Positions 1 through 64,000 of a stretch of DNA of 64,000 nt are shown piece by piece. How positions within the stretch are numbered: position 1 is the first letter of the stretch; the number at the start of each line of letters is the position of its first letter. The position numbers were made by a program, and so were the translations under genes. Below the pieces are notes generated by a model that saw only the letters and a program-made list of their open reading frames with translations, made no database searches and was not told where the DNA came from. Source of the DNA: Thalassovita mediterranea (GTDB taxonomy: Bacteria; Pseudomonadota; Alphaproteobacteria; Rhodobacterales; Rhodobacteraceae); the NCBI RefSeq assembly GCF_001458435.1, contig NZ_CYSF01000002.1, positions 62,001 to 126,000 of the forward strand, read 5' to 3'.

Positions 1-2
1 AA

Positions 3-719
3 ATGTCTGATGCTGAATGGAACGGGTATCAAGAATATCTCTTGGAGGATGCCTTTTGCTTGGCCATCTTGATCAAAGGTGAAAATGATCAGCAGGTGTA
101 TGGGGAAAGTAGTGAAGTTTTCGAGAGTGAGGCTTTGCCAAATCCCATTAAGGCAATCTATTTCGACAATGTGAAAGCTTGGCGGAGGCACGCGCCCAAC
201 GTGGATCCACAAAATCGCATCGAAGTGTATTTGGATTTTGGAAAGCCGCCATTGTTAGATCCCACATCGGTGCTTTCAGAACCTACGCCTAATGCAAGCA
301 ACGTTAGTGTTCGCGCTGACGATATGACATATTTTCGTGCGGTTCAGAAGGTAGTTGATGATAAGCTTCTAAGTCACCGAACTTGGTATAGTGCCATACA
401 TGGCTCGTTTGCGTATGACGTTGGCATTTGGCTTGTCGCTTTGCCCGCGGGTTTGGTCATCGCCACTTTCTATATGGAGAGCCTGCTACCAGTTGGCAGT
501 AGGTTGGAAGTCTATCGGTGGGCGTTCTTTATATATGCGCTTGGATTGACGGTTTTGGGTTATCGGTTTGTGACTGGTTATGCGAAATGGGCTTTCCCTG
601 TTAATGTTCTAGCTGACAACAAAGATCGCAGTGTGCGGCATAGAGTTGCGCTCGGCGGGATTTTCGCGGCGTTGGGCTACAAGGCGTTTGATGCGGTGTA
701 TAGTCTGCTGCCTTTCTGA
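3..719 (+). CDS. Hypothetical membrane protein (may be 5'-partial)
   Basis: I do not recognise a family. The first ATG gives 238 residues, but it lies two bases from the window edge, so the real start could be upstream. Residues 1-130 look soluble and acidic. Hydrophobic stretches follow at about 139-157 and 172-188, with a weaker one near 214-228, so this is probably an inner-membrane protein with a long cytoplasmic N-terminus. The DNA is visibly AT-richer than the rest of the window, with codons such as tta and ata that are rare elsewhere here. This suggests horizontal acquisition or the edge of an accessory region, which is an inference only. Confidence 0.6.
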   Translation: MSDAEWNGYQEYLLEDAFCLAILIKGENDQQVYGESSEVFESEALPNPIKAIYFDNVKAWRRHAPNVDPQNRIEVYLDFGKPPLLDPTSVLSEPTPNASNVSVRADDMTYFRAVQKVVDDKLLSHRTWYSAIHGSFAYDVGIWLVALPAGLVIATFYMESLLPVGSRLEVYRWAFFIYALGLTVLGYRFVTGYAKWAFPVNVLADNKDRSVRHRVALGGIFAALGYKAFDAVYSLLPF

Positions 720-752
720 CATTAACTTGCAGAGCTTTTGGTAACATGAGTG

Positions 753-781
753 CCAGCGCCTTCCTTTAGAGAAAGGGCTGG
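753..781 (+). terminator. Weak hairpin after the first gene
   Basis: The arms CCAGC-CCTT and AAGG-GCTGG pair with one bulged G around a 10-base loop. Only a poor T-run follows (atactttg). It could end transcription of the upstream hypothetical gene, but the call is weak. Confidence 0.3.
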
Positions 782-827
782 ATACTTTGTGTTCAAGGTT
801 TTGATATCACTGAGCTTACACTCGTCC

Positions 828-1277
828 TTAACGCGGCGTGGCGACCTGTGATTGGCCGCTGGCCCCGCGCACGATGCAAGAGTTGGGCGCGATGCCGGTC
901 ATGCGCGCTGGCACGGCGACAGATTGGCCGCGTTCGCAGCGCGGCAGCGTCACCTGCGTATAGCCCTTATCGCGGATGCACTGCTCCTTAACGCGTCCGC
1001 GCAACTGTTTGTTCACATCCACGGTGTAGGGTTCTGGGTCGGTCCAGTAGTGGTCGGTGATGCAGCGATCCTTGTGGTCGCAGATCTTGCGTTCGCGTTT
1101 TACTGGCGGGTGGTAGCGGATTTCGGTTGCCACTGGCGCCTCACGCAGCGCCCTCACATCGCAACGCAACAGGTCGCGGTCGCGGTCCTCGATGGTTTTT
1201 CCGGGCTGGTGGTAGACGGTATAGTTACAGCCGCTCAGGACTGCGCCGCACAGGGCGAGCCATGCGAATCGTTGCAT
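828..1277 (-). CDS. Putative small lipoprotein of unknown function
   Basis: The 149-residue product starts with a type II signal peptide. A hydrophobic segment at residues 4-14 leads to the lipobox LSGC with the lipidated Cys at 17. The rest is polar and rich in Arg and Asp, with Cys residues scattered through it (for example CDHKDRC) that could form periplasmic disulfides. A good Shine-Dalgarno (GGAGG) precedes the ATG. The gene is divergent from trkA and not obviously in an operon. No enzymatic motif is visible. Outer-membrane or periplasmic anchoring is inferred from the lipobox. Confidence 0.75.
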   Translation of the reverse strand: MQRFAWLALCGAVLSGCNYTVYHQPGKTIEDRDRDLLRCDVRALREAPVATEIRYHPPVKRERKICDHKDRCITDHYWTDPEPYTVDVNKQLRGRVKEQCIRDKGYTQVTLPRCERGQSVAVPARMTGIAPNSCIVRGASGQSQVATPR

Positions 1278-1366
1278 ATTTGCCTCCTTCGTTCGCTCGC
1301 AGGGTGTCTTTTGCGGGCATGTAAGGCAATAACACGTGCATTGATAGGCGATAACAAACCACGCAG

Positions 1367-1398
1367 GCGGGGGGGTGACAATTCAATTGACCCCCCGC
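1367..1398. repeat. GC-rich inverted repeat upstream of trkA
   Basis: A run of seven G followed by TGACAAT faces ATTGAC followed by six C, giving an imperfect palindrome with arms of about 13-16 bases. It lies about 45 bases before the trkA ATG, between the divergent lipoprotein and trkA. It could be an operator or a hairpin in the trkA leader. Confidence 0.4.
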
Positions 1399-1442
1399 GC
1401 GCCCCATGCGAGGAAAGGCGCTGGATTGCAGGGGAACATCTG

Positions 1443-2819
1443 ATGAAGGTCATCATCTGCGGGGCAGGGCAGGTTGGCTGGCAAATTGCCCGTCATCTGT
1501 CTGGTGAGAAAAACGACGTAACCGTGGTGGACAACAACGCCGATCTGGTGCGCCGTGCGACAGATACGCTGGATGTGCAGGGAATTGCGGGCTTTGCCTC
1601 TTATCCTGATGTGCTGGACCGCGCCGGTGCGCGTGATGCGGATATGATCATCGCCGCCACTCATTCGGATGAGGTCAACATGGTGACCTGTCAGGTGGCG
1701 CATTCGGTGTTTGCCATTCCGCGCAAAATCGCGCGCCTGCGCTCACAAAGCTATCTGACGGCGATCTATTCCGACCTATATCGCCGCGATCACATGCCGA
1801 TTGACGTGGTGATCAGCCCTGAACGCGAAGTGGCAGAGGCCGCGCTGCAGCGGATCGCATCGCCGTCGGCGTTTGATACCGAGACTTTCCTGTCCGGCAA
1901 GGCGCATTTGTTGGGGATCAGCATCGAAGAAGGCTGTCCGGTGATCAACACGCCGCTGCGCCAGTTGAACGATTTGTTTTCGACCCTGCGCGCGATTGTG
2001 GTGGGCATTCGTCGCGACGGCCGGCTGTTTGCACCGGAGCCCGATGATCAGATCTTCGTCGGAGATGAGTGTTATGTCTTTACCGTGAACGAAGACATCA
2101 ACCGCACGATGGAGATTTTTGGCAAAGAGACCAAGAAACAGGAACGTGTGGTAATCATTGGCGGCGGCAACGTTGGTCTGGCGGTGGCCCGTTCGTTGGA
2201 AGAGCGCGCAGATCGTGTGCGTGCCAAAGTGGTCGAGCGCAATCGTAGCATCGCGGAAAAGGCCGCGGACACGCTGGAAAAAACCATTGTTCTGCACGGC
2301 GACGGTTTGGATGTCGCACTGTTGTCCGAGGCAAACGTAGATCGCGCTGATGCTGTGCTGTGCCTGACCGACGATGATAAGACCAACATGCTGGCGGCTG
2401 TGCGGGCCAAGGCCGAGGGGTGCCCGATGGCGATTGCCCTGATCAACGATCCGACGCTGGTGCCGATGATGGCGCCCTTGGGCATTGATGCCTATGTGAA
2501 CCCGCGCGCCACCACGGTAAGTTCGATCCTGCGTCACGTACGTCATGGCAAGGTGCGCAGCGTTTATTCGATTGGCGACGCCGAGGCCGAGATGATCGAG
2601 GCAGAGGTGCTGTCCACCTCGCCGATGGCGGGACGCAAGATCCGCGATATCGAGTTCCCCGAAGGGGTGCTGGTCGGCGGGCTGCTTAAAGGGGACAAAG
2701 TGGTCAAACCGCTTGCGGACACACGGGTCGAGGATGGCGATGTGATTGCGTTGTTCTCGCTTGCGTCTGATGTGCCAGAGGTGGAACGGTTGCTGCAGGT
2801 CTCGATTGACTTCTTCTAG
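1443..2819 (+). CDS. trkA: Trk system potassium uptake protein TrkA
   Basis: This is the cytoplasmic NAD(H)-binding regulatory subunit that gates the TrkH potassium channel. The 458-residue length equals E. coli TrkA. Two RCK units are visible: the first Rossmann motif GAGQVG is at residues 7-12 and the second, GGGNVG, is near residue 238. Each is followed by a TrkA_C-type domain. An open frame continues far upstream but is non-coding antisense to the lipoprotein gene. The ATG at 1443 gives the conserved N-terminus MKVIICGAG. trkH follows after 17 bases, so the two probably form an operon. Confidence 0.95.
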   Translation: MKVIICGAGQVGWQIARHLSGEKNDVTVVDNNADLVRRATDTLDVQGIAGFASYPDVLDRAGARDADMIIAATHSDEVNMVTCQVAHSVFAIPRKIARLRSQSYLTAIYSDLYRRDHMPIDVVISPEREVAEAALQRIASPSAFDTETFLSGKAHLLGISIEEGCPVINTPLRQLNDLFSTLRAIVVGIRRDGRLFAPEPDDQIFVGDECYVFTVNEDINRTMEIFGKETKKQERVVIIGGGNVGLAVARSLEERADRVRAKVVERNRSIAEKAADTLEKTIVLHGDGLDVALLSEANVDRADAVLCLTDDDKTNMLAAVRAKAEGCPMAIALINDPTLVPMMAPLGIDAYVNPRATTVSSILRHVRHGKVRSVYSIGDAEAEMIEAEVLSTSPMAGRKIRDIEFPEGVLVGGLLKGDKVVKPLADTRVEDGDVIALFSLASDVPEVERLLQVSIDFF

Positions 2820-2836
2820 GGTGTGAGGATGGCCTG

Positions 2837-4351
2837 ATGTGGGCACGGATTACCCGCCAACCCCTGTTTTTGCTACTGACCGGTATTGCTGCGATGGCGA
2901 TGCTGGTGCCTGCTGTGCATGGCTTCCTGCTGGGGCGCGCTCTCGAGGGACGGGCGTTTTTGTATTCCGCGCTGTTGGGGATTTTGGCGGTTGTTCTGGT
3001 GTCTATTGCGCGTGACGGATCGGCACGGCGACGCAGTGAGATGGGCGATCTGCTGGGATTGTTTGCAGCGATGTCTGTCTTGCCATTGTTTCTGGCCCTG
3101 CCGTTTTACGAGGCTTTGCGCACAACCTCTTTTCTGAACGCCTATGCCGAGATGGTATCGTCGCTGACCACCACGGGTGCTGCGTTTTTTCAGGCTGAAC
3201 GCCTGAGTGACACACTGCATTTGTGGCGTGGCATGGTCGGCTGGATGGGTGGCGCGCTGATCTGGGTGGCCGCTGCCGCCATTCTGGCGCCGCTCAATCT
3301 GGGGGGCTTTGAGGTGACTGCTTCGGCAGAGCCGGGGCAAAGCGATCAATTGCACGGGCGTCATGAACGGATCGACCCGCAACGGCGCATTATCCGTGCG
3401 ACAAAGGCCCTGTTGCCGATTTATAGTGGGCTGACCTTTGCGCTGTGGCTGATGCTGACAGTGATTGGCGACCCGCCATTGGTGAGTTTGATCCATGCGA
3501 TGTCTATCATGGCATCAAGCGGTATCACGCCGCTGGCCTCGGCCAGTCAGGCCGAATCTGGCGTCGCTGGCGAAGCGATTTCAGCGCTGTTCATGCTGTT
3601 TGCCCTGTCGAGGCTGACGTTTTCCAGCGACACGATCACCACCACCCGCCGCGGTCTGCATGAGGACCCAGAATTCCGATTGGGTATCTTGATCGTACTG
3701 GCGGTGCCGCTGGGGCTGTTTTTGCGTCATTGGGTGGGGTCCTACGCCGCCGACGAAGAGCAAAATCTATTGCAGGCGTTGGGGGCGCTTTGGGGCGGGC
3801 TTTATACAACGCTGTCGTTCCTAACCACGACCGGATTTGAAAGTGTCGAATGGGAAACCGCGCGCAACTGGTCGGGGCTACCGACGCCGGGCCTGATCTT
3901 TCTGGGGTTGGCAATGGTCGGCGGCGGTGTGGCAACCACCGCAGGCGGGGTGAAATTGCTGCGTGTTTGGGCGCTGTATTTGAACGGGTTGCGGGAAATG
4001 GATCGTCTGGTCCACCCGTCATCGGTGGGGCGGTCACAGGGGATGTCGCGCCGTATTCGGCGGCAGGGGGCGTTTATTGCCTGGATCTTCTTTATGATGT
4101 TTGCCCTGTCTCTGACGTTGTTCACTATGATCTTTGCCGGGTTCGGATCAGATCTGGAAACTGCGCTGACACTGGCGATTGCGGGTTTGTCGACCACGGG
4201 CCCCTTGGTGCAGATTGCACCGGACGAAGCGGTCAACTTAGCGGCGCTTGCGCCCATGGCAAAACTGACCTTTGCGGCGGCAATGGTTTTGGGGCGCCTC
4301 GAAATGCTGGCCTTTGTCGCGCTGTTTGCCGGACAACTCTTGCGGAGGTGA
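2837..4351 (+). CDS. trkH: Trk system potassium transporter TrkH
   Basis: This 504-residue polytopic protein belongs to the TrkH/TrkG/KtrB potassium channel family and forms the ion pathway gated by TrkA. Selectivity-filter-like loops are visible: SSLTTTGAAFF, MASSGITPL, LTTTGFESV and LSTTGPL. They are spaced as the four pore repeats of the family, each with its conserved Gly. A Shine-Dalgarno (GAGGATGG) sits just upstream of the ATG. The position directly after trkA supports the call. Confidence 0.95.
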   Translation: MWARITRQPLFLLLTGIAAMAMLVPAVHGFLLGRALEGRAFLYSALLGILAVVLVSIARDGSARRRSEMGDLLGLFAAMSVLPLFLALPFYEALRTTSFLNAYAEMVSSLTTTGAAFFQAERLSDTLHLWRGMVGWMGGALIWVAAAAILAPLNLGGFEVTASAEPGQSDQLHGRHERIDPQRRIIRATKALLPIYSGLTFALWLMLTVIGDPPLVSLIHAMSIMASSGITPLASASQAESGVAGEAISALFMLFALSRLTFSSDTITTTRRGLHEDPEFRLGILIVLAVPLGLFLRHWVGSYAADEEQNLLQALGALWGGLYTTLSFLTTTGFESVEWETARNWSGLPTPGLIFLGLAMVGGGVATTAGGVKLLRVWALYLNGLREMDRLVHPSSVGRSQGMSRRIRRQGAFIAWIFFMMFALSLTLFTMIFAGFGSDLETALTLAIAGLSTTGPLVQIAPDEAVNLAALAPMAKLTFAAAMVLGRLEMLAFVALFAGQLLRR

Positions 4352-4516
4352 CGCATTCCATTGCGCGAATTCTGGTCACTCATTCGCCACAGTGCGACGT
4401 ATCTGCGCATAAGGGGATGATTTTTGGGCTGGAAACTCTCTCGCACCCGCGACATAGTGGCAAAGCTAGATAACAGGGATGCCGGAAAGCGGCACAATAA
4501 TAAAAGGTAACCATAC

Positions 4517-4753
4517 ATGGCTTCCGACAAACAAAACCTGCAAGACGCCTTTCTGAACCACACCCGGAAAACCAAAATCCCGGTCACAATCTTCCTGATT
4601 AACGGCGTAAAGCTGCAGGGCGTGATCACCTGGTTTGACAATTTCTGTGTGCTCCTGCGCCGTGACGGCCAGTCGCAGCTTGTCTACAAACATGCAATCT
4701 CGACCATCATGCCGGCACAACCCATCAACCTTTACGATGGTGAAGAGTCCTAA
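4517..4753 (+). CDS. hfq: RNA chaperone Hfq
   Basis: This 78-residue protein has the full Sm fold. The Sm1 segment includes [14 protein letters not shown] and the Sm2 motif is YKHAIST. It lacks the long acidic tail of gammaproteobacterial Hfq, which is normal for alphaproteobacteria. Hfq forms hexamers that stabilise small RNAs and help them pair with mRNAs. The presence of several candidate small RNAs in this window fits that context. The stop TAA is directly followed by the TTG start of hflX, so the two are translationally coupled. The 165 bases upstream should hold the promoter. Confidence 0.97.
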
Positions 4754-6031
4754 TTGGAAACGCATGAACGGATCGCGACCCGCGCCTGGGTTCTGCATCC
4801 CGATCTAAAATCCGACAAGAACCGTCGCGAAGCAGATTACGCCTTGGCAGAGGCGATCTCGCTTGCGGCGGCTTTGCCCGATCTTGAGGTGGTAGGATCC
4901 ACCAAGGTGCCGCTGCCCCGCGCGCATCCGGGCTACCTCTTTGGGTCCGGCAAGATCGAGGAACTGAAACAGCTGCTGAAAGAAAACGAGGTGGAACTGG
5001 TGCTGATCGACGGCCCGGTGACGCCCGTGCAGCAACGCAACCTTGAAAAGGCATGGAAGGTCAAATTGCTGGACCGGACCGGTCTGATCCTAGAGATCTT
5101 TTCCGACCGTGCCCGCACGCGCGAAGGCGTGTTGCAGGTGGAAATGGCTGCTCTCAGCTATCAGCGCACCCGTCTGGTACGGGCCTGGACCCACCTTGAA
5201 CGTCAGCGTGGCGGCCTTGGCTTCGTTGGTGGTCCCGGTGAAACCCAGATTGAGGCGGACCGCCGTGCCATTGACGAACAGCTGGTGCGCCTGCGCCGTC
5301 AGCTGGACAAGGTGGTGAAAACCCGCGAATTGCACCGCGCCGCCCGCGCCAAGGTGCCGTTTCCGGTTGTCGCCCTTGTGGGTTATACCAACGCCGGAAA
5401 ATCTACGCTGTTCAATCACTTGACCGGCGCTGATGTGATGGCCAAGGACATGCTGTTCGCCACACTGGACCCGACCATGCGCCGCGTGGATCTGCCCGAC
5501 AATGGGCCAGAGGTGATCATGTCCGACACCGTTGGCTTCATTTCGGATCTGCCGACGGAACTGGTCGCCTCCTTCCGTGCGACGCTTGAAGAGGTGCTCA
5601 GCGCCAACCTGATCCTGCACGTGCGTGACATTTCCCATTCCGAAACCGAAGGTCAGGCGAAAAACGTGTTGTCGATCATGGACTCCCTCGGTGTGGGCAA
5701 GGATACGCCCGTGCTGGAGGTTTGGAACAAGATCGACCTGTTGGATGACGACAACCGCGCCGCGCTGAATGAACGAGCGGATCGTGAAGAGGATATCTTC
5801 GCCATCTCGGCCATCACCGGCGAAGGGCAGACCAAGCTACTGGATGCGGTGAAGGCCAAACTGGCGTCGGAAACCCACGAAAGTCAGATCAGCCTGACCT
5901 TTGCCGAAGGGCGCAAGCGCGCCTGGCTGTTCCAAGAGGATCTGGTGCTGGAGGAGGAGCAGACCGAAAGCGGCTTCGACCTCACCGTGCGCTGGACCGC
6001 CCGTCAGGAAAAACGCTTCCGCGATTTGTGA
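4754..6031 (+). CDS. hflX: GTPase HflX
   Basis: This 425-residue ribosome-associated GTPase of the Obg-HflX group is implicated in splitting stalled ribosomes. Visible features are the N-terminal HflX domain with GGPGETQIE, then the G-domain: P-loop GYTNAGKST, G3 DTVGFI and G4 NKID. The start is TTG, immediately after the hfq stop with no gap. No ATG fits, because the next Met lies well inside conserved sequence. hfq-hflX is a classic conserved pair. Confidence 0.95.
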   Translation: METHERIATRAWVLHPDLKSDKNRREADYALAEAISLAAALPDLEVVGSTKVPLPRAHPGYLFGSGKIEELKQLLKENEVELVLIDGPVTPVQQRNLEKAWKVKLLDRTGLILEIFSDRARTREGVLQVEMAALSYQRTRLVRAWTHLERQRGGLGFVGGPGETQIEADRRAIDEQLVRLRRQLDKVVKTRELHRAARAKVPFPVVALVGYTNAGKSTLFNHLTGADVMAKDMLFATLDPTMRRVDLPDNGPEVIMSDTVGFISDLPTELVASFRATLEEVLSANLILHVRDISHSETEGQAKNVLSIMDSLGVGKDTPVLEVWNKIDLLDDDNRAALNERADREEDIFAISAITGEGQTKLLDAVKAKLASETHESQISLTFAEGRKRAWLFQEDLVLEEEQTESGFDLTVRWTARQEKRFRDL

Positions 6032-6078
6032 GGCATCCGGTCTAGCCTGCCCTCAGAAGGAACGACAAAAATACAAAG

Positions 6079-6113
6079 CGCGCGCCCTCACAGACGTGAA
6101 GGCGCGCGTTTTT
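6079..6113 (+). terminator. Intrinsic terminator after hfq-hflX
   Basis: An 8-bp perfect stem, CGCGCGCC / GGCGCGCG, is followed by a run of five T. It sits 48 bases after the hflX stop. Its 3' end is close to the convergent acylase gene and may serve both. Confidence 0.85.
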
Positions 6114-6134
6114 GTTTGGGTGATCGCAGAGGAC

Positions 6135-8594
6135 TTATTTCGGGGTTAGTATGGTGACACCGACAGCCGCAGCACGGGCCAGATCGGTGTCCAGCGACAT
6201 AGGGATGTATTCGCCCCGACGCCACAATTCGCCCAGATCGTCATAATACCGCGACAGGAAATGACCTGATTGCCCCGTGGCGATGACAAAGACCGAACTG
6301 TCAGGATCGGCGAAATCATAAACCCCGCGATAGCCTGCGCCATGCACATTGCGGTAAGGCGCATCAACCTCGCCTGAGGACAGACCGCGCATCAGGGTAT
6401 GATCACCGCCGGATGTGGTTTGGCGAATGTTCACAAACGACCGCAGCAGCGGCACATTGCCCAGAACCGGGTGGATATGGGCGGCCTCATGCGCTTCGCC
6501 CCATTGCAGGCTTTCCAGTGACAGGCCGTAGGCCTCATCAATCCACAACAGCGCATCATCCAGCGCCAGACGCGCCATGTCAGAACAGCTCTCCACCGGG
6601 GCGGATTGGATTACGTCACACCACGCCGAGGCGCCATCCACATCGCGGAACACCCGTTCGATGAACAGCGGCTCCATATGCATAAATTCATCGGCAAGCG
6701 GCCCCAGATCGTCACGGATCAGGCGTTCCTGCAAGGCGCGCACCCATGCGGAATAGATCATCGGTTCCGGCAGATGTTCGTTCATTTCGCCGTTCCAATC
6801 CGCCAGCAATGCCAGCGCGCGTTGGCGGCGGCGCTCAGTGGTGCCTTCGGGCGCAGCTTCGCCAGTGAACCACAGCTCTGCACCGATTAGCGGCAACAGG
6901 GTGCGGGCGGCGGGGCTGACGGTGTCCAGCTGTGTTTCGATGAAGCTGTCACGGGTATGCACCTGACGGCCCTGCATCAGACGGGTCCAGCGCTGAATGC
7001 GCTGGGTGTCGCCCCAATCATAGCTGACGTGCAGGGGGAAGGGACGATCTACCGTCTTGTTATTCGTGTTGCCCAGAATACCACCGATCGGGTTCTTGGA
7101 TTCAGGGTTCGCCGCATAGGACAGGCTGCCCTGCCAGCGGTTTGTGGCAATCCAGCCGGGGCTGGGCATCCGGCCCTTGGTCTGGTGGCTGCTTTGGCGG
7201 CGGGGCATCCGGCCAAGGGTTTTCATCGCGATCTGGCGGCTGTCGACCAGCACAAGGTTCAGCGCGGGGGCGATCATCGCCTCACCCGCTTGCATTGCCT
7301 CATCCACCGTTTGGGCTGACATCAGATTGATCGCGGCGCTGGCCGATGTGTCCTCGGTTGTTAGCGCACTCCACCCCAGGGCGGCGACATGGTCTTTGGG
7401 AGTGACGCTGCCCACATCCTGAAAATCCGGCGGCAGGATCGGGCCATTGTCACTCCACCTGAGGGTCAGGGTAATTGGCTTTTCTTCGGCCACCTGCAGA
7501 ATGGACTGGCGGGTACGGAAGGGTTTGAAACCAGTTGGGGTGCGATATTCATTGGAGTTTTCAGGGTTTAGCTGTTCGATGAACAGGTCCTGATCATCCA
7601 TATAGGCAGCGGTGATGCCCCAACCCAGTGCATCCGAACGCCCCGACAGCACTGCAGGAATGCCCGGAATGGTGGCGCCAATGACGCCGCCGCTTTGCAA
7701 TTCCAGACGGGCCAGATACCATGCACCGGGCGCAGAAAAGCCCATATGTGGATCGCTGGCCAACAGGGTGCCACCCGCCGCCGACCGGCTACCCGCCGCG
7801 GCCCAAGCGTTCGAGGCGCCAGCCAGACGGGCCGGGCCGAAGGGTGACAGGGGATCAAATTCGCCATCAATCGCCGCTAGTTGTGGCAACTCGCCCCCCA
7901 GCAGCTGCGCATAACGGGGCAGGGCGACTACGCCCGTGCCCGGTGCATCGGGCAGGATGTCGATCAACCGTTCGGCCGGCAAGCGCAGCGATGTTCGGGC
8001 GCGCAGCACCTCTGTATCGACCTGACCGCTTAGCCGTAGGGCCATCAGTTTGATCATCGCGATGCTGTCGGCGGGCTGCCACGGCGCGATGGGCATATCA
8101 AACAGGAACATTTCCGGCGCGCCACGGCCCAGTGCGTTTTCGTTGATCTCTTGCAGGCGGGCATTGACGCCACGGGCATAGGCCGACAACGCCATCTGGG
8201 TGCGTTCGTCCTGATAGGGCACCGCGGCCTGCGCCAACGGGTAGAGATCAAGGTGGCGCATTACGGTGTCAATTTCGACCGTGCGGGTGCCGAACACCTC
8301 GGACAGGCGGCCCTGAACGGTGCGGCGTAGGGTCATCATCTGCCACAGGCGGTCCTGCGCATGAGCATAACCAAGGCCAAAGAACACATCCGCATCGGAC
8401 GCGCCCAGAATATGCGGCACGTTGGCGTTGTCGCGCACAATTTCCAGCCGCGCGTCCAGACCACTGACCGCCAGTTCCTTGTCATATTCAGGCAGGGACC
8501 GCGATGCGAGGAAATAGATCCCCAAAACGGCTAGGACCGACACTGCAATCAGCGTGCCTGCCAGTCGCACCATCCAGCGAAAAATCAATACCAT
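6135..8594 (-). CDS. Penicillin acylase family N-terminal nucleophile hydrolase
   Basis: About 819 residues with an N-terminal membrane anchor or signal (residues 4-30). A pro-sequence and alpha region follow, then the autocleavage site. In GASNAWAAAG the Ser near residue 261 is the expected catalytic nucleophile that becomes the beta-subunit N-terminus. Members cleave amides such as beta-lactam side chains or acyl-homoserine lactones, so quorum quenching is possible but not shown. GTG at 8597 and ATG at 8594 are adjacent, and the Shine-Dalgarno AGGATAG fits the ATG better. The gene stands alone, divergent from the dehydrogenase gene. Confidence 0.88.
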   Translation of the reverse strand: MVLIFRWMVRLAGTLIAVSVLAVLGIYFLASRSLPEYDKELAVSGLDARLEIVRDNANVPHILGASDADVFFGLGYAHAQDRLWQMMTLRRTVQGRLSEVFGTRTVEIDTVMRHLDLYPLAQAAVPYQDERTQMALSAYARGVNARLQEINENALGRGAPEMFLFDMPIAPWQPADSIAMIKLMALRLSGQVDTEVLRARTSLRLPAERLIDILPDAPGTGVVALPRYAQLLGGELPQLAAIDGEFDPLSPFGPARLAGASNAWAAAGSRSAAGGTLLASDPHMGFSAPGAWYLARLELQSGGVIGATIPGIPAVLSGRSDALGWGITAAYMDDQDLFIEQLNPENSNEYRTPTGFKPFRTRQSILQVAEEKPITLTLRWSDNGPILPPDFQDVGSVTPKDHVAALGWSALTTEDTSASAAINLMSAQTVDEAMQAGEAMIAPALNLVLVDSRQIAMKTLGRMPRRQSSHQTKGRMPSPGWIATNRWQGSLSYAANPESKNPIGGILGNTNNKTVDRPFPLHVSYDWGDTQRIQRWTRLMQGRQVHTRDSFIETQLDTVSPAARTLLPLIGAELWFTGEAAPEGTTERRRQRALALLADWNGEMNEHLPEPMIYSAWVRALQERLIRDDLGPLADEFMHMEPLFIERVFRDVDGASAWCDVIQSAPVESCSDMARLALDDALLWIDEAYGLSLESLQWGEAHEAAHIHPVLGNVPLLRSFVNIRQTTSGGDHTLMRGLSSGEVDAPYRNVHGAGYRGVYDFADPDSSVFVIATGQSGHFLSRYYDDLGELWRRGEYIPMSLDTDLARAAAVGVTILTPK

Positions 8595-8684
8595 CACACT
8601 ATCCTGTTCACCCTTGCCTTTTGTCCGTTAGCTAGACACAAACCATAGGAAAGACAACGCGAAGACCGATCAAGGGGGGGTAAA

Positions 8685-9557
8685 ATGGCAAAAGTTGCAT
8701 TTCTGGGCCTGGGTGTCATGGGCTATCCGATGGCTGGGCATCTGGTCAAAGCTGGTCATGAGGTGACCGTTTACAACCGTACCGCCGCCAAGGCAGAGGC
8801 TTGGGTGGCTGAACACGGCGGCGCGATGGCGCTGACCCCGCGCGAAGCGGCTGAGGGTGCGGAGTTTGTGATGGCCTGTGTGGGCAACGATGACGATCTG
8901 CGGTCCGTCTGTGTGGGCGACGATGGCGCCTTTGCTGGTATGGCATCGGGCAGTGTGTTCGTTGATCACACCACCGTGTCGGCCAAAGTCACGGCAGAGC
9001 TGTGTGATGTGGCTAAAGGGCAGGGCGTGGCTTTTGTTGACGCACCTGTGTCTGGCGGTCAGGCGGGCGCGGAAAATGGTCAGTTGGTGGTGATGTGTGG
9101 CGGCGATCAGGCTGATTACGACCGGGCAGAGCCGGTGATCGGCGCCTATGCCAAACTGTGCAACCGTCTGGGCGACAGCGGCGCGGGGCAGAAGACCAAG
9201 ATGGTCAATCAGATCTGCATCGCCGGTCTGGTACAGGCCCTGTCCGAAGGTTTGAATTTCGCTGAAAAGGCGGGCCTTGATCCCCGCGCAGTGGTTGAAG
9301 TGATCGGCGGCGGTGCCGCAGGTAGCTGGCAGATGGTGAACCGTGTGGGCACCATGGCGGATGATGAGTTCGAGCACGGCTTTGCCGTTGACTGGATGCG
9401 CAAGGATCTGGGCATCTGTCTGGACACCGCCGATGAAATTGGCGCCTCGCTGCCGGTCACGGCGCAGGTCGATCAGTATTACAAAGACGTGCAGGCGCTT
9501 GGTGGTGGTCGTTGGGATACATCGAGCCTTATCAAGCGCCTGCGCGCACTGGGGTAA
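8685..9557 (+). CDS. NAD(P)-dependent beta-hydroxyacid dehydrogenase (3-hydroxyisobutyrate dehydrogenase-like)
   Basis: The 290-residue protein is in the 3-hydroxyisobutyrate / tartronate semialdehyde reductase family. The nucleotide-binding motif GLGVMGYPMAG is at residues 8-18, the substrate-binding DAPVSGG at 119-125, and the catalytic Lys at 170 in GQKTKMVNQ. These enzymes oxidise short 2- or 3-hydroxyacids or reduce semialdehydes. The exact substrate cannot be told from sequence alone. There is no mmsA or valine-degradation neighbour here, so mmsB is not claimed. The gene appears monocistronic and ends at a strong terminator. Confidence 0.85.
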   Translation: MAKVAFLGLGVMGYPMAGHLVKAGHEVTVYNRTAAKAEAWVAEHGGAMALTPREAAEGAEFVMACVGNDDDLRSVCVGDDGAFAGMASGSVFVDHTTVSAKVTAELCDVAKGQGVAFVDAPVSGGQAGAENGQLVVMCGGDQADYDRAEPVIGAYAKLCNRLGDSGAGQKTKMVNQICIAGLVQALSEGLNFAEKAGLDPRAVVEVIGGGAAGSWQMVNRVGTMADDEFEHGFAVDWMRKDLGICLDTADEIGASLPVTAQVDQYYKDVQALGGGRWDTSSLIKRLRALG

Positions 9558-9563
9558 GGCGAA

Positions 9564-9600
9564 AAGGGCCGCGCCTGACCCTCGGGTGGGCGCGGCCCTT
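9564..9600 (+). terminator. Intrinsic terminator after the hydroxyacid dehydrogenase
   Basis: A 12-bp perfect stem, AAGGGCCGCGCC / GGCGCGGCCCTT, sits just after the stop codon. The T-run that follows is interrupted (attggttttc). It is long enough to act in both directions. Confidence 0.75.
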
Positions 9601-9728
9601 ATTGGTTTTCAGATTAATGCGCCGCGCAAGAACCGCAGGGGCGAAGCGAAGCGCCCGCCCCGTTGGGGGCGGTTCGGGAGCTGCCAAGTCTTTGATTTGG
9701 CAATTGTCGTGATTGACGGTTCCGCCGC

Positions 9729-10064
9729 TCAATGCCCAGCCGTTTTGGAAAACAGGTTAATCACCACAATCCCTGCAAGGATCATCGCGATCCCCAGAAC
9801 CGCAGGCAGATCCAGCTTCTGGCCAAAGACCAGATAGCCGATCACGGCGATCAACACGATGCCTAGACCACTCCACAACGCATAAACAATGCCCACCGGC
9901 AGCGTTTTCAGGGTCAGGGACAACAGCCAGAAACTCACCCCATAGCCCAGAACCACAACCACCGACGGGATCAGCCGCGTGAACTGTTGGCTGGCCTGCA
10001 GGGCTGTGGTGGCGATGGTTTCCGTCATCACCGCCAAGAGGAGGATCAGGTAGGTTTTCGGCAT
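9729..10064 (-). CDS. SMR family multidrug efflux transporter (EmrE-like)
   Basis: The 111-residue protein has four transmembrane helices, typical of small multidrug resistance transporters. The membrane-embedded essential acid is Glu15 (equivalent to EmrE Glu14) in VMTETIATT. YALWSGLG in helix 3 holds the conserved Trp. It exchanges protons for cationic compounds, guanidinium or polyamines. It follows the YitT gene after 17 bases and probably shares its transcript. Drug versus metabolite specificity cannot be assigned. Confidence 0.9.
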   Translation of the reverse strand: MPKTYLILLLAVMTETIATTALQASQQFTRLIPSVVVVLGYGVSFWLLSLTLKTLPVGIVYALWSGLGIVLIAVIGYLVFGQKLDLPAVLGIAMILAGIVVINLFSKTAGH

Positions 10065-10081
10065 TTTCAGGCTCCGGCCAG

Positions 10082-10699
10082 TTAGCTGGCGATATACCAG
10101 TCTTTGCGGTGGTTCACCGCGATGTTCAGGTTCAGCACCACTGCGCCCAACAACGAATAGAGCACCAGCGGCACATCAATCACAAAAAACGCGGCCGCAA
10201 ACACACAGACATCGAACAGTAGCTGCGTGTAACCCGCGCGAAATCCGGTTTTGTCCTGCAGATACAGTGCCAAAATGCCCACGCCGCCCAGCGATGCGCC
10301 ATGACGAAACAGCGCCAGCAGTGCCATCCCCGACAGCATGCCCACCAGCACAGCACCGACAACAGGGTTCACCGCATCAAAGCTGACATAGTCCGGCAGC
10401 AATTCTGTCATCAGCGACATCACCGCAATCGCGGCAAAAGTCTTGGCCGTGAAAACCCAACCCATACGTTTGATCGCCAGCCAGTAAAACGGCAGGTTCA
10501 CCACAAAAAAGATCGGCCCGAACCCATAACCCGTCACATATGACAGCAGCACGGCCAAACCGGCAGTTTGGCCGGTGACCATGCCCAGATGGGTCAGCAA
10601 TACCAGTGAAAACGACGCCATTGTCGTGCCAAAGAGAAACCCCTGAACATCAGCCAGAAGAGTGTGTTTTTGCGGGTTTTGGTTCGGAATATCAGCCAT
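10082..10699 (-). CDS. YitT family membrane protein
   Basis: The 205-residue polytopic protein has about five to six hydrophobic helices and resembles the YitT/DUF161 family. Shared features are GFGPIFFVVNLPFY near residue 55 and GASLGGVGILALYLQDKTG, with the glycine-rich turn before the last helices. Function is unknown in the family, although some members are linked to transport. It lies upstream of the SMR gene in the same direction and close spacing suggests an operon. Confidence 0.85.
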   Translation of the reverse strand: MADIPNQNPQKHTLLADVQGFLFGTTMASFSLVLLTHLGMVTGQTAGLAVLLSYVTGYGFGPIFFVVNLPFYWLAIKRMGWVFTAKTFAAIAVMSLMTELLPDYVSFDAVNPVVGAVLVGMLSGMALLALFRHGASLGGVGILALYLQDKTGFRAGYTQLLFDVCVFAAAFFVIDVPLVLYSLLGAVVLNLNIAVNHRKDWYIAS

Positions 10700-10748
10700 A
10701 CAGCGCCTTTAGCGCCAACATCGCCAAAGGTCTAGCCCTGTAGTTTAA

Positions 10749-10774
10749 CGGGGTCCGCCGTGTGGAGGACCCCG
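10749..10774. repeat. Hairpin in the yitT-icd gap
   Basis: CGGGGTCC and GGACCCCG form a perfect 8-bp stem with a 10-base loop. No T-run follows on either strand, so it is not a standard terminator. Its role is unknown. Confidence 0.4.
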
Positions 10775-10821
10775 CGTGGTCCGCCGGTGATCTGTGCGGC
10801 CAGATCCGGCATTTCGTCAAT

Positions 10822-10840
10822 CGCGCCGGTGTCCGGCGCG
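10822..10840. terminator. Hairpin downstream of icd
   Basis: CGCGCCGG-tgt-CCGGCGCG is an 8-bp perfect stem with a 3-base loop. On the plus strand a T-rich tract (gtgtttcttttt) follows. On the minus strand it sits 34 bases after the icd stop, without a T-run. The likely role is an end point or 3' stabiliser for icd. Confidence 0.5.
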
Positions 10841-10874
10841 GTGTTTCTTTTTGGCGTTACCGCAAAGATCAAGG

Positions 10875-12089
10875 TTAGCCGACGAGGGACTTGTTTAGGT
10901 TTTCGTCGATTTTTTCCAGGAATCCCATTGTGGTCAACCAGCCCTGATCAGGACCAACCAACAGCGCCAGATCCTTGGTCATATGGCCGCTTTCGACGGT
11001 GTCGATGATCACCTTTTCCAGTGTCTCTGCGAAACGTGTCAGCTGAGCGTTGTCGTCCAGCTTTGCTCGATGTTTCAGCGCGCCAGTCCACGCATAAATC
11101 GATGCGATCGAGTTGGTCGAGGTCGCCTGTCCCGCCTGATGCTGGCGATAGTGGCGGGTCACGGTGCCATGTGCCGCTTCGGATTCGACGATTTTGCCAT
11201 CCGGCGTCATCAGCTGGCTGGCCATCATGCCCAGGCTTCCAAAGCCCTGCGCAACGGTATCTGATTGCACGTCGCCATCGTAGTTTTTGCAGGCCCAGAC
11301 AAATTTCCCGTTCCATTTCAGCGCACAGGCCACCATGTCGTCAATCAGGCGGTGTTCGTACCAGATGCCAGCCTCTTTAAACTTGTCGGCAAATTCAGCC
11401 TCATAGATTTCCTGAAACAGATCCTTAAAGCGCCCGTCATAAGCTTTGAGGATGGTGTTCTTGGTGGACAGATAGACTGGCCAACCGACATTCAAACCAT
11501 AGTTCAGAGAGGCGCGGGCAAAATCGCGGATGCTTTCGTCCTGATTGTACATGCCCATATAAACGCCAGCGTCGGGGGCGTCATAGACTTCGCGCTCGAT
11601 CACCTCGCCGTTGGCGCCTTCCCATTTCATCGTCAGCTTGCCTGCGGATGGGAAATGGAAATCGGTGGCCTTGTAGTGGTCGCCAAAGGCATGGCGGCCC
11701 ACCACGATGGGCGATGTCCAGCCGGGGACCAGACGGGGCACGTTTTTGCAGATGATCGGCTGGCGAAAGACAACGCCGCCCAGAATATTGCGGATCGTGC
11801 CATTGGGGCTGCGCCACATCTTTTTTAGGCCGAACTCTTCTACGCGGGCCTCATCGGGCGTGATGGTGGCACATTTGACTGCAACGCCGACCTCTTTGGT
11901 TTTTTCGGCAGCATCAATGGTGATCTGGTCATTGGTGCGATCACGTTCTTCGATGCCCAGATCATAATAGAGCAGGTCAACATCGAGGTAAGGCAGGATC
12001 AGCTTGTCCTTGATGAACTGCCAGATAATGCGGGTCATTTCATCGCCGTCCATTTCGACGATTGGGTTTGCGACCTTGATTTTCGTCAT
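10875..12089 (-). CDS. icd: Isocitrate dehydrogenase, NADP-dependent (eukaryotic type)
   Basis: The 404-residue enzyme converts isocitrate to 2-oxoglutarate and CO2 with NADPH production in the TCA cycle. It belongs to the dimeric eukaryotic-like subfamily common in alphaproteobacteria. Diagnostic segments are [10 protein letters not shown] at the N-terminus, the substrate loop with [12 protein letters not shown], and [15 protein letters not shown] Shine-Dalgarno (AGAGGCG) precedes the ATG. It has its own promoter region (12,090-12,230) and a hairpin downstream. Confidence 0.97.
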
Positions 12090-12230
12090 ATGCGCCTCTT
12101 TCGTGTAAAATCTGGGTGCAGAATTATCGTCTTGTTACCCTAGGGAATCCGAGAAATCAAGAATTGTATGCAATGGTATACTAAGTGATGTTTGCGGCGG
12201 TGGTGCGCTGTAGGGATCAGCGCCCCGACG

Positions 12231-12261
12231 AAAAACGGCGCGCCGTGATGGCGCGCCGTTT
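12231..12261 (-). terminator. Intrinsic terminator of the MFS gene
   Basis: AAACGGCGCGCC and GGCGCGCCGTTT form a perfect 12-bp stem around a 5-base loop. On the minus strand a run of five T follows. It lies 15 bases after the stop of the Bcr/CflA gene. Confidence 0.9.
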
Positions 12262-12275
12262 GATGTTGGGTGGGG

Positions 12276-13520
12276 CTATTCGGCGGCTACCTCGCCAGAG
12301 GTGTCAAACCGCTGCATGCTTAGCATCACCCACAAGGCCAATCCCATGGAAATGCTAACGCCCAGTGTCAGCGGCAGGGGCGTTCCGTTAAAGCTAAGGC
12401 CAACAGGTGCGGCAATGGCGGCAGATATGACCGTTGCCAGACCGCCGGATACCGATGCGGCTGTGCCCGCAATATGGCCGAGTGGTTCTAGTGTGATGGC
12501 GTTCAGGTTGCCCAGTGTCAGACCGGCATTGAAAAACACCGATGTGACCCAGGCCACAAAAACATAAAACATCATATCGCCTAGACCGTCAGCGCCGAAT
12601 TGGAACCAGATCAACGACATCGAAACAGACAGAAACAGCTGCGCCGCAATCGCCAGCGTTACCATGCGGCGCATACCCAGTCGCATGACCAGCGTCGCAT
12701 TCAGCAGGCTGGCCGACCCTGAGGCAAGCGCAACAAAGGCGAACCAGAACGGGAAACTGTCAGCGCGATCAAACACATCGTCAAAAATAGGATGGATCAG
12801 ACTGATCGACATGAACAGCGTTGCGAAACACAGGGTTTGGGTCATCACCGACAGGCGCACGGTCTGATGAGACAGCATTTCACCGACCGCTGCCCAGATC
12901 CGGCTCAATTGGAAGGGACGACGCGACTGCAGGGGCAGGGATTCCGGTTGGCGCCATGCCAGCCATCCGGTGGCAAAAATCGAAAACAGGATGAAGGATC
13001 CAAAAATCCCGCGCCATCCGACAAGCGCGATAACCCCCGCGCCCAAGAGAGGGGCGACCGCAGGAACCAGCGTAAAGATCATCATCGCAAAGCTCATGAT
13101 GCGGGCCATGTCGCGCCCCGAATAGAGGTCGCGCACAATCGCCAACCCCACGATACGTGGCGCCGCGGCGCCCAGGCCTTGGACCACACGGGCCAGCAGC
13201 AGCACCTCTAGCCCTTGGGTGAACAGCGCCACAGCTGAGGCCACAATATAAAGGACCGCCCCTAGCACGATTACCTTTTTGCGGCCAAAACTGTCAGACA
13301 GTGGGCCAGTAAAGAATGTGCCCAAACCCATGCCAAAGACAAAGGAGGTCAGCACCAACTGTGCTTGGTTGGGGTTTTCGGGGCTTAGGGCGCGACCGAT
13401 TTCGGGCAGCGCAGGTAGCATTGAGTCGATGGAAAACGCGACGGTGGCAAACAGCATTGCCAAAAGAGCGATGAATTCCACGCGAGACAAGCGGGCGGGT
13501 TCTGGGTTCGGGGCGAACAT
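12276..13520 (-). CDS. Bcr/CflA family multidrug efflux MFS transporter
   Basis: About 414 residues and twelve transmembrane helices. The sequence SIDSMLPALPEIG in helix 1 and the loop 2-3 motif GPLSDSFGRKKV are typical of the Bcr/CflA drug:H+ antiporter subfamily. It is likely to export drugs or small peptides. The frame can be opened 17 codons further upstream from a GTG, but the ATG at 13,520 places the first helix at the usual distance. Two inverted repeats lie in the upstream region and could bind a repressor. Confidence 0.9.
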   Translation of the reverse strand: MFAPNPEPARLSRVEFIALLAMLFATVAFSIDSMLPALPEIGRALSPENPNQAQLVLTSFVFGMGLGTFFTGPLSDSFGRKKVIVLGAVLYIVASAVALFTQGLEVLLLARVVQGLGAAAPRIVGLAIVRDLYSGRDMARIMSFAMMIFTLVPAVAPLLGAGVIALVGWRGIFGSFILFSIFATGWLAWRQPESLPLQSRRPFQLSRIWAAVGEMLSHQTVRLSVMTQTLCFATLFMSISLIHPIFDDVFDRADSFPFWFAFVALASGSASLLNATLVMRLGMRRMVTLAIAAQLFLSVSMSLIWFQFGADGLGDMMFYVFVAWVTSVFFNAGLTLGNLNAITLEPLGHIAGTAASVSGGLATVISAAIAAPVGLSFNGTPLPLTLGVSISMGLALWVMLSMQRFDTSGEVAAE

Positions 13521-13651
13521 AAAATGACTTTCAGCGGGAACGGACCATAGCGAACGGCGTGGTAAATCCACTGCACAGCTGGCTGGGACCGTTGGATCTG
13601 GCGTCGTCGGAATAGGCGCGCCACCTGTTATGGTAGCGCAATTTCAGCGAC

Positions 13652-13666
13652 AACACCAATTGTGTT
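13652..13666. promoter_or_regulatory. Short inverted repeat upstream of the MFS gene
   Basis: AACAC-CAATT-GTGTT is a perfect 5+5 palindrome about 130 bases upstream of the transporter ATG. It sits three bases from a second palindrome and could be part of an operator. Confidence 0.35.
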
Positions 13667-13668
13667 AC

Positions 13669-13691
13669 TACGGTACGGGTTCTGTACCGTA
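13669..13691. promoter_or_regulatory. Inverted repeat TACGGTAC/GTACCGTA, candidate operator
   Basis: A perfect 8+8 inverted repeat with a 7-base spacer lies upstream of the Bcr/CflA exporter gene. Its size and symmetry fit a TetR- or MarR-type dimer site. No regulator gene of those families is adjacent, so the binding protein is unknown. Confidence 0.45.
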
Positions 13692-13812
13692 TTGCATGTG
13701 GGTGCGAAAGTGGATTTTTTCGCACATCATTTTTATCTGGGAGGCGGCGTAAAATTGCCCACCAGCGGCGGGCAACCCTTCGCGTCTGCACAGGGCGCAT
13801 TTGGCTGTGCTG

Positions 13813-14490
13813 TTAGCCTTGCTGTGCCTTGGTGTGATTTTCGATGATCTCATCAATCACTTTCAGCCACAGATCTGTGCCCTGTGCGCCGGGTACGGCG
13901 TGCTGGCTGGCAATGATAAAGGTCGGAACCGAACTTACACCCATTTGACGGGCGGATTGGTCGCGCGCCTGAATTTCTTCGGCATCCGCATCGCCCTGCA
14001 ACAGGCGGCGCACAACGGCGGCATCCATCCCTTGGGTGTCTGCAATGTCTGCCAGCACCTCGACGTCACCAATATCGCGGCCGTCGACAAAGTAGGCCTT
14101 GAACAGCGCCGATACGATCGGGGTCTGTTTGCCTTCTAGGCCGGCCCAGTGGATCAGGCGGTGGGCGCGCAGTGTGTTGGGGGTGGTTTTGATGCCTTCG
14201 AGGTTGATTTTGATCCCCGCTGCCTCGGCATGTTGATGCACGGGCATATAAGCTTGCACGGCGCCTTTCTGGCCGCCGAACTTACCTTCAAGATAGGCGC
14301 GGCGATCCATGCCATCGGCGGGCATGTCTGGGTTCAGCTGGAAGGGATGCCATTCCACCACAAACGGATGCCCCGGGCGTTGTTCCAGTGCGCGGTCCAG
14401 ATAGGTTTTGCCGATATAGCACCACGGGCAGATTGGGTCAGACAGAATGTCCAGCTTTACGGCCTGTTCCATGTTTTCGAGGGTATCCAT
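13813..14490 (-). CDS. DsbA family oxidoreductase (FrnE-like)
   Basis: 225 residues with a thioredoxin-like fold and helical insert. The active site CPWC lies in SDPICPWCYIGK near residues 19-22 and VPTF provides the cis-Pro near residue 187. There is no signal peptide, so it is cytoplasmic, as for FrnE and 2-hydroxychromene-2-carboxylate isomerase relatives. It probably acts as a thiol-disulfide enzyme. An alternative ATG at 14,472 is possible, but the Shine-Dalgarno GAGGAAC favours 14,490. It lies downstream of the acyl-CoA ligase gene on the same strand, 127 bases away. Confidence 0.88.
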   Translation of the reverse strand: MDTLENMEQAVKLDILSDPICPWCYIGKTYLDRALEQRPGHPFVVEWHPFQLNPDMPADGMDRRAYLEGKFGGQKGAVQAYMPVHQHAEAAGIKINLEGIKTTPNTLRAHRLIHWAGLEGKQTPIVSALFKAYFVDGRDIGDVEVLADIADTQGMDAAVVRRLLQGDADAEEIQARDQSARQMGVSSVPTFIIASQHAVPGAQGTDLWLKVIDEIIENHTKAQQG

Positions 14491-14617
14491 CGCGCGCGTT
14501 CCTCATGCTGTTAGAGGCGGGGATTTACCCGTGATCGCGACAAAAGGAAAGCTGCATCCGCGCACAGCGCCCTCAGCACTGGCGCGCGGGTGCCGTTGTT
14601 TTGCCCAGACAAAACCG

Positions 14618-16141
14618 TCACCGACGATAAAGCGCGCGCAGCGCCTTGCGCGACAGCTTGCCGTTGGGGTTGGTTGGCAACTGATCCAGATGAACCCAGT
14701 CGCGGGGCTGTTTGTAGCGCGCCAGACGTTCGGCCGCGCATGTGGAAAGCTTCGACTTATCAATAGTTTTGGCGGCGGTGTAAAAGCCGATGATTAGGCG
14801 CGTATCTTCTTTCACCTCAACATCAGTAACTGCGATCTGCGTCACGCCCGGCATGTCATGTAGCGCTGCTTCCACCTCCAGCGGGGAGACGCGGTAGCCG
14901 CCTGCGTTCATCATATCGTCACCGCGCCCCGCATAGTCGATCCGCCCATCTGCGCGCATGACGCCGTGGTCACCGGTTTTGAACCAATCGCCATCAAACC
15001 GATCTGCCGTCGCCTCTGGCGCGCCAAAATAGCCCAGCATCAGGCCGGGATCAGAGCGGTGAATGCAAATCTCTCCATCTTCTCCGATGTTTACCGCACC
15101 ATCCTCATTGCGCAGGGACAGGCGGCGACCTTGTTGTGGTCGCCCCAGCGCGCCATCTGTGGCAGGATGATCGGGGCTAGCCGAAATGAAGGTAGAACAT
15201 TCAGACATGCCATAGGCCTCATAAATCGCGGCACCGCCTGTGGCCTCAGCCCAATGAGTGCGGATCGCCTCTGACAGCTTTTCACCGGCGGCGAGACCAT
15301 GGCGCAGCGCAGGCAAATCCAACGTGTTGTGATGCTGTAGGATTTTCCGATAAACCCCCGGCGCCGCTGCAAAAAGCGTCGCCTCATGCTGTGCTAGCAG
15401 ATCTGGCAGCGCCTCAATCGCAACGTCAGCGGCAGGGATCAAAGCAGTGGCGCCAACAGACCACGGATCCATCAGCCCTGTGCCCAGGGTAAAGGTCCAG
15501 TTAAACGCGCCCGCATGCAACAGCCGGTCCTTATGCGTCAGCCCATACCATCCCTGATGCATCATCTGACGCGCCCAAATAGCACGGTGGGCGTGCATCA
15601 CCGCGCGCGGCTGGCCTGAGGTGCCCGAGGTATAGACCAGATAGGCCGGACGTTCAGGGTCGCCCATATGGAACGCGGCAGCGGGCAGGCCGTGCATGGC
15701 GTCCAGTTCGGCTGTGCTGACCTCTTCGCACGCTAAATCGGCCAAGTCAGGACAGGCCACCGCCGGATCGCGCAACACTGCGCGGGGGCTGAGCTGTGTG
15801 ATCATTTTGGCCACCTCTGGTGCGGTCAGCATGGCCGATGTTGGCACCGGCACCATTCCAACAGCAATCGCGCCAAGGTATGCGATGGGAAACTCCACCG
15901 TATTGCCCAACCGCATCAACAAGATGTCACCCGGCTGATAGCCGCGCTGTAGCAATCCCGTGCCCACACCCAGAACCGCCTGTTTCAGCCGCCCGTAGGT
16001 CCAATCATCACTGCTATCGCGCGACAGCACGCTCAACGCGATTTTGTCTGCGTTTTCATTAGCCTTCGCCAGAACATGAGCGGCCAAATTGAACGGTGCG
16101 GGGCAGGGTGCAAAGGCACCTTGATCATAGATAGCTTTCAT
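14618..16141 (-). CDS. AMP-dependent acyl-CoA synthetase (benzoate-CoA ligase-like)
   Basis: About 507 residues of the ANL superfamily. The P-loop-like motif YTSGTSGQPRAVMHAH, the adenylate motif YEAYGMSE, the hinge YAGRGDDMMNAGGYRVSP and the catalytic C-terminal Lys in NPNGKLSRKAL are all present. It should activate an aromatic or medium-chain acid to its CoA thioester via an acyl-AMP. The ATG at 16,141 is chosen because it leaves 66 bases to the divergent XRE regulator. Longer frames would run into that gene. The XRE-cupin gene opposite is a likely regulator. Confidence 0.88.
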   Translation of the reverse strand: MKAIYDQGAFAPCPAPFNLAAHVLAKANENADKIALSVLSRDSSDDWTYGRLKQAVLGVGTGLLQRGYQPGDILLMRLGNTVEFPIAYLGAIAVGMVPVPTSAMLTAPEVAKMITQLSPRAVLRDPAVACPDLADLACEEVSTAELDAMHGLPAAAFHMGDPERPAYLVYTSGTSGQPRAVMHAHRAIWARQMMHQGWYGLTHKDRLLHAGAFNWTFTLGTGLMDPWSVGATALIPAADVAIEALPDLLAQHEATLFAAAPGVYRKILQHHNTLDLPALRHGLAAGEKLSEAIRTHWAEATGGAAIYEAYGMSECSTFISASPDHPATDGALGRPQQGRRLSLRNEDGAVNIGEDGEICIHRSDPGLMLGYFGAPEATADRFDGDWFKTGDHGVMRADGRIDYAGRGDDMMNAGGYRVSPLEVEAALHDMPGVTQIAVTDVEVKEDTRLIIGFYTAAKTIDKSKLSTCAAERLARYKQPRDWVHLDQLPTNPNGKLSRKALRALYRR

Positions 16142-16207
16142 GGGCTCTTGGATACGCGGGGGTTGCATGTGTTGCAAGCTGCGCCGTTGCGGCGTAAGAG
16201 AAACGCC

Positions 16208-16834
16208 ATGACTGATCAGAAACCGCAAGGCTCCATCGTTCAGATTGCCCGTGAAAACGGCACGCAGGACAGCCCCGAACCGCTGGATCTGCCCAGCCGC
16301 GTGCGCGAGCTGCGCAAATCGCGTGGGATGACATTGGAACAGGCCGCATCGCAGGCAGGGTTGGCGCGCTCCACCTTGTCGAAGATTGAAAACGGCCTCA
16401 TGTCCCCGACCTATGAGGCGCTGAAAAAGCTGGCCTCGGGCCTTGAGATTTCAGTGCCGCAGCTGTTCACCCCGCCGCAGCGTGAAAAGGTGAACGGCCG
16501 TATGGCTGTGACCCGCAGTGATGAGGGCACCAGCCAAGCCACCACCACCTATGAGCATGAAATGCTGGGCGGCAGCCTGACCAAGAAGCAAATGCTGCCC
16601 TACCGCGCCCGCGTGCGCGCCCGGTCCATGGATGAGTTTGACGGTTGGGTGCGCCATGACGGCGAAGAGTTTTTGTATGTTCTGACTGGTGTTGTGCGGC
16701 TGTACACCGAGTTCTACGAGCCGGTGGAAATGAAGCGCGGGGATAGCGCCTACTATGACGCCACGATGGGGCATAACGTCATTTCGCTGAGTGCCGAGGA
16801 TGCGACGATCCTTTGGGTGACATCCCTAACGTAA
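16208..16834 (+). CDS. XRE family transcriptional regulator with C-terminal cupin domain
   Basis: 208 residues. The helix-turn-helix lies at about residues 30-85 (VRELRKSRGMTLEQ through LARSTLSKIENGL). A cupin domain follows at about 130-205, with the EEFLYVLTGVVRLY beta-barrel and GDSAYYDATMGH. This architecture is typical of repressors that sense a small ligand in the cupin pocket. The divergent acyl-CoA ligase gene, 66 bases away, is the obvious target. The ATG at 16,208 begins the protein and longer frames overlap the ligase leader. Confidence 0.88.
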   Translation: MTDQKPQGSIVQIARENGTQDSPEPLDLPSRVRELRKSRGMTLEQAASQAGLARSTLSKIENGLMSPTYEALKKLASGLEISVPQLFTPPQREKVNGRMAVTRSDEGTSQATTTYEHEMLGGSLTKKQMLPYRARVRARSMDEFDGWVRHDGEEFLYVLTGVVRLYTEFYEPVEMKRGDSAYYDATMGHNVISLSAEDATILWVTSLT

Positions 16835-16890
16835 TAGGCTGAAATCGCTTTAATTTTCCCCAAATACTCCCGCCGGAAGCGTAGAAATGC

Positions 16891-16930
16891 GAAAGCCGCG
16901 ACCTATATGGCGCGGCTTTCTTGTATTTTA
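16891..16930 (+). terminator. Intrinsic terminator after the XRE-cupin gene
   Basis: GAAAGCCGCG and CGCGGCTTTC form a perfect 10-bp stem. A T-rich tail (ttgtattttattttt) follows on the plus strand. The hairpin can also end the convergent entericidin-like transcript. Confidence 0.85.
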
Positions 16931-16944
16931 TTTTTATCAGTGGC

Positions 16945-17058
16945 TTAGAGCCAGCTTTGCACCCTGCGCGAGCCACCGGAGATATCTTGGCCGATGCCCT
17001 CGATTGTGGCACATCCTGCCAGCAGGGTCAGGGTTGCGATGACAAACAGTTTTTTCAT
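16945..17058 (-). CDS. Entericidin-like small lipoprotein
   Basis: The 37-residue product starts MKKLFVIATLTLLAGC, with the lipobox LAGC and Cys at position 16. The mature part ATIEGIGQDISGGSRRVQ matches the pattern of the entericidin A/B family, bacteriolytic or antidote lipoproteins in E. coli. The ATG is only three bases after the stop of the peptide-binding protein gene. Its Shine-Dalgarno (GGAG) overlaps that stop, so the two are co-transcribed and probably coupled. Length and lipobox fit the family, but the toxin-antidote role is not shown here. Confidence 0.82.
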   Translation of the reverse strand: MKKLFVIATLTLLAGCATIEGIGQDISGGSRRVQSWL

Positions 17059-17061
17059 CTC

Positions 17062-18876
17062 TTACTCCTCAAACCACCAGACGTCAGGGGTCCAGCCGAT
17101 GCGATCCCCGTAAATTGGGGTGTTTTGCGGGAAGTGCAAGTCTTTGCGGTGCGCCAATCGTGCCGGACCACCGGCCCAGAGCGGGATCACATAGCGCCCA
17201 GCCATCAGTTGGCGATCCAGCGCACGGGTGGCAGCGGTGAAATCATCGCTGGATTGCGCGGTCAGCATCGCGGTGATGGTGGCGTCAATGGCGGGGGATT
17301 TGACGCCCATCAGGTTGCGCGACCCTTCGATATCGGCCTGCGCCGATCCCCAGTAGAGGTTTTGTTCGTTGCCCGGGCTCAGCGACAGGTAGCGCACATA
17401 GGGCATCATGTCGAAATCCTGCTTGTCGCGGCGTTCGGCAAACTGGGCGTTGTCGACCTGCGCGATCTCCATCTTGATGCCTAGACGATCAAGCGAGGTG
17501 CGGTAAATCTCCATAATTGTCTGGGCCTCTTTGTCGCCCTGACGGATCACGGTTTCAAAGGTGAACGGCGTGCCACTGACATCCGTCATCACGCCGTCCT
17601 GCACCGTCCAGCCCGCCTGTTCAAATAGATCCATCGCCGCGCGCACGTCTTTGCGGTTGCGCGGGCTACTGTCGCCTGCGGGCAGGGTGATGCCCTCAAT
17701 CGTGCCGGGCAGTAGCTGATCCTTGAACGGTTCCAGTACCGCCAGAACCTTGCCGGTGGCCGCACCCGGCTGCGCGCCAAGGTGCGAGTTGGAGAAATAG
17801 GAGGGAATGCGCGACTGTCGCCCGCCGGTGACGGTGTCGTTCACATAAGGGAAGTTGAAGGCCGTGATCATCGCCTGACGCACGCGCCAATCCGCAAACT
17901 GCGGGCGGCGGCTGTTCATTACATAGCCTACCATGCCGCTGGGGCGTTGATGCTGCACCTCTGATTTCACCACATCCCCATTGGCAACGGCGGGGAAATC
18001 ATACTGGCTGGCCCATTTTTCGGCGTTGCCTTCGCGGTAGAAATTCATTTCGCCCGCTTTAAACGCCTCAAACAGCACCGCTTGATCGCCAAAAAATTCG
18101 ATCCGCAGCTCGTCAAAGTTGCCGGTGCCACGGCGGAAGTTCAGATCCTTGCCCCAGTAATCAGGATTGCGCTTCAGCGACACATACCGCCCCGCCTCGT
18201 AGCTATCGACCACATAGGGGGCCGAGGTGATCGGCACATCCTGCAGCGTGCCCTCGGTCAGCGCTTTATCCTGCCACTGCCCCTTTTTCAGGATCGGACG
18301 CAGGCCAGCGATCAGCGCCAGTTCGCGATCTTCGACGTTAAAGGTGATCTTCACCTTGCGATCACCGGTCTGTTCAATCTTGTCGATCTTCTTCCAGAAG
18401 CCGTGGTAGCGCGGGTGGCCGATGGTGCCTAGGGTTTCATAGGACCAGATCACATCCTCAACGGTCAGCGGGGTGCCATCGCTGAAGCGTGCCTCTTCGC
18501 GCAGGGTGAACTCGACCCAGGAACGATCTTCGGGCACCTCGATGGTTTCGGCCAGCAGACCGTAGAGGGTAAAGGGTTCATCCCAGCTACGCCCCATCAG
18601 CGATTCAGAGGTGAAGAAGCGCAGCTGCCACGGCACCGTTCCCTTGCGCACATAAGGGTTCAGCGAGTCAAAGCCGCCTGTGTTGCCCTCAATAAATCGG
18701 CCGCCCTTGGGGGCGTCGGCGTTCACATAGGGCAGTGCGTCAAAATCAGCGGGTAGGGCCGGGTCGCCATACATGGCGATGCCGTGCTTGGGGTCAGCCT
18801 GAGCGCTGGTGCCCAGCAAAACAAGTGCCGCGGCGGCACTAAGCCATTTGGAACGGGGGAAAATCACTGGTCGCAT
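17062..18876 (-). CDS. ABC transporter peptide-binding protein, YejA-like (family 5)
   Basis: About 604 residues with a Sec signal peptide (charged start MRPVIFPRSK, hydrophobic core LSAAAALVLLG, cleavage near AQA). The SBP_bac_5 fold is supported by GIAMYGDPALPADFDALPY, the YWG motif and RRGTGNFDELR. The length and N-terminal pattern are close to E. coli YejA, the microcin C / oligopeptide binder. No permease or ATPase genes are adjacent, so its partners are encoded elsewhere. The ATG at 18,876 gives a normal signal peptide, while the longer frame adds a non-signal N-terminus. Confidence 0.88.
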   Translation of the reverse strand: MRPVIFPRSKWLSAAAALVLLGTSAQADPKHGIAMYGDPALPADFDALPYVNADAPKGGRFIEGNTGGFDSLNPYVRKGTVPWQLRFFTSESLMGRSWDEPFTLYGLLAETIEVPEDRSWVEFTLREEARFSDGTPLTVEDVIWSYETLGTIGHPRYHGFWKKIDKIEQTGDRKVKITFNVEDRELALIAGLRPILKKGQWQDKALTEGTLQDVPITSAPYVVDSYEAGRYVSLKRNPDYWGKDLNFRRGTGNFDELRIEFFGDQAVLFEAFKAGEMNFYREGNAEKWASQYDFPAVANGDVVKSEVQHQRPSGMVGYVMNSRRPQFADWRVRQAMITAFNFPYVNDTVTGGRQSRIPSYFSNSHLGAQPGAATGKVLAVLEPFKDQLLPGTIEGITLPAGDSSPRNRKDVRAAMDLFEQAGWTVQDGVMTDVSGTPFTFETVIRQGDKEAQTIMEIYRTSLDRLGIKMEIAQVDNAQFAERRDKQDFDMMPYVRYLSLSPGNEQNLYWGSAQADIEGSRNLMGVKSPAIDATITAMLTAQSSDDFTAATRALDRQLMAGRYVIPLWAGGPARLAHRKDLHFPQNTPIYGDRIGWTPDVWWFEE

Positions 18877-18954
18877 TCTGGCAACAATCCTACTCTGCCT
18901 TATATTATTTGAGGTTAGCCTAATGCGGCTTTTTTGTGATTTCAATTTTTTAGC

Positions 18955-18983
18955 TTGGAACCCAGCGCAGTATTGCTTATAAA
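18955..18983 (+). promoter_or_regulatory. Candidate sigma-70 promoter for a small RNA
   Basis: The -35 box TTGGAA (18,955-18,960) and -10 box TATAAA (18,978-18,983) are separated by exactly 17 bases. The predicted start is near 18,990, about 75 bases before a strong terminator and with no open frame between. Confidence 0.55.
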
Positions 18984-18989
18984 GGGGGC

Positions 18990-19065
18990 ACTGCTCGATA
19001 GGTTTCTTGCCTGTATGAAACCTGCCTCAATAACTTTACGCCGGCCTTGTGCCGGCGTTTTTTTT
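18990..19065 (+). ncRNA. Candidate small RNA gene upstream of bdhA
   Basis: A 75-base unit sits between the divergent yejA-like gene and bdhA. It has a promoter, a 5' hairpin (AGGTTTC 19,000-19,006 with GAAACCT 19,017-19,023, perfect 7 bp), an unpaired stretch gcctcaataactt, and a terminator (ACGCCGGC / GCCGGCGT, then eight T). This layout matches Hfq-dependent small RNAs, and hfq is present in the window. It could instead be a prematurely terminated bdhA leader, since bdhA starts 197 bases further on. Confidence 0.6.
19038..19065 (+). terminator. Intrinsic terminator of the candidate small RNA
   Basis: A perfect 8-bp stem, ACGCCGGC / GCCGGCGT, with a 5-base loop is followed by eight consecutive T. 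This is the cleanest terminator in the window and follows no protein gene. Confidence 0.9.
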
Positions 19066-19261
19066 GGCTGCAGCCTTACCAATAAGCGATATTTTGCTGG
19101 GCCTTGCACGGGGTTCGCATCACCACTTGTCTGCAACATTCTGCGGAATGCTGCGCCCTGGCCACACGGCGAATCATCGTAGTTTTGCAGACTCGTCGCA
19201 GTGCGGAGCATGGGGTATGCTGCATGTGCAAAGCAAAGGCCAGAGCAAAGGTGACACAAAA

Positions 19262-20032
19262 ATGACTTTATTGCAAAAAACTGCGGTGGTTACAGGATCA
19301 AACTCAGGCATTGGACTAGGTGTGGTGCGCGAACTGGCCCGCGCGGGGGCGAATGTGGTGCTGAACTCCTTCACGGATCGCGATGAGGATCACGCGCTAG
19401 CCGCTGATATTGCTAAGGAATTCGGCGTTGAGGCGCGCTACATCAAGGCCGACATGTCCAAGGGCGATGAGTGCCGCGCGCTGATCGAAAAGGCGGGCAC
19501 CTGCGATATTTTGGTCAACAATGCGGGTATTCAACACGTGGAGCCGATCGAAAGTTTTCCGGTTGATAAATGGGATGCGATTATCGCGATCAACATGTCG
19601 TCGGCCTTTCACACCACGGCGGCCGCTTTGCCGGGCATGCGTGCGGCAGGTTGGGGCAGGGTGATCAACATCGCTTCAGCCCACGGATTGACCGCATCGC
19701 CGTTCAAATCGGCCTATGTTGCCGCAAAACACGGCGTTGTTGGCCTGACCAAAGTGACAGCGCTTGAAACAGCGCGTGAGCCGATCACCTGCAACGCGAT
19801 TTGTCCGGGCTATGTGTCGACGCCGCTGGTGGAATCGCAGATTCCCGATACGATGGAAAAATACGGCAAATCCCGCGAAGAGGTGTTGGATATGCTGCTG
19901 GAGCGCCAGCCGTCCAAGGAAATGGCAACGGTCGAACAGCTGGGCGGCACCTGTGTGTTCCTGTGTTCGGACGCTGCCGCGCAAATGACCGGCACCACAT
20001 TGTCCGTCGATGGCGGCTGGACCGCGCTATAA
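19262..20032 (+). CDS. bdhA: 3-hydroxybutyrate dehydrogenase
   Basis: This 256-residue short-chain dehydrogenase interconverts 3-hydroxybutyrate and acetoacetate with NAD in polyhydroxybutyrate and ketone-body use. The cofactor motif TGSNSGIG is at residues 11-18 and NNAG near 86-89. The catalytic Ser139, Tyr152 and Lys156 appear in NIASAHGLT and SAYVAAKHG. The C-terminus GTTLSVDGGWTAL is typical of BdhA. The ATG at 19,262 replaces a longer frame with an implausible N-terminus. The patatin gene follows after 25 bases, an arrangement common in Rhodobacteraceae. Confidence 0.93.
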   Translation: MTLLQKTAVVTGSNSGIGLGVVRELARAGANVVLNSFTDRDEDHALAADIAKEFGVEARYIKADMSKGDECRALIEKAGTCDILVNNAGIQHVEPIESFPVDKWDAIIAINMSSAFHTTAAALPGMRAAGWGRVINIASAHGLTASPFKSAYVAAKHGVVGLTKVTALETAREPITCNAICPGYVSTPLVESQIPDTMEKYGKSREEVLDMLLERQPSKEMATVEQLGGTCVFLCSDAAAQMTGTTLSVDGGWTAL

Positions 20033-20057
20033 CGTGTAGCCTTCGGAGGGCGCAGAT

Positions 20058-21086
20058 ATGAAACGGATCAATCTGGCCCTTCAGGGCGGCGGGGCGCATG
20101 GTGCCTTTACCTGGGGCGTACTGGATACGTTGCTGCAGGATGAAGGGATCGAGATTGCGGGCATCACCGGCACCTCGGCCGGCGCGATGAATGGCGCGGC
20201 GCTAAAGGCGGGGCTGCTGAAAGGCGGGCGCGCTGGCGCGATTGAGACGCTTGACTGGTTCTGGGGGCAACTCGGCGCCAGTAGCCTGCCGGGACTGGAC
20301 CTGTGGTTGGGCGCGTTGCCGCCCGGCTGGGTCAGTCAGGGGATGGAGCTGAGCTGGCCATTCATGGCGATGGATATGCTGCAAAGCATGACATCACCCT
20401 ATGCGATGGGGCCGTTTTACAGCCATCCACTGCGCGACACAGTGGATCAGCTGAGCTACGATCTGGTCTGTTCTGGCGACGGCCCGGCGCTGTTTGTCTG
20501 TGCCACCAATGTGCGCACTGGTAAGGCGCGGGTGTTCAGCGGCGCCGAGATTTCGACCGATGCGCTCTTGGCTTCGGCCTGTCTGCCGACGCTGTTTCAG
20601 GCGGTGGAGATGATCGACCCCAAAACCGGCGCGAAAGAGGCATACTGGGATGGTGGCTATACCGGCAATCCACCGCTGTGGCCGCTGTTTGATCGCGATC
20701 TGCCAGAGGATGTGGTGATCATCAACATCAACCCGATGCGCCGCAATGAACTGCCCGTCACGCCACAGCAAATTAGCAACCGTATCAATGAGATAAGCTT
20801 TAACTCTTCGCTATTGAGTGAGCTGCGCGCCGTGGCCTTTGTGCAGCGTCTGATCGCGCAAGGTGCGCTGCAAGCCACCGACATGCGCGACGTGAAGGTG
20901 CATATGATCGCTGATGATGAGCTGATGAACAGCCTGTCGGTGATGACCAAAAGCTATCCGATTGCATCGGTTTTGACACAGCTGAAAGAGGCAGGTCAGA
21001 TCGCTGCGAAACAGTTCCTGAGCGCCCATAAAGATGATCTGAATAACTCCTCCACCGTGGATCTGGCGCAGATGTATGGTGGCTAA
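20058..21086 (+). CDS. Patatin-like phospholipase family protein
   Basis: 342 residues of the patatin / RssA serine lipase fold. The oxyanion motif GGGAHG is at residues 10-15, the nucleophile Ser40 in GTSAG and the catalytic Asp198 in DGG, forming the Ser-Asp dyad. It lacks a signal peptide. A Shine-Dalgarno (GGAGGGCG) precedes the ATG. It is co-directional with bdhA at close spacing and likely in the same operon. This suggests a role in lipid or polyhydroxybutyrate turnover, which is inference from context. Confidence 0.9.
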   Translation: MKRINLALQGGGAHGAFTWGVLDTLLQDEGIEIAGITGTSAGAMNGAALKAGLLKGGRAGAIETLDWFWGQLGASSLPGLDLWLGALPPGWVSQGMELSWPFMAMDMLQSMTSPYAMGPFYSHPLRDTVDQLSYDLVCSGDGPALFVCATNVRTGKARVFSGAEISTDALLASACLPTLFQAVEMIDPKTGAKEAYWDGGYTGNPPLWPLFDRDLPEDVVIININPMRRNELPVTPQQISNRINEISFNSSLLSELRAVAFVQRLIAQGALQATDMRDVKVHMIADDELMNSLSVMTKSYPIASVLTQLKEAGQIAAKQFLSAHKDDLNNSSTVDLAQMYGG

Positions 21087-21097
21087 ATAAAGATTTT

Positions 21098-21132
21098 AAG
21101 TCAGCTGCTTGCAGGCTGACTTGGATCTTTTT
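21098..21132 (+). terminator. Terminator after bdhA-patatin, overlapping the convergent gene
   Basis: AAGTCAGC and GCTGACTT form a perfect 8-bp stem, followed by ggatcttttt. The hairpin overlaps the last codons of the convergent DUF502 gene, so coding and terminator functions share the same bases. Confidence 0.65.
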
Positions 21133-21790
21133 CATTCGGATAAACCAGGCCGGCAGAGATGACCAGTTTTGCCGCATCTTCGACGGTCATATCCAATTCC
21201 ATCACGTCCTTGCGCGGAAAATACAGCAAAAAGCCGGAGGTGGGGTTCGGGGTGGTCGGAACAAAGACGCTGACCAGATCATCGTCATCACCGCCTGCGC
21301 GCAGTTTGATTTCACCTTTGGCTGCGGTTGATACAAACCCAATCGCCCAGATGCCCTTCCGTGGGTATTCAATCAGGCAGGCGCGTTCAAAGCTGCGCTC
21401 AGACTGGGCAAAAACCGTCTCAGCAATCTGTTTGACGCCTGAATAGATCGACCGCACGATCGGCATGCGGCTGACGATGCTTTCACCAAAACGGATCAGC
21501 GAACGGCCCATCAGGCCCTTGGCGATCCAGCCGATCAGGACGGTGAAAATCAGGAAAAAGACAATCCCGACGCCGCGTAGGTTGATGCCGATGTAGGGCT
21601 GGGGTTTGAACTGTTCAGGCACCAATGGCAGAACAAAGCTGTCAACCCAACCAGCAAAAGTCCACAAAAACCAAACGGTTAGGGCGACAGGTGCAATCAC
21701 CACAATCCCCGTCAGAAAGGACGATCGGATGCGTGCAAACAGCCCCGGTTTGCGTGGTGGGGGCAGGTCGTCGTCAAAAGGAGTGGTCAT
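21101..21790 (-). CDS. DUF502 family membrane protein
   Basis: 229 residues with two membrane segments, at about 23-46 and 72-92. They are followed by the family's conserved region (IPIVRSIYSGVKQ, then FVPTTPNPTSGFLLYFPRKDV). The family is widespread in bacteria and related to plant LCV/COV proteins. Its molecular role is unknown. The C-terminus is polar. The gene has no co-directional partner nearby. Confidence 0.88.
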   Translation of the reverse strand: MTTPFDDDLPPPRKPGLFARIRSSFLTGIVVIAPVALTVWFLWTFAGWVDSFVLPLVPEQFKPQPYIGINLRGVGIVFFLIFTVLIGWIAKGLMGRSLIRFGESIVSRMPIVRSIYSGVKQIAETVFAQSERSFERACLIEYPRKGIWAIGFVSTAAKGEIKLRAGGDDDDLVSVFVPTTPNPTSGFLLYFPRKDVMELDMTVEDAAKLVISAGLVYPNEKDPSQPASS

Positions 21791-21908
21791 TGCTGCGGCT
21801 CTACCGGATGTCGTGAAATTAACAAGGTTAGCCGATACTTAGGAATTTTCCCCCGCCATCACAATGCAGGATCGCGCAGGACGGGGGAAAACATAGCAAT
21901 TATCGCAT

Positions 21909-22826
21909 TCAGCGCATCGCTTTGGCGATTTCGGCAGCCAGCCGGGCATTGTTCAGCACCAGCGCGATATTGGCGATCAGCGAACGGCCCTCGGTCAGCT
22001 CAAAAATGCGCTGTAGCAGGAAGGGTGTGACGGCCTTGCCGGTGATACCCTGCGCGTCGGCCTCTGCGGTGGCTTGGTCGATGATCGGGTTCATTTCCGC
22101 CTGCGGGATCTCTTCCTCGGCGGGAATGGGGTTGGCGATCAGTTGGCCGCCGGGCAGGCCCAGCTTGGTGCGCATTTTTTGCGCTTTGGCGATTGCGACC
22201 GGATCATCCATGCGCAGGGGCGATGCCAGCGGTGACGTGGCAGACCAAAACGCGGGGAAGCTGTCCTGACCATAAGTGATCACTGGAACCCCTTGAGTTT
22301 CCAATACTTCCAGCGTTTTTGGGACATCCAGAATGGCCTTGGCGCCCGCGGCGACAACGGTCACGGGGGTGGCGGCCAGTTCCATCAGATCGGCCGAGAT
22401 GTCGAAGCTGTCTTCGGCACCCTTATGTACACCGCCAATGCCGCCGGTGGCGAACACATGGATGCCCGCCAGATGCGCTGCGATCATTGTTGCAGCCACT
22501 GTGGTGGCGCCAGTGCGCCCCTGTGCCATGATCACTGCCATATCGGCGCGGCTGATTTTGGCCACGTCTTTGGCTTGTGCCAGATCTTCCAGTTGATCGT
22601 CGGTCAGGCCTGCATGCAGCACGCCGTTCAGCACCGCGATGGTTGCGGGAACTGCGCCAGCTTTGCGGATTTCTTCCTCGACCATGCGGGCAGTTTGCAG
22701 GTTCTGCGGGTAGGGCATGCCGTGGGTGATGATGGTGCTTTCCAGCGCCACAATTGCCTGACCGGTGGCCAGTGCGTCGGCCACTTCGGGCGAAAGGGTC
22801 GGGGTCAGAGCGGTCTTTTTGCTCAT
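21909..22826 (-). CDS. psuG: Pseudouridine-5'-phosphate glycosidase
   Basis: The 305-residue enzyme cleaves the C-C bond of pseudouridine 5'-phosphate to give uracil and ribose 5-phosphate. Family hallmarks include ALESTIITHGMPYPQN near the N-terminus, the central ATGGIGGVHKGAEDSFDISADL, and EVLETQGVPVITYG. The start codon overlaps the stop of psuK by ATGA, so the two are translationally coupled. Together they make a complete salvage route for pseudouridine from RNA turnover. Confidence 0.95.
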   Translation of the reverse strand: MSKKTALTPTLSPEVADALATGQAIVALESTIITHGMPYPQNLQTARMVEEEIRKAGAVPATIAVLNGVLHAGLTDDQLEDLAQAKDVAKISRADMAVIMAQGRTGATTVAATMIAAHLAGIHVFATGGIGGVHKGAEDSFDISADLMELAATPVTVVAAGAKAILDVPKTLEVLETQGVPVITYGQDSFPAFWSATSPLASPLRMDDPVAIAKAQKMRTKLGLPGGQLIANPIPAEEEIPQAEMNPIIDQATAEADAQGITGKAVTPFLLQRIFELTEGRSLIANIALVLNNARLAAEIAKAMR

Positions 22827-23740
22827 GAGGGGAGTTCTCCAGATACGTAGATAGCGGCGGCTTCCAGTGCGCGGGTCAATGCCGCGCCGCGGGCCATGCC
22901 GGAAATTTCAGCGGCCATATGGGCGGCCATAAAGGTGTCGCCAGCGCCGGTGATGCGGGTGACCAGCACCTCTGGCGGGGCGGCGGTGATGACACCATCC
23001 GCATTGCCGTCGCTACAGGGATTGGCACCATTTGTGACCAATGCCCTTTTGGCGCCACGGGCGACCAATGCGCTTGCGGCCTCTTCGGAGGTGTCGAAGA
23101 TCTGCTGGCACAGCAGTCCCGCCTCTTCGAGGTTCACATAAAGCGTTGCGCGGCCATGACGCAGAAATGGCAGCAAACGCTCCGCCTTACCTGGCGAGGC
23201 TGGCGCGACACGCAGGTCGGCACGCGCGAAGGCCGGATCGGTTGCGATCTCTTCCAGCAGCGCATGGGTCAGATTGCCATCAAGGGCAATGGTGCCTTCA
23301 TAAGGTGCCTCACTGGTGCCAAGCGGCCCGTCGCGCAATGGCGATAGAATGCGCGCGCCGGCGGCCTCCAGCGAATGCGCATCGGCAATGGCCGCAATCA
23401 GGCCATTCGCGCCCTCAATCGCCATATATTGATCTGTAGGCAGATCTGGCGAGCGATAGGCATGCGTGGTGTCCACACCCAGACGGGTGCAGGCGGCCAT
23501 CAGCTCTTCACCCTCGGGGTCAATGCCAATCGCGGTGAGGGCAGAGGGCTGCAAGCCAAAGCGCCCCAGCGCCATTGCGATATTCATGGCGACGCCCCCC
23601 GGAATGCGCTGAATGCGCCCCGGCACGTCTGAACCTGCGCGCATCGCAATGGTTGCCCGGCCCACAACGTCCCATAAGACAGAGCCGATGCACAGGATTT
23701 CCTGTTTGTTTTCTGTTGATTGATCCATGCCTGTTGTCAC
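22823..23740 (-). CDS. psuK: PfkB family kinase, probable pseudouridine kinase
   Basis: 305 residues of the ribokinase/PfkB fold. The N-terminal GGVAMNIAMALGRFG and the C-terminal ATP-binding signature ITGAGDTFMAAHMA (with the catalytic Asp in GAGD) are visible. The assignment as pseudouridine kinase rests on the ATGA overlap with psuG, since PfkB substrates are hard to tell apart by sequence. The first ATG at 23,740 could be replaced by a Met four codons on. A possible transporter partner is not seen nearby. Confidence 0.88.
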   Translation of the reverse strand: MTTGMDQSTENKQEILCIGSVLWDVVGRATIAMRAGSDVPGRIQRIPGGVAMNIAMALGRFGLQPSALTAIGIDPEGEELMAACTRLGVDTTHAYRSPDLPTDQYMAIEGANGLIAAIADAHSLEAAGARILSPLRDGPLGTSEAPYEGTIALDGNLTHALLEEIATDPAFARADLRVAPASPGKAERLLPFLRHGRATLYVNLEEAGLLCQQIFDTSEEAASALVARGAKRALVTNGANPCSDGNADGVITAAPPEVLVTRITGAGDTFMAAHMAAEISGMARGAALTRALEAAAIYVSGELPS

Positions 23741-23897
23741 CTTGACAGTAGGGGTTCACGCTAAGGGTCGTGGGCGAAACACCCGCACCCTTTCCGCTGG
23801 TTTGACTGTTGGATCTGTTGTATCAGTCAGCAGGCGAAGCGTCACACCATAGACAGATTTTTTCCGGCCTCAAGCGGGTTTTCGCAGATGGAGGGAT

Positions 23898-23967
23898 CAG
23901 AGGCCCCGGATCAGGTCCGGGGCGCGAGGGGCACAAAAATCGCCCCGGACTTGATCCGGGGCCTCTG
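23898..23967. repeat. REP-like double palindrome upstream of rpsB
   Basis: Two 27-base arms (23,898-23,924 and 23,941-23,967) are inverted copies of each other with one mismatch. Each arm contains its own palindrome: CCCCGGATCAGGTCCGGGG and CCCCGGACTTGATCCGGGG. The sequence CGGACTTGATCCGG is a well-known interspersed palindrome in alphaproteobacterial intergenic regions. It is therefore probably a REP/BIME-type element in the psuK-rpsB gap. Confidence 0.75.
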
Positions 23968-24011
23968 GCTGATTTTGGCGTGTATTTCTGCCAGTTTTAG
24001 CGCTTTCTGTC

Positions 24012-24040
24012 TTGCCTCCCTAATCATTCCCGTTTATACG
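24012..24040 (+). promoter_or_regulatory. Probable sigma-70 promoter of rpsB-tsf
   Basis: The -35 box TTGCCT (24,012) and -10 box TATACG (24,035) are separated by 17 bases. The predicted start near 24,047 leaves a leader of about 109 bases before rpsB. That leader could carry S2-mediated feedback control, as known for rpsB in other bacteria. Confidence 0.6.
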
Positions 24041-24155
24041 CGCGGCACTTCACAGGCGGGGTTGGGCCTTGCGGGGAGAAATCCTGCACAGGTCCGCCGG
24101 TTGGGCGAATGCCCTTGAAAGCCCCGCTTAGGCATAAACCGGAAAGGAACTAGAC

Positions 24156-24926
24156 ATGGCTCTTCCCGAATTCACTCTGCGCCAGCTGCTGGAAGCCGGC
24201 GTTCACTTTGGTCACCAGACCCAGCGTTGGAACCCCCGCATGGGCGAGTACATCTACGGCTCGCGCAACGGCATCCACATCATGGATCTGACCCAGACCG
24301 TTCCGCTGCTGGACCAGGCTCTGAAAGTTGTACGTGACACCGTTGCCAAAGGCGGCCGCGTTCTGTTCGTAGGCACCAAGCGTCAGGCCGCTGGCCCGGT
24401 TGCTGAAGCCGCAGAAAAATGCGCACAGTACTACATGAACCACCGTTGGCTGGGCGGCACGCTGACCAACTGGCAGACCGTTTCCCAGTCGATCAACCGT
24501 CTGAAAGAGATCGACGAGAAGCTGGCATCGGGCGCCGAAGGCCTGACCAAGAAAGAGCGTCTGAACATGGAACGTGACCAGGGCAAGCTGCAGGCTTCGC
24601 TCGGTGGTATCCGTGACATGGGCGGCGTTCCTGACCTGCTGTTCGTCATCGACGTTAAGAAAGAGTCGCTGGCCATCGCAGAAGCCAACAAGCTGGGTAT
24701 CCCGGTTGTGGCTGTTGTCGACACCAACTGCTCGCCCGCAGGCGTTGACTACATCATCCCCGGCAACGACGACGCGGCCCGCGCGATCGCTCTGTACACC
24801 GACCTGATGAGCCGCGCTGCTCTGGACGGTATGTCGGCACAGATGGACGCCGCTGGCGTTGACCTGGGCGCACTGGAAGAAGCGATGGTCGAAGAGGTCG
24901 TCGCCGAAGAAACCGCCGAAGCGTAA
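24156..24926 (+). CDS. rpsB: 30S ribosomal protein S2
   Basis: The 256-residue S2 protein has classic signatures: [23 protein letters not shown]-type N-terminus, [21 protein letters not shown], and the C-terminal [25 protein letters not shown]-type region. It ends in an acidic tail of Glu and Ala. Ribosome-binding site AAAGGAAC. It is followed by tsf after 78 bases, the conserved rpsB-tsf arrangement. Codon use is strongly biased toward c-ending codons, as expected for a highly expressed gene. Confidence 0.98.
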
Positions 24927-24947
24927 GCTTCGTCATCACAGTGACAC

Positions 24948-24970
24948 GGGGCGCGGCTAAAGCCGCCCCC
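24948..24970 (+). terminator. Hairpin between rpsB and tsf (attenuator-like)
   Basis: GGGG-C-GCGGC pairs with GCCGCCCCC around the loop TAAA, with one bulge. No T-run follows. It may slow RNA polymerase or protect the rpsB 3' end, setting different levels of the two products. Confidence 0.45.
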
Positions 24971-25004
24971 GGACATTTCATTTTATACCTAAGGAGATCC
25001 TCCC

Positions 25005-25883
25005 ATGGCGATCACTGCAAAGATGGTGAAAGAACTGCGCGACTCGACCGGCGCAGGCATGATGGACGCGAAAAAAGCGCTGACCGAAACCGATGGCGAC
25101 ATGGAAGCTGCGGTTGACTGGCTGCGCACCAAAGGTCTGGCGAAAGCCGCCAAGAAATCCGGCCGTACCGCTGCTGAAGGCCTAGTTGGCCTGTCCGTAG
25201 AAGGTGGCAAGGGTGTTGCCGTTGAGGTGAACTCGGAAACCGACTTCGTTGCGAAAAACGCCGAATTCCAGGAAATGGTTAAAGGTATCGCAGCAGCTGC
25301 AATCAACGTTGCTGACGTTGAAGCGCTGGCCGGTGCAGACATGGGCGGCAAAACCGTTGCCGACACCATCACCGACAAAATCGCCACCATCGGCGAAAAC
25401 ATGTCGCTGCGCCGCATGGCATCCGTTGAGGGTGACATCGTTGCGTCCTACGTACACAACGCAGCCACCGCTGGCATGGGCCAGATCGGTGTTCTGGTTG
25501 CCCTGAAAGGCGGCGACGAAGCGTTCGGCAAGCAGGTTGCAATGCACATCGCAGCAGCAGCACCGCTGGGCCTGGGCGAAGCAGACCTGGATCCGGCCGC
25601 TGTTGAAAAAGAGCGTCAGGTTCAGATCGACATCGCGAAAGAATCGGGCAAGCCCGACGCCGTGATCGAGAAAATGATCGTTGGCCGCATGAAGAAATAC
25701 ATCGCCGAAAGCACCCTGCTGGGTCAGGCGTTCGTTGTGAACCCCGACCTGACCGTTGAAAAAGCGGCTGCAGAAGCTGGCGCTGAGATCCTCGGCTTCG
25801 TGCGTCTGGAAGTGGGCGAAGGCATCGAGAAAAAAGAAGAAGATTTCGCAGCCGAAGTGGCAGCAGCTGTTGCAGGTTCCTAA
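25005..25883 (+). CDS. tsf: Elongation factor Ts
   Basis: This 292-residue guanine nucleotide exchange factor recycles EF-Tu. The N-terminal UBA-like domain reads [19 protein letters not shown]. The core contains [13 protein letters not shown], which contacts EF-Tu, and the C-terminal [20 protein letters not shown] is conserved. A strong Shine-Dalgarno (AAGGAG) precedes the ATG. It is the second gene of the rpsB-tsf operon, ending at a strong terminator. Confidence 0.98.
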
Positions 25884-25921
25884 TTTGGCCTGACAGTCCT
25901 GAATTTTCAGGGTCTTTTATG

Positions 25922-25958
25922 AAACGCCCCGTGCATATCGCGCGGGGCGTTTTCTTTT
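25922..25958 (+). terminator. Intrinsic terminator of rpsB-tsf
   Basis: AAACGCCCCG and CGGGGCGTTT form a perfect 10-bp stem, followed by a T-rich tail (ttcttttg), 38 bases after the tsf stop. Confidence 0.9.
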
Positions 25959-26051
25959 GCGTTGTCAGGATGTCGATCTGATCGCTAGATGATTTACGAG
26001 GTCGGGTTTCGCAGGGGCAGGGCGCGTCGAGCAGAGGCACTGCCTGTGCAA

Positions 26052-26084
26052 ACAAAAACGGCGCCGCTGTAATAGCGACGCCGT
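26052..26084 (-). terminator. Minus-strand intrinsic terminator
   Basis: On the minus strand ACGGCGTCGC and GCGGCGCCGT form a 10-bp stem with one mismatch, then TTTTTGTTT. It lies about 300 bases past the LuxR-type stop codon, so it ends either a long 3' UTR or a separate RNA. Confidence 0.8.
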
Positions 26085-26262
26085 CTCTTGAAACACCGGT
26101 GCCCCCAAGGACGATTGGGGATGAGTTGAGGGCAACCGATACGCCGGTCCGTACGTGATCAATAAACGCACGGGCCGGTAGTCCGGTAAAACCGGGTGAG
26201 CATCAGAGCCACCGAATAAGGCGGTTTACACTCACATGTCCCAGGCTAAAGCCACCACTCAC
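26052..26262 (-). ncRNA. Candidate structured RNA between tsf and the LuxR-type gene
   Basis: No gene is seen between 25,960 and 26,385, yet the DNA holds a series of stems. Listed by plus-strand position, they are GTGAG/CTCAC (26,196-26,235 or 26,258-26,262), CCGGT/ACCGG (26,183-26,195), a 13-bp stem at 26,144-26,178 with one mismatch and one G-U, CCCCAA/TTGGGG (26,103-26,120), and a minus-strand terminator (26,052-26,084). The strand is set by that terminator. It could be a free small RNA or the 3' end of the luxR-type mRNA. I could not match it to 6S, SRP, RNase P or tmRNA. Confidence 0.5.
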
Positions 26263-26283
26263 GGAACGGTTGCACAATGCCAA

Positions 26284-26296
26284 ATATGCTGCATAT
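26284..26296. promoter_or_regulatory. Palindrome ATATGC-T-GCATAT
   Basis: A perfect 6+6 palindrome around one base lies just upstream, in the minus-strand sense, of the candidate structured RNA. It could be an operator for that RNA. No -35/-10 pair was convincing nearby. Confidence 0.3.
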
Positions 26297-26385
26297 GCGA
26301 AAGTATGGTTTTCCGTACCTTGCGTGGTTAACGTGGTCTTTCGCGCTATAACGTGTTGAGTCTACGTGTTTAATTTCCTGAGAAA

Positions 26386-27141
26386 TCAGGCTTCGACCAC
26401 GAACATTTGGTTCTGCAGTGCCGCCTTCAGGACGGCCTGTGCCGTAGTTTCCACATTCAGAGAGTCACGCGCCAGGCGCAGGTGCTTTTCGACTGTTGCC
26501 GGTGTCAGACCCATCAGAAGCGCAATGTCTTGCGTTGTTTTGCCATCGCCAACCCATTGCAGTGCTTCGCGTTGGCGGCGTGTCAGCGTCTGGTTCGGTT
26601 GGGCGTAGGGCAGGGTCATGATTTTAAGGTGGCAGACGTTGTTCATCACCATGATGTCGTCGCCGTGGTCCGCCCAGATTGCGTCAATTTCTTCTTGTGA
26701 GATGTCCGCGCGCGCAGTCAAAGCGATGGCGCCCTTAGCCCGTGGCGAGATGGATTTGAAGCTGATCGAATAGCCGGCTGTGACGTTCATCTTGCGATTA
26801 AACTCAAGCACTTTGCGTTCGCTTTCAGTCAGCGCGCCGGTTTCCAGCATTTCGCCCAAGATCTTCCAACTGGCAGCGCCTTCGTTTTCTAGCACCCATT
26901 TCATCATTGGGCCGTGAAAATACAGACCTTTGCCGATGAATGTATCGGTGTAAGCCGCGTCGTGGTTGGTGAGCATGATAAAATCATCCGGGTCACCCAG
27001 CGACGTTGAGGTGCTGAAGTGGGTGAACCCATAAAGCAGTCGGTCAAACCCGTAGGTCGCCATCTGCCGCGTATGCATGTCCCACAGCTCTTCGATTGAC
27101 TGAGCGTTCGTCAATGCCCGAAGGTACTTACTGTTACGCAT
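26386..27141 (-). CDS. LuxR-type regulator with autoinducer-binding-like domain
   Basis: About 251 residues. The N-terminal autoinducer-binding fold (residues 15-165) is followed by a LuxR/GerE helix-turn-helix (LTRRQREALQWVGDGKTTQDIALLMGL-type, residues ~185-245). The usual Asp-Pro of the ligand pocket (TraR D70-P71) is replaced by FHGP at 75-78, while the later Trp (residue 92) is kept. It may therefore bind a different ligand or none. No luxI synthase is nearby, making it a LuxR solo in this window. A longer TTG-started frame (27,204) is possible, but the ATG at 27,141 is preferred. Confidence 0.85.
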   Translation of the reverse strand: MRNSKYLRALTNAQSIEELWDMHTRQMATYGFDRLLYGFTHFSTSTSLGDPDDFIMLTNHDAAYTDTFIGKGLYFHGPMMKWVLENEGAASWKILGEMLETGALTESERKVLEFNRKMNVTAGYSISFKSISPRAKGAIALTARADISQEEIDAIWADHGDDIMVMNNVCHLKIMTLPYAQPNQTLTRRQREALQWVGDGKTTQDIALLMGLTPATVEKHLRLARDSLNVETTAQAVLKAALQNQMFVVEA

Positions 27142-27469
27142 TACTGTCCCAATCTGTTCTGTCTGTTCATCGCCGTGCAGAAATTTCACGTCTAGAACGG
27201 GCAACTATGTTTGCTTGGTAAAACTTTACATCGCACACTCGGGAATTGTCGAGAGGTGGTGTAGATCAACAATGCAGTAACATATGGGGGTGGTATGGCC
27301 GTTTTATTTACATAATATTTATTATACAATTTTTATAAATTGACATTTAGGGCCGTGTTTTGCGCATCTACGACTACGCTTTTTGTTTCAAATCAGCACC
27401 CTATTCGACGCTGTTAAACGAAAACAGGCGCCGTGGCGCCTGTTTGGTGTTGCGTTTTGATCGTCAGAT
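27142..27469. promoter_or_regulatory. Gap with AT-rich promoter region of the LuxR-type gene
   Basis: This 328-base gap has no gene. It holds an unusually AT-rich stretch at about 27,298-27,342. On the minus strand this contains an extended -10 box TTGTATAAT (27,321-27,329), but no good -35. A minus-strand terminator for gcdH lies at 27,420-27,446. Confidence 0.4.
27420..27446 (-). terminator. Intrinsic terminator of gcdH
   Basis: AAACAGGCGCC and GGCGCCTGTTT form a near-perfect stem. On the minus strand TTTTCGTTT follows. It lies about 25 bases after the gcdH stop. Confidence 0.85.
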
Positions 27470-28690
27470 TTAGAAAAACGCCTGCAATCCGGTTTGTGCG
27501 CGTCCCAGGATCAGTGCGTGTACGTCATGGGCGCCCTCGTAGGTGTTGACCGTTTCCAGGTTCACCATGTGGCGGATCACACCGAATTCCAGGCTGATGC
27601 CGTTGCCGCCGTGCATGTCGCGGGCGTGGCGTGCGATGTCCAGTGCCTTGCCGCAGTTGTTGCGTTTCACGATCGAAATCATCTCCGGCGCTGCTTCAGC
27701 GCGGTCCATCAGGCGGCCCACTTGCAGGCTGGCCTGCAGGCCCAGTGCGATCTCGGTTTGCATGTCGGCCAGTTTCTTCTGGAACAGCTGGGTTTGCGCC
27801 AGCGGTTTTTTGAACTGATGGCGGTCCAGACCGTATTGGCGCGCCGCGTGCCAGCAGAATTCAGCCGCGCCCATCGCGCCCCAGCTGATGCCGTAACGGG
27901 CGCGGTTCAGGCAGCCGAACGGACCTTTCAACCCTTCAACATGTGGCAGCAGCGCGTCTTCACCGACCTCAACATTGTCCAGCACGATCTCACCAGTGAT
28001 CGAGGCGCGCAGCGACATCTTGTTGCCGATCTTGGGCGCGCTCAGTCCCTTCATGCCTTTTTCCAGAACGAAGCCGCGGATCTTGCCGCCGTGCGCTTCG
28101 GATTTGGCCCAAACAACGAAAACGTCTGCGATCGGGCTGTTGGAAATCCACATTTTCGAACCGGTCAACACATAGCCGCCATCGGTCTTCACCGCGCGGG
28201 TTTTCATGCCAGCGGGGTCCGAACCAGCGTCAGGTTCGGTCAGGCCGAAACAGCCGATCCATTCGCCGGACGCCAGTTTAGGCAGGTATTTCTTGCGCTG
28301 CTCTTCGCTGCCGTAGGCATAAATCGGATACATCACCAGCGAGCTTTGCACAGACATCATCGAGCGGTATCCGCTATCCACACGCTCTACCTCGCGGGCG
28401 ACGAGGCCGTAGGCCACGTAACCGGCGGCGATCCCGCCGTATTCCTCGGGGATGGTCGAGCCGAGGAGGCCCATCGCGCCCATTTCACGGAAGATCTCTG
28501 GATCGGTTTCTTCGTTTTCAAAGGCGGACAGAACACGTGGCTGCAGTTTTTCCTGACAATAGGCCGCCGCGCTGTCGCGGATCATGCGTTCGTCTTCGGT
28601 CAGCTGCTGGTCCAGTTTGAACGGATCGGCCCAGTCAAAGGCCCCCAGATCCGGGGCATCTTTGGCGCGCAATGTGGGGCGGTCGGTCAT
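27470..28690 (-). CDS. gcdH: Glutaryl-CoA dehydrogenase
   Basis: 406-residue FAD enzyme of the acyl-CoA dehydrogenase family that oxidises and decarboxylates glutaryl-CoA to crotonyl-CoA in lysine and tryptophan breakdown. Signatures are [33 protein letters not shown] and the catalytic Glu in [15 protein letters not shown]. These fit the glutaryl-specific subgroup rather than medium-chain enzymes. The ATG at 28,690 gives the usual N-terminus, while the longer frame overlaps the divergent LysR promoter. The LysR gene opposite is a probable activator. Confidence 0.94.
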
Positions 28691-28797
28691 GTGATGATCC
28701 ACTTCATGAGTATTTCGTTCAATTTCCCCTTGGTTACACGGTGATTTTGTCAGATAACAGCAAGTGTTTGGTATTATGTCATGAGGAAAAGTCATAT

Positions 28798-29718
28798 ATG
28801 AGCGCCCCTCGCCCCACAGCCCGCCGCTATTTGCCGTCGATTGCGTCCTTACGCGCGCTGGAGGCGTTGGATCGGCTGGGGAGCGCCACGGCCGTGGCGG
28901 AGGAGCTGTCGCAAACCCAAAGCGCCGTCAGCCGTCAGTTGCAGGCACTGGAAACGCAGCTGGGCACCACTTTGATCATTCGTGACCGCAAACAGATGAA
29001 GCTGACACCCGCCGCCGCCGATTATGCCGCCAGCGTGCGTGAGGCGTTGGATATTATCGCTAAATCCTCGCTCAAGGTGCAGGTCAATCCGGATAGCGGT
29101 TCGCTTAATCTGGCCATTCTGCCGACCTTCGGAATGCGCTGGCTGGTCCCGCGACTGGCGGAGTTTGCCAAGCTGCACCCAGAGATCACCATCAACATGT
29201 CAACGCGGATCAAGCCGTTTAGCTTTTCCGATGAACCCTTTGATGCGGCGTTACATTTTGGATCTGGCGATTTGCCGGGATGCGAGGCGTTGCTGCTGAA
29301 ACCTGAACATGTTGTTCCGGTTTGTGCGCCATCCTTACTGGCGGATGAGGTGGTCGCGCATCCCCGCGATCTGCTGTCCCTGCCCTTGCTGCACATCGAA
29401 ACCCGGCCCGATGCCTGGGCGCAGTGGTTTGCCAGCTACGGCGTCGCGGAAACGGGCATCGCAGGCACGCTGTATGATCAGTTTTCCACCATCACACAGG
29501 CGGCCATTCATGGTCTGGGGGTGGCACTGTTGCCGGATTATCTGGTGGCGCAGGATTTGGCACAGGGTCGGTTGGTGCATGCCTATGGGGCTGCGACACG
29601 GTCGCTGGGGTCCTATTATCTGGTCTGGCCGGTGGAACGGTCCCGCGATCCGGCGCTGCGCACATTTTGTGATTGGTTGGCGACGCAGGCTGAAGATGAG
29701 GATGCCTTGCCTAGATAA
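28798..29718 (+). CDS. LysR family transcriptional regulator (GcvA-like)
   Basis: 306 residues. The N-terminal winged helix (residues 14-75) reads [21 protein letters not shown] with [12 protein letters not shown] as recognition helix. The C-terminal substrate-binding domain runs from about 95 to 300. The subgroup resembles GcvA/AmpR-type regulators. The ATG at 28,798 has a Shine-Dalgarno (GAGGAAAA). The divergent placement to gcdH, with 107 bases between the start codons, is the classic LysR arrangement, so gcdH is the likely target. The intergenic region contains a TTG-N11-CAA element that could be a LysR box, but this is not strong. Confidence 0.88.
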
Positions 29719-29722
29719 AGAA

Positions 29723-29746
29723 AAGGCCGCGGAAAACCGCAGCCTT
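29723..29746. terminator. Bidirectional terminator between LysR gene and phoB
   Basis: AAGGC-GCGG and CCGC-GCCTT pair with one internal mismatch around an AAAA loop. T-rich tracts follow on both strands, and the minus strand has CCTTTTCTTTA. It ends both convergent transcripts. Confidence 0.7.
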
Positions 29747-29792
29747 ATGCCGTTTTGTCATGCAATCAGGTGGGCAACCGCCCTGCCCTCAT

Positions 29793-30482
29793 TTAGCCAA
29801 GCGCATAGCCCGCGCCACGCACCGTGCGCAGCGGATCGGTGCCGCCGGTCTTGGTCAATGCCTTGCGCAGACGGCCAATGTGGACGTCCACAGTGCGGGT
29901 ATCCACATAGATGTCACGGCCCCAAACACGGTCCAAGAGCTGTTCACGGCTCCAGACGCGACCCGGTTTTTCCATGAAGGTGGACAGCAGACGAAACTCC
30001 GTCGGGCCCAGCTTCAACGCTTCACCATCGCGGGTCACGCGGTGGGTTTCGGCGTCCAGAATGATATCATCATATTCCAAACGTTCGCCCACAGTGGCCG
30101 GACGGGTGCGGCGCAGCTGCGCACGCACGCGGGCCATCAACTCGACGATCGAATAGGGTTTCACCACATAGTCATCGGCGCCGGTTTCCAGACCACGCAC
30201 CTTGTCCACCTCTTCGGAACGGGCCGAGAGCATGATGATCGGAATGTTGCGCGTTTCGCTGCGGGTTTTCAGCTGGCGGCAGACCTCAATCCCCGAAACT
30301 GCGGGCATCATCCAGTCCAGCACGATGATGTCAGGGCTTTCCTCGGCCACCGACATCAACGCCTCTTCGCCGTTTTCGGCCTTCACCACGCGGAAACCTT
30401 CGGCCTCAAGGTTGTAGGCCAACACCTCACGCTGTGCCGGCTCATCCTCGACCACCAGAACGGTTGGTTGACTGGCAGCCAT
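29793..30482 (-). CDS. phoB: Phosphate regulon response regulator PhoB
   Basis: 229 residues. The receiver domain has the acidic pair near residues 12-13, phospho-acceptor Asp56 in DWMMPAVSG and Lys in VKPYS. An OmpR/PhoB winged helix follows (GPTEFRLLSTFMEKPGRVWSREQLLD). It activates pho genes when phosphorylated by PhoR under phosphate limitation. It ends the run phoR-pstSCAB-phoU-phoB on the minus strand and starts three bases after the phoU stop. Its own site is present upstream of pstS. Confidence 0.96.
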   Translation of the reverse strand: MAASQPTVLVVEDEPAQREVLAYNLEAEGFRVVKAENGEEALMSVAEESPDIIVLDWMMPAVSGIEVCRQLKTRSETRNIPIIMLSARSEEVDKVRGLETGADDYVVKPYSIVELMARVRAQLRRTRPATVGERLEYDDIILDAETHRVTRDGEALKLGPTEFRLLSTFMEKPGRVWSREQLLDRVWGRDIYVDTRTVDVHIGRLRKALTKTGGTDPLRTVRGAGYALG

Positions 30483-30485
30483 GGC

Positions 30486-31220
30486 TTAGACCTCACCCAG
30501 TTCCGCGTCGAGGGATGTTTTATCACCCTTCGGGCGGCCATCCTCGGGCAGCGCACCTTCGACCAGATAGACCACCTGTTCGGCGATCGCGGTCACATGG
30601 TCGCCCATGCGTTCGGTGTTCTTGGCGATGAAATGCAGGTGCATACAGGCAGTGATGTTGCGCGGATCTTCCATCATGAAGGTCAGAAACTCGCGGAACA
30701 GCGCGTTATACATCTGGTCCACTTCTTCGTCGCGCGCGATGACGTCACGGGCCAGATCGGGGTCACGCTGAATATAGGCGTCCAGCGCGTCCTTCAGCAT
30801 CAGCTGCACTTCGCGCGCCATGCGACGGATCGCGGCGTGGCTGTCGTTGATCGGGGCCATTTGCACCAGAACGCCGGTCCGCTTGGCCATGTTTTTCGCA
30901 TAGTCGCCAATACGTTCCAGGTTGCCCGAGATTTTCATCACCGACAGTACCACCCGCAGGTCAGACGCCGCGGGCGAGCGCAGGGCGATCAGCTGCGCTG
31001 CCGCTTCGTTGATCTGGTTTTCCAGGGCATCAATGGCCTTGTCGCCCTTGCGCACCTTTTCGGCGGCTTCTTCGTCGCGGTCGTTCAGGCTCTGTGCGGC
31101 TTTCAGGATCGACTCTTCGACCAGACCACCCATTTTCATGATCTGGGCCTGAATGGTTTCCAGATCGCGGTCAAAGGCGGTGACGATGTGGCTTTCGTCC
31201 ATAATGTTGTCGCTGTTCAT
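30486..31220 (-). CDS. phoU: Phosphate signalling regulator PhoU
   Basis: 244 residues with two copies of the PhoU three-helix bundle. Metal-binding E/D-rich motifs are visible (RIGDYAKNMAKR and RMGDHVTAIAEQ). PhoU links the Pst transporter to PhoR and keeps PhoB inactive when phosphate is plentiful. A longer frame runs into pstB. The ATG at 31,220 has a Shine-Dalgarno (AAGGAC) and lies 11 bases after pstB. All residues typical of the family are present. Confidence 0.95.
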   Translation of the reverse strand: MNSDNIMDESHIVTAFDRDLETIQAQIMKMGGLVEESILKAAQSLNDRDEEAAEKVRKGDKAIDALENQINEAAAQLIALRSPAASDLRVVLSVMKISGNLERIGDYAKNMAKRTGVLVQMAPINDSHAAIRRMAREVQLMLKDALDAYIQRDPDLARDVIARDEEVDQMYNALFREFLTFMMEDPRNITACMHLHFIAKNTERMGDHVTAIAEQVVYLVEGALPEDGRPKGDKTSLDAELGEV

Positions 31221-31231
31221 AATACTAGTCC

Positions 31232-32029
<798 letters not shown>

Positions 32030-32054
32030 GGCGAAGATCCCTTTCTCGCACGTA

Positions 32055-33401
32055 TTACCAGCGACGTTCGAACCGGCGGCGCAGGATCACCGCAATCGTG
32101 TTCATGGTCACAAGGAAAATCAATAGGATGATGATGCCGCCCCAAGCGCGTTCATAGAACGCCGGTTCGGCACGTTTGGCCCATTCGTAGATCTGGGCCG
32201 GCATGGCGGAGTTGGGCGACAACAGGCCAGCGCTGATGCTGTCCGGCGCGTTCGAGGCGATGAAACCAATCATCCCGATCAGCAAGAGCGGTGCGGTTTC
32301 ACCCAAAGCCTGTGCCAGACCGATGATGGTGCCGGTCAGAATGCCCGGTGCGGCCAAGGGCAGAACGTGGTGGAACACCGACTGCATTTTCGACGCGCCC
32401 AGACCCAGTGCGGCGTCACGGATCGACGGCGGCACGGCCTTCAGCGAGGCGCGGGTGGAAATGATGATCGTCGGCAGGGTCATCAGCGTCAGCACCAGAC
32501 CACCGACCAGCGGCGCGGATTGCGGCAGGTGCATGTAGTTGATGAATACCGCCAGACCCAGAATACCGAACACAATGGACGGCACCGCGGCGAGGTTTGA
32601 AATGTTCACTTCGATCAGATCGGTGATCCAGTTTTTCGGTGCAAACTCCTCTAGGTAGATGGAGGCCGCAACACCGATTGGCAGCGCCAGCACCAGAACC
32701 ACCAACATCATAAAGAAGCTGCCCATCATCGATACACCGATGCCTGCGGCCTCTGGCCGTTGATCGGAGGCGTCAGCGCCAAAGATGAAGTTGGCGTTAA
32801 AGCGTTTTTCAACCACACCTGCGGCGACCAGTTGATCAACAAAATCCAGCTGCGCGGCCGAGATCTTCTTGTCATTCGCGATGCTTTCGCGTGTCACGCG
32901 GCCTTTCATATAGCCATCAACACGGCTGTTGGTCAGGAAGGTAAATTCGACAGTGGTGCCGATGCGGCTGGTGTCTTCCAGTACGAACTCGCGCAGCTCT
33001 GCGGCGGCGGATTTCGACAGGATGGCGGCCATGTCTTTGGACTTCAGGCCGGTTTCCAGACCCAGCTCTTCAACCTTGGCTTCAAACGCAGTCTTCATCA
33101 GCGGCGCGTAGCCGAAGGTGGACACCTTCTTGATGTCGTCGATGTTGCGGTTGCCCTTTTTGTCCAGCTTGGCCTCTGCCAGCTCAACGTTCAGGGTCAC
33201 AAAGGTTTGCTGAAACGCACCCAGACCGTTGTTCAGGATGGTGCCAACCAGCACGACCAGAACCAGCAGACCGGCGGTGATGGCCGCGATGCCGTAGGCC
33301 TTGAACCGACGTTCAGCAGCGTTGCGCTTCTTGGTCCGCTCATCCGTTTTGTGGATCGAGGTTTTCGGCGGATTGGACGGGGTTTGCGAAATGTCGGTCA
33401 T
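32055..33401 (-). CDS. pstA: Phosphate ABC transporter permease PstA
   Basis: 448 residues, longer than E. coli PstA (296). The C-terminal permease domain has the EAA-type loop ([24 protein letters not shown]) that contacts PstB. An N-terminal transmembrane segment (about residues 35-57) is followed by roughly 150 extra residues, probably a periplasmic insert. The same enlargement is seen in PstC next door. The start overlaps the pstC stop (ATGA), so the pair is coupled. Confidence 0.95.
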
Positions 33402-34870
33402 TCGTACTGTTCCCGGTATTTGCGCACGATGTAGAGCGCGAGGACATTAAGACCCAGGGTCAAAACAAAGAGCGTCAGGCCAAGGGCAAAGGCCACCAGC
33501 GTTTCGGGCGATGCAAAATCGCCGTCGCCGGTCAGCTGGCTGACGATACGGGTGGTGATGGTGGTCAGTGCCTCCAGCGGGTTAACGGCGAGGCGGGCAA
33601 TGGCCCCTGCCCCCAGCACCACGATCATGGTTTCACCAATCGCACGGCTGGCGGCCAGCAGGATCGCACCAACGATGCCGGGCAGCGCGGCGGGCAGCAC
33701 CACCTGACGGATGGTTTCCGATTTCGTCGCGCCCAAGCCGTAAGAGCCATCGCGCATCGCCTGCGGTACGGCGTTAATGATGTCGTCTGACAGCGAGCTG
33801 ACGAACGGGATCAGCATGATGCCCATCACGATACCAGCTGTTGCAACCGAACGTGCATCGGTCATCCAATTCACACCAAACGTACCACCCTCACCAAACA
33901 TGCTGAGGAGGAAGGGACCGAAGGTGACCAGCGCAAACAGACCGTAAACGATGGTTGGGATACCGGCGAGGATCTCGAGGAGCGGTTTCGCGAAGCCACG
34001 CACGCCTTTGGACGCATATTCGGACAGGTAGATCGCCGCGAACAGACCGATCGGCACTGCAACCAACAGCGCGACCACCGAAATATAGAGCGTCCCCCAG
34101 AGCAAAGGCAGGATCGCCAGTTCTGAGTCACCGCGGAAGTTCGGCGCCCAGACGGTGCCGAAGAAGAAGTCTTTCCAGTCGTGCAGGCCGAAGAAGTTCA
34201 CCGTTTCAAACAGCATCGAGAACACGATGCCCACGGTGGTCAGGATCGCCAGCGACGCAGCGCCGATCAGCAGGGCCAGCACACCGCGTTCCACCACGTT
34301 ACGGGCGCGGTAATGCAGGTTGGTCTTGCTGTAGGAAATGGCAAAACCGACCAGTGCGGCGAGTAGGACAACAATGGTCATCGCCATGGTGCCGGTGGAA
34401 GCCATCGCGCGGTAATCCTGCGCGGCCTGCAGCACCTCAGGGCGGACATCGCTGCCAAGGGCCACACCAATATCGGCCAACGTGGCACGTACGTCGGTTT
34501 GACCTGCGTCCAGTGTACGTGCATCTGCCGCACTCATCGCGCCGGAAGATACCGCAAAATCAAGACCTTCTGCTACGCGCTTCACGTCGCTCATCACCAG
34601 ATCAAGGCTAGATCCTTCGGTGATTGCACTGGCGGGAATGGAACCGGACACCGTTGTGTTGATCAGGCTGGGTTGGGCCAGCAGCCAAACACCCAAAATG
34701 GCGGCCGCAGGCACCAACGCGCTCATCGCGACGTTCATGCCATAAAAATTCGGAAGAGAATGCAGCGCCCGGCTGTCGCCGCCCGCCGAAGCAAGCGCAC
34801 GCTGGCGCCCGAGGATGTAGCCGATCACCGATAGTCCGATCAGCAGTAAGACAAGCCACGAAACAGGCAT
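33398..34870 (-). CDS. pstC: Phosphate ABC transporter permease PstC
   Basis: 490 residues, compared with 319 in E. coli. The permease core with the EAA loop (GSYGLGATKSETIRQVVLPAALPGI) is in the C-terminal half. The first 230 residues carry extra transmembrane segments and a periplasmic-type region. With pstA it forms the membrane channel. A terminator-like hairpin separates it from pstS, which probably lowers its expression relative to the binding protein. Confidence 0.95.
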   Translation of the reverse strand: MPVSWLVLLLIGLSVIGYILGRQRALASAGGDSRALHSLPNFYGMNVAMSALVPAAAILGVWLLAQPSLINTTVSGSIPASAITEGSSLDLVMSDVKRVAEGLDFAVSSGAMSAADARTLDAGQTDVRATLADIGVALGSDVRPEVLQAAQDYRAMASTGTMAMTIVVLLAALVGFAISYSKTNLHYRARNVVERGVLALLIGAASLAILTTVGIVFSMLFETVNFFGLHDWKDFFFGTVWAPNFRGDSELAILPLLWGTLYISVVALLVAVPIGLFAAIYLSEYASKGVRGFAKPLLEILAGIPTIVYGLFALVTFGPFLLSMFGEGGTFGVNWMTDARSVATAGIVMGIMLIPFVSSLSDDIINAVPQAMRDGSYGLGATKSETIRQVVLPAALPGIVGAILLAASRAIGETMIVVLGAGAIARLAVNPLEALTTITTRIVSQLTGDGDFASPETLVAFALGLTLFVLTLGLNVLALYIVRKYREQYE

Positions 34871-34890
34871 GATCTCTCCGATAGTAGAGG

Positions 34891-34927
34891 AAAAAAAGGA
34901 TGGGGGCCGCGCCGGAACGCAGCCCCC
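34891..34927 (-). terminator. Attenuating terminator between pstS and pstC
   Basis: GGGGGC-GCG and CGC-GCCCCC pair with one mismatch. On the minus strand a run of seven T follows after a few bases. It lies just after the pstS stop, so most transcripts may end here and give excess PstS. Confidence 0.75.
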
Positions 34928-34954
34928 TTTGTCGTGTCGACCAGGGGGCCGATA

Positions 34955-36010
34955 TTACATGTTGGCGCCCAGAACCTGCTCTGCCGCGACCGCTTCTTGG
35001 GTGTCGGCCAGTTCAGGGTCAGCAACCAGGCCGTATTCGGCCAGCGGGCCGTCGGAGCCTGCGATTTCGTCAGCGATGAAGAATTCTGCGTATTCTTTCA
35101 GGCCGGGGATCACACCGATGTGGGCTTTCTTCACGTAGAAGAACAGCGGGCGCGATACCGGGTATTCGCCGGTTGCGATCGATTCAGTCGAAGGAACGAT
35201 GCCCGACATGGTCGCCACTTTCAGCTTGTCGGTGTTGTTTTCGTAGAAGGACAGACCGAAGACGCCGATGCCGTCTTTGTTGCTTTCGATGGAGGCCAGG
35301 GTCTCGGTGTAGTCACCGTCGATGTCGACCGATACGCCGTCGGTGCGCAGAGCGATACAGGCTTTTTCGGCTGCTTTGTGCTTGGCTTTGTCGGTGTCAC
35401 CTTCTGCGCCAGCCAGGAAGGCGTCGAATGCGCCGGTGGCTTCACAGCCTGCCAGGATCACTTTGTCTTCGAACACTTCACGGGTGCCGTGCTTGGTGCC
35501 GGGGATGTAAGCGGCCAGGTTCTGCGCCGGGAAGTTGGCGTTTACGTCGGCCCAGGTTTTGTTGGGGTTGGCAACCAGTGCGCCGTCAACCAGGACCTTG
35601 TCGGACAGGGCCAGGAACCAATCGGTCGGGGTGAATTCAAAGGTTTCGCCCTGAATGTCAGAGGCAAATACGATGCCGTCGTAGCCGATGCGGACTTCGA
35701 TGATGTCGGTCACACCGTTTTCGGCACAGGCTTTGATTTCTTTGTCTTTGATTTTGCGCGATGCGTTTGCAACGTCGACGGTGTTTTCGCCAACACCTTC
35801 ACAGAAACGCTTCAGGCCAGCGGAGGAACCGCCCGATTCAACAACGGGGGTCGGGAAGTCGAAGTTTTCGCCAAAGGCTTCGGCAACGATCGAAGCGTAG
35901 GGCAGAACGGTGGAAGAACCGGCAACCTGTACCTGATCACGTGCAGCTGCGGCGGTTGCGGATACGGCCGCGATGGCCAGGGTCGAGGCGGTCAGTTTCA
36001 CGAACGACAT
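34955..36010 (-). CDS. pstS: Phosphate ABC transporter substrate-binding protein PstS
   Basis: 351-residue periplasmic phosphate binder with a signal peptide (MSFVKLTASTLAIAAVSA, cleavage near AAA). The mature N-terminus VAGSSTVLPYASIVAEAF holds the phosphate-binding TVLP loop, and SGGSSAGLKRFCEGVG is the second binding segment. Four or more Cys suggest disulfides. The ATG at 36,010 has a Shine-Dalgarno (CAGGAGAG). A Pho box lies 84 bases upstream, so expression should rise in phosphate starvation. Confidence 0.96.
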   Translation of the reverse strand: MSFVKLTASTLAIAAVSATAAAARDQVQVAGSSTVLPYASIVAEAFGENFDFPTPVVESGGSSAGLKRFCEGVGENTVDVANASRKIKDKEIKACAENGVTDIIEVRIGYDGIVFASDIQGETFEFTPTDWFLALSDKVLVDGALVANPNKTWADVNANFPAQNLAAYIPGTKHGTREVFEDKVILAGCEATGAFDAFLAGAEGDTDKAKHKAAEKACIALRTDGVSVDIDGDYTETLASIESNKDGIGVFGLSFYENNTDKLKVATMSGIVPSTESIATGEYPVSRPLFFYVKKAHIGVIPGLKEYAEFFIADEIAGSDGPLAEYGLVADPELADTQEAVAAEQVLGANM

Positions 36011-36093
36011 GAAAAACTCTCCTGATTTCAGTCTTTGGGTCGTCCCCACGACGACCTCTGACTGGCGATCTAAGCGTGTTGCACGATGCTTTT

Positions 36094-36122
36094 GTGACGC
36101 TTGTGTAACAGGGATATGACAG
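36094..36122 (-). promoter_or_regulatory. Pho box (three tandem units) upstream of pstS
   Basis: On the minus strand CTGTCATATCCCTGTTAC matches the Pho box consensus closely. GTCAT, GTTAC and GTCAC recur at exact 11-base intervals, giving three half-sites for PhoB dimers. The site is 84 bases before the pstS ATG. It is the probable switch for pstSCAB-phoU-phoB. Confidence 0.85.
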
Positions 36123-36377
36123 TCGAGGGTTTTCACCGGCGTCATTGTCACAAAAAGTCGCAGTGAGCATGTAACTATTTGTTTTGGTGCGATTATTTTA
36201 ATTTGCTGTTTTGCGCGCAAAGCTGTCCAGTTTCCGTTGTCGGGCAGAAAAATAGACAAGTCAGGCTGGTTGTTGTGACAAAAACCCGAAAACGTCACAG
36301 AAATTAACCCTTTCGTAGGGCTTTTGTGACAATCACATAGATTTCCGAATCTCAAAACCGTGAGATTTGTGTGATCG

Positions 36378-36394
36378 GGCGGGCCAAGCCCGCC
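36378..36394 (-). terminator. Hairpin after phoR
   Basis: GGCGGGC-caa-GCCCGCC is a perfect 7-bp stem, eight bases after the phoR stop. It has no T-run. It could be a weak terminator or 3' stabiliser separating phoR from pstS. Confidence 0.45.
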
Positions 36395-36401
36395 TTCAAG
36401 A

Positions 36402-37457
36402 TCATACGTCTAATGGCAGCAGGACGGAGAATGTGCTGCCCTGCCCCTCGACACTTTGGATTTTCAGGCGGCCACGGTGGCGGTTGACGATGTGTTTCAC
36501 AATCGCCAGCCCCAAACCCGTGCCGCCCATTTCGCGCGATCGGTGACTGTCGATGCGGTAGAACCGTTCGGTGAGGCGCGGCAGATGCACACCCTCGATC
36601 CCCGGGCCACGGTCGATCACATCAATACGCACGCCAGGGCCGCGCAGCACAGGATCGCGCGGGCTTTGTGACAGGCGCAGGGTGACTGTGTTGTCACGGC
36701 CACCGTATTTGATCGCGTTTTCGAGTAGGTTGGTGAAAACCTGCCGCAGTTGGTCGTGATCACCTGGCACCATTGCGCCGCCTTCTGGCAGGTGGCGTTC
36801 GATAGTGACATTCGCAGCCTCGGCCACGGGCCCCAGCCCGTTCAGCGTTTCCACCAAAAGCGTGCCCAGATCCACCTGCTGCGATGGGCGCAGGCGTGCC
36901 TCTGCCACCACTTGGCTCAGCGACAACAGGTCACTGACCAGACGATTCATGCGGCTGGCCTCATTCGACATGATAGATAGGAAGCGATTCCGCGCATCAG
37001 CATCCTCTGCCGCTGGACCTTGTAGCGTTTCGATGAACCCCATCAGTGCCGTTAGCGGCGTGCGCAATTCATGGCTGACGTTGGCGACAAAATCGCGGCG
37101 CATCTGGCCCATTGCCTCGGCTTGGCTGATATCTTCGAAACTGACTAGAACACCACGGATGTCCCGCGTGTCGACATAGCCGCAGGTGACGCGATAGGTC
37201 AGTTCGTTGCGCACGTCCTGACCCAGATACCGCGCCTCTTGCTTGGTGCGGGTCTGATCGCAGCGCTCAATCGCCTCCAACACCGATGGCTGGCGGATCA
37301 CCGTGATCAGGTGCCGCCCCGAGAGCCCCTCACCCAAGAGCGCCTCTACCTTGGCATTGGCGCCAAGGATCCGGTCGGTGCCGGTGATCAACAGCGCCGG
37401 TTGCGGCAGCGCCGCGAGGAGGGAATGCGCAGCTGCGCTGGTGTCGTTAGATCGCAT
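36402..37457 (-). CDS. phoR: Phosphate regulon sensor histidine kinase PhoR (no membrane segment)
   Basis: 351 residues. A PAS domain (about residues 15-110) precedes the H-box FVANVSHELRTPLTAL with phospho-His129. The ATPase motifs are the N-box LLENAIKYGGRD, DRGPGIEG and GGTGLGLAIVKH. No hydrophobic segment precedes the PAS domain, whereas E. coli PhoR has transmembrane anchors. It must be cytosolic or attached through PhoU/Pst. Its place at the head of the pst operon and phoB at the end secure the identity. Confidence 0.92.
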   Translation of the reverse strand: MRSNDTSAAAHSLLAALPQPALLITGTDRILGANAKVEALLGEGLSGRHLITVIRQPSVLEAIERCDQTRTKQEARYLGQDVRNELTYRVTCGYVDTRDIRGVLVSFEDISQAEAMGQMRRDFVANVSHELRTPLTALMGFIETLQGPAAEDADARNRFLSIMSNEASRMNRLVSDLLSLSQVVAEARLRPSQQVDLGTLLVETLNGLGPVAEAANVTIERHLPEGGAMVPGDHDQLRQVFTNLLENAIKYGGRDNTVTLRLSQSPRDPVLRGPGVRIDVIDRGPGIEGVHLPRLTERFYRIDSHRSREMGGTGLGLAIVKHIVNRHRGRLKIQSVEGQGSTFSVLLPLDV

Positions 37458-37501
37458 GGAAATGGGGCCTGTGTGAGAGGTCAGAGAGGATCAGACGGGT
37501 T

Positions 37502-38029
37502 TCAGACTGGTTTCAGGCCAGCGCGGAACCGGCGCATGTTGTCCTGATAATGCTGTGCAGACCGGGTCAGGCCGGCAATCGCCGCCTCATCCAGTTGTCG
37601 TACCACCTTGCCCGGTGCGCCCATGACCAGTGATCCGTCGGGGATTTCCTTGCCCTCGGTGATCAGCGCCCCTGCCCCGATCAGGCAGTTCTTGCCGATC
37701 TTGGCTCCGTTCAGCACCGTCGCGCCCATCCCGATCAGGGAATTGTCACCAATGGTGCAGCCATGCAGCATCGCCTTGTGACCGATGGTGCAGTTCTGGC
37801 CGATGGTCAGCGGGCAACCGGGGTCCGTGTGCATCACGCTGTTTTCCTGCACGTTGCTGCCAGCACCAATGCGGATTTCCTCATTGTCACCGCGAATGGT
37901 GCAGCCAAACCAGACCGACGCGCCGCTTTCGACCACCACATTGCCGATCACATTGGCATCGGGCGCGATCCAAAAATCGCCATCCTCAGGCAGGCGCGGG
38001 GCAAGGCCATCAAGAGCGTAGAGTGTCAT
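37502..38029 (-). CDS. Gamma carbonic anhydrase family protein
   Basis: 175 residues forming a left-handed beta helix of hexapeptide repeats (VSIG-like turns: [30 protein letters not shown]). The three zinc-binding His are found at 67, 84 and 89 ([15 protein letters not shown]). This resembles E. coli YrdA/PaaY and gamma carbonic anhydrases. The reaction would be CO2 hydration, but activity is not always present in the family. It is co-directional with gmk, 9 bases downstream of its stop. Confidence 0.9.
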
Positions 38030-38038
38030 TGCTAATCC

Positions 38039-38689
38039 TCACTGCAAATCTTCAAATTCCGCCTGAAGGCCGCGCACATGATCCATCAGCGCAGGTTGCT
38101 GCAACCGGCGCAGGCGGGTGGCGGCGACGATGGTTTTCAGATCCTCAGCGGTTTTTTCCAGATCGTCATTAACCAGCACATGGTCATAGCTGCCCCAATG
38201 GCTGATCTCATCCCAGCTTTTCTGCATCCGCTTGGCGATCACCTCTTCGCTGTCCTGACCCCGGCTGACCAGACGGCGGTGCAACTCTTTGATCGAGGGC
38301 GGCAGGATAAAGATCGACAGCGTGTGCGGCGCCAGCGAGGATTGGCGGATCTGCTGGGCACCTTGCCAGTCGATGTCAAACAGCACGTCTTCGCCCGCTT
38401 CAATCGCGGCCTGCACTGGCCCCTTGGGCGAGCCGTAGAAATTGCCAAACACATGTGCATGTTCCAACATTTCGCCATCCGCCACATCGCGTTTGAAGTG
38501 GTCTTCGGTCAGAAAGTGGTAATGCACCCCGTCCTCTTCGCCCGGACGCGGCTGGCGGGTGGTGGCGGAGACTGAGAAACGGATCGTCGGATCCCATTCG
38601 CGCAGGTGGCGCGTCAGGGTGGATTTGCCTGCGCCAGAGGGCGAAGACAGGATAATCAGCAGGCCGCGGCGGGTTTTGGGGGTAGTCAT
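38039..38689 (-). CDS. gmk: Guanylate kinase
   Basis: The 216-residue enzyme phosphorylates GMP to GDP. The P-loop [10 protein letters not shown] is near residues 14-23. The GMP-binding region [22 protein letters not shown] and the lid [15 protein letters not shown] follow. Length is normal for the family. It is six bases after yicC, and yicC-gmk is a common pair in proteobacteria. Confidence 0.97.
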
Positions 38690-38695
38690 TTCGGG

Positions 38696-39586
38696 TTATT
38701 CCACATTCTGTACTTGTTCACGCATCTGGTCGATCACCGTTTTCAGGTCCAGACCAATGCGGGTCAGCGCGGTGTTCTGGGATTTGGAACAAAGCGTGTT
38801 GGCTTCGCGGTTGAACTCCTGCATCAGGAAGTCCAGCTTGCGGCCAACGGGTTTCGTTTCACTTAACAGATCGCGCGCAGCGTTAATGTGGGCGCGCAGG
38901 CGATCCAATTCTTCGGTCACGTCAGATTTCACCGCAATCAGCGCCAGTTCCTGCGCCAGGCGGTCCTCATCCATCGTATCAACATTTTGCATCACGCGGG
39001 TTAGCGCGCCCTTCAGCGCCTCCTCCATCGCGGCTTTGCGATCGCCAATCGCGGCCTCTGCCTGATCGGTCAGCGCCTCAATCTCATCCACCGCGCGAGT
39101 CAGCACCTGATGCAGCGCCTTGCCTTCGGTCGCACGCATATCGGTGAAGGCTTGTAGGATTGCCGGAAATTCCGCCAGCAACGCGGCAGACAGTGCCTTG
39201 GTCTCATCTTCGCTGCTGGCCTGTTCCATCACGCCACGTTGCGCCATCAGATCAGCGGCGGTCATCGGGGCCAGTTCGACGCCCTGTGCGGCGGCGCGGG
39301 TGGCGATCTGTGATAGGGCGGCCAGTGTGCTGTCCAGAACGGCGGGATTCAGCACCTGCGCGCTGCCGGTTTCCTCACGCTGAATGCGCAGGGACAGGGT
39401 GACGTTGCCACGTCCCAAAGCGGCGCTGAGTTGGCTACGCAGGGCAGTTTCCAACCCCTCGATCCAATCGGGCACCCGCAGGCGCAGGTCCAGCCCCTTG
39501 GCGTTGACCGAGCGCAGTTCCCACGTCCAGCTGTGTGGCGCCAGCGCGCCCTTGCCTGAGGCAAATCCCGTCATCGATTGCAACAC
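38696..39586 (-). CDS. yicC: YicC family endoribonuclease
   Basis: 296 residues with the N-terminal YicC-like domain (MLQSMTGFASG, the universal start of this family) and the C-terminal DUF1732 domain (EELDRLRAHINAARDLL and GRKLDFLMQEFNREANTLCSKS). In E. coli YicC takes part in RNA degradation. It is the first gene of yicC-gmk-carbonic anhydrase on the minus strand. Confidence 0.95.
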   Translation of the reverse strand: MLQSMTGFASGKGALAPHSWTWELRSVNAKGLDLRLRVPDWIEGLETALRSQLSAALGRGNVTLSLRIQREETGSAQVLNPAVLDSTLAALSQIATRAAAQGVELAPMTAADLMAQRGVMEQASSEDETKALSAALLAEFPAILQAFTDMRATEGKALHQVLTRAVDEIEALTDQAEAAIGDRKAAMEEALKGALTRVMQNVDTMDEDRLAQELALIAVKSDVTEELDRLRAHINAARDLLSETKPVGRKLDFLMQEFNREANTLCSKSQNTALTRIGLDLKTVIDQMREQVQNVE

Positions 39587-39899
39587 CTGCGATCTCCTTC
39601 TTAGTCGCGCCCGTTATGGCCCCGTTACGCAAGGTCGGGCAAGGGGATTGCGTGGACAGGCGGGATTTATCTGCACCCCTGTGGCGGTTCATGGGGCATT
39701 GGGCGCGCGCGCGATTAACCAGCCGCACCGATTTGCCACAAATTTACGGAAAATCCTGTCACATTAACCCCCCAGTAACCTTTGCTGCGTTAGGCCTTTG
39801 TTAACCGCCTTTTCAAAGGGCGATTGTCAGATGCCGTCCGTGGTGCGGCTGGCGCGCTTGGTATCGCGTGTGTCTGATAATCAAAGGAGGGCGGTAAAG
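39587..39899. promoter_or_regulatory. Intergenic region with three TTAACC motifs
   Basis: No gene lies in this 313-base gap between yicC and the PAS gene. TTAACC appears at 39,715, 39,764 and 39,801, with TTAACA at 39,915 inside the PAS gene. TTAACC is the half-site of the cell-cycle regulator CtrA in alphaproteobacteria. A strong Shine-Dalgarno (AAAGGAGGG, 39,884) ends the gap. Confidence 0.4.
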
Positions 39900-40655
39900 T
39901 TGGAAGCCACAGGGTTAACAGGGAACGTACTGGACATGACACCATTTCTGAACACAGGACGTTATGCGCACCTCGCCGAAGTGGAGGCCTATTGGCACGC
40001 CAAGCGTCCAAGCGGCCATTTGCCAGCACGGGCTGATCTGGATCCGCGCGGGATCAGCGGTGCGCTCGACCATTGTTTTATTGCCGAACGTCTGGACGCA
40101 GGGATGTTCCGGTTGCGTCTGGCGGGTACGGTTTTGAATGATTTGATGGGCATGGAGGTGCGTGGCATGTCCCCAACGGCCCTGTTCGCCCCCCATTACG
40201 AAGAACAGATCAGCGCACTATTCGAAGCGGTCTGTGCCCGACCGGCGATTTTACAGGCTGATGTCAGTGCCACACGGGGCAATGTCAAACCTATGCTTGA
40301 GGGGCGGTTGGCGCTTTGGCCTTTGCGGGATGATGATGGCTTTACCACGCGGTTGCTGGGCGGTCTGTCGTATCGCGGCGACATCGGGCGTGCGCCCCGT
40401 GCGTTGCAGGTGGTGTCGCACCGTTTGCGCATGTTGCAGGTGGCAAGCGCCCTGCCCGCGCCTGTTGCGGATAGTGTGCAAGACCCGTCTGAGGTGCCGG
40501 TGATCACGCAGGACGGGCCGGAAGAAACCGGTTTTGCCGAGGCGACAACACCATTTTCCCCCGCACCCAAGGGCGCGGTAGGTCGCGCAAGGTCTGCATC
40601 TAGGTCTGCAGTTGGACATCTCCGATTGGTGTCTGTGGCCGATCAGCCAGAGTGA
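39900..40655 (+). CDS. PAS domain-containing protein, unknown function
   Basis: About 251 residues. A PAS-like domain of the type common in Rhodobacterales spans residues 12-160 (TGRYAHLAEVEAYWHAKRPSG, then RLRLAGTVLNDLMGMEVRGM). The C-terminal 80 residues are low-complexity and probably disordered. There is no output domain. The start chosen is TTG at 39,900, because AAAGGAGGG lies 9 bases before it. Upstream frames lack such a site. Function may be signalling through partner proteins. Confidence 0.75.
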   Translation: MEATGLTGNVLDMTPFLNTGRYAHLAEVEAYWHAKRPSGHLPARADLDPRGISGALDHCFIAERLDAGMFRLRLAGTVLNDLMGMEVRGMSPTALFAPHYEEQISALFEAVCARPAILQADVSATRGNVKPMLEGRLALWPLRDDDGFTTRLLGGLSYRGDIGRAPRALQVVSHRLRMLQVASALPAPVADSVQDPSEVPVITQDGPEETGFAEATTPFSPAPKGAVGRARSASRSAVGHLRLVSVADQPE

Positions 40656-40717
40656 AGCTATCGCCAAACCCCAGCTAATGGCGCTGGGCCTATTTCATCG
40701 CGTGGGTGCAAAAATGA

Positions 40718-40746
40718 AAAACGCCCCGAGTGTTTCGGGGCGTTTT
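40718..40746. terminator. Bidirectional terminator between the PAS gene and aroG
   Basis: AAAACGCCCCGA and TCGGGGCGTTTT form a perfect 12-bp stem around a 5-base loop. A and T runs flank it on both sides. It serves both convergent genes. Confidence 0.85.
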
Positions 40747-40775
40747 CATCATGTTTGCAAAGGTTGCGCTGCGGA

Positions 40776-42143
40776 TCAGCTGGCTTTCGCCACCTTGTCC
40801 TGACGCAGTGCCGACAGTTCTTCGGCCACGAGGAAGGCCAGTTCCAGCGACTGGCTGGCGTTCAGGCGCGGATCACAAGCGGTGTGGTAGCGGGCGGACA
40901 GATCTTCCTCTGTCACGGCGCGGACACCACCGGTACATTCGGTCACGTCCTGACCGGTCATTTCAAAATGCACACCGCCGGGCACTGTTCCTTCGGCGCG
41001 GTGGATCTGGAAGAATTCCTGAACCTCTTGCAGCACCGATTGGAACGGACGGGTTTTGTAGCCGGTGGCCGATTTGATGGTGTTGCCGTGCATCGCGTCA
41101 CAGGTCCACAGGACGTTCGCGCCCTCTTCCTCAACCGCTTTGATCAAGCGTGGCAGGTGGTCGCCCACTTGACCGGCACCGAAACGGGCGATCAGGGTCA
41201 GACGCCCGGCCTCGTTTTCGGGGTTCAGCTTGGCCATCAGCACTTTCAGATCCTCGGCGGTGGTGGTCGGGCCACATTTCAGACCGATCGGGTTCAGAAC
41301 ACCGCGGGCAAATTCTACATGCGCACCGTCAGGCTGACGGGTGCGGTCGCCAATCCAGATCATGTGACCGGACCCTGCCAGCCAGTTGCCAGAGGTCGAA
41401 TCTTCGCGCGTCAGCGCCTCTTCGTATTCCAGCAGCAGCGATTCATGGCTGGTGTAGAAATCAACGGTTTGCAGCGTATGCGCCATGTCGCTATCGACGC
41501 CCGCCGCGCGCATGAAGTCCAGCGTGTCACTGATGCGGTTGGCCATATCGCGGTATTTGGCTGCGTTTTCACCTTCGGTGAAGCCCAGCGTCCATTTGTG
41601 CACCTGATGCACATCCGCATAGCCGCCGGTCGAAAACGCACGCAGCAAGTTCAGCGTTGCCGCCGCCTGAGTGTAGGCCTGCAGCATCTTCTTGGGGTCG
41701 GGAATACGCGCCTCTGGGGTGAAGTCCAGTTCGTTGATGATGTCACCACGGTAGCTGGGCAGTTCTACGCCATCGACGGTTTCTGTGGGGGCCGAACGCG
41801 GTTTGGCGAACTGACCGGCCATGCGGCCGACTTTGACCACCGGCACCTTGGCGCCATAGGTCAGCACCATCGCCATTTGCAGCATCACCTTAAAGGTGTC
41901 GCGGATGCCGTTTGCGGAAAATTGTTCAAAACTTTCGGCGCAATCACCGCCCTGCAGTAGGAAAGCTTCGCCGCGCGATGCGGCCGCCAACTGCGATTTC
42001 AGCTTGCGCGCCTCACCGGCAAAAACCAGCGGCGGATAGTTCGACAGCTGCGCCTCTACAGCATTCAGAGCGGCCTGATCCGTGTAGTCGGGCATCTGGA
42101 TGCGCGGTTTGCTGCGCCAGTTGGATTTTTGCCAGTCGTTCAT
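40776..42143 (-). CDS. aroG: Class II 3-deoxy-7-phosphoheptulonate (DAHP) synthase
   Basis: 455 residues of the plant-like class II family. It condenses phosphoenolpyruvate and erythrose 4-phosphate, the first step of the shikimate pathway. Family motifs are [24 protein letters not shown] (metal and substrate), [13 protein letters not shown] and CDAMHGNT. The ATG at 42,143 has a strong Shine-Dalgarno (GGAGGATAGG). The longer frame would overlap the intergenic inverted repeat. It appears monocistronic, with the regulator gene divergent. Confidence 0.95.
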
Positions 42144-42246
42144 CCTATCCTCCGGTCGGGTATTGGGGCATTGCGGTTCTATAGCTGCAATGCAGAGATA
42201 TGACCATGAAAAATAGCGTGAAAACCAGATATGAAATTTCTGTAAA

Positions 42247-42271
42247 ATTCTCGCTGGAAACGTTCGAGAAT
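42247..42271. promoter_or_regulatory. Inverted repeat ATTCTCG-N11-CGAGAAT
   Basis: Perfect 7+7 arms separated by 11 bases lie between aroG and the divergent AraC-type regulator gene. The spacing gives arm centres about 18 bases apart, near two helical turns, as expected for a dimeric regulator. Confidence 0.45.
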
Positions 42272-42440
42272 CGCGGTTAATCGGCGCCAAACGCAGGTGT
42301 GAACCCTTGGGGTCAACTGCTCTATTGTGCGACATCTCTGGTCTGGCTAAGCTGCTCCGTTACGTGGCGTCCTTTTCTGAATGGGGCGCATGGTATAGGC
42401 TATGCTTAACGGATCTTTAGCCCACTCTAAGGACGACTAA

Positions 42441-43445
42441 ATGGAAACAACCCGCCCCGCCCGTGCTGGCCGTAGCGATGGAAGCACCCCGATCAAGGTC
42501 GTGTTTGTATTGCTAGAGCAGTTTACATTGCTGCCTTTTGCGTCGGCATTGGATTGCCTTCGGATTGCTAACTACACCGCTGGCAAGGAACTCTATTCAT
42601 GGGAGTTGCAGGGCGAAGGCGGCGAAAGCGTGACCTCTTCTGCAGGTGTGGCATTCCAGCTGGACAGCGATCTGGGGGAATTGGGGCGCGATGATCGTTT
42701 GTTGCTATGTGGGGGCGTGAATGTACGCCAGAACACATCCAAACGGCTGGTGTCCTGGCTGCGCCGCGAGGCGCGCAAGGGGATTGCGGTCGGCAGTCTA
42801 TGTACCGGTGCCTATTCGCTGGCGCATGCGGGTTTGCTAGATGGCAAGCGGGCAACAATTCACTGGGAACATCAAGACAGCTTTGAAGAAGAGTTTGTTG
42901 ATGTCGAACTGACCAAATCGGTCTTTGTCGTTTCCGGCAACCGGATGACTGCGGCAGGCGGCACGGCCTCGCTGGATTTGATGCTGTCGCTGATTGCGTC
43001 TGACCACGGTGAAGAGCTGGCGAATGCGGTGGCGGATCAGCTGATCTATTCGTCGATCCGTACAGACCAAGATCCGCTGCGCCTGTCGGTGCCCACCCGT
43101 ATCGGCGTGCGCCACCCCAAGCTAAGCCAAGTCATTCAGATGATGGAAGCCAACATGGAAGAGCCGATCAGCCCCTCCCTGCTGGCCAAAGACGTGGGTA
43201 TGTCCACCCGTCAGCTGGAACGGCTGTTTCGCCGCTATCTGAACCGCAGCCCTAAGCGTTATTATATGGAGCTGCGCCTGCAGAAAGCGCGGAACCTGTT
43301 GATGCAAACGGATATGAGTGTGATTAACGTCGCGCTGGCCTGTGGCTTTGCCTCACCTTCGCATTTCTCCAAATGCTACCGGTCGCATTACAACACCACG
43401 CCATACCGTGAACGCGGCAGCCAGATGGCGCGCTTGCCTGATTGA
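42441..43445 (+). CDS. GlxA family transcriptional regulator (DJ-1/PfpI plus AraC-type HTH)
   Basis: 334 residues. An N-terminal class I glutamine amidotransferase-like (DJ-1/PfpI) domain spans residues 18-190 (VVFVLLEQFTLLPFASALDCLR, with the nucleophile-elbow SLCTGAYSLAHAGLL). A C-terminal AraC-type HTH spans about 228-325 (LLAKDVGMSTRQLERLFRRY; LQKARNLLMQTDMSVINVALACGFASPSHFSKCYR-type). Similar proteins (GbdR, CdhR, ArgR types) control betaine, carnitine and arginine catabolism. The target here is unknown. It is divergent from aroG. Confidence 0.9.
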   Translation: METTRPARAGRSDGSTPIKVVFVLLEQFTLLPFASALDCLRIANYTAGKELYSWELQGEGGESVTSSAGVAFQLDSDLGELGRDDRLLLCGGVNVRQNTSKRLVSWLRREARKGIAVGSLCTGAYSLAHAGLLDGKRATIHWEHQDSFEEEFVDVELTKSVFVVSGNRMTAAGGTASLDLMLSLIASDHGEELANAVADQLIYSSIRTDQDPLRLSVPTRIGVRHPKLSQVIQMMEANMEEPISPSLLAKDVGMSTRQLERLFRRYLNRSPKRYYMELRLQKARNLLMQTDMSVINVALACGFASPSHFSKCYRSHYNTTPYRERGSQMARLPD

Positions 43446-43501
43446 TCACTTTTCTAAGTGATATCGGTCGGGCCTATTTTATGGCGAACCCTGCTAGAAT
43501 A

Positions 43502-43521
43502 ATGGGGCAGTATTGCCCCAT
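43502..43521. terminator. Hairpin between two convergent genes
   Basis: ATGGGGCA-gtat-TGCCCCAT is a perfect 8-bp stem between the AraC-type regulator and the convergent sugar dehydrogenase gene. Only short T-runs flank it. It probably ends both transcripts. Confidence 0.6.
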
Positions 43522-43544
43522 CTCTTCAGTGCAGAAACAACAGC

Positions 43545-44762
43545 TTAGCGGCGCGATAACCGATATAGCGCGCCGTTCCCCTCACTAAGAAACCACAGGG
43601 CCCCATCAGGACCGACGCGCACATCGCGCACCCGATCGGTTTCCGGTGTTTGAATGCGGCTTTCGGTGATGCCCGTCGCATTTTGCCCAAAGGCGCTGCC
43701 AAAGACACCGCCGACCTGTCCCCGATTGCGCCCGCTGAGGTGGGCGATGTGGTCCAGCTTCAGCGATCCGATGAACAAATCGCCGCGCCATTCAGGGAAC
43801 ATTTTGCCATCATAGATCGCCAAGCCCGATGGGGCGATAGAAGGGTCCCAATAGTGTTGCGGTTGTTCCATCCCGCGCTTTGCAGTGCCCTGCCCGATCT
43901 TGCGGCCGTTGTAGTGGCGGCCATATGAAATCACTGGCCAGCCGTAGTTCAGCCCCGGGCTAAGCCGGTTTATTTCATCGCCGCCACGTGCGCCATGTTC
44001 GGATGTCCACAGCTGTCCGCCCGCGTCCAGTGCTGCGCCCTGCGGATTGCGATGGCCCAGAGACCAAATTTCGTGGCGCCCTTTGCGGCGCATGTTGAAA
44101 GGGTTCCCGTCGGGAATTGCGCCATCCTGCGTTAGGCGCAACACCTTGCCCCACAGCGATGATGTATTCTGCGCTTCGTTGCGTGCGCCCATGTCACCGA
44201 TGGTTAAAAACAGATGGTCGCGCCCCTGCAACGCCAGCCGCCCGCCGAAATGGCGACCCGTGTCGTTGCCGCGGGTGTCGCTAAATATCTGGGTGACGTT
44301 TTGCAGTGTGTTTTCTGTAGGGCGCAGCTCCGCACGGCTAACGGCAACCCCGATCCCGCCGGGCAACTGACGTGTGTAGCTGATGAAAATGTGGTGGCTC
44401 GTGGCATAATCAGCAGCCACGGCAACATCCAGCAGGCCACCCTGCCCCACGGCTTCGATGTCGGGCAGTCCGCCTATATTGACTTTGCTCCCTTGTGGGC
44501 TGACCCGTAGCAGTTCACCACTGCGTTCAGTGATCAGCATGTTGCCGTTCGGTAGGAATGCCAGGGACCAAGGGACATCAAAACCCTCTGCCATCTGTTC
44601 GATGCGATACTCCACACCTGTAGCGGCATGGGCGCTGGGCGCACCAATAGGTGTGGTCACAGCTGCCGTGGTGAACCCCAGTCCGACGATCATCCCCACG
44701 CGCAACGCATTGCGCAATATCGTGCGACGATTTTGCGGGCGGTCATTGTTGCGGGGTAGCAT
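43545..44762 (-). CDS. PQQ-dependent sugar dehydrogenase (YliI-like soluble aldose dehydrogenase)
   Basis: 405 residues. The N-terminal signal peptide (RRTILRNALRVGMIVGLGF to the cleavage near AHA) directs export and is Tat-like because of RR. The six-bladed beta-propeller of glucose/sorbosone dehydrogenases is supported by PWSLAFLPNGNMLITERSG, GGRLALQGRDHLFLTIGD, WSLGHRNPQGAALD and WTSEHGARGGDEIN. It should oxidise aldoses in the periplasm with PQQ. A Shine-Dalgarno (AGGAGAA) precedes the ATG. It is divergent from livK. Confidence 0.9.
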   Translation of the reverse strand: MLPRNNDRPQNRRTILRNALRVGMIVGLGFTTAAVTTPIGAPSAHAATGVEYRIEQMAEGFDVPWSLAFLPNGNMLITERSGELLRVSPQGSKVNIGGLPDIEAVGQGGLLDVAVAADYATSHHIFISYTRQLPGGIGVAVSRAELRPTENTLQNVTQIFSDTRGNDTGRHFGGRLALQGRDHLFLTIGDMGARNEAQNTSSLWGKVLRLTQDGAIPDGNPFNMRRKGRHEIWSLGHRNPQGAALDAGGQLWTSEHGARGGDEINRLSPGLNYGWPVISYGRHYNGRKIGQGTAKRGMEQPQHYWDPSIAPSGLAIYDGKMFPEWRGDLFIGSLKLDHIAHLSGRNRGQVGGVFGSAFGQNATGITESRIQTPETDRVRDVRVGPDGALWFLSEGNGALYRLSRR

Positions 44763-44811
44763 CTGATTCTCCTGTAGCTTGGCTTGCGTTGCGGTGTTGT
44801 TGCGTCAGATA

Positions 44812-44835
44812 GTTTAAATGTCAGACATTTCAAAC
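44812..44835. promoter_or_regulatory. Inverted repeat AAATGTC-A-GACATTT upstream of livK
   Basis: A perfect 7+7 palindrome around one base, extended by GTTT on the left and CAAAC on the right, lies between the sugar dehydrogenase and livK. It is about 50 bases before the dehydrogenase ATG and 240 before livK. Its form fits a dimeric regulator binding site. Confidence 0.5.
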
Positions 44836-45072
44836 CTACGCTGTCGTATACGCCCGACACGCATCGGTAGCTGGGCGACAGTTTTGGTCGGCTGTGCGAC
44901 ATGTGCGCGGTCGTGGATCGATTTCGGCCCCAGTAGCGTAAGGAGCAGAGATAAATTTGCACCCCATGATACCCGATTTTTACGGTGTTTTCATGCTGCT
45001 CTGCGCTTTTCTTTTCCGAAATCGAGGGATAGTGTCGACTCGATAATTACACTGCCAACTTGGGAGAAGATC

Positions 45073-46263
45073 ATGAAAAAGTTTTTGATGGCATCGGCCG
45101 CGACCGCATTGATGGCAGGCGGCGCAATGGCAGATGGCCACAGCGTAAAGCTGGGCGTTATGCTGGGCTTCACTGGCCCGATTGAATCGCTGACCCCTGC
45201 AATGGCTGCGGGCGCCGAACTGGCGATGAGCGAAGTCAGCGAAAGCGGCAAGCTGCTGGGCGGCAAGAAAGTCATGCCCGTACGTGCGGACTCGACCTGT
45301 GTGGACTCCGGTGCAGCGGCTGCAGCGGCTGAACGTCTGGTCACTTCTGACGGTGTCAAAGGTATCATGGGTGCTGACTGTTCCGGCGTGACCGGCGCCG
45401 TTCTGTCGAACGTTGCCCTGCCGAACGGCGTTGTGATGATTTCGCCCTCGGCGACCTCGCCGGCGCTGTCGACTGCCGAAGATGACGGCCTGTTCTTCCG
45501 CACCGCGCCTTCTGATGAACGTCAAGGTCAGGTTCTGGCTCAGGTTCTGCAAGAGCGCGGCATCTCCGAAGTTGCCGTGACCTACACCAACAACGACTAC
45601 GGCAAAGGTCTGGCTGACAGCTTCTCGGCGGCGTTTGTTGCTGCTGGCGGTTCGATCACCGCAACCACTGCACACGAAGACGGCAAAGCAGACTACTCTG
45701 CCGAAGTTGGCGCACTGGCCGCCGCTGGTGGCGACGCACTGGTCGTTGCTGGTTACGTTGACCAAGGTGGCCCCGGCGTGATCCGCGCTGCACTGGACAC
45801 CGGTGCGTTTGACACCTTTGCTCTGCCCGATGGCATGATCGGTGCAGCACTGGAAGAAACCTTTGGTGACGAAATCGACGGCTCCATCGGCACCGTTCCC
45901 GGTTCCGACGCGGCTGACGCATCGATGGTTGTTGAAAAAGTGACCGCCATGGGCGTTGACGCTTCCGGTCCTTACGTCGGCGAAAGCTATGACGCAGCTG
46001 CGCTGATCATGCTGGCCATGCAGGCCGCTGGTTCGGTTGAGCCGGGCGACTACAAAGCCAAAGTTGAAATGGTTGCCAACGCTCCGGGTGAAAAAATCTA
46101 CCCGGGTGAGCTGGCCAAAGGTCTGGAAATCCTGGCCGCTGGTGGCGACATCGACTACGTCGGTGCGACCGCTGTAGAACTGATCGGTCCCGGTGAAGCC
46201 GCAGGCGGCTACCGTGAGATCGAACTGAAAGGTGGCAAGATCGAAACGGTTAAGTTCCGTTAA
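45073..46263 (+). CDS. livK: Branched-chain amino acid ABC transporter substrate-binding protein
   Basis: 396 residues with a signal peptide (MKKFLMASAATALMAGGAMA, cleavage after AMA). The Leu/Ile/Val-binding fold is indicated by VKLGVMLGFTGPIESLTPAMAAGAELA and YTNNDYGKGLADSF. It belongs to the HAAT family and delivers amino acids or related compounds to the LivHM channel. Exact ligand unknown. The ATG at 45,073 gives a clean signal peptide. It heads the liv operon, followed by a hairpin. Confidence 0.92.
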   Translation: MKKFLMASAATALMAGGAMADGHSVKLGVMLGFTGPIESLTPAMAAGAELAMSEVSESGKLLGGKKVMPVRADSTCVDSGAAAAAAERLVTSDGVKGIMGADCSGVTGAVLSNVALPNGVVMISPSATSPALSTAEDDGLFFRTAPSDERQGQVLAQVLQERGISEVAVTYTNNDYGKGLADSFSAAFVAAGGSITATTAHEDGKADYSAEVGALAAAGGDALVVAGYVDQGGPGVIRAALDTGAFDTFALPDGMIGAALEETFGDEIDGSIGTVPGSDAADASMVVEKVTAMGVDASGPYVGESYDAAALIMLAMQAAGSVEPGDYKAKVEMVANAPGEKIYPGELAKGLEILAAGGDIDYVGATAVELIGPGEAAGGYREIELKGGKIETVKFR

Positions 46264-46289
46264 TCTAACCACTTTCTTTTGAACCAAGT

Positions 46290-46313
46290 CAGCCCGGCCA
46301 CTGTGCCGGGCTG
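46290..46313 (+). terminator. Hairpin between livK and livG
   Basis: CAGCCCGGC and GCCGGGCTG form a perfect 9-bp stem with a 6-base loop. No T-run follows. Such hairpins protect the mRNA end of the binding-protein gene and raise its level over the permease genes. Confidence 0.6.
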
Positions 46314-46360
46314 TGCTATATCAACAACGGTGCAAAATGCACCAAGACGGGGGACTGCTG

Positions 46361-47143
46361 ATGATCGTCGTAGAAGACGTCCATAAGCATTTCGGGGGAT
46401 TTCGCGCCGTGGATGGCGCGTCACTCACCATTGAGAAGGGCTCCATCACCGGGCTGATCGGCCCGAATGGCGCGGGCAAGACCACATTGTTCAACACCAT
46501 TGCCGGTGTTCTGCCGCCGACATCGGGCCGTATCCTGATGGATGGTGAAGATATCACCGGGCTGGCACCGCATGAGTTGTTCCACAAGGGGCTACTGCGG
46601 ACCTTCCAGATCGCGCATGAGTTCCATTCGATGACCTGCCGCGAAAACCTGATGATGGTGCCGGGTGGCCAGTCGGGCGAAACGCTGTGGAACACATGGT
46701 TTGGCCGCAAACGCATCGCGGATGAGGAGCGCGCGCTGCGTGCCAAGGCCGACGAAGTGCTGGAATTTCTGACCATCAGCCATATCGCAGATCTGAAGGC
46801 GGGTGAGATTTCGGGCGGTCAGAAAAAGCTGCTGGAACTGGGCCGCACCATGATGGTGGATGCCAAAATCGTCTTTCTGGACGAAGTGGGCGCCGGTGTG
46901 AACCGCACCCTGCTGTACACCATTGCAGACGCGATCAAGCAGCTGAACGAAGAACGTGGCTACACCTTCGTGGTGATTGAACACGACATGGACTTCATCG
47001 AACGCCTGTGCAACCCGGTCATCTGCATGGCCGAGGGCAAGGTTCTGGCCGAGGGAACCCTGGCCGAGATCAAGGCGAACGAACAGGTGATCGAGGCCTA
47101 TCTGGGTACCGGCCTGAAAAACAAGGACAAGGTGGGCGCATGA
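46361..47143 (+). CDS. livG: Branched-chain amino acid ABC transporter ATP-binding protein LivG
   Basis: 260 residues. Walker A GPNGAGKTTLFN, signature EISGGQKKLLELGR, Walker B IVFLDEVGAGVNR and the switch His in VVIEHDMDFIERLC are intact. The ATG at 46,361 gives the usual N-terminus MIVVEDVHKHFGG. Other in-frame ATGs upstream are less likely. The stop overlaps the start of the next gene (ATGA), so translation is coupled to the secreted protein gene rather than to livF. Confidence 0.93.
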   Translation: MIVVEDVHKHFGGFRAVDGASLTIEKGSITGLIGPNGAGKTTLFNTIAGVLPPTSGRILMDGEDITGLAPHELFHKGLLRTFQIAHEFHSMTCRENLMMVPGGQSGETLWNTWFGRKRIADEERALRAKADEVLEFLTISHIADLKAGEISGGQKKLLELGRTMMVDAKIVFLDEVGAGVNRTLLYTIADAIKQLNEERGYTFVVIEHDMDFIERLCNPVICMAEGKVLAEGTLAEIKANEQVIEAYLGTGLKNKDKVGA

Positions 47144-47766
47144 TCGGTTTAGGTCGAATTGCGCTGTTGCTCGGTGTTCTGAGTACTCCTGCGGCTGCAA
47201 GCGCGCAGGAGGTTGTTGGAACGTCTGCTGTCGGCGGAAAACGTGTGCACCTATACTCTGACGGAACGTGGGAATACGCCAAGGAAAGCGGCGAAGTCTC
47301 TAGGTGTGTTGCTTTGCACAAGAGCGTCGATTTTTGCGGCAGCATCTTGAATTGGCGACCGGTCAAGGCGCGCGGCGACTTTAGCAACATGTTCCTTCAC
47401 TCGGATCGTATTCAATCAGGTCTGCTGATCGAAGAACTGGGCACCAATGATGGGTTTTCGGTTGAATATATGCGAACCGTCGCGCTTGAGGCTGCCGCCG
47501 AAGCAAGCGGTGTCGATGTCAGCCAGATCCCTGTATTGGGCTTCTATGACGTGCAAATTGGCGAAACGGCCGCGGAAAACATGGTTTATGGCGCCAGCAT
47601 TGATGGCCTCAAAATCGTTTATTCCAACACTATCATCGTCGCAGATACCCTGACATTGCAGGCAATTGTCTGGTCGATTGGCGACGACTACACAGAAGAA
47701 CACCAAAAGTGGAACGCCGATTTTCTTGAAAATCTGCGTGTACGCACTGAAGGCGAAAAACTATGA
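47140..47766 (+). CDS. Unknown secreted protein embedded in the liv operon
   Basis: 208 residues. A signal peptide (MIGLGRIALLLGVLSTPAAASAQ, cleavage near ASA) is followed by GKRVHLYSDGTWEYA, a short motif seen in several secreted proteins. There are two Cys in the mature part (RCVALHKSVDFCG) but no lipobox. It overlaps livG (ATGA) at its start and livF (ATGA) at its end, so it is a true member of the operon. I do not recognise the family. Codon use is somewhat less biased than in its neighbours. It may aid substrate capture or be a late insertion. Confidence 0.85.
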   Translation: MIGLGRIALLLGVLSTPAAASAQEVVGTSAVGGKRVHLYSDGTWEYAKESGEVSRCVALHKSVDFCGSILNWRPVKARGDFSNMFLHSDRIQSGLLIEELGTNDGFSVEYMRTVALEAAAEASGVDVSQIPVLGFYDVQIGETAAENMVYGASIDGLKIVYSNTIIVADTLTLQAIVWSIGDDYTEEHQKWNADFLENLRVRTEGEKL

Positions 47767-48587
47767 CGAACAATCCCTACCAGGATGATCGTGGCAACAA
47801 GGATGCGACGATCACCAAACCAGGCACGGGCACGGTTGTCGAAGCAACCGGTACCGATCATGCCATGAGTACAGAAAACGCCTTTCTGATCGGCGACAGC
47901 ATGACTGGCGGCTATGGCAAATCCGGCCCCGACATCCTGCACGATTGCACCATCGCGGTGAACAAGGGCGAAATCGCCGTCATCGTCGGCCCGAACGGCG
48001 CTGGCAAATCGACCGCGATGAAGGCCACCTTTGGCATGCTGCATCTGCGTCAGGGCTCGGTCCGGCTTGATGGTCGCGACATCACCGACCTGACGCCGCA
48101 GGCCCGTGTGGCCGCTGGCATGGGGTTCGTGCCGCAGACATCGAACATCTTCACCTCGATGACGGTGGAGGAAAACCTTGAGATGGGTGCTTTCATCCGC
48201 AAGGACGATTTCCGCGACACCATCGCGCAGATCTATGACCTGTTTCCGATCCTGAAGGAAAAACGCAATCAGGCAGCGGGTGAACTCTCTGGTGGTCAGC
48301 GTCAGCAGGTGGCCGTGGGCCGCGCACTGATGACCCAGCCCAAGGTTCTCTTGTTGGATGAGCCGACCGCAGGCGTATCCCCCATCGTGATGGATGAGCT
48401 GTTTGATCGAATCATCGAGGTGGCGCGCACCGGTATTTCCATCCTGATGGTGGAACAGAACGCCCGCCAAGCGCTTGAAATCGCTGACAAAGGATATGTC
48501 CTCGTCACCGGCCGCAACGCCCACACCGGAACCGGCAAAGACCTGCTGGCCGATCCGGAAGTGCGCCAATCTTTCCTAGGGGGTTAA
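47763..48587 (+). CDS. livF: Branched-chain amino acid ABC transporter ATP-binding protein LivF
   Basis: 274 residues. Walker A GPNGAGKST, signature LSGGQRQQVAVGRA, Walker B VLLLDEPTAGVSP and the C-terminal GYVLVTGRN are typical of LivF. About 35 extra N-terminal residues, polar and probably disordered, precede the usual start. A second ATG at 47,865 could give the normal length. The ATGA overlap with the secreted protein gene favours the longer start, so I keep it. Confidence 0.9.
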   Translation: MTNNPYQDDRGNKDATITKPGTGTVVEATGTDHAMSTENAFLIGDSMTGGYGKSGPDILHDCTIAVNKGEIAVIVGPNGAGKSTAMKATFGMLHLRQGSVRLDGRDITDLTPQARVAAGMGFVPQTSNIFTSMTVEENLEMGAFIRKDDFRDTIAQIYDLFPILKEKRNQAAGELSGGQRQQVAVGRALMTQPKVLLLDEPTAGVSPIVMDELFDRIIEVARTGISILMVEQNARQALEIADKGYVLVTGRNAHTGTGKDLLADPEVRQSFLGG

Positions 48588-48590
48588 AAC

Positions 48591-49601
48591 ATGGACTTCC
48601 TGAACGCCCTTGTGGTGCTTTCCAACTTTGTGCTGATCCCAGCCGTTGCCTATGGCAGCCAGCTGGCGCTTGGCGCGCTTGGCGTGACGCTGATCTACGG
48701 CATCTTGCGCTTTTCCAACTTTGCCCATGGCGACACCATGGCCTTTGGCACCATGCTTGTGGTGCTGATCACTTACCTGTTCCAGAGCTGGGGCATCAGC
48801 CTTGGCCCGCTGCCAACCGCGCTTTTGGCCCTGCCCTTCGGGATCCTCGGCTGTATGCTGCTGGTGCTGTTCACCGACCGCGCGGTTTACCGGTTCTACC
48901 GCCAGCAAAAGGCGAAGCCGGTTGTGCTGGTGATCGTGTCGATGGGCGTGATGTTTATCATGAACGGTCTGGTGCGTTTCATCATTGGCCCGAACGATCA
49001 ACGCTTTGCCGATGGTGAACGGTTCATCATTTCTGTGCGTGAATTCAAACAGTTGACCGGCCTGTCCGAAGGTCTGGCCATTCGCACCACCCAAGGCATC
49101 ACCGTTGTCACGGCGATCATCGTGGTGGCGCTGCTGTTCTGGTTCCTGAACCGCACCCGTACTGGTAAATCCATGCGTGCCTATTCCGATAACGAGGATC
49201 TGGCGCTCTTGTCCGGTATCAACCCGGAACGTGTGGTGCTGTACACTTGGCTGATCGTTGCGGCACTGGCCACGGTTGCGGGCACGCTTTACGGTCTGGA
49301 TAAGACGTTCAAACCCTTCACCTATTTCCAGCTGCTGCTGCCCATCTTTGCCGCCGCCATCGTGGGTGGGCTTGGCAACCCGCTGGGCGCCATCGCAGGT
49401 GGCTTTGTCATCGCCTTTTCCGAGGTGACGATCACCTACGCCTGGAAGAAAGTGCTTAAATATCTGCTGCCGGAAAATCTGGAACCCTCCAGCCTGATGC
49501 AGCTGATCTCTACCGACTATAAATTCGCTGTCAGCTTTGCGATCCTGGTGATCGTGCTGCTGTTCAAGCCGACCGGTCTGTTCAAAGGAAAATCGGTATG
49601 A
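48591..49601 (+). CDS. livH: Branched-chain amino acid ABC transporter permease LivH
   Basis: 336 residues with about eight transmembrane helices. Family signatures are LGALGVTLIYGILRFSNFAHGD near the N-terminus and LPIFAAAIVGGLGNPLGAIAGGF near the C-terminus. A Shine-Dalgarno (AGGGGG) sits at the livF stop, three bases before the ATG region. It forms the inner-membrane channel with LivM, whose start overlaps it by ATGA. Confidence 0.94.
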   Translation: MDFLNALVVLSNFVLIPAVAYGSQLALGALGVTLIYGILRFSNFAHGDTMAFGTMLVVLITYLFQSWGISLGPLPTALLALPFGILGCMLLVLFTDRAVYRFYRQQKAKPVVLVIVSMGVMFIMNGLVRFIIGPNDQRFADGERFIISVREFKQLTGLSEGLAIRTTQGITVVTAIIVVALLFWFLNRTRTGKSMRAYSDNEDLALLSGINPERVVLYTWLIVAALATVAGTLYGLDKTFKPFTYFQLLLPIFAAAIVGGLGNPLGAIAGGFVIAFSEVTITYAWKKVLKYLLPENLEPSSLMQLISTDYKFAVSFAILVIVLLFKPTGLFKGKSV

Positions 49602-50944
49602 GCGAGACAACCAAAAACATCGGGCTGTTTGCCCTTGTCGCCTGTCTGTTTGTGCTGACAGGTTTCATGCAGAGCTGGAACGCCTCGCTGACCATCCTCA
49701 ACATGGCGCTGATCAGTGCGATCATGGCCTTGGGGGTGAACCTGCAATGGGGCTTTGCTGGTCTGTTCAACGTGGGTGTCATGGGTTTTGTCGCCCTTGG
49801 TGGTCTGGCGACTGTTCTGATCGGTGCCAAACCGGTTGAGGGGGCGTGGTCCGCAGGTGGTTTCCAGATTCTTCTGGCACTGGTGCTGGGTGCGGCGACC
49901 GTCGTGGCGGCCATTCTGGCCTATGCAAAGCTGACCAAAGGTCGAATGCGCAACATTGGTGTCGTGGCGATTCTGTTGGTCGGCTTCTTCATCTATCGTG
50001 GTGTGTTCGATCCCGGTGTTGCGGCGGTTGAGGCGATCAACCCTGCCACCAACGGCAACCTTGGTGGTTTGAACTGGCTGGCAGCTGCGCGTGACAGTGA
50101 CGTGCGTAGCGCTGACCTGTTTGTTCTGCTGGCATGGCCCGTCGGTGGTCTGCTGGCCGCTGGGGCTGCGTGGATCATCGGTAAAACCGCGCTTGGTCTG
50201 CGATCAGACTACCTTGCCATCGCGACGCTGGGCATTGCCGAGATCATCATCGCCATCATGAAGAACGAAGATTGGCTGGCCCGCGGCGTGAAAAACGTAT
50301 CCGGCTTGCCGCGTCCTGTACCCTATGAGGTGACGTTGCAGGACAGCGCCAGCTTTGTAGAACGTGCAAATGCGCTGGGTCTGGATGCGACCACCGCCTC
50401 GACCCTCTGGGTTAAAACGCTCTATGCGGGGCTGTTCGCTGTTGTGCTGATCCTGATGCTGATCATGGCGCAGGCGGCGTTGAAATCGCCCTGGGGCCGG
50501 ATGATGCGCGCAATCCGCGACAATGAGGTTGCGGCGCAGGCGATGGGCAAGGATGTCACCAAGCGGCACCTGCAAATCTTCATCCTCGGCTCTGCCATTT
50601 GTGGCATTGCGGGCGCGATGATGACGACGCTGGATGGTCAGCTGACCCCCGGCACCTATCAGCCGCTGCGCTTTACCTTCCTGATCTGGCTGATGGTCAT
50701 TGTTGGCGGGTCCGGCAATAACTTCGGTGCGGTTCTGGGCGGCTTCCTGATCTACTTCCTATGGATTCAGGTGGAACCAATGGGCGCGTGGCTGATCGAT
50801 GTTCTGACCTCGGGTCTGGCCGATGGCAATCCGGTGAAGGAACACCTGAAAGACGGTGTCGCCTATATGCGCCTGATGACCATGGGGATTGTTCTGCTCT
50901 TGGTGCTGCGGTTCAGCCCACGGGGTCTGATCCCGGAAAAATAA
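49598..50944 (+). CDS. livM: Branched-chain amino acid ABC transporter permease LivM
   Basis: 448 residues, ten or so transmembrane helices. LMALGVNLQWGFAGLFNVGVMG-type N-terminus and GLRSDYLAIATLGIAEII, WGRMMRAIRDNEVAAQAMGKD and LDGQLTPGTYQPLRFTFLIWLMVIVGG-type segments are conserved in LivM. The start overlaps the livH stop. It ends the operon at a strong terminator. It is longer than E. coli LivM (425) by a small loop between helices 3 and 5. Confidence 0.93.
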   Translation: MSETTKNIGLFALVACLFVLTGFMQSWNASLTILNMALISAIMALGVNLQWGFAGLFNVGVMGFVALGGLATVLIGAKPVEGAWSAGGFQILLALVLGAATVVAAILAYAKLTKGRMRNIGVVAILLVGFFIYRGVFDPGVAAVEAINPATNGNLGGLNWLAAARDSDVRSADLFVLLAWPVGGLLAAGAAWIIGKTALGLRSDYLAIATLGIAEIIIAIMKNEDWLARGVKNVSGLPRPVPYEVTLQDSASFVERANALGLDATTASTLWVKTLYAGLFAVVLILMLIMAQAALKSPWGRMMRAIRDNEVAAQAMGKDVTKRHLQIFILGSAICGIAGAMMTTLDGQLTPGTYQPLRFTFLIWLMVIVGGSGNNFGAVLGGFLIYFLWIQVEPMGAWLIDVLTSGLADGNPVKEHLKDGVAYMRLMTMGIVLLLVLRFSPRGLIPEK

Positions 50945-50948
50945 ACCC

Positions 50949-50977
50949 AAGGCCGCCCTTAACGGGGCGGCCTTTTT
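50949..50977 (+). terminator. Intrinsic terminator of the liv operon
   Basis: AAGGCCGCCC and GGGCGGCCTT form a perfect 10-bp stem with a 6-base loop and a run of five T. It follows the livM stop by four bases. Confidence 0.92.
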
Positions 50978-50999
50978 CGTTGCTGCATGCGCCTGCGAT

Positions 51000-52025
51000 T
51001 TAGCCTGCGATATAAACCAGTGCCAAGGCACCCAGCGTGACAAACACCGTCGCAAAAGCGCCCAGCAGCAAGGGCCGCAACCCTTCACGCCGCAGCGCCC
51101 CAATATCGGTGCTAAGCCCCATTGCCCCCAGCGCCATGGTCAGCAGGAAGGATGACGAATGCGCCGCCCCTGTCAGCACAGCATCAGGCAAACTCACGGT
51201 GGATCCCAGCACCATCATCGCCGCAAATCCCGCCACGAACAGTGGCAAAGGTGCGGGCGCTTTGCCCCCTGCCGTTGGTACCGCCGCACCTGCTGATCGG
51301 ATCAGCACCACAATCAGCGGCGCCAGCAACAGAACACGGCTGAGTTTCGCCATCATCCCCCAGTGCTGCGCCTCCACGCTGTAGCTGTTGGTTGCGCCAA
51401 CCACCTGCCCAACCTCATGGATCGCGGCACCGGCCCACAGGCCATAGCCCGCACCATCCAGACCCAGCGCCATTGCTGCCACAGGCAGCGCCAGCATCGA
51501 CAGGGTGCCAAAGAGAGTCACACAGGCAATCGCATAGGCCAGATCGCTGCTGCGCGCAGGTCGCGCGCCCTGCACCGCCATGATCGCCGATGCCCCACAC
51601 ACCGCCGTGCCCGCGCCGATCAACCGCGACAGTCCCGCAGGCACGCCCAAGGCGCGGCCGACGAATTGCGTGCTGTAGTAGGTGGCGAACAACAGAACCG
51701 CGATGCCGATAAAAACCAGTGCCCCAGCCTGACAGATCTGCCCAAGGCTCAGCTGCAACCCTAACAGAACAATTCCCATCCGCATCAATGGACGCTGCGC
51801 CAGTGCAATACCACCCTCGGCCCAATCCATGCCGCCCAGCGTATTTCGCAAAGCGACGCCCATCAGCATCGCCAGAACCATCGGCCCCAGCAAGGGCACC
51901 GCCAGAATTGATTTCAACGCAATCGCAGCACCTGCCACGCTGGCAACAAACACCAATCCCGGCAGGGCCGAGGTGATTTGTTTTGCAATATGCGCATCGC
52001 TTGGGAAATTGTTCTGAACTGCCAT
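51000..52025 (-). CDS. YeiH family putative sulfate/sulfonate exporter
   Basis: 340 residues with about ten membrane segments of the UPF0324/YeiH family. Family segments are GAGTAVCGASAIMAVQG, WAGAAIHEVGQVVGA and RVLLLAPLIV. Members are annotated as putative sulfate exporters, and direct evidence is limited. The ATG at 52,025 is chosen over 52,061 because it matches the usual length. It is divergent from a LysR gene, the same arrangement as yeiH-yeiE in E. coli. Confidence 0.88.
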   Translation of the reverse strand: MAVQNNFPSDAHIAKQITSALPGLVFVASVAGAAIALKSILAVPLLGPMVLAMLMGVALRNTLGGMDWAEGGIALAQRPLMRMGIVLLGLQLSLGQICQAGALVFIGIAVLLFATYYSTQFVGRALGVPAGLSRLIGAGTAVCGASAIMAVQGARPARSSDLAYAIACVTLFGTLSMLALPVAAMALGLDGAGYGLWAGAAIHEVGQVVGATNSYSVEAQHWGMMAKLSRVLLLAPLIVVLIRSAGAAVPTAGGKAPAPLPLFVAGFAAMMVLGSTVSLPDAVLTGAAHSSSFLLTMALGAMGLSTDIGALRREGLRPLLLGAFATVFVTLGALALVYIAG

Positions 52026-52106
52026 AAGTAAACTGTGGCGCTGTTTAAGTGATCTTTCCAACGGAATGATCTTGTCAGAACAATCGAATTTAGTGATGAA
52101 TGTTTT

Positions 52107-52985
52107 ATGACCTTAGACCAGATCCGCATTTTCCTCGCTGTTGCTGAACGTGGCCACGTCACCCGCGCGGCAGAGGCGCTGAACATGACGCAATCCGCCG
52201 TCTCTGCCGCGATTGCGACGTTAGAGGCGACGTATGACGTGCGCCTGTTTGATCGCGTGGGGCGCGGTATTGCATTGACGCAGGCCGGACATGATTTCAC
52301 GCCACAAGCCCGCGCATTGCTGCAAGAGGCGGCGATGACGAAACAGGCGCTGGCCGATCTGTCACAGGAAATTCGCGGACGCCTGCGGATTCAGGCCAGT
52401 CAGACGGTGGCCAGCTACTGGTTGCCGCCACGCTTGATGCGCCTGCACAGCCTGCATCCGGGGGTGCAGATTGATCTGGCCGTCGGCAACACCGCACAGG
52501 CGGCCGAGGCGGTCAGCGCAGGCACCGCTGATCTGGGGTTCGTCGAAGGCGCCCTGCCCGACAGCGACCTGCACCGCCGTGTGGTGGCGCGTGATGAATT
52601 GGTGCTGGTCATGGCACGGGATCATCCGATGGCACGCGCCGCACGGTTTGAGGCGCAGGATTACGTACAGATGCAATGGATCTTGCGTGAGTCGGGCAGT
52701 GGCACCCGCAGTGAGACGGAACTGCATCTGGCCGAAATGGGCCTGTCCGCCGCCAATCTGGATGTGGCATTAGAACTGCCCTCGAACGAGGCGGTGCTGG
52801 CTGCGGTCGCCGCAGGGCCGCAGGTGACGATGTTGTCGGCCCGTGCGGTGGGTGCTGCCAAGGGGCGCGGTTTGGCGATGCGGCGCGTTACCTGGGCGCC
52901 GCATCCGGCGCGGGTCTTTGCGGTGTTGACGCACCCCAAACGCTATCAATCCCGCGCAGTGCGGGCGCTGCTGGATCTGCTGTGA
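52107..52985 (+). CDS. LysR family transcriptional regulator (YeiE/CysL-like)
   Basis: 292 residues. N-terminal HTH (residues 1-60: MTLDQIRIFLAVAERGHVTRAAEAL, then QSAVSAAIATLE) and a C-terminal effector domain with GNTAQAAEAVSAGTADLGFVEG. It is divergent from the YeiH-type gene with 81 bases between start codons, so it very likely controls that gene. E. coli YeiE is linked to sulfite response, but whether this one senses sulfite is not known. Confidence 0.88.
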   Translation: MTLDQIRIFLAVAERGHVTRAAEALNMTQSAVSAAIATLEATYDVRLFDRVGRGIALTQAGHDFTPQARALLQEAAMTKQALADLSQEIRGRLRIQASQTVASYWLPPRLMRLHSLHPGVQIDLAVGNTAQAAEAVSAGTADLGFVEGALPDSDLHRRVVARDELVLVMARDHPMARAARFEAQDYVQMQWILRESGSGTRSETELHLAEMGLSAANLDVALELPSNEAVLAAVAAGPQVTMLSARAVGAAKGRGLAMRRVTWAPHPARVFAVLTHPKRYQSRAVRALLDLL

Positions 52986-52989
52986 GGGC

Positions 52990-54534
52990 TTAGCGTCCCT
53001 TGAACAATCCACCCAGGATGCCGCGCACCAGACGGCGGCCTGTGGTGCCGCGCAACTCCTTGACCAATGCTTTGCCAAGGGCGCTGCCGATGGTGTCACC
53101 CTGCGCGCGGCTGCGTGTCACCCGGGATGAGGATCGGCCAACCCGTGACCCGCTAAAGCGTCGTGCAGATCGGTATTCCCGTTCCGCCACCTCGGCCTGT
53201 TCTTCGCGCTCTTCGGCTTTCTCGGCCTCGGCCTGTTCGGCGCGTTTGGCCAGCAGTTCATAGGCGCTTTCACGGTCCTGTGTCGTGTCATATTTCCCCG
53301 CCAACGAAGACGTAGCCATCACCTCTGCCCGTTCCGACGCCGTAATCGGCCCCAATTGCGACGATGGTGGGCGGATCAACGTACGTTCGACCACACCGGG
53401 CACGCCCTTCTTGGCCAGAACGGATGTCACCGCCTCACCCACGCCAACCTCTCGGATCGCCTCTTCGGTATCGAAGCGCGGATTGTCGCGATAGGTTTCC
53501 GCCGCCATGCGCAGCGCCTTGCGGTCGCGCGCGGTAAAGGCGCGCAGCGCGTGTTGTACGCGGTTGCCCAACTGGCCCAGAATATCCTCTGGCACGTCGT
53601 CGGGGTTCTGGGTGACAAAATACACGCCCACGCCCTTGGACCGGATCAGCCGTGCCACCTGTTCCACCTTATCGATCAGCGCCTTTGGGGCGTCTTCAAA
53701 CAGCAGATGTGCCTCATCAAAGAAGAAGACCAGTTTGGGCTTATCCGGATCGCCCACCTCTGGCAGGGTTTCAAACAGTTCAGAAAGCAGCCACAGCAGG
53801 AAGGTCGCATAGAGGCGCGGTGATCCCATCAGTTGATCGGCGGCCAGAATGTTGATCTGGCCCCGCCCATCTGCGTCACAGCGCATCAGATCGCTAAGGT
53901 CCAGCGCCGGTTCCCCGAAAAGCTGCGTCGCGCCCTGATTTTCCAGCACCAACAGCCGCCGCTGGATCGCGCCGATGGAGGCGGTGGAGATGTTGCCGTA
54001 GCGCAGCGCCACGTCGGCGCGGTTTTCTCCTAGCCAGACCAGCATCGCTTGCAGATCCTTCAGATCCAGCAGCGCCAGCCCCTGTTCATCGGCAATGCGA
54101 AAGGCGATGTTCAGCACGCCCTCCTGCGCCTCGCTCAACTCCAGCAGGCGGGACAGCAACAGCGGCCCCATATCGGCGACCGTGGTGCGCACTGGATGGC
54201 CCTGCTCGCCAAACATATCCCAGAAGGTGACAGGAAAACCGGCGTAGGTGTAATCATCAAACCCGATTTTTGCCGCGCGATCCGTGAACGCCTGATGCAG
54301 TTTGAAATCCGCACGTCCGGCCTTGGCAAGGCCCGCCAGATCGCCCTTCACATCGGCCATGAACACAGGCACGCCAGCGGCGGAAAACCCTTCGGCCATG
54401 ATCTGCAAGGTGACTGTTTTGCCGGTGCCGGTCGCGCCCGCGATCAGCCCGTGACGGTTTGCGTATTTCAACGACAGGAATTGCTGTTCGCCATAGTCCG
54501 CGCCGCCGCCACCGATAAAGAGTTTCTGGTCCAC
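52990..54534 (-). CDS. HerA-like ATPase, DUF853 (YjgR) family
   Basis: 514 residues. Walker A GATGTGKT at residues 33-40, Walker [14 protein letters not shown] near 260-272, and a conserved Arg finger region ([29 protein letters not shown]-type). The C-terminal part (from about residue 430) is rich in Glu, Ala and Arg and probably disordered. Function is unknown, although relatives of HerA/FtsK move DNA. The start is GTG; no nearby ATG suits. It is convergent with the LysR gene. Confidence 0.9.
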
Positions 54535-54603
54535 CTGAGGCCCCTGTCATTTTCGCATCGCGCCTGCGCGCGCTGCATAAGGAATTCATTAAGAGTGTCG
54601 CGC

Positions 54604-54698
54604 TATAGTGACCTTATCCAGCCGCCATGTCCATCGCGGGTGGATGACTTCCTCCCTGTCAGACTGGCCGCCCTGTGAACCGCAGGGCGGCTTTTTTT
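54604..54698 (+). ncRNA. Candidate small RNA A (orphan terminator)
   Basis: No open frame lies between the HerA-like gene and IalB. A possible -10 box TATAGT (54,604) precedes about 85 bases with a CCTCCC stretch (cttcctccctg), a pyrimidine-rich sequence that could pair with Shine-Dalgarno sites. It ends at a strong terminator. The -35 is not convincing. It could be a small RNA or a short transcript of another kind. Confidence 0.4.
54667..54698 (+). terminator. Orphan intrinsic terminator A
   Basis: GCCGCCCTG and CAGGGCGGC form a perfect 9-bp stem with a 7-base loop followed by seven T. There is no plus-strand protein gene upstream. Confidence 0.9.
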
Positions 54699-54720
54699 GT
54701 AAAAATTATAACACGGACTG

Positions 54721-54749
54721 TTGACGCCTAAAGCCAAACGTCCTAGCGT
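54721..54749 (+). promoter_or_regulatory. Candidate promoter of small RNA B
   Basis: TTGACG (54,721) and TAGCGT (54,744) are separated by 17 bases. The -35 is nearly perfect and the -10 is moderate. The predicted start is about 54,756. Confidence 0.5.
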
Positions 54750-54755
54750 CCCCTT

Positions 54756-54822
54756 AATGACTAAGTCGGCCAGTCCGACGGGGAGCAAAAAACAGAATTA
54801 GGGGCCTGTCTGGCCCCTTTTT
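54756..54822 (+). ncRNA. Candidate small RNA B (orphan terminator)
   Basis: A unit of about 67 bases between two terminators. A 5' hairpin (GTCGG 54,765-54,769 with CCGAC 54,775-54,779) is followed by an A-rich unpaired stretch (gcaaaaaacagaatta) and a terminator. The layout resembles Hfq-binding small RNAs. It could also be an unrecognised leader of ialB, which starts 175 bases later. Confidence 0.5.
54800..54822 (+). terminator. Orphan intrinsic terminator B
   Basis: AGGGGCC-tgtct-GGCCCCT is a perfect 7-bp stem followed by five T. It lies 175 bases before ialB. Confidence 0.85.
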
Positions 54823-54997
54823 CTATGGGCTTTTTCAATTTCTTGCGATCCATTCCTGATCTTTTGCATCAATTCGTTGAAAGGCACGCGGCGGGTTTTC
54901 GCTGTTGCGGGCGGTGGCAGTGATAATCCACCCTTACTGTGGCGCTCTGGACGTGATAAATCAGGCCAGTACGCTTTAAGAACGGGTTGATATCCAA

Positions 54998-55621
54998 ATG
55001 ACTAAGTTGTCGAAATCCCTTACACTGATTGCCGCTCTGACCTGTGGTGCAGCTGCGATCGCACAGGAAGCCACGAACGTCGCGCCGGCAGATGCCGGCG
55101 CTGGGGAAACGCAACCCACCACCTCCGCTGCAGCCGGGACTGACCTGAGCCTGGGCACCCCAACCGCGCCGCAGCCGTATATCCGCGAAGAAAGTGGCGC
55201 ATGGAAGCTGGAATGCTACCGTACCGGTCAGGAACAGGAGCCCTGCCAGTTGCTGCAGCCGCTATTCGGAGCCGAGGGCAACCAGGTCGCCAATGTACGG
55301 ATCTTCCGCCTGCCAGAAGGTGAGCAAGCGGTGGCTGGTGCCGTGATCGCTGTGCCGCTGGAAACTATGCTGGGCGCTGGCTTGACCATTCTGGTCGATG
55401 CAAACGTGCCGCAGCGCTATCCGTTTTCCGTTTGTGACAAAGATGGCTGCTATGCCCGCATCGGCCTGACCCAACAGGACATTGATGCCTACAAACGTGG
55501 CGCCAATGCAATCGTATCGCTGGTGCCTTTCGTGGCGCCCGACCGTCGTGTTGACCTGAAAATGTCGCTGAGCGGCTTTACCGCCGGCTTTGACAAGGTC
55601 ACGGCGACCCTGCAGCGCTAA
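54998..55621 (+). CDS. Invasion associated locus B (IalB) family protein
   Basis: 207 residues. Signal peptide (MTKLSKSLTLIAALTCGAAAIAQ), then a low-complexity Ala/Thr/Pro region to about residue 60, then the IalB domain with GAWKLECYRTGQEQEPCQLLQ and CDKDGCYARIGLTQQDIDAYKRGA. Four Cys in two pairs are typical. The family is periplasmic and of unclear function outside Bartonella. No Shine-Dalgarno is obvious before the ATG. It has its own terminator. Confidence 0.9.
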   Translation: MTKLSKSLTLIAALTCGAAAIAQEATNVAPADAGAGETQPTTSAAAGTDLSLGTPTAPQPYIREESGAWKLECYRTGQEQEPCQLLQPLFGAEGNQVANVRIFRLPEGEQAVAGAVIAVPLETMLGAGLTILVDANVPQRYPFSVCDKDGCYARIGLTQQDIDAYKRGANAIVSLVPFVAPDRRVDLKMSLSGFTAGFDKVTATLQR

Positions 55622-55640
55622 GGCCTGTATTTGCAAAAGA

Positions 55641-55674
55641 AAGGCCGCGTCGGGATGTCCCGCGCGGCCTTTTT
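55641..55674 (+). terminator. Intrinsic terminator after ialB
   Basis: AAGGCCGCG-t-CGGG pairs with CCCG-CGCGGCCTT around atgt, followed by a T-run. It also faces the end of the convergent KAS gene. Confidence 0.88.
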
Positions 55675-55695
55675 GTTTGTAGCGGTGCGCTCTGA

Positions 55696-56916
55696 TCAGG
55701 CGCGTTTCAGCGCCAGAACCGCGTTCAACCCACCAAAGGCAAAGGCGTTGGACAGCACATAGTCCACCTTTGCCTCTCGTGCTTCGTTGGGAACCACGTC
55801 CAGCGCGCATTCGGGATCGGCCTCTTCATAACCGATCGTCGGCGCAATCACCCCGTCACGCAGCGCCATAATGCAAGCCAACAGCTCAACCGCACCGGTG
55901 CCGCCGATGAGGTGGCCGTGCATTGCCTTGGTCGAGGATATCATCAACTGATCCGCATGCGCCCCGAACACATCCGCCACCGCAGCGCATTCGGTTTTGT
56001 CATTTGCCGCCGTGCCGGTGCCATGGGCGTTGATATAGCCGACCTGATCGGCGTTGATGCCCGCATCCCGCAAGGCGCCGGAAATCGCCCGCGCCGCGCC
56101 CTGTTTCGATGGCATGACAATATCGCTGGCGTCAGAGGACATGGCAAACCCCGCCACCTCTGCCAGAATGTCGGCGCCGCGCGCTTTGGCGTGCTCGTAG
56201 TCCTCAAACACAAAGATCGCCGCGCCTTCGCCCTGCACCATGCCGTTGCGGTTGGCGCTGAAGGGGCGGCAGGCGTCCTTGGACATCACGCGCAACCCTT
56301 CCCAGGCTTTGACGCCGCCGAAGCACAGCATGGATTCAGATCCGCCGGTCACCATCGCCTTGGACATGCCAGAGCGTACCATGTTGAACGCCTGCGCCAT
56401 CGCATGATTGGAACTGGCGCACGCTGTCGCGACGGTGAAGCTGGGCCCCTTGAGGTTAAACTCCATCGACACATGGCTGGCGGCGGCGTTGTTCATCAAT
56501 TTGGGCACCACAAACGGATGCACCCGGTTTTTGCCGTCCTCATAGACCGTGCGGTAGTTGGCATCCAGTGTGGTCATCCCGCCGCCTGAATTGCCAAGGA
56601 TCACGCCAGAGGTGGCGGCCAGATCGCCGGAAAACACCAGACCCGACTGTGCCAGTGCTTCGCGCGCGGCGATCAGGGTAAACTGGGTGAACCGGTCATA
56701 AAGCGCCAGCTGTTGACGGTTGAACCGTGTTTCAGCGTCGTAGCCTTTGACCTGCCCGCCGATCTTGATCGCCAGACGATCTACATCCTGAAATTCCAAT
56801 TCGCCAATGCCGCAACGACCTTCGCGCATCGCTTCCAGCGTGGCGGGCACAGAGGCGCCAAGCGCGTTGATCGTGCCGGCGCCAGTGATCACAACACGGT
56901 TCATTGCGCGGGTCAT
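55696..56916 (-). CDS. Beta-ketoacyl-ACP synthase (FabF-like), lipid A-type cluster
   Basis: 406 residues of the KAS I/II fold. The catalytic triad is complete: Cys in TVATACASSNHAM, His in NAHGTGTAANDKTE and His in KAMHGHLIGGTG. It extends acyl chains on an acyl carrier protein. The start codon overlaps the stop of the acp gene (ATGA), so the two are coupled. With acp and lpxD upstream this resembles the acpXL-fabF group that makes long-chain lipid A acyl groups in alphaproteobacteria. The housekeeping fabF is probably elsewhere. Confidence 0.9.
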   Translation of the reverse strand: MTRAMNRVVITGAGTINALGASVPATLEAMREGRCGIGELEFQDVDRLAIKIGGQVKGYDAETRFNRQQLALYDRFTQFTLIAAREALAQSGLVFSGDLAATSGVILGNSGGGMTTLDANYRTVYEDGKNRVHPFVVPKLMNNAAASHVSMEFNLKGPSFTVATACASSNHAMAQAFNMVRSGMSKAMVTGGSESMLCFGGVKAWEGLRVMSKDACRPFSANRNGMVQGEGAAIFVFEDYEHAKARGADILAEVAGFAMSSDASDIVMPSKQGAARAISGALRDAGINADQVGYINAHGTGTAANDKTECAAVADVFGAHADQLMISSTKAMHGHLIGGTGAVELLACIMALRDGVIAPTIGYEEADPECALDVVPNEAREAKVDYVLSNAFAFGGLNAVLALKRA

Positions 56917-57173
56917 TTCTTCTGCTCGGCCACCAGCTGCTCGATCCCTTTGATGATCGAGGCGACGGAGGAGATGTCAAAATCGCTCTGCTCTGGTTCG
57001 TTCGCGTTGAACGGCACCGAGATGTCAAAGGCCTCTTCAATCGCAAAGATGCTCTCAACCAGGCCAAGGCTGTCGATGCCCAGATCTTCTAGCGTGCTGT
57101 CCTCGGATACGTCGGACGGTTCCAGAACGGCTTGTTCTGCGATGATGGTGATTACCTGTTCCTTGATGCTCAT
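56913..57173 (-). CDS. Acyl carrier protein (AcpXL-like)
   Basis: 86 residues. The phosphopantetheine attachment site is the Ser in LGIDSLGLVESIF (DSL motif). The protein has an insert and sequence (FDISVPFNANEPEQSDFD) unlike housekeeping AcpP, matching AcpXL-type carriers. The ATG at 57,173 is chosen; a TTG two codons earlier is possible. It sits between lpxD and the KAS gene, so it probably carries the acyl groups used for lipid A. Confidence 0.9.
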   Translation of the reverse strand: MSIKEQVITIIAEQAVLEPSDVSEDSTLEDLGIDSLGLVESIFAIEEAFDISVPFNANEPEQSDFDISSVASIIKGIEQLVAEQKK

Positions 57174-57206
57174 GCCCAAGTTCCCTTCCCTCTCACTGAG
57201 GATGAT

Positions 57207-58298
57207 TTAGTCATTCCCGTCCGCATTTAAAACCGCTTTCTTCAAAGCGGCCACGTCGCGGAACAGGCGGGGCAAGCGGCGTAGGCCTTTGTAGGCCTCT
57301 ACGTGGCTCTCCATTTTCATCGCTGGATAGCCCAGCATAACGCGGCCTGCGGGCACATTGGCCAGCACTTTGGTGGCACCGCCGGTGATCACATGGTCGC
57401 CGATAAAGATGTTGTCGCTGACCCCAGTTTGACCACCTAGCACCACATTATGACCGATACGTGTCGATCCGGCGATACCGACCTGCGCGCAGATCAGCGT
57501 GTCATTGCCGACCTCGACGTTGTGGCCGATCTGGGCGAGGTTGTCGATTTTCACCCCGTTGCCAATGCGCGTGTCGCGCACGGTGCCGCAGTCGATACAG
57601 GCGTTGGCGCCCATTTCCACGTCATTGCCAACGCTGACAGAACCGAGGGAGTGGATGCGCGCATAGCTTTGTGCCTTGGCCTCACCCGCTTCGCCCAAAG
57701 AGTCGCGGACCTTTTCGACATTGGATTCCTCGGGCGTCACAAAGGAAAAACCATCACCGCCCACTGTGGCGCCGGGTTGTGCAATGAAGCGATCCCCGAT
57801 GGTGACGCGGGCGCCGATTTTCACGCCTTCGCGCAGGAAACAGCCTTGCCCCAGCGTGGCGTCCATACCGATGAAACACTGCGGGCCGATGACAGATCCA
57901 TCGCCAATTACGGCACCGGCAGCGATCACGGCCAGCGGGCCAACGGTGACATCCGCGCCCAGTTTCGCACTGGCATCAACAATGGCAGAGGGGTGAACGC
58001 CAGCGGCATATCCCTGCCCTGCATCCATCATCGCTGACAGGCCAGCCATCGCAAAGCGCGGGCGCGGTGCAACAATCGCCGCCTTCAACCCCAGCGCTTG
58101 CCAATCGGCACCGGCCCACAACATCGCCGCCTGTGCCTGACCCTCGGGCAGACCTTTGGCAAAGGCAGGCTTCATCGCCAGCGCCAGATCAGACGCTCCG
58201 GCCATCGCAGGTTCCGCTACACCGGTGATGGAAATAGAAACATCGCCAAAGGCCTCTGCCCCCAGCGATGCTGCAATATCTTTAACTGTAAAGCTCAT
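57207..58298 (-). CDS. lpxD: UDP-3-O-(3-hydroxyacyl)glucosamine N-acyltransferase LpxD
   Basis: 363 residues. The N-terminal uridine-binding domain (to about residue 100) is followed by the left-handed beta helix of hexapeptide repeats and the C-terminal helix (YKGLRRLPRLFRDVAALK). The conserved catalytic His is in QIGHNVEVG or nearby. It attaches the second acyl chain of lipid A. The ATG at 58,298 has a Shine-Dalgarno (GAGGGCAGGAC). The gene lies next to acp and KAS genes rather than in the usual bamA-lpxD-fabZ-lpxA group, so it may be a second copy. Confidence 0.92.
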   Translation of the reverse strand: MSFTVKDIAASLGAEAFGDVSISITGVAEPAMAGASDLALAMKPAFAKGLPEGQAQAAMLWAGADWQALGLKAAIVAPRPRFAMAGLSAMMDAGQGYAAGVHPSAIVDASAKLGADVTVGPLAVIAAGAVIGDGSVIGPQCFIGMDATLGQGCFLREGVKIGARVTIGDRFIAQPGATVGGDGFSFVTPEESNVEKVRDSLGEAGEAKAQSYARIHSLGSVSVGNDVEMGANACIDCGTVRDTRIGNGVKIDNLAQIGHNVEVGNDTLICAQVGIAGSTRIGHNVVLGGQTGVSDNIFIGDHVITGGATKVLANVPAGRVMLGYPAMKMESHVEAYKGLRRLPRLFRDVAALKKAVLNADGND

Positions 58299-58330
58299 GT
58301 CCTGCCCTCGGTAATCCTTGGGCAAGAGAC

Positions 58331-59944
58331 TTAGCTTTGAATGGCGCCCAGTTCCACCCCTGCTGATTGCAAAGCTTTCCAGATTTGCTGATCACGGCCA
58401 TAGGTGTCACGACGATAGTTGGCGCGGCCTTTGGCGGGCATAACGGCGGTGCGATAAACGATATGCACCGGAACGTGCTGTTCAAGATCAACCTGGCTCT
58501 CGCGGCCGGTGTCCAGATAGCGGTGGAACACCTTCTTTGGCTGGCTGGTCTGCTTGGCCAGCAGCGCGTAGCCAAATTCAAACGGTTGCGCCAGACGGAT
58601 GCAGCCGTGGCTATAGGCACGGGTTTCGCGGGCGAACAGCGCCTTTTGTGGCGTGTCGTGCAGGTAAATGTTGTGGCGGTTCGGGAACATGAACTTTACC
58701 AGACCCAGCGCATTGCGGCGCGACGGCGGCTGTTTGATATCAAACGGAAAGTTCTTGGCCGTAAACTGGGTGAAATCCGCCCCTTCGCGGCTGACCACAC
58801 GACCAGAGCCGTCGATGAGTTTCAGGTGGCCAACGGCGTTCGGGTTCTTCTTCAGCTGCGGCAGGTATTCCTTGACCGCGATCGAGCGGGGCACGTTCCA
58901 GGTGGGGTTGATCACCATATGCTCCATCTCGTCGCTGAATTCTGGGCTACGGCGATCTGAATCGCGTGCGCCTACGACAGAACGGGTTTCGAAGGTCACC
59001 TTGCCATCATCCATGATCTTGGCGGTGTAATCCGTGAGGTTCACCCAAACATGACGTTCCCCACGTTCAAAGTTGGTCCAGCGTTCCCGTTCCATCGCAA
59101 CCAATACAGATTGCAGGCGTTTTTCAGGGGCGACGTTCAGCTCTTGCAGGGTGGTGGCGCCTGCAACGCCATCCTCTGCCAAGCCATGGTCCGCCTGAAA
59201 CTGCTGCACCGCCGCCTGAATGCGGCTGTCGTAGCGGCGGCTGGAAGAACGATCCAGATACCCCAGCGCAATCAGGCGGTTGCGCAGCTTGACGATCGCA
59301 TCGCCTTTGTCGCCCGGCTCCAGCTTCTTGCCGGGCACGGTTTCGCCCCAGCCGCCTGCTTCGATGACGGCCTGCAGGCGCAGCATCTCTTTGCGCAGAC
59401 GGGGGTATTCAGGGGTGCTTGGCGGCAGTGTTTTCATCACCTGAGCCGGTTTGCCGTCGATCAGGCGGGTGAGATATTCAACACCGTCGCGGCTTTGAGA
59501 TTTACGTGCAATCTCTTTGTTAACCTTGCGCGGCTCCAGCAGGCCGTATTCAACATCGCGGGCGTACTGCAGGTATGCCTTGGACAGCGCCACATCCACC
59601 TGCCCCAAATCGCGCGGTGTTTTTGCATTCCGCATCTGAGCCATCAGCCCATCCACATCATAGCGCGCGGTCGGCAGACCATGGCTGGCGGCATTGGCCA
59701 GTGCGCTCAGCAAGGCCTGACGACGCGCCAGATGGCTGTCATCTTCGCCGGTCCAGATCGCGGAGAACCCGTTTTCACGATAAAACCGCGCCAGTTCGCG
59801 GTCGTCAGAGGCGTGTTCTGCAATCGCCTGTTTGAACGCTGTCACCTGCGCCTGCGCCTGGCCTGGGACATGCGCCAAGACCACACATGCAGCCAGAGCT
59901 GCGAGGGTCATACGGGGTTTCATCAATCCAGACAGGTTCATCAT
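58331..59944 (-). CDS. L,D-transpeptidase family protein (YcbB-like)
   Basis: About 537 residues. A signal peptide precedes a scaffold domain, a peptidoglycan-binding domain (KGDAIVKLRNRLIALGYLD to GVAGATTLQELN) and the YkuD catalytic domain with the active Cys in SHGCIRLAQP. It forms 3-3 crosslinks in peptidoglycan. The start is uncertain. ATGs exist at 59,989, 59,944, 59,941 and 59,923, and I use 59,944. The gene is divergent from a DUF882 protein, matching the ycbB-ycbK neighbourhood of E. coli. Confidence 0.9.
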   Translation of the reverse strand: MMNLSGLMKPRMTLAALAACVVLAHVPGQAQAQVTAFKQAIAEHASDDRELARFYRENGFSAIWTGEDDSHLARRQALLSALANAASHGLPTARYDVDGLMAQMRNAKTPRDLGQVDVALSKAYLQYARDVEYGLLEPRKVNKEIARKSQSRDGVEYLTRLIDGKPAQVMKTLPPSTPEYPRLRKEMLRLQAVIEAGGWGETVPGKKLEPGDKGDAIVKLRNRLIALGYLDRSSSRRYDSRIQAAVQQFQADHGLAEDGVAGATTLQELNVAPEKRLQSVLVAMERERWTNFERGERHVWVNLTDYTAKIMDDGKVTFETRSVVGARDSDRRSPEFSDEMEHMVINPTWNVPRSIAVKEYLPQLKKNPNAVGHLKLIDGSGRVVSREGADFTQFTAKNFPFDIKQPPSRRNALGLVKFMFPNRHNIYLHDTPQKALFARETRAYSHGCIRLAQPFEFGYALLAKQTSQPKKVFHRYLDTGRESQVDLEQHVPVHIVYRTAVMPAKGRANYRRDTYGRDQQIWKALQSAGVELGAIQS

Positions 59945-60360
59945 CGAAAGTTTCAAATTGGAAAAGCCAGAACGAGGTACCGACAGCATGCGCGCACGTC
60001 TCTTTCTTTAAAGTGTTAATATCTCTGTTCGTCCTTGGCGTTTTTTCGACCGACTGTCCATTCACAAATAGGGTTTAGTGCCGTTCTGTGGTGTTTCTAC
60101 GGATCACTGTTGCGCCTTGGCCAGCCGGAGAATGTGCCAAAAAACCGTTTGGATTCAGCATAACCCAGTTTGCTGTCAAAAGCAGATAACAAAAAGTTGC
60201 GCAAAAAACCGCCTAAATAGCACTTGTCAAAAAAAACGCGCCAGTTCCGCCTTGGTGGAATGGAACTTGTATGTATTATAGCGCCTGCATCTGGGGATGA
60301 GATGGCAGGTCTCGCGTAACATCGCGGGCAACACAGGTAAGCGACAGGACGGGCGCTAAC
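59945..60360. other. Intergenic region between L,D-transpeptidase and DUF882 genes
   Basis: The 416 bases have no convincing gene. They contain A-rich tracts (caaaaaac, gtcaaaaaaaacg) and the DUF882 promoter. I saw no terminator or palindrome of note. Confidence 0.5.
60252..60279 (+). promoter_or_regulatory. Candidate promoter of the DUF882 gene
   Basis: TTGGTG (60,252) and TATTAT (60,274) are separated by 16 bases. The predicted start is about 70 bases before the ATG. Confidence 0.45.
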
Positions 60361-60921
60361 ATGACGAAGATGACTTTGACGCGGCGGGCGATCCTCGGCG
60401 CGTTTGCGGCAACAACCGTGACCGCAGCACCAACATTCTCCAAGGCCGCAGGGTTCCTGCGTGGCTCTGGCGACATTCGCCGCATCAAAATGTATTCTGG
60501 CCGCACTGGCGAAAGCCTGGACATGATCTACTGGATCGAAGGCGAATACATCAAAGACGCGCTGAAAGAAGTGAACTACTTCATGCGCGATTGGCGGACC
60601 AACGGCGTGATCAACATCGACCGCCGCAACATCGACATCATGGCTGCAGCGCATAACCTGATGGACGTCAGTGAACCTTATATGCTGCTCTCTGGCTACC
60701 GTTCACCCAACACCAATGCCATGCTGCGGTCGAAATCGCGCGGCGTTGCCAAGAACTCTCTTCATATGAAAGGTCAAGCTGCGGACCTGCGTTTGCAATC
60801 GCGTTCCGTTTCGCAAATGGCCGAGGCCGCATCGATCTGCCGCGCAGGTGGTGTCGGGCGCTATTCGCGGTCAAACTTTGTCCATATGGATTGTGGTCCT
60901 GTGCGGACCTGGGGCCGGTAA
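60361..60921 (+). CDS. DUF882 / peptidase M15-like protein (YcbK-like), Tat-exported
   Basis: 186 residues. The N-terminus MTKMTLTRRAILGAFAATT carries a twin-arginine motif. The M15 (D,D-carboxypeptidase-like) zinc fold is supported by SGYRSPNTNAML, the SLHMKGQAADLRL motif with zinc-binding His and Asp, and the second His in FVHMDCG. E. coli YcbK (MepK) is a murein endopeptidase that cleaves 3-3 crosslinks, so with the divergent L,D-transpeptidase it may form a make-and-break pair. Confidence 0.92.
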   Translation: MTKMTLTRRAILGAFAATTVTAAPTFSKAAGFLRGSGDIRRIKMYSGRTGESLDMIYWIEGEYIKDALKEVNYFMRDWRTNGVINIDRRNIDIMAAAHNLMDVSEPYMLLSGYRSPNTNAMLRSKSRGVAKNSLHMKGQAADLRLQSRSVSQMAEAASICRAGGVGRYSRSNFVHMDCGPVRTWGR

Positions 60922-60952
60922 CTCGGCCCGCCGACCCTGCCATGCGCATTTA

Positions 60953-60981
60953 AAAACCCGCCAAATGGCGGGTTTTCTTTT
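60953..60981 (+). terminator. Intrinsic terminator after the DUF882 gene
   Basis: AAAACCCGCCA and TGGCGGGTTTT form a perfect 11-bp stem with a tiny loop, followed by CTTTTG. It lies 31 bases after the stop. Confidence 0.9.
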
Positions 60982-61014
60982 GTCTGCCGATTTACCAAGT
61001 GACCTGCTGGGCGA

Positions 61015-61455
61015 CTAGACGGGCTGATATGGCAGCGTATCAAGTTCTGCCAACGCCGCCTCGGGTACGTTCAACAGGATTGCGCAATCTTGGCGTAGGT
61101 GCGAGGTCGCGGAAATGAAATCTGGATGCAGATTCCAACGACCCGTGCAAATCCGCCCGACTTGTTGCGCCGGGGCGGTTGGAGCAAAATAGGCCATCAT
61201 CAGCGGTGACGGCCCCTGCTGACGCCGTGCGCTGGCGCAGACGGTCAGGCGCCGCTGCAAGTGTCGCAGGTCATCTGGGCAGAGTGCTGACGATGTAACG
61301 CCCGACAGATCGACAAAAAACTTGGAATACGGCGCCTCGGAGAGTGTGCCCTCCAACGCATCATAGATCCGATCCGCATCCTGAGCGGTGTGGTGGCCCT
61401 CGTATCGGATAAACACCAATTCTAGTGGATGAGCGAAATGGATTAATGCGGCCAT
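61015..61455 (-). CDS. Small conserved-looking protein, possibly STAS/SpoIIAA-like
   Basis: 146 residues without signal peptide or membrane segment. The pattern of alternating strands and helices (LELVFIRYEGHHTAQDADRIYDAL, then KFFVDLSGVTSSALCPDDLRHLQR) resembles the SpoIIAA/STAS fold of small regulatory proteins. The expected phosphorylatable Ser after the DLSGVT strand could be in SSAL. The identity is tentative. It stands alone on the minus strand between the DUF882 gene and tRNA-Arg. Confidence 0.65.
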   Translation of the reverse strand: MAALIHFAHPLELVFIRYEGHHTAQDADRIYDALEGTLSEAPYSKFFVDLSGVTSSALCPDDLRHLQRRLTVCASARRQQGPSPLMMAYFAPTAPAQQVGRICTGRWNLHPDFISATSHLRQDCAILLNVPEAALAELDTLPYQPV

Positions 61456-61673
61456 GGTGGTCTCGATCCGGCGTGCGACGATGGGTGGTGCGGCAAAGCG
61501 GTCCAGTTTTTGTCTAGGGTGAACAGCATGATGCTAGGCTGCGTTTGAATTGATAATGCTCCGATATTTTCGACGGATCAATATGGCCATCTGGCTGTAT
61601 ACCCTGCGCATTCTGCAACATTGGTGCCAGCCGAGAGCGACGTTTGACGAATAAAAGAGGTTTTTTGGGAAAG

Positions 61674-61750
61674 TGGCGCACCCATCAGGATTCGAACCTG
61701 AGGCCTCTGCCTTCGGAGGGCAGCGCTCTATCCAGCTGAGCTATGGGTGC
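61674..61750 (-). tRNA. tRNA-Arg (anticodon CCG)
   Basis: A 77-base cloverleaf on the minus strand. The acceptor stem pairs GCACCCA with TGGGTGC and the 3' CCA is encoded (plus-strand tgg at 61,674). The D arm is AGCTCAGCTGGATAGAGC, the anticodon stem CTGCC/GGCAG with loop CTCCGAA reads CCG, and the T arm contains GGTTCGAATCC. It reads CGG Arg codons. Confidence 0.97.
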
Positions 61751-61797
61751 CTGAGGTCTGATTACCGCATGGCAAAACGGGGTGCAATCGGTAACGC

Positions 61798-61829
61798 GGT
61801 CCGGTGACAGGTTTTTTTGTCACCGGACC
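61798..61829. terminator. Long hairpin between tRNA-Arg and sufS
   Basis: GGTCCGGTGACA and TGTCACCGGACC form a perfect 12-bp stem. The loop carries the A or T run (ggtttttt on the plus strand) instead of the tail. It lies 17 bases after the sufS stop and may act as a terminator or 3' stabiliser. Confidence 0.6.
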
Positions 61830-61846
61830 ACAGATGTTTAAGTGGC

Positions 61847-63067
61847 TTAGCCGAACAGATCGTTGGCCAGTTCCAGCGCGTCGACCAAGGTGTCGACCTC
61901 TTCGCGGGTGTTGTACATCGCAAAGGAGGCGCGGCAGGTGGCCGAAACGCCCAGATGCTCCATCAGTGGACCGGCGCAGTGGTGGCCTGCGCGCACGGCA
62001 ACGCCCTTTTTGTCGAGGATGGTGGAGATGTCATGCGCATGCGCCGCCCCCGCCATGGTGAAGGAGAAGATCGCCGCCTTGCCAGCCGCCCTGCCCTGCA
62101 GGTGCAGCCAGTTCAGACCGCTGAGGCGTTCACTGGCATAAGACGCCAGATCCGCCTCATGGGCGGCAATCGCCTCCATCCCCACATCCATCATGTAGTT
62201 AAGCGCAACGCCCAGACCGATGGTTTGCACGATGCCGGGGGTTCCGGCCTCAAACTTCATCGGCGGATCGTTGTAGATCACCGCCTCTTTGCTGACCTCT
62301 TTGATCATGTCGCCACCGCCAAGGAAGGGGCGCATTTCGGCCATGCGTTCCTTCTTCACGTAGATCGCGCCGGACCCTGAGGGGCCGTAAAGCTTGTGAC
62401 CGGTGATGGCGTAGAAATCACAACCGATGTCCTCGACGTTTACCGGCATATGCACCGCACCTTGCGATCCGTCGACCAGCACCGGCACGCCCTTGGCGCG
62501 CGCACCGTCGCAGATCGCTTTCACATCAACCACGGTGCCCAACACGTTGGAACACTGCGTGACGGCGATCAGTTTGGTTTTCGGCGTGATCGCATCCAGC
62601 ACCTTTTGCGGGTCCAGATTACCAGAGGCATCGGTGTCCACCCATTTGATCACCACACCCTGACGTTCGCGCAGGAAATGCCACGGCACGATGTTGGCGT
62701 GGTGTTCCATGACGGACAGGATGATTTCATCGCCTGCCTGCATACGTGGCATGGCCCAGCCGTAGGCGACCATATTGATGCCTTCGGTGGTGCCGGAGTT
62801 GAGGACGATTTCGTCCTCATCGCTCACCCCCAGAAAACGGGCGATGATGCCGCGCACGCCTTCGTACTTCTCTGTTGCCAGATTAGAAAGATAGTGCAAG
62901 CCACGGTGAACATTGGCATATTCTTCGGCATAAGCCTTGGTGATTGCGTCAATCACCACCTGCGGTTTCTGCGCCGAAGCGCCGTTGTCCAGATAGGTCA
63001 GCGGTTTGCCGTTCACCTCACGCGACAGGATCGGGAAGTCGGCACGGATTTTTGTGACGTCGTACAT
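61847..63067 (-). CDS. sufS: Cysteine desulfurase SufS
   Basis: 406 residues of the group II cysteine desulfurases. It takes sulfur from cysteine for Fe-S cluster assembly. The PLP-binding Lys225 is in ITGHKLYGPSG and the persulfide Cys364 in RAGHHCAGPLM. ATEKYEGVRG near 65-73 and TTEGINMV near 93-100 are typical. Its start codon overlaps the stop of the YIP1 gene by one base (TGATG), so it is part of a suf gene string that continues beyond the window. Confidence 0.96.
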   Translation of the reverse strand: MYDVTKIRADFPILSREVNGKPLTYLDNGASAQKPQVVIDAITKAYAEEYANVHRGLHYLSNLATEKYEGVRGIIARFLGVSDEDEIVLNSGTTEGINMVAYGWAMPRMQAGDEIILSVMEHHANIVPWHFLRERQGVVIKWVDTDASGNLDPQKVLDAITPKTKLIAVTQCSNVLGTVVDVKAICDGARAKGVPVLVDGSQGAVHMPVNVEDIGCDFYAITGHKLYGPSGSGAIYVKKERMAEMRPFLGGGDMIKEVSKEAVIYNDPPMKFEAGTPGIVQTIGLGVALNYMMDVGMEAIAAHEADLASYASERLSGLNWLHLQGRAAGKAAIFSFTMAGAAHAHDISTILDKKGVAVRAGHHCAGPLMEHLGVSATCRASFAMYNTREEVDTLVDALELANDLFG

Positions 63068-63645
63068 CAGACAGGTCCTACAGGGGAAACGCCGGCTAGT
63101 ACCAGCAAGAAAGACAGCGCCAAGACAGCGCCGATATGGCCGAACACCATCAACAGGAAGCTCTGACCGAGGGAGTTAAGCTGGTGTGCTTCTTTCAGGA
63201 AACACATCAACATCCAGAAGAAATAGACCGAAAAGCCAAGGCTCAGCATCGAGGCGAGCCCACCCAGAACCAGCCCCAGCAGGCTCAGCACGGTCAACAC
63301 CACCAGCTGCACTGCATGCAGCCAGCTAACAATGGCAAGGGTATCACGCAGCGTGCCCTTGCCGCCCATCCAGCCACCGATCCAGTGAAACATCATCACC
63401 AATGCGACAAACATGCCGCCGGTGGCCAAGGCGTAGCCAAAGGGGTTGTTCGTCACCAACGGCAGCACTCCGATCGGAGCCTGAAACGACAGAAACACGC
63501 CGTAAATCACCGCGTTCAACGCCACAACGATGGCCAAAATCAGCCACCACACCTGTGCCGACAGCGGGATCGCCAACACCTTGGCTGCCGCACCACGCGG
63601 ATCGCGCAGGGTGTCAATCAATAACTGCTTCAGTACGTCAGTCAC
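63067..63645 (-). CDS. YIP1 family membrane protein
   Basis: 192 residues with about five transmembrane segments (YIP1/DUF1282 type). Hydrophobic stretches are at about residues 30-55, 66-90, 105-125, 130-150 and 160-185. The GTG at 63,645 is chosen. It overlaps the upstream gene by eight bases (GTGACTGA), indicating translational coupling. In Rhodobacterales such genes sit in the suf operon. Their role is unknown. Confidence 0.82.
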   Translation of the reverse strand: MTDVLKQLLIDTLRDPRGAAAKVLAIPLSAQVWWLILAIVVALNAVIYGVFLSFQAPIGVLPLVTNNPFGYALATGGMFVALVMMFHWIGGWMGGKGTLRDTLAIVSWLHAVQLVVLTVLSLLGLVLGGLASMLSLGFSVYFFWMLMCFLKEAHQLNSLGQSFLLMVFGHIGAVLALSFLLVLAGVSPVGPV

Positions 63646-64000
63646 CTTGCCGACCCCAATGAATCTTTGCCAGACCGCCCAGCCAGAACCATGCAAATAG
63701 CCCCAACCAGATCGCACCGACAATGTCCAAGATCACAGACGGGCCGATAAACCCCGCCACCATGCCGTGAAATAGCACCAACGGGCTTGACGCCAAGAGC
63801 GCCCAGAACAGCGCCAGACGCGACCCAAAGCCGCTGGCCTTACCCCGGGCAGCACGCGCCACCAGATGTACGATCCACGCCATCACGTAAAGAAACAGCG
63901 GCATCATGAACACCCACGCCAACAGCGTGGAGCCGAGGAGCATGTTCAGCTCATCCCCGTTCAGGTGCGCCTCACGGGCCAGACGCGGCCACTGGGCCAC
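63638..64000 (-). CDS. YIP1 family membrane protein (5'-partial)
   Basis: At least 120 residues with three or four membrane segments. The frame is open to the window edge, so the N-terminus is missing. It resembles the adjacent YIP1 protein in layout (WLGLFAWFWLGG near the C-terminus). It overlaps the downstream gene by eight bases. It is probably a paralogous pair in the suf operon. Confidence 0.75.
   Translation of the reverse strand: MAQWPRLAREAHLNGDELNMLLGSTLLAWVFMMPLFLYVMAWIVHLVARAARGKASGFGSRLALFWALLASSPLVLFHGMVAGFIGPSVILDIVGAIWLGLFAWFWLGGLAKIHWGRQGD

Follow-up and report, generated by a model that had tools for sequence, protein, structure and literature searches.

The window, the whole 64,000-nucleotide stretch of Thalassovita mediterranea DNA that we analyzed, carries on its minus strand a gene for a LuxR-type regulator with an autoinducer-binding domain and a GerE helix-turn-helix (positions 26386..27204; Pfam Autoind_bind and GerE). 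Because the alignment of its homologues begins at about residue 22, the true start of luxR is probably the ATG at 27141. The convergent downstream neighbor on the plus strand is tsf (25005..25883), recognized as an open reading frame with homologues, and it has its own separate plus-strand terminator at 25921..25953. Between the two genes lies a structured non-coding RNA of about 218 nt (26050..26267, minus strand), which runs from GUUCCGUGAG to the U-run of a terminator and is supported by six hairpins, conservation and covariation. The order luxR–RNA–tsf was common to all nine genomes of the genus Thalassovita, and in nearly all loci read the intergenic RNA was flanked by a LuxR-type gene and a convergent tsf. 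The RNA follows luxR in the same orientation, at a median distance of 119 nt. In one congener (G001; L010 1655-3024) a second piece of luxR, covering residues 143-271 and 81% identical, sits just upstream of luxR and resembles a tandem duplication.

A first-pass annotation of this DNA had proposed a structured RNA candidate with five stems on the minus strand at 26052-26262. All of the stems it described were present and fold beyond chance, although the number of hairpins rose to six and the limits had to be widened slightly. The promoter (26274-26318) falls outside the range it gave, and the lux-box, the invariant 5′ motif and the family-wide distribution were absent from it.

Hairpins, conserved segments and folding of the RNA

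The 5′ end of the RNA, GUUCCGUGAGUGGUGGC, is nearly invariant and forms the stem-loop P1, GUUCC(GUGAGUGGUGGCUUUAGCCU)GGGAC (26238..26267, minus strand). The first 17 nt were identical in all 56 aligned rows, most of these homologues having been fetched or picked by the 5′ motif or by a covariance model; among the named loci, which were fetched via the motif, its invariance is true by construction. The motif was also kept in the congeners and in the model-found loci, which were picked without it, and diverged copies showed small variants. The closing stem of P1 was found in 56 of 56 sequences, where the changes were A/G only and on the 3′ side only, with no two-sided change. That this stem is near-invariant while the other stems covary hints at recognition by sequence.

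The remaining hairpins follow on the same strand. P2 (26196..26235) comes from the predicted fold and contains the covarying helices 3 and 4, and P3 (26183..26195) is a small CCGG hairpin that is absent from some genera, for example in Ruegeria pomeroyi. P4 (26144..26178), in which CCGGCCCGUGCGU pairs with ACGUACGGACCGG in a long stem of 13 positions, is supported by the fold and by compensatory changes, and is the 13-bp stem of the earlier description, with its single mismatch and its G-U pair. P5 (26094..26141), based on the fold and on covariation, presents a C-rich motif in its loop: the unpaired and conserved CUCAUCCCCA (26116..26125) is a candidate pairing seed, complementary to G-rich stretches such as GGGGAUGAG, and its nine-base UCAUCCCCA was identical in all nine congeners and largely kept across genera. 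The copies in Rhodobacter capsulatus and R. aestuarii (L128, L136, L063) lack the C-rich P5 loop and retain the 5′ module, P3, P4 and the terminator. A pairing of GUGAG with the CUCAU loop was considered and rejected, as it is not preserved where the loop reads CCCAU or CCAU. P6 (26054..26088) is the minus-strand terminator already noticed in the first pass, an intrinsic terminator followed by a U-rich tail, and its hairpin covaries across genera. The predicted C-rich single strand in the P5 loop and the U-run terminator are typical parts of small regulatory RNAs.

Against dinucleotide shuffles, the fold of the 311-nt region gave z = -4.4 on the minus strand versus -2.5 on the plus strand, and the 218-nt RNA gave z of about -5.0. 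Across 30 genera the mean z was -5.25 (range -7.9 to -2.5). These values bear out the earlier impression that such stems are unusual for random GC-rich DNA. In a MAFFT alignment of the nine congeners, two-sided changes occurred in 25 of 54 predicted pairs, compared with 15.0 ± 2.3 after shuffling, and none of 500 shuffles reached 25; 87.8% of the cells paired, compared with 36-53% when the partners were slid. The multi-genus alignment of 56 sequences contained 225 double-changed cells versus 148 in shuffled controls when the structure was transferred via the window row, a transfer that misregistered P1. When the fold was computed on this alignment itself, P1 was recovered in every sequence and two-sided changes were present in 19 of 30 pairs. 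Compensatory changes across relatives, proposed at the outset as the check on the stems, thus exceeded both the shuffled and the slid controls.

The early statement that no coding frame is present also held, since the frame from the invariant GUG spans anywhere from 4 to 76 codons in the 56 homologues and no frame is conserved. A repeat or mobile element was rejected on finding one copy in the genome. Rfam 15, named beforehand as a test, has no model that covers the region: at the gathering threshold the only match in the window was a tRNA elsewhere, a relaxed search of the RNA region at E up to 10 gave nothing near threshold, and 20 homologous loci gave 0 matches. This agrees with the first-pass opinion that the RNA is not one of the common housekeeping RNAs. 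The best match of the genome to 6S RNA (RF00013) lies on contig C17, separate from the RNA locus, which rejects that identity. The match (C17:241976-242132, L012) scored 33.5 bits, below the cut-off of 46.4, and is probably the diverged 6S RNA of the genus. A Qrr sRNA was likewise rejected, there being no Rfam match and the conserved promoter consisting of a lux-box and CANNNT rather than a sigma-54 promoter. Literature searches of the main texts of papers found neither the 5′ motif nor an sRNA together with tsf in Rhodobacter, and the main text of a survey of sRNAs in R. pomeroyi mentions neither tsf nor quorum (PMC4809877).

The putative promoter, its lux-box and the adjacent luxR

Upstream of the RNA we found a -10-like element, CATTGT (26274..26279, minus strand; consensus CANNNT, -12 to -7), defined by the positions conserved in 79 named loci: C at -12 in 66, A at -11 in 74 and T at -7 in 77. 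Farther upstream, a lux-box-like palindrome, GTACGGAAAACCATAC (26303..26318, minus strand), occupies a fixed position and is centered near -43 relative to the start of the RNA. Palindromes of the GTAnGGAATCCCnTAC type begin 51 nt before GUUCC in all nine congeners (52 in one), and in 76 of the 79 named loci the best box has its start at -51 or -52. Besides the box, neither the nine congeners nor the 79 named loci showed a conserved -35 hexamer. Class II LuxR-type activators bind boxes centered about -42.5, and the dyad found here, counted from the putative start site, shows this arrangement and replaces the -35 element. As predicted from these elements, the layout is that of a LuxR-activated promoter, and the presence of a promoter in fixed phase before the RNA supports a transcript separate from the mRNA of the regulator.

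The perfect palindrome is the sole copy in the 3.43-Mb genome, and palindromes with one mismatch were rarer in the whole genome than in the reversed control. One perfect site is no more than chance alone would give, so it is the conserved position of the box that argues for it. The same counts gave no evidence of further sites, and a large LuxR regulon was rejected. Some species have tandem boxes, with another such palindrome about 49 bp farther upstream (L008 1458-1473, L009 1614-1629, L014).

The box and an upstream luxR were both present in 108 of 115 named loci. In four loci with luxR the box was weak or missing (L086, L131, L144, L152), and one locus (L080) has the box but no luxR within 1.5 kb. 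In five RNA loci, all from genomes that gave no luxR match at E 1e-60, the box was absent (scores -29 to -11; the 95th percentile of shuffled scores was -7.6), and it was kept in seven whose luxR is only 31-59% identical (scores 17 to 27), a comparison that is small at five loci against seven. In our view nothing ties the box to the adjacent LuxR more strongly than this apparent co-loss of luxR and box. Because the RNA outlives the regulator in these five genomes, it has some function without LuxR.

The regulator corresponds to the unknown LuxR solos of group 1, described in the main text of a survey as occurring in 25 Rhodobacterales genera with luxR and tsf convergent (Subramoni et al. 2015, PMC4338825). 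The same text gives the changes W57Y, Y61F and D70I/G/A in the ligand pocket of these solos and suggests a link to aroQ (PMC4338825). By manual reading, the LuxR of the window fits the pocket changes (Y, F, G). It has the autoinducer domain, is encoded upstream of a convergent tsf and has no cognate luxI alongside; the sole Autoind_synth match in the genome is weak and lies on another contig. This AHL-synthase-family match (C6:5159-5377, L201; 31 bits) falls within a frame of 255 aa, which may encode a LuxI-like acyltransferase.

Distribution of the RNA

BLASTN matched the RNA region in all nine genomes of the genus, and a covariance model built from these nine congeners detected the RNA in 182 of the 298 Rhodobacteraceae genera sampled, nearly always as a single copy. 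Ten genomes with a good luxR and no RNA match in the fast scan were read again without filters, and nine of them had a weaker copy at the same place. Two of these nine, L178 and L185, are the weakest and have marginal scores, though the 5′ motif of L185 is intact but for one mismatch. In the tenth genome (L186, G262), a diverged luxR stands beside tsf with only about 130 nt between them, and the RNA is lost. A search of 385 genomes of the class found the exact 17-nt 5′ motif in three, all of them Rhodobacteraceae, although diverged copies would escape an exact pattern. Named carriers include Ruegeria pomeroyi, Leisingera, Phaeobacter, Shimia, Salipiger and Rhodobacter capsulatus, and by these sequence matches the RNA is conserved across marine Rhodobacteraceae. 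The motif was also seen on contigs labeled Nocardioides marinus, Enemella evansiae and a Sphingomonadales MAG (L093, L110, L060), records that are probably mislabeled or contaminated.

Interpretation and comparison with known systems

Comparison across genomes shows a structured, conserved, non-coding RNA whose fixed promoter layout is linked to luxR. Judged from its sequence, the RNA has the marks of a trans-acting sRNA, being short and non-coding, with its own promoter and an intrinsic terminator. We consider it fairly probable that the locus is a gene for a small regulatory RNA activated by the adjacent LuxR solo, and the most likely arrangement would be a dedicated pair of LuxR solo and regulatory RNA. 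In the proposed mechanism, LuxR would bind the palindrome centered near -43, which would stand in for the -35 element in class II activation; transcription would begin at GUUCC and stop at the RNA's own terminator about 218 nt on, and the RNA would then control other genes post-transcriptionally. We infer that LuxR binds here and that it activates rather than represses; the exact start, the signal and how the RNA acts are likewise inferred. Most likely the RNA would base-pair with target mRNAs through exposed segments that are conserved, namely the CUCAUCCCCA loop, the 5′ module or both. A search of 12 genomes with one 11-mer seed, TTGGGGATGAG, turned up no target at a ribosome-binding site or translation start that the genomes have in common; its matches fell within coding regions, in frames without an assignment or antisense to the RNA, and were mainly common to close relatives.

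The same RNA may instead act through its invariant 5′ stem-loop, binding a protein or serving as a structural ligand, rather than as an antisense RNA, with the P5 loop in an accessory role. We regard this as possible, if somewhat doubtful. The universal closing stem of P1, with its lack of two-sided change, suggests sequence-specific recognition, and the seed search of the 12 genomes returned no pairing target. Moreover, P1 is retained where the C-rich loop is gone, in R. capsulatus and in four further loci (L192, L196, L198, L199); because these lineages keep the 5′ module, the C-rich loop is not the sole active site. However, the C-rich loop is strongly conserved in most genera, many sRNA seeds are likewise located at a conserved 5′ end, and the invariance of the 5′ motif is overstated by loci that were chosen via that motif. 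We therefore rank a trans-acting regulatory RNA first, with base pairing as its likely mode and protein binding via P1 as a serious rival.

Less probable by far is an origin from the 3′ UTR, in which the tail of the luxR mRNA would be released by processing and have no promoter of its own. Such an origin fits the position of the RNA, which follows luxR directly and in the same orientation, and transcription of luxR could stop at the terminator of the RNA. Against this stand the conserved box and -10-like element, at a fixed distance from the nearly invariant 5′ end, and the presence of the RNA in the five genomes without an upstream luxR. We give even less credence to a cis element only, acting as a terminator or mRNA-stabilizing 3′ structure of luxR or as a barrier between luxR and tsf transcription. 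Convergent genes with terminators would suit such an element, but a terminator requires one hairpin rather than six conserved hairpins together with a nearly invariant 5′ motif and a conserved loop, and a promoter is conserved in between, with the RNA retained where luxR is missing. Chance folding of intergenic DNA in a GC-rich window, or a mobile repeat, has almost no probability in view of the fold z-score, the covariation, the family-wide conservation and the single copy per genome.

Under the preferred reading of an RNA activated by the LuxR solo, the locus bears on a wider question. Roseobacters are abundant ocean bacteria whose signaling is much studied, and a function for the widespread tsf-adjacent LuxR solo has so far been lacking; an adjoining conserved RNA with a matching box offers this solo a specific, testable output. 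The RNA is a family missing from Rfam and from annotation in about 180 of the genera sampled, and its 5′ motif adds an RNA element of nearly invariant sequence that awaits an explanation. A bolder proposal, which we advance quite tentatively, is that this is a new RNA family, so far found in Rhodobacteraceae only, whose 5′ stem-loop is recognized by a protein or ligand and which forms the main or only direct output of the orphan LuxR. If true, a signal would be converted into one RNA rather than into a regulon of protein genes.

The RNA and the box are additions to the description of group 1 solos, as the main text of their survey contains no sRNA or non-coding RNA and leaves both undescribed (PMC4338825). 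Among known RNAs, the Qrr sRNAs of Vibrio are similar in being controlled by a cell-signaling regulator, as is proposed for the Thalassovita RNA, in their several hairpins and in a conserved single-stranded segment. The Qrrs are about 100 nt long, driven by sigma-54 and LuxO, and often present in multiple copies, whereas the Thalassovita RNA is about 218 nt long, has a lux-box promoter, occurs in single copy and has no Rfam match. The CcsR or 'cuckoo' RNAs share a C-rich single-stranded loop able to mask G-rich translation starts. They are tandem RNAs of about 100 nt with CCUCCUCCC, in contrast to the CUCAUCCCCA, six hairpins and one copy of the Thalassovita RNA, which again lacks an Rfam match. 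Finally, 6S RNA is comparable in being roughly 200 nt long, single-copy and structured, but it forms one long interrupted duplex, whereas the RNA described here folds into six separate hairpins.
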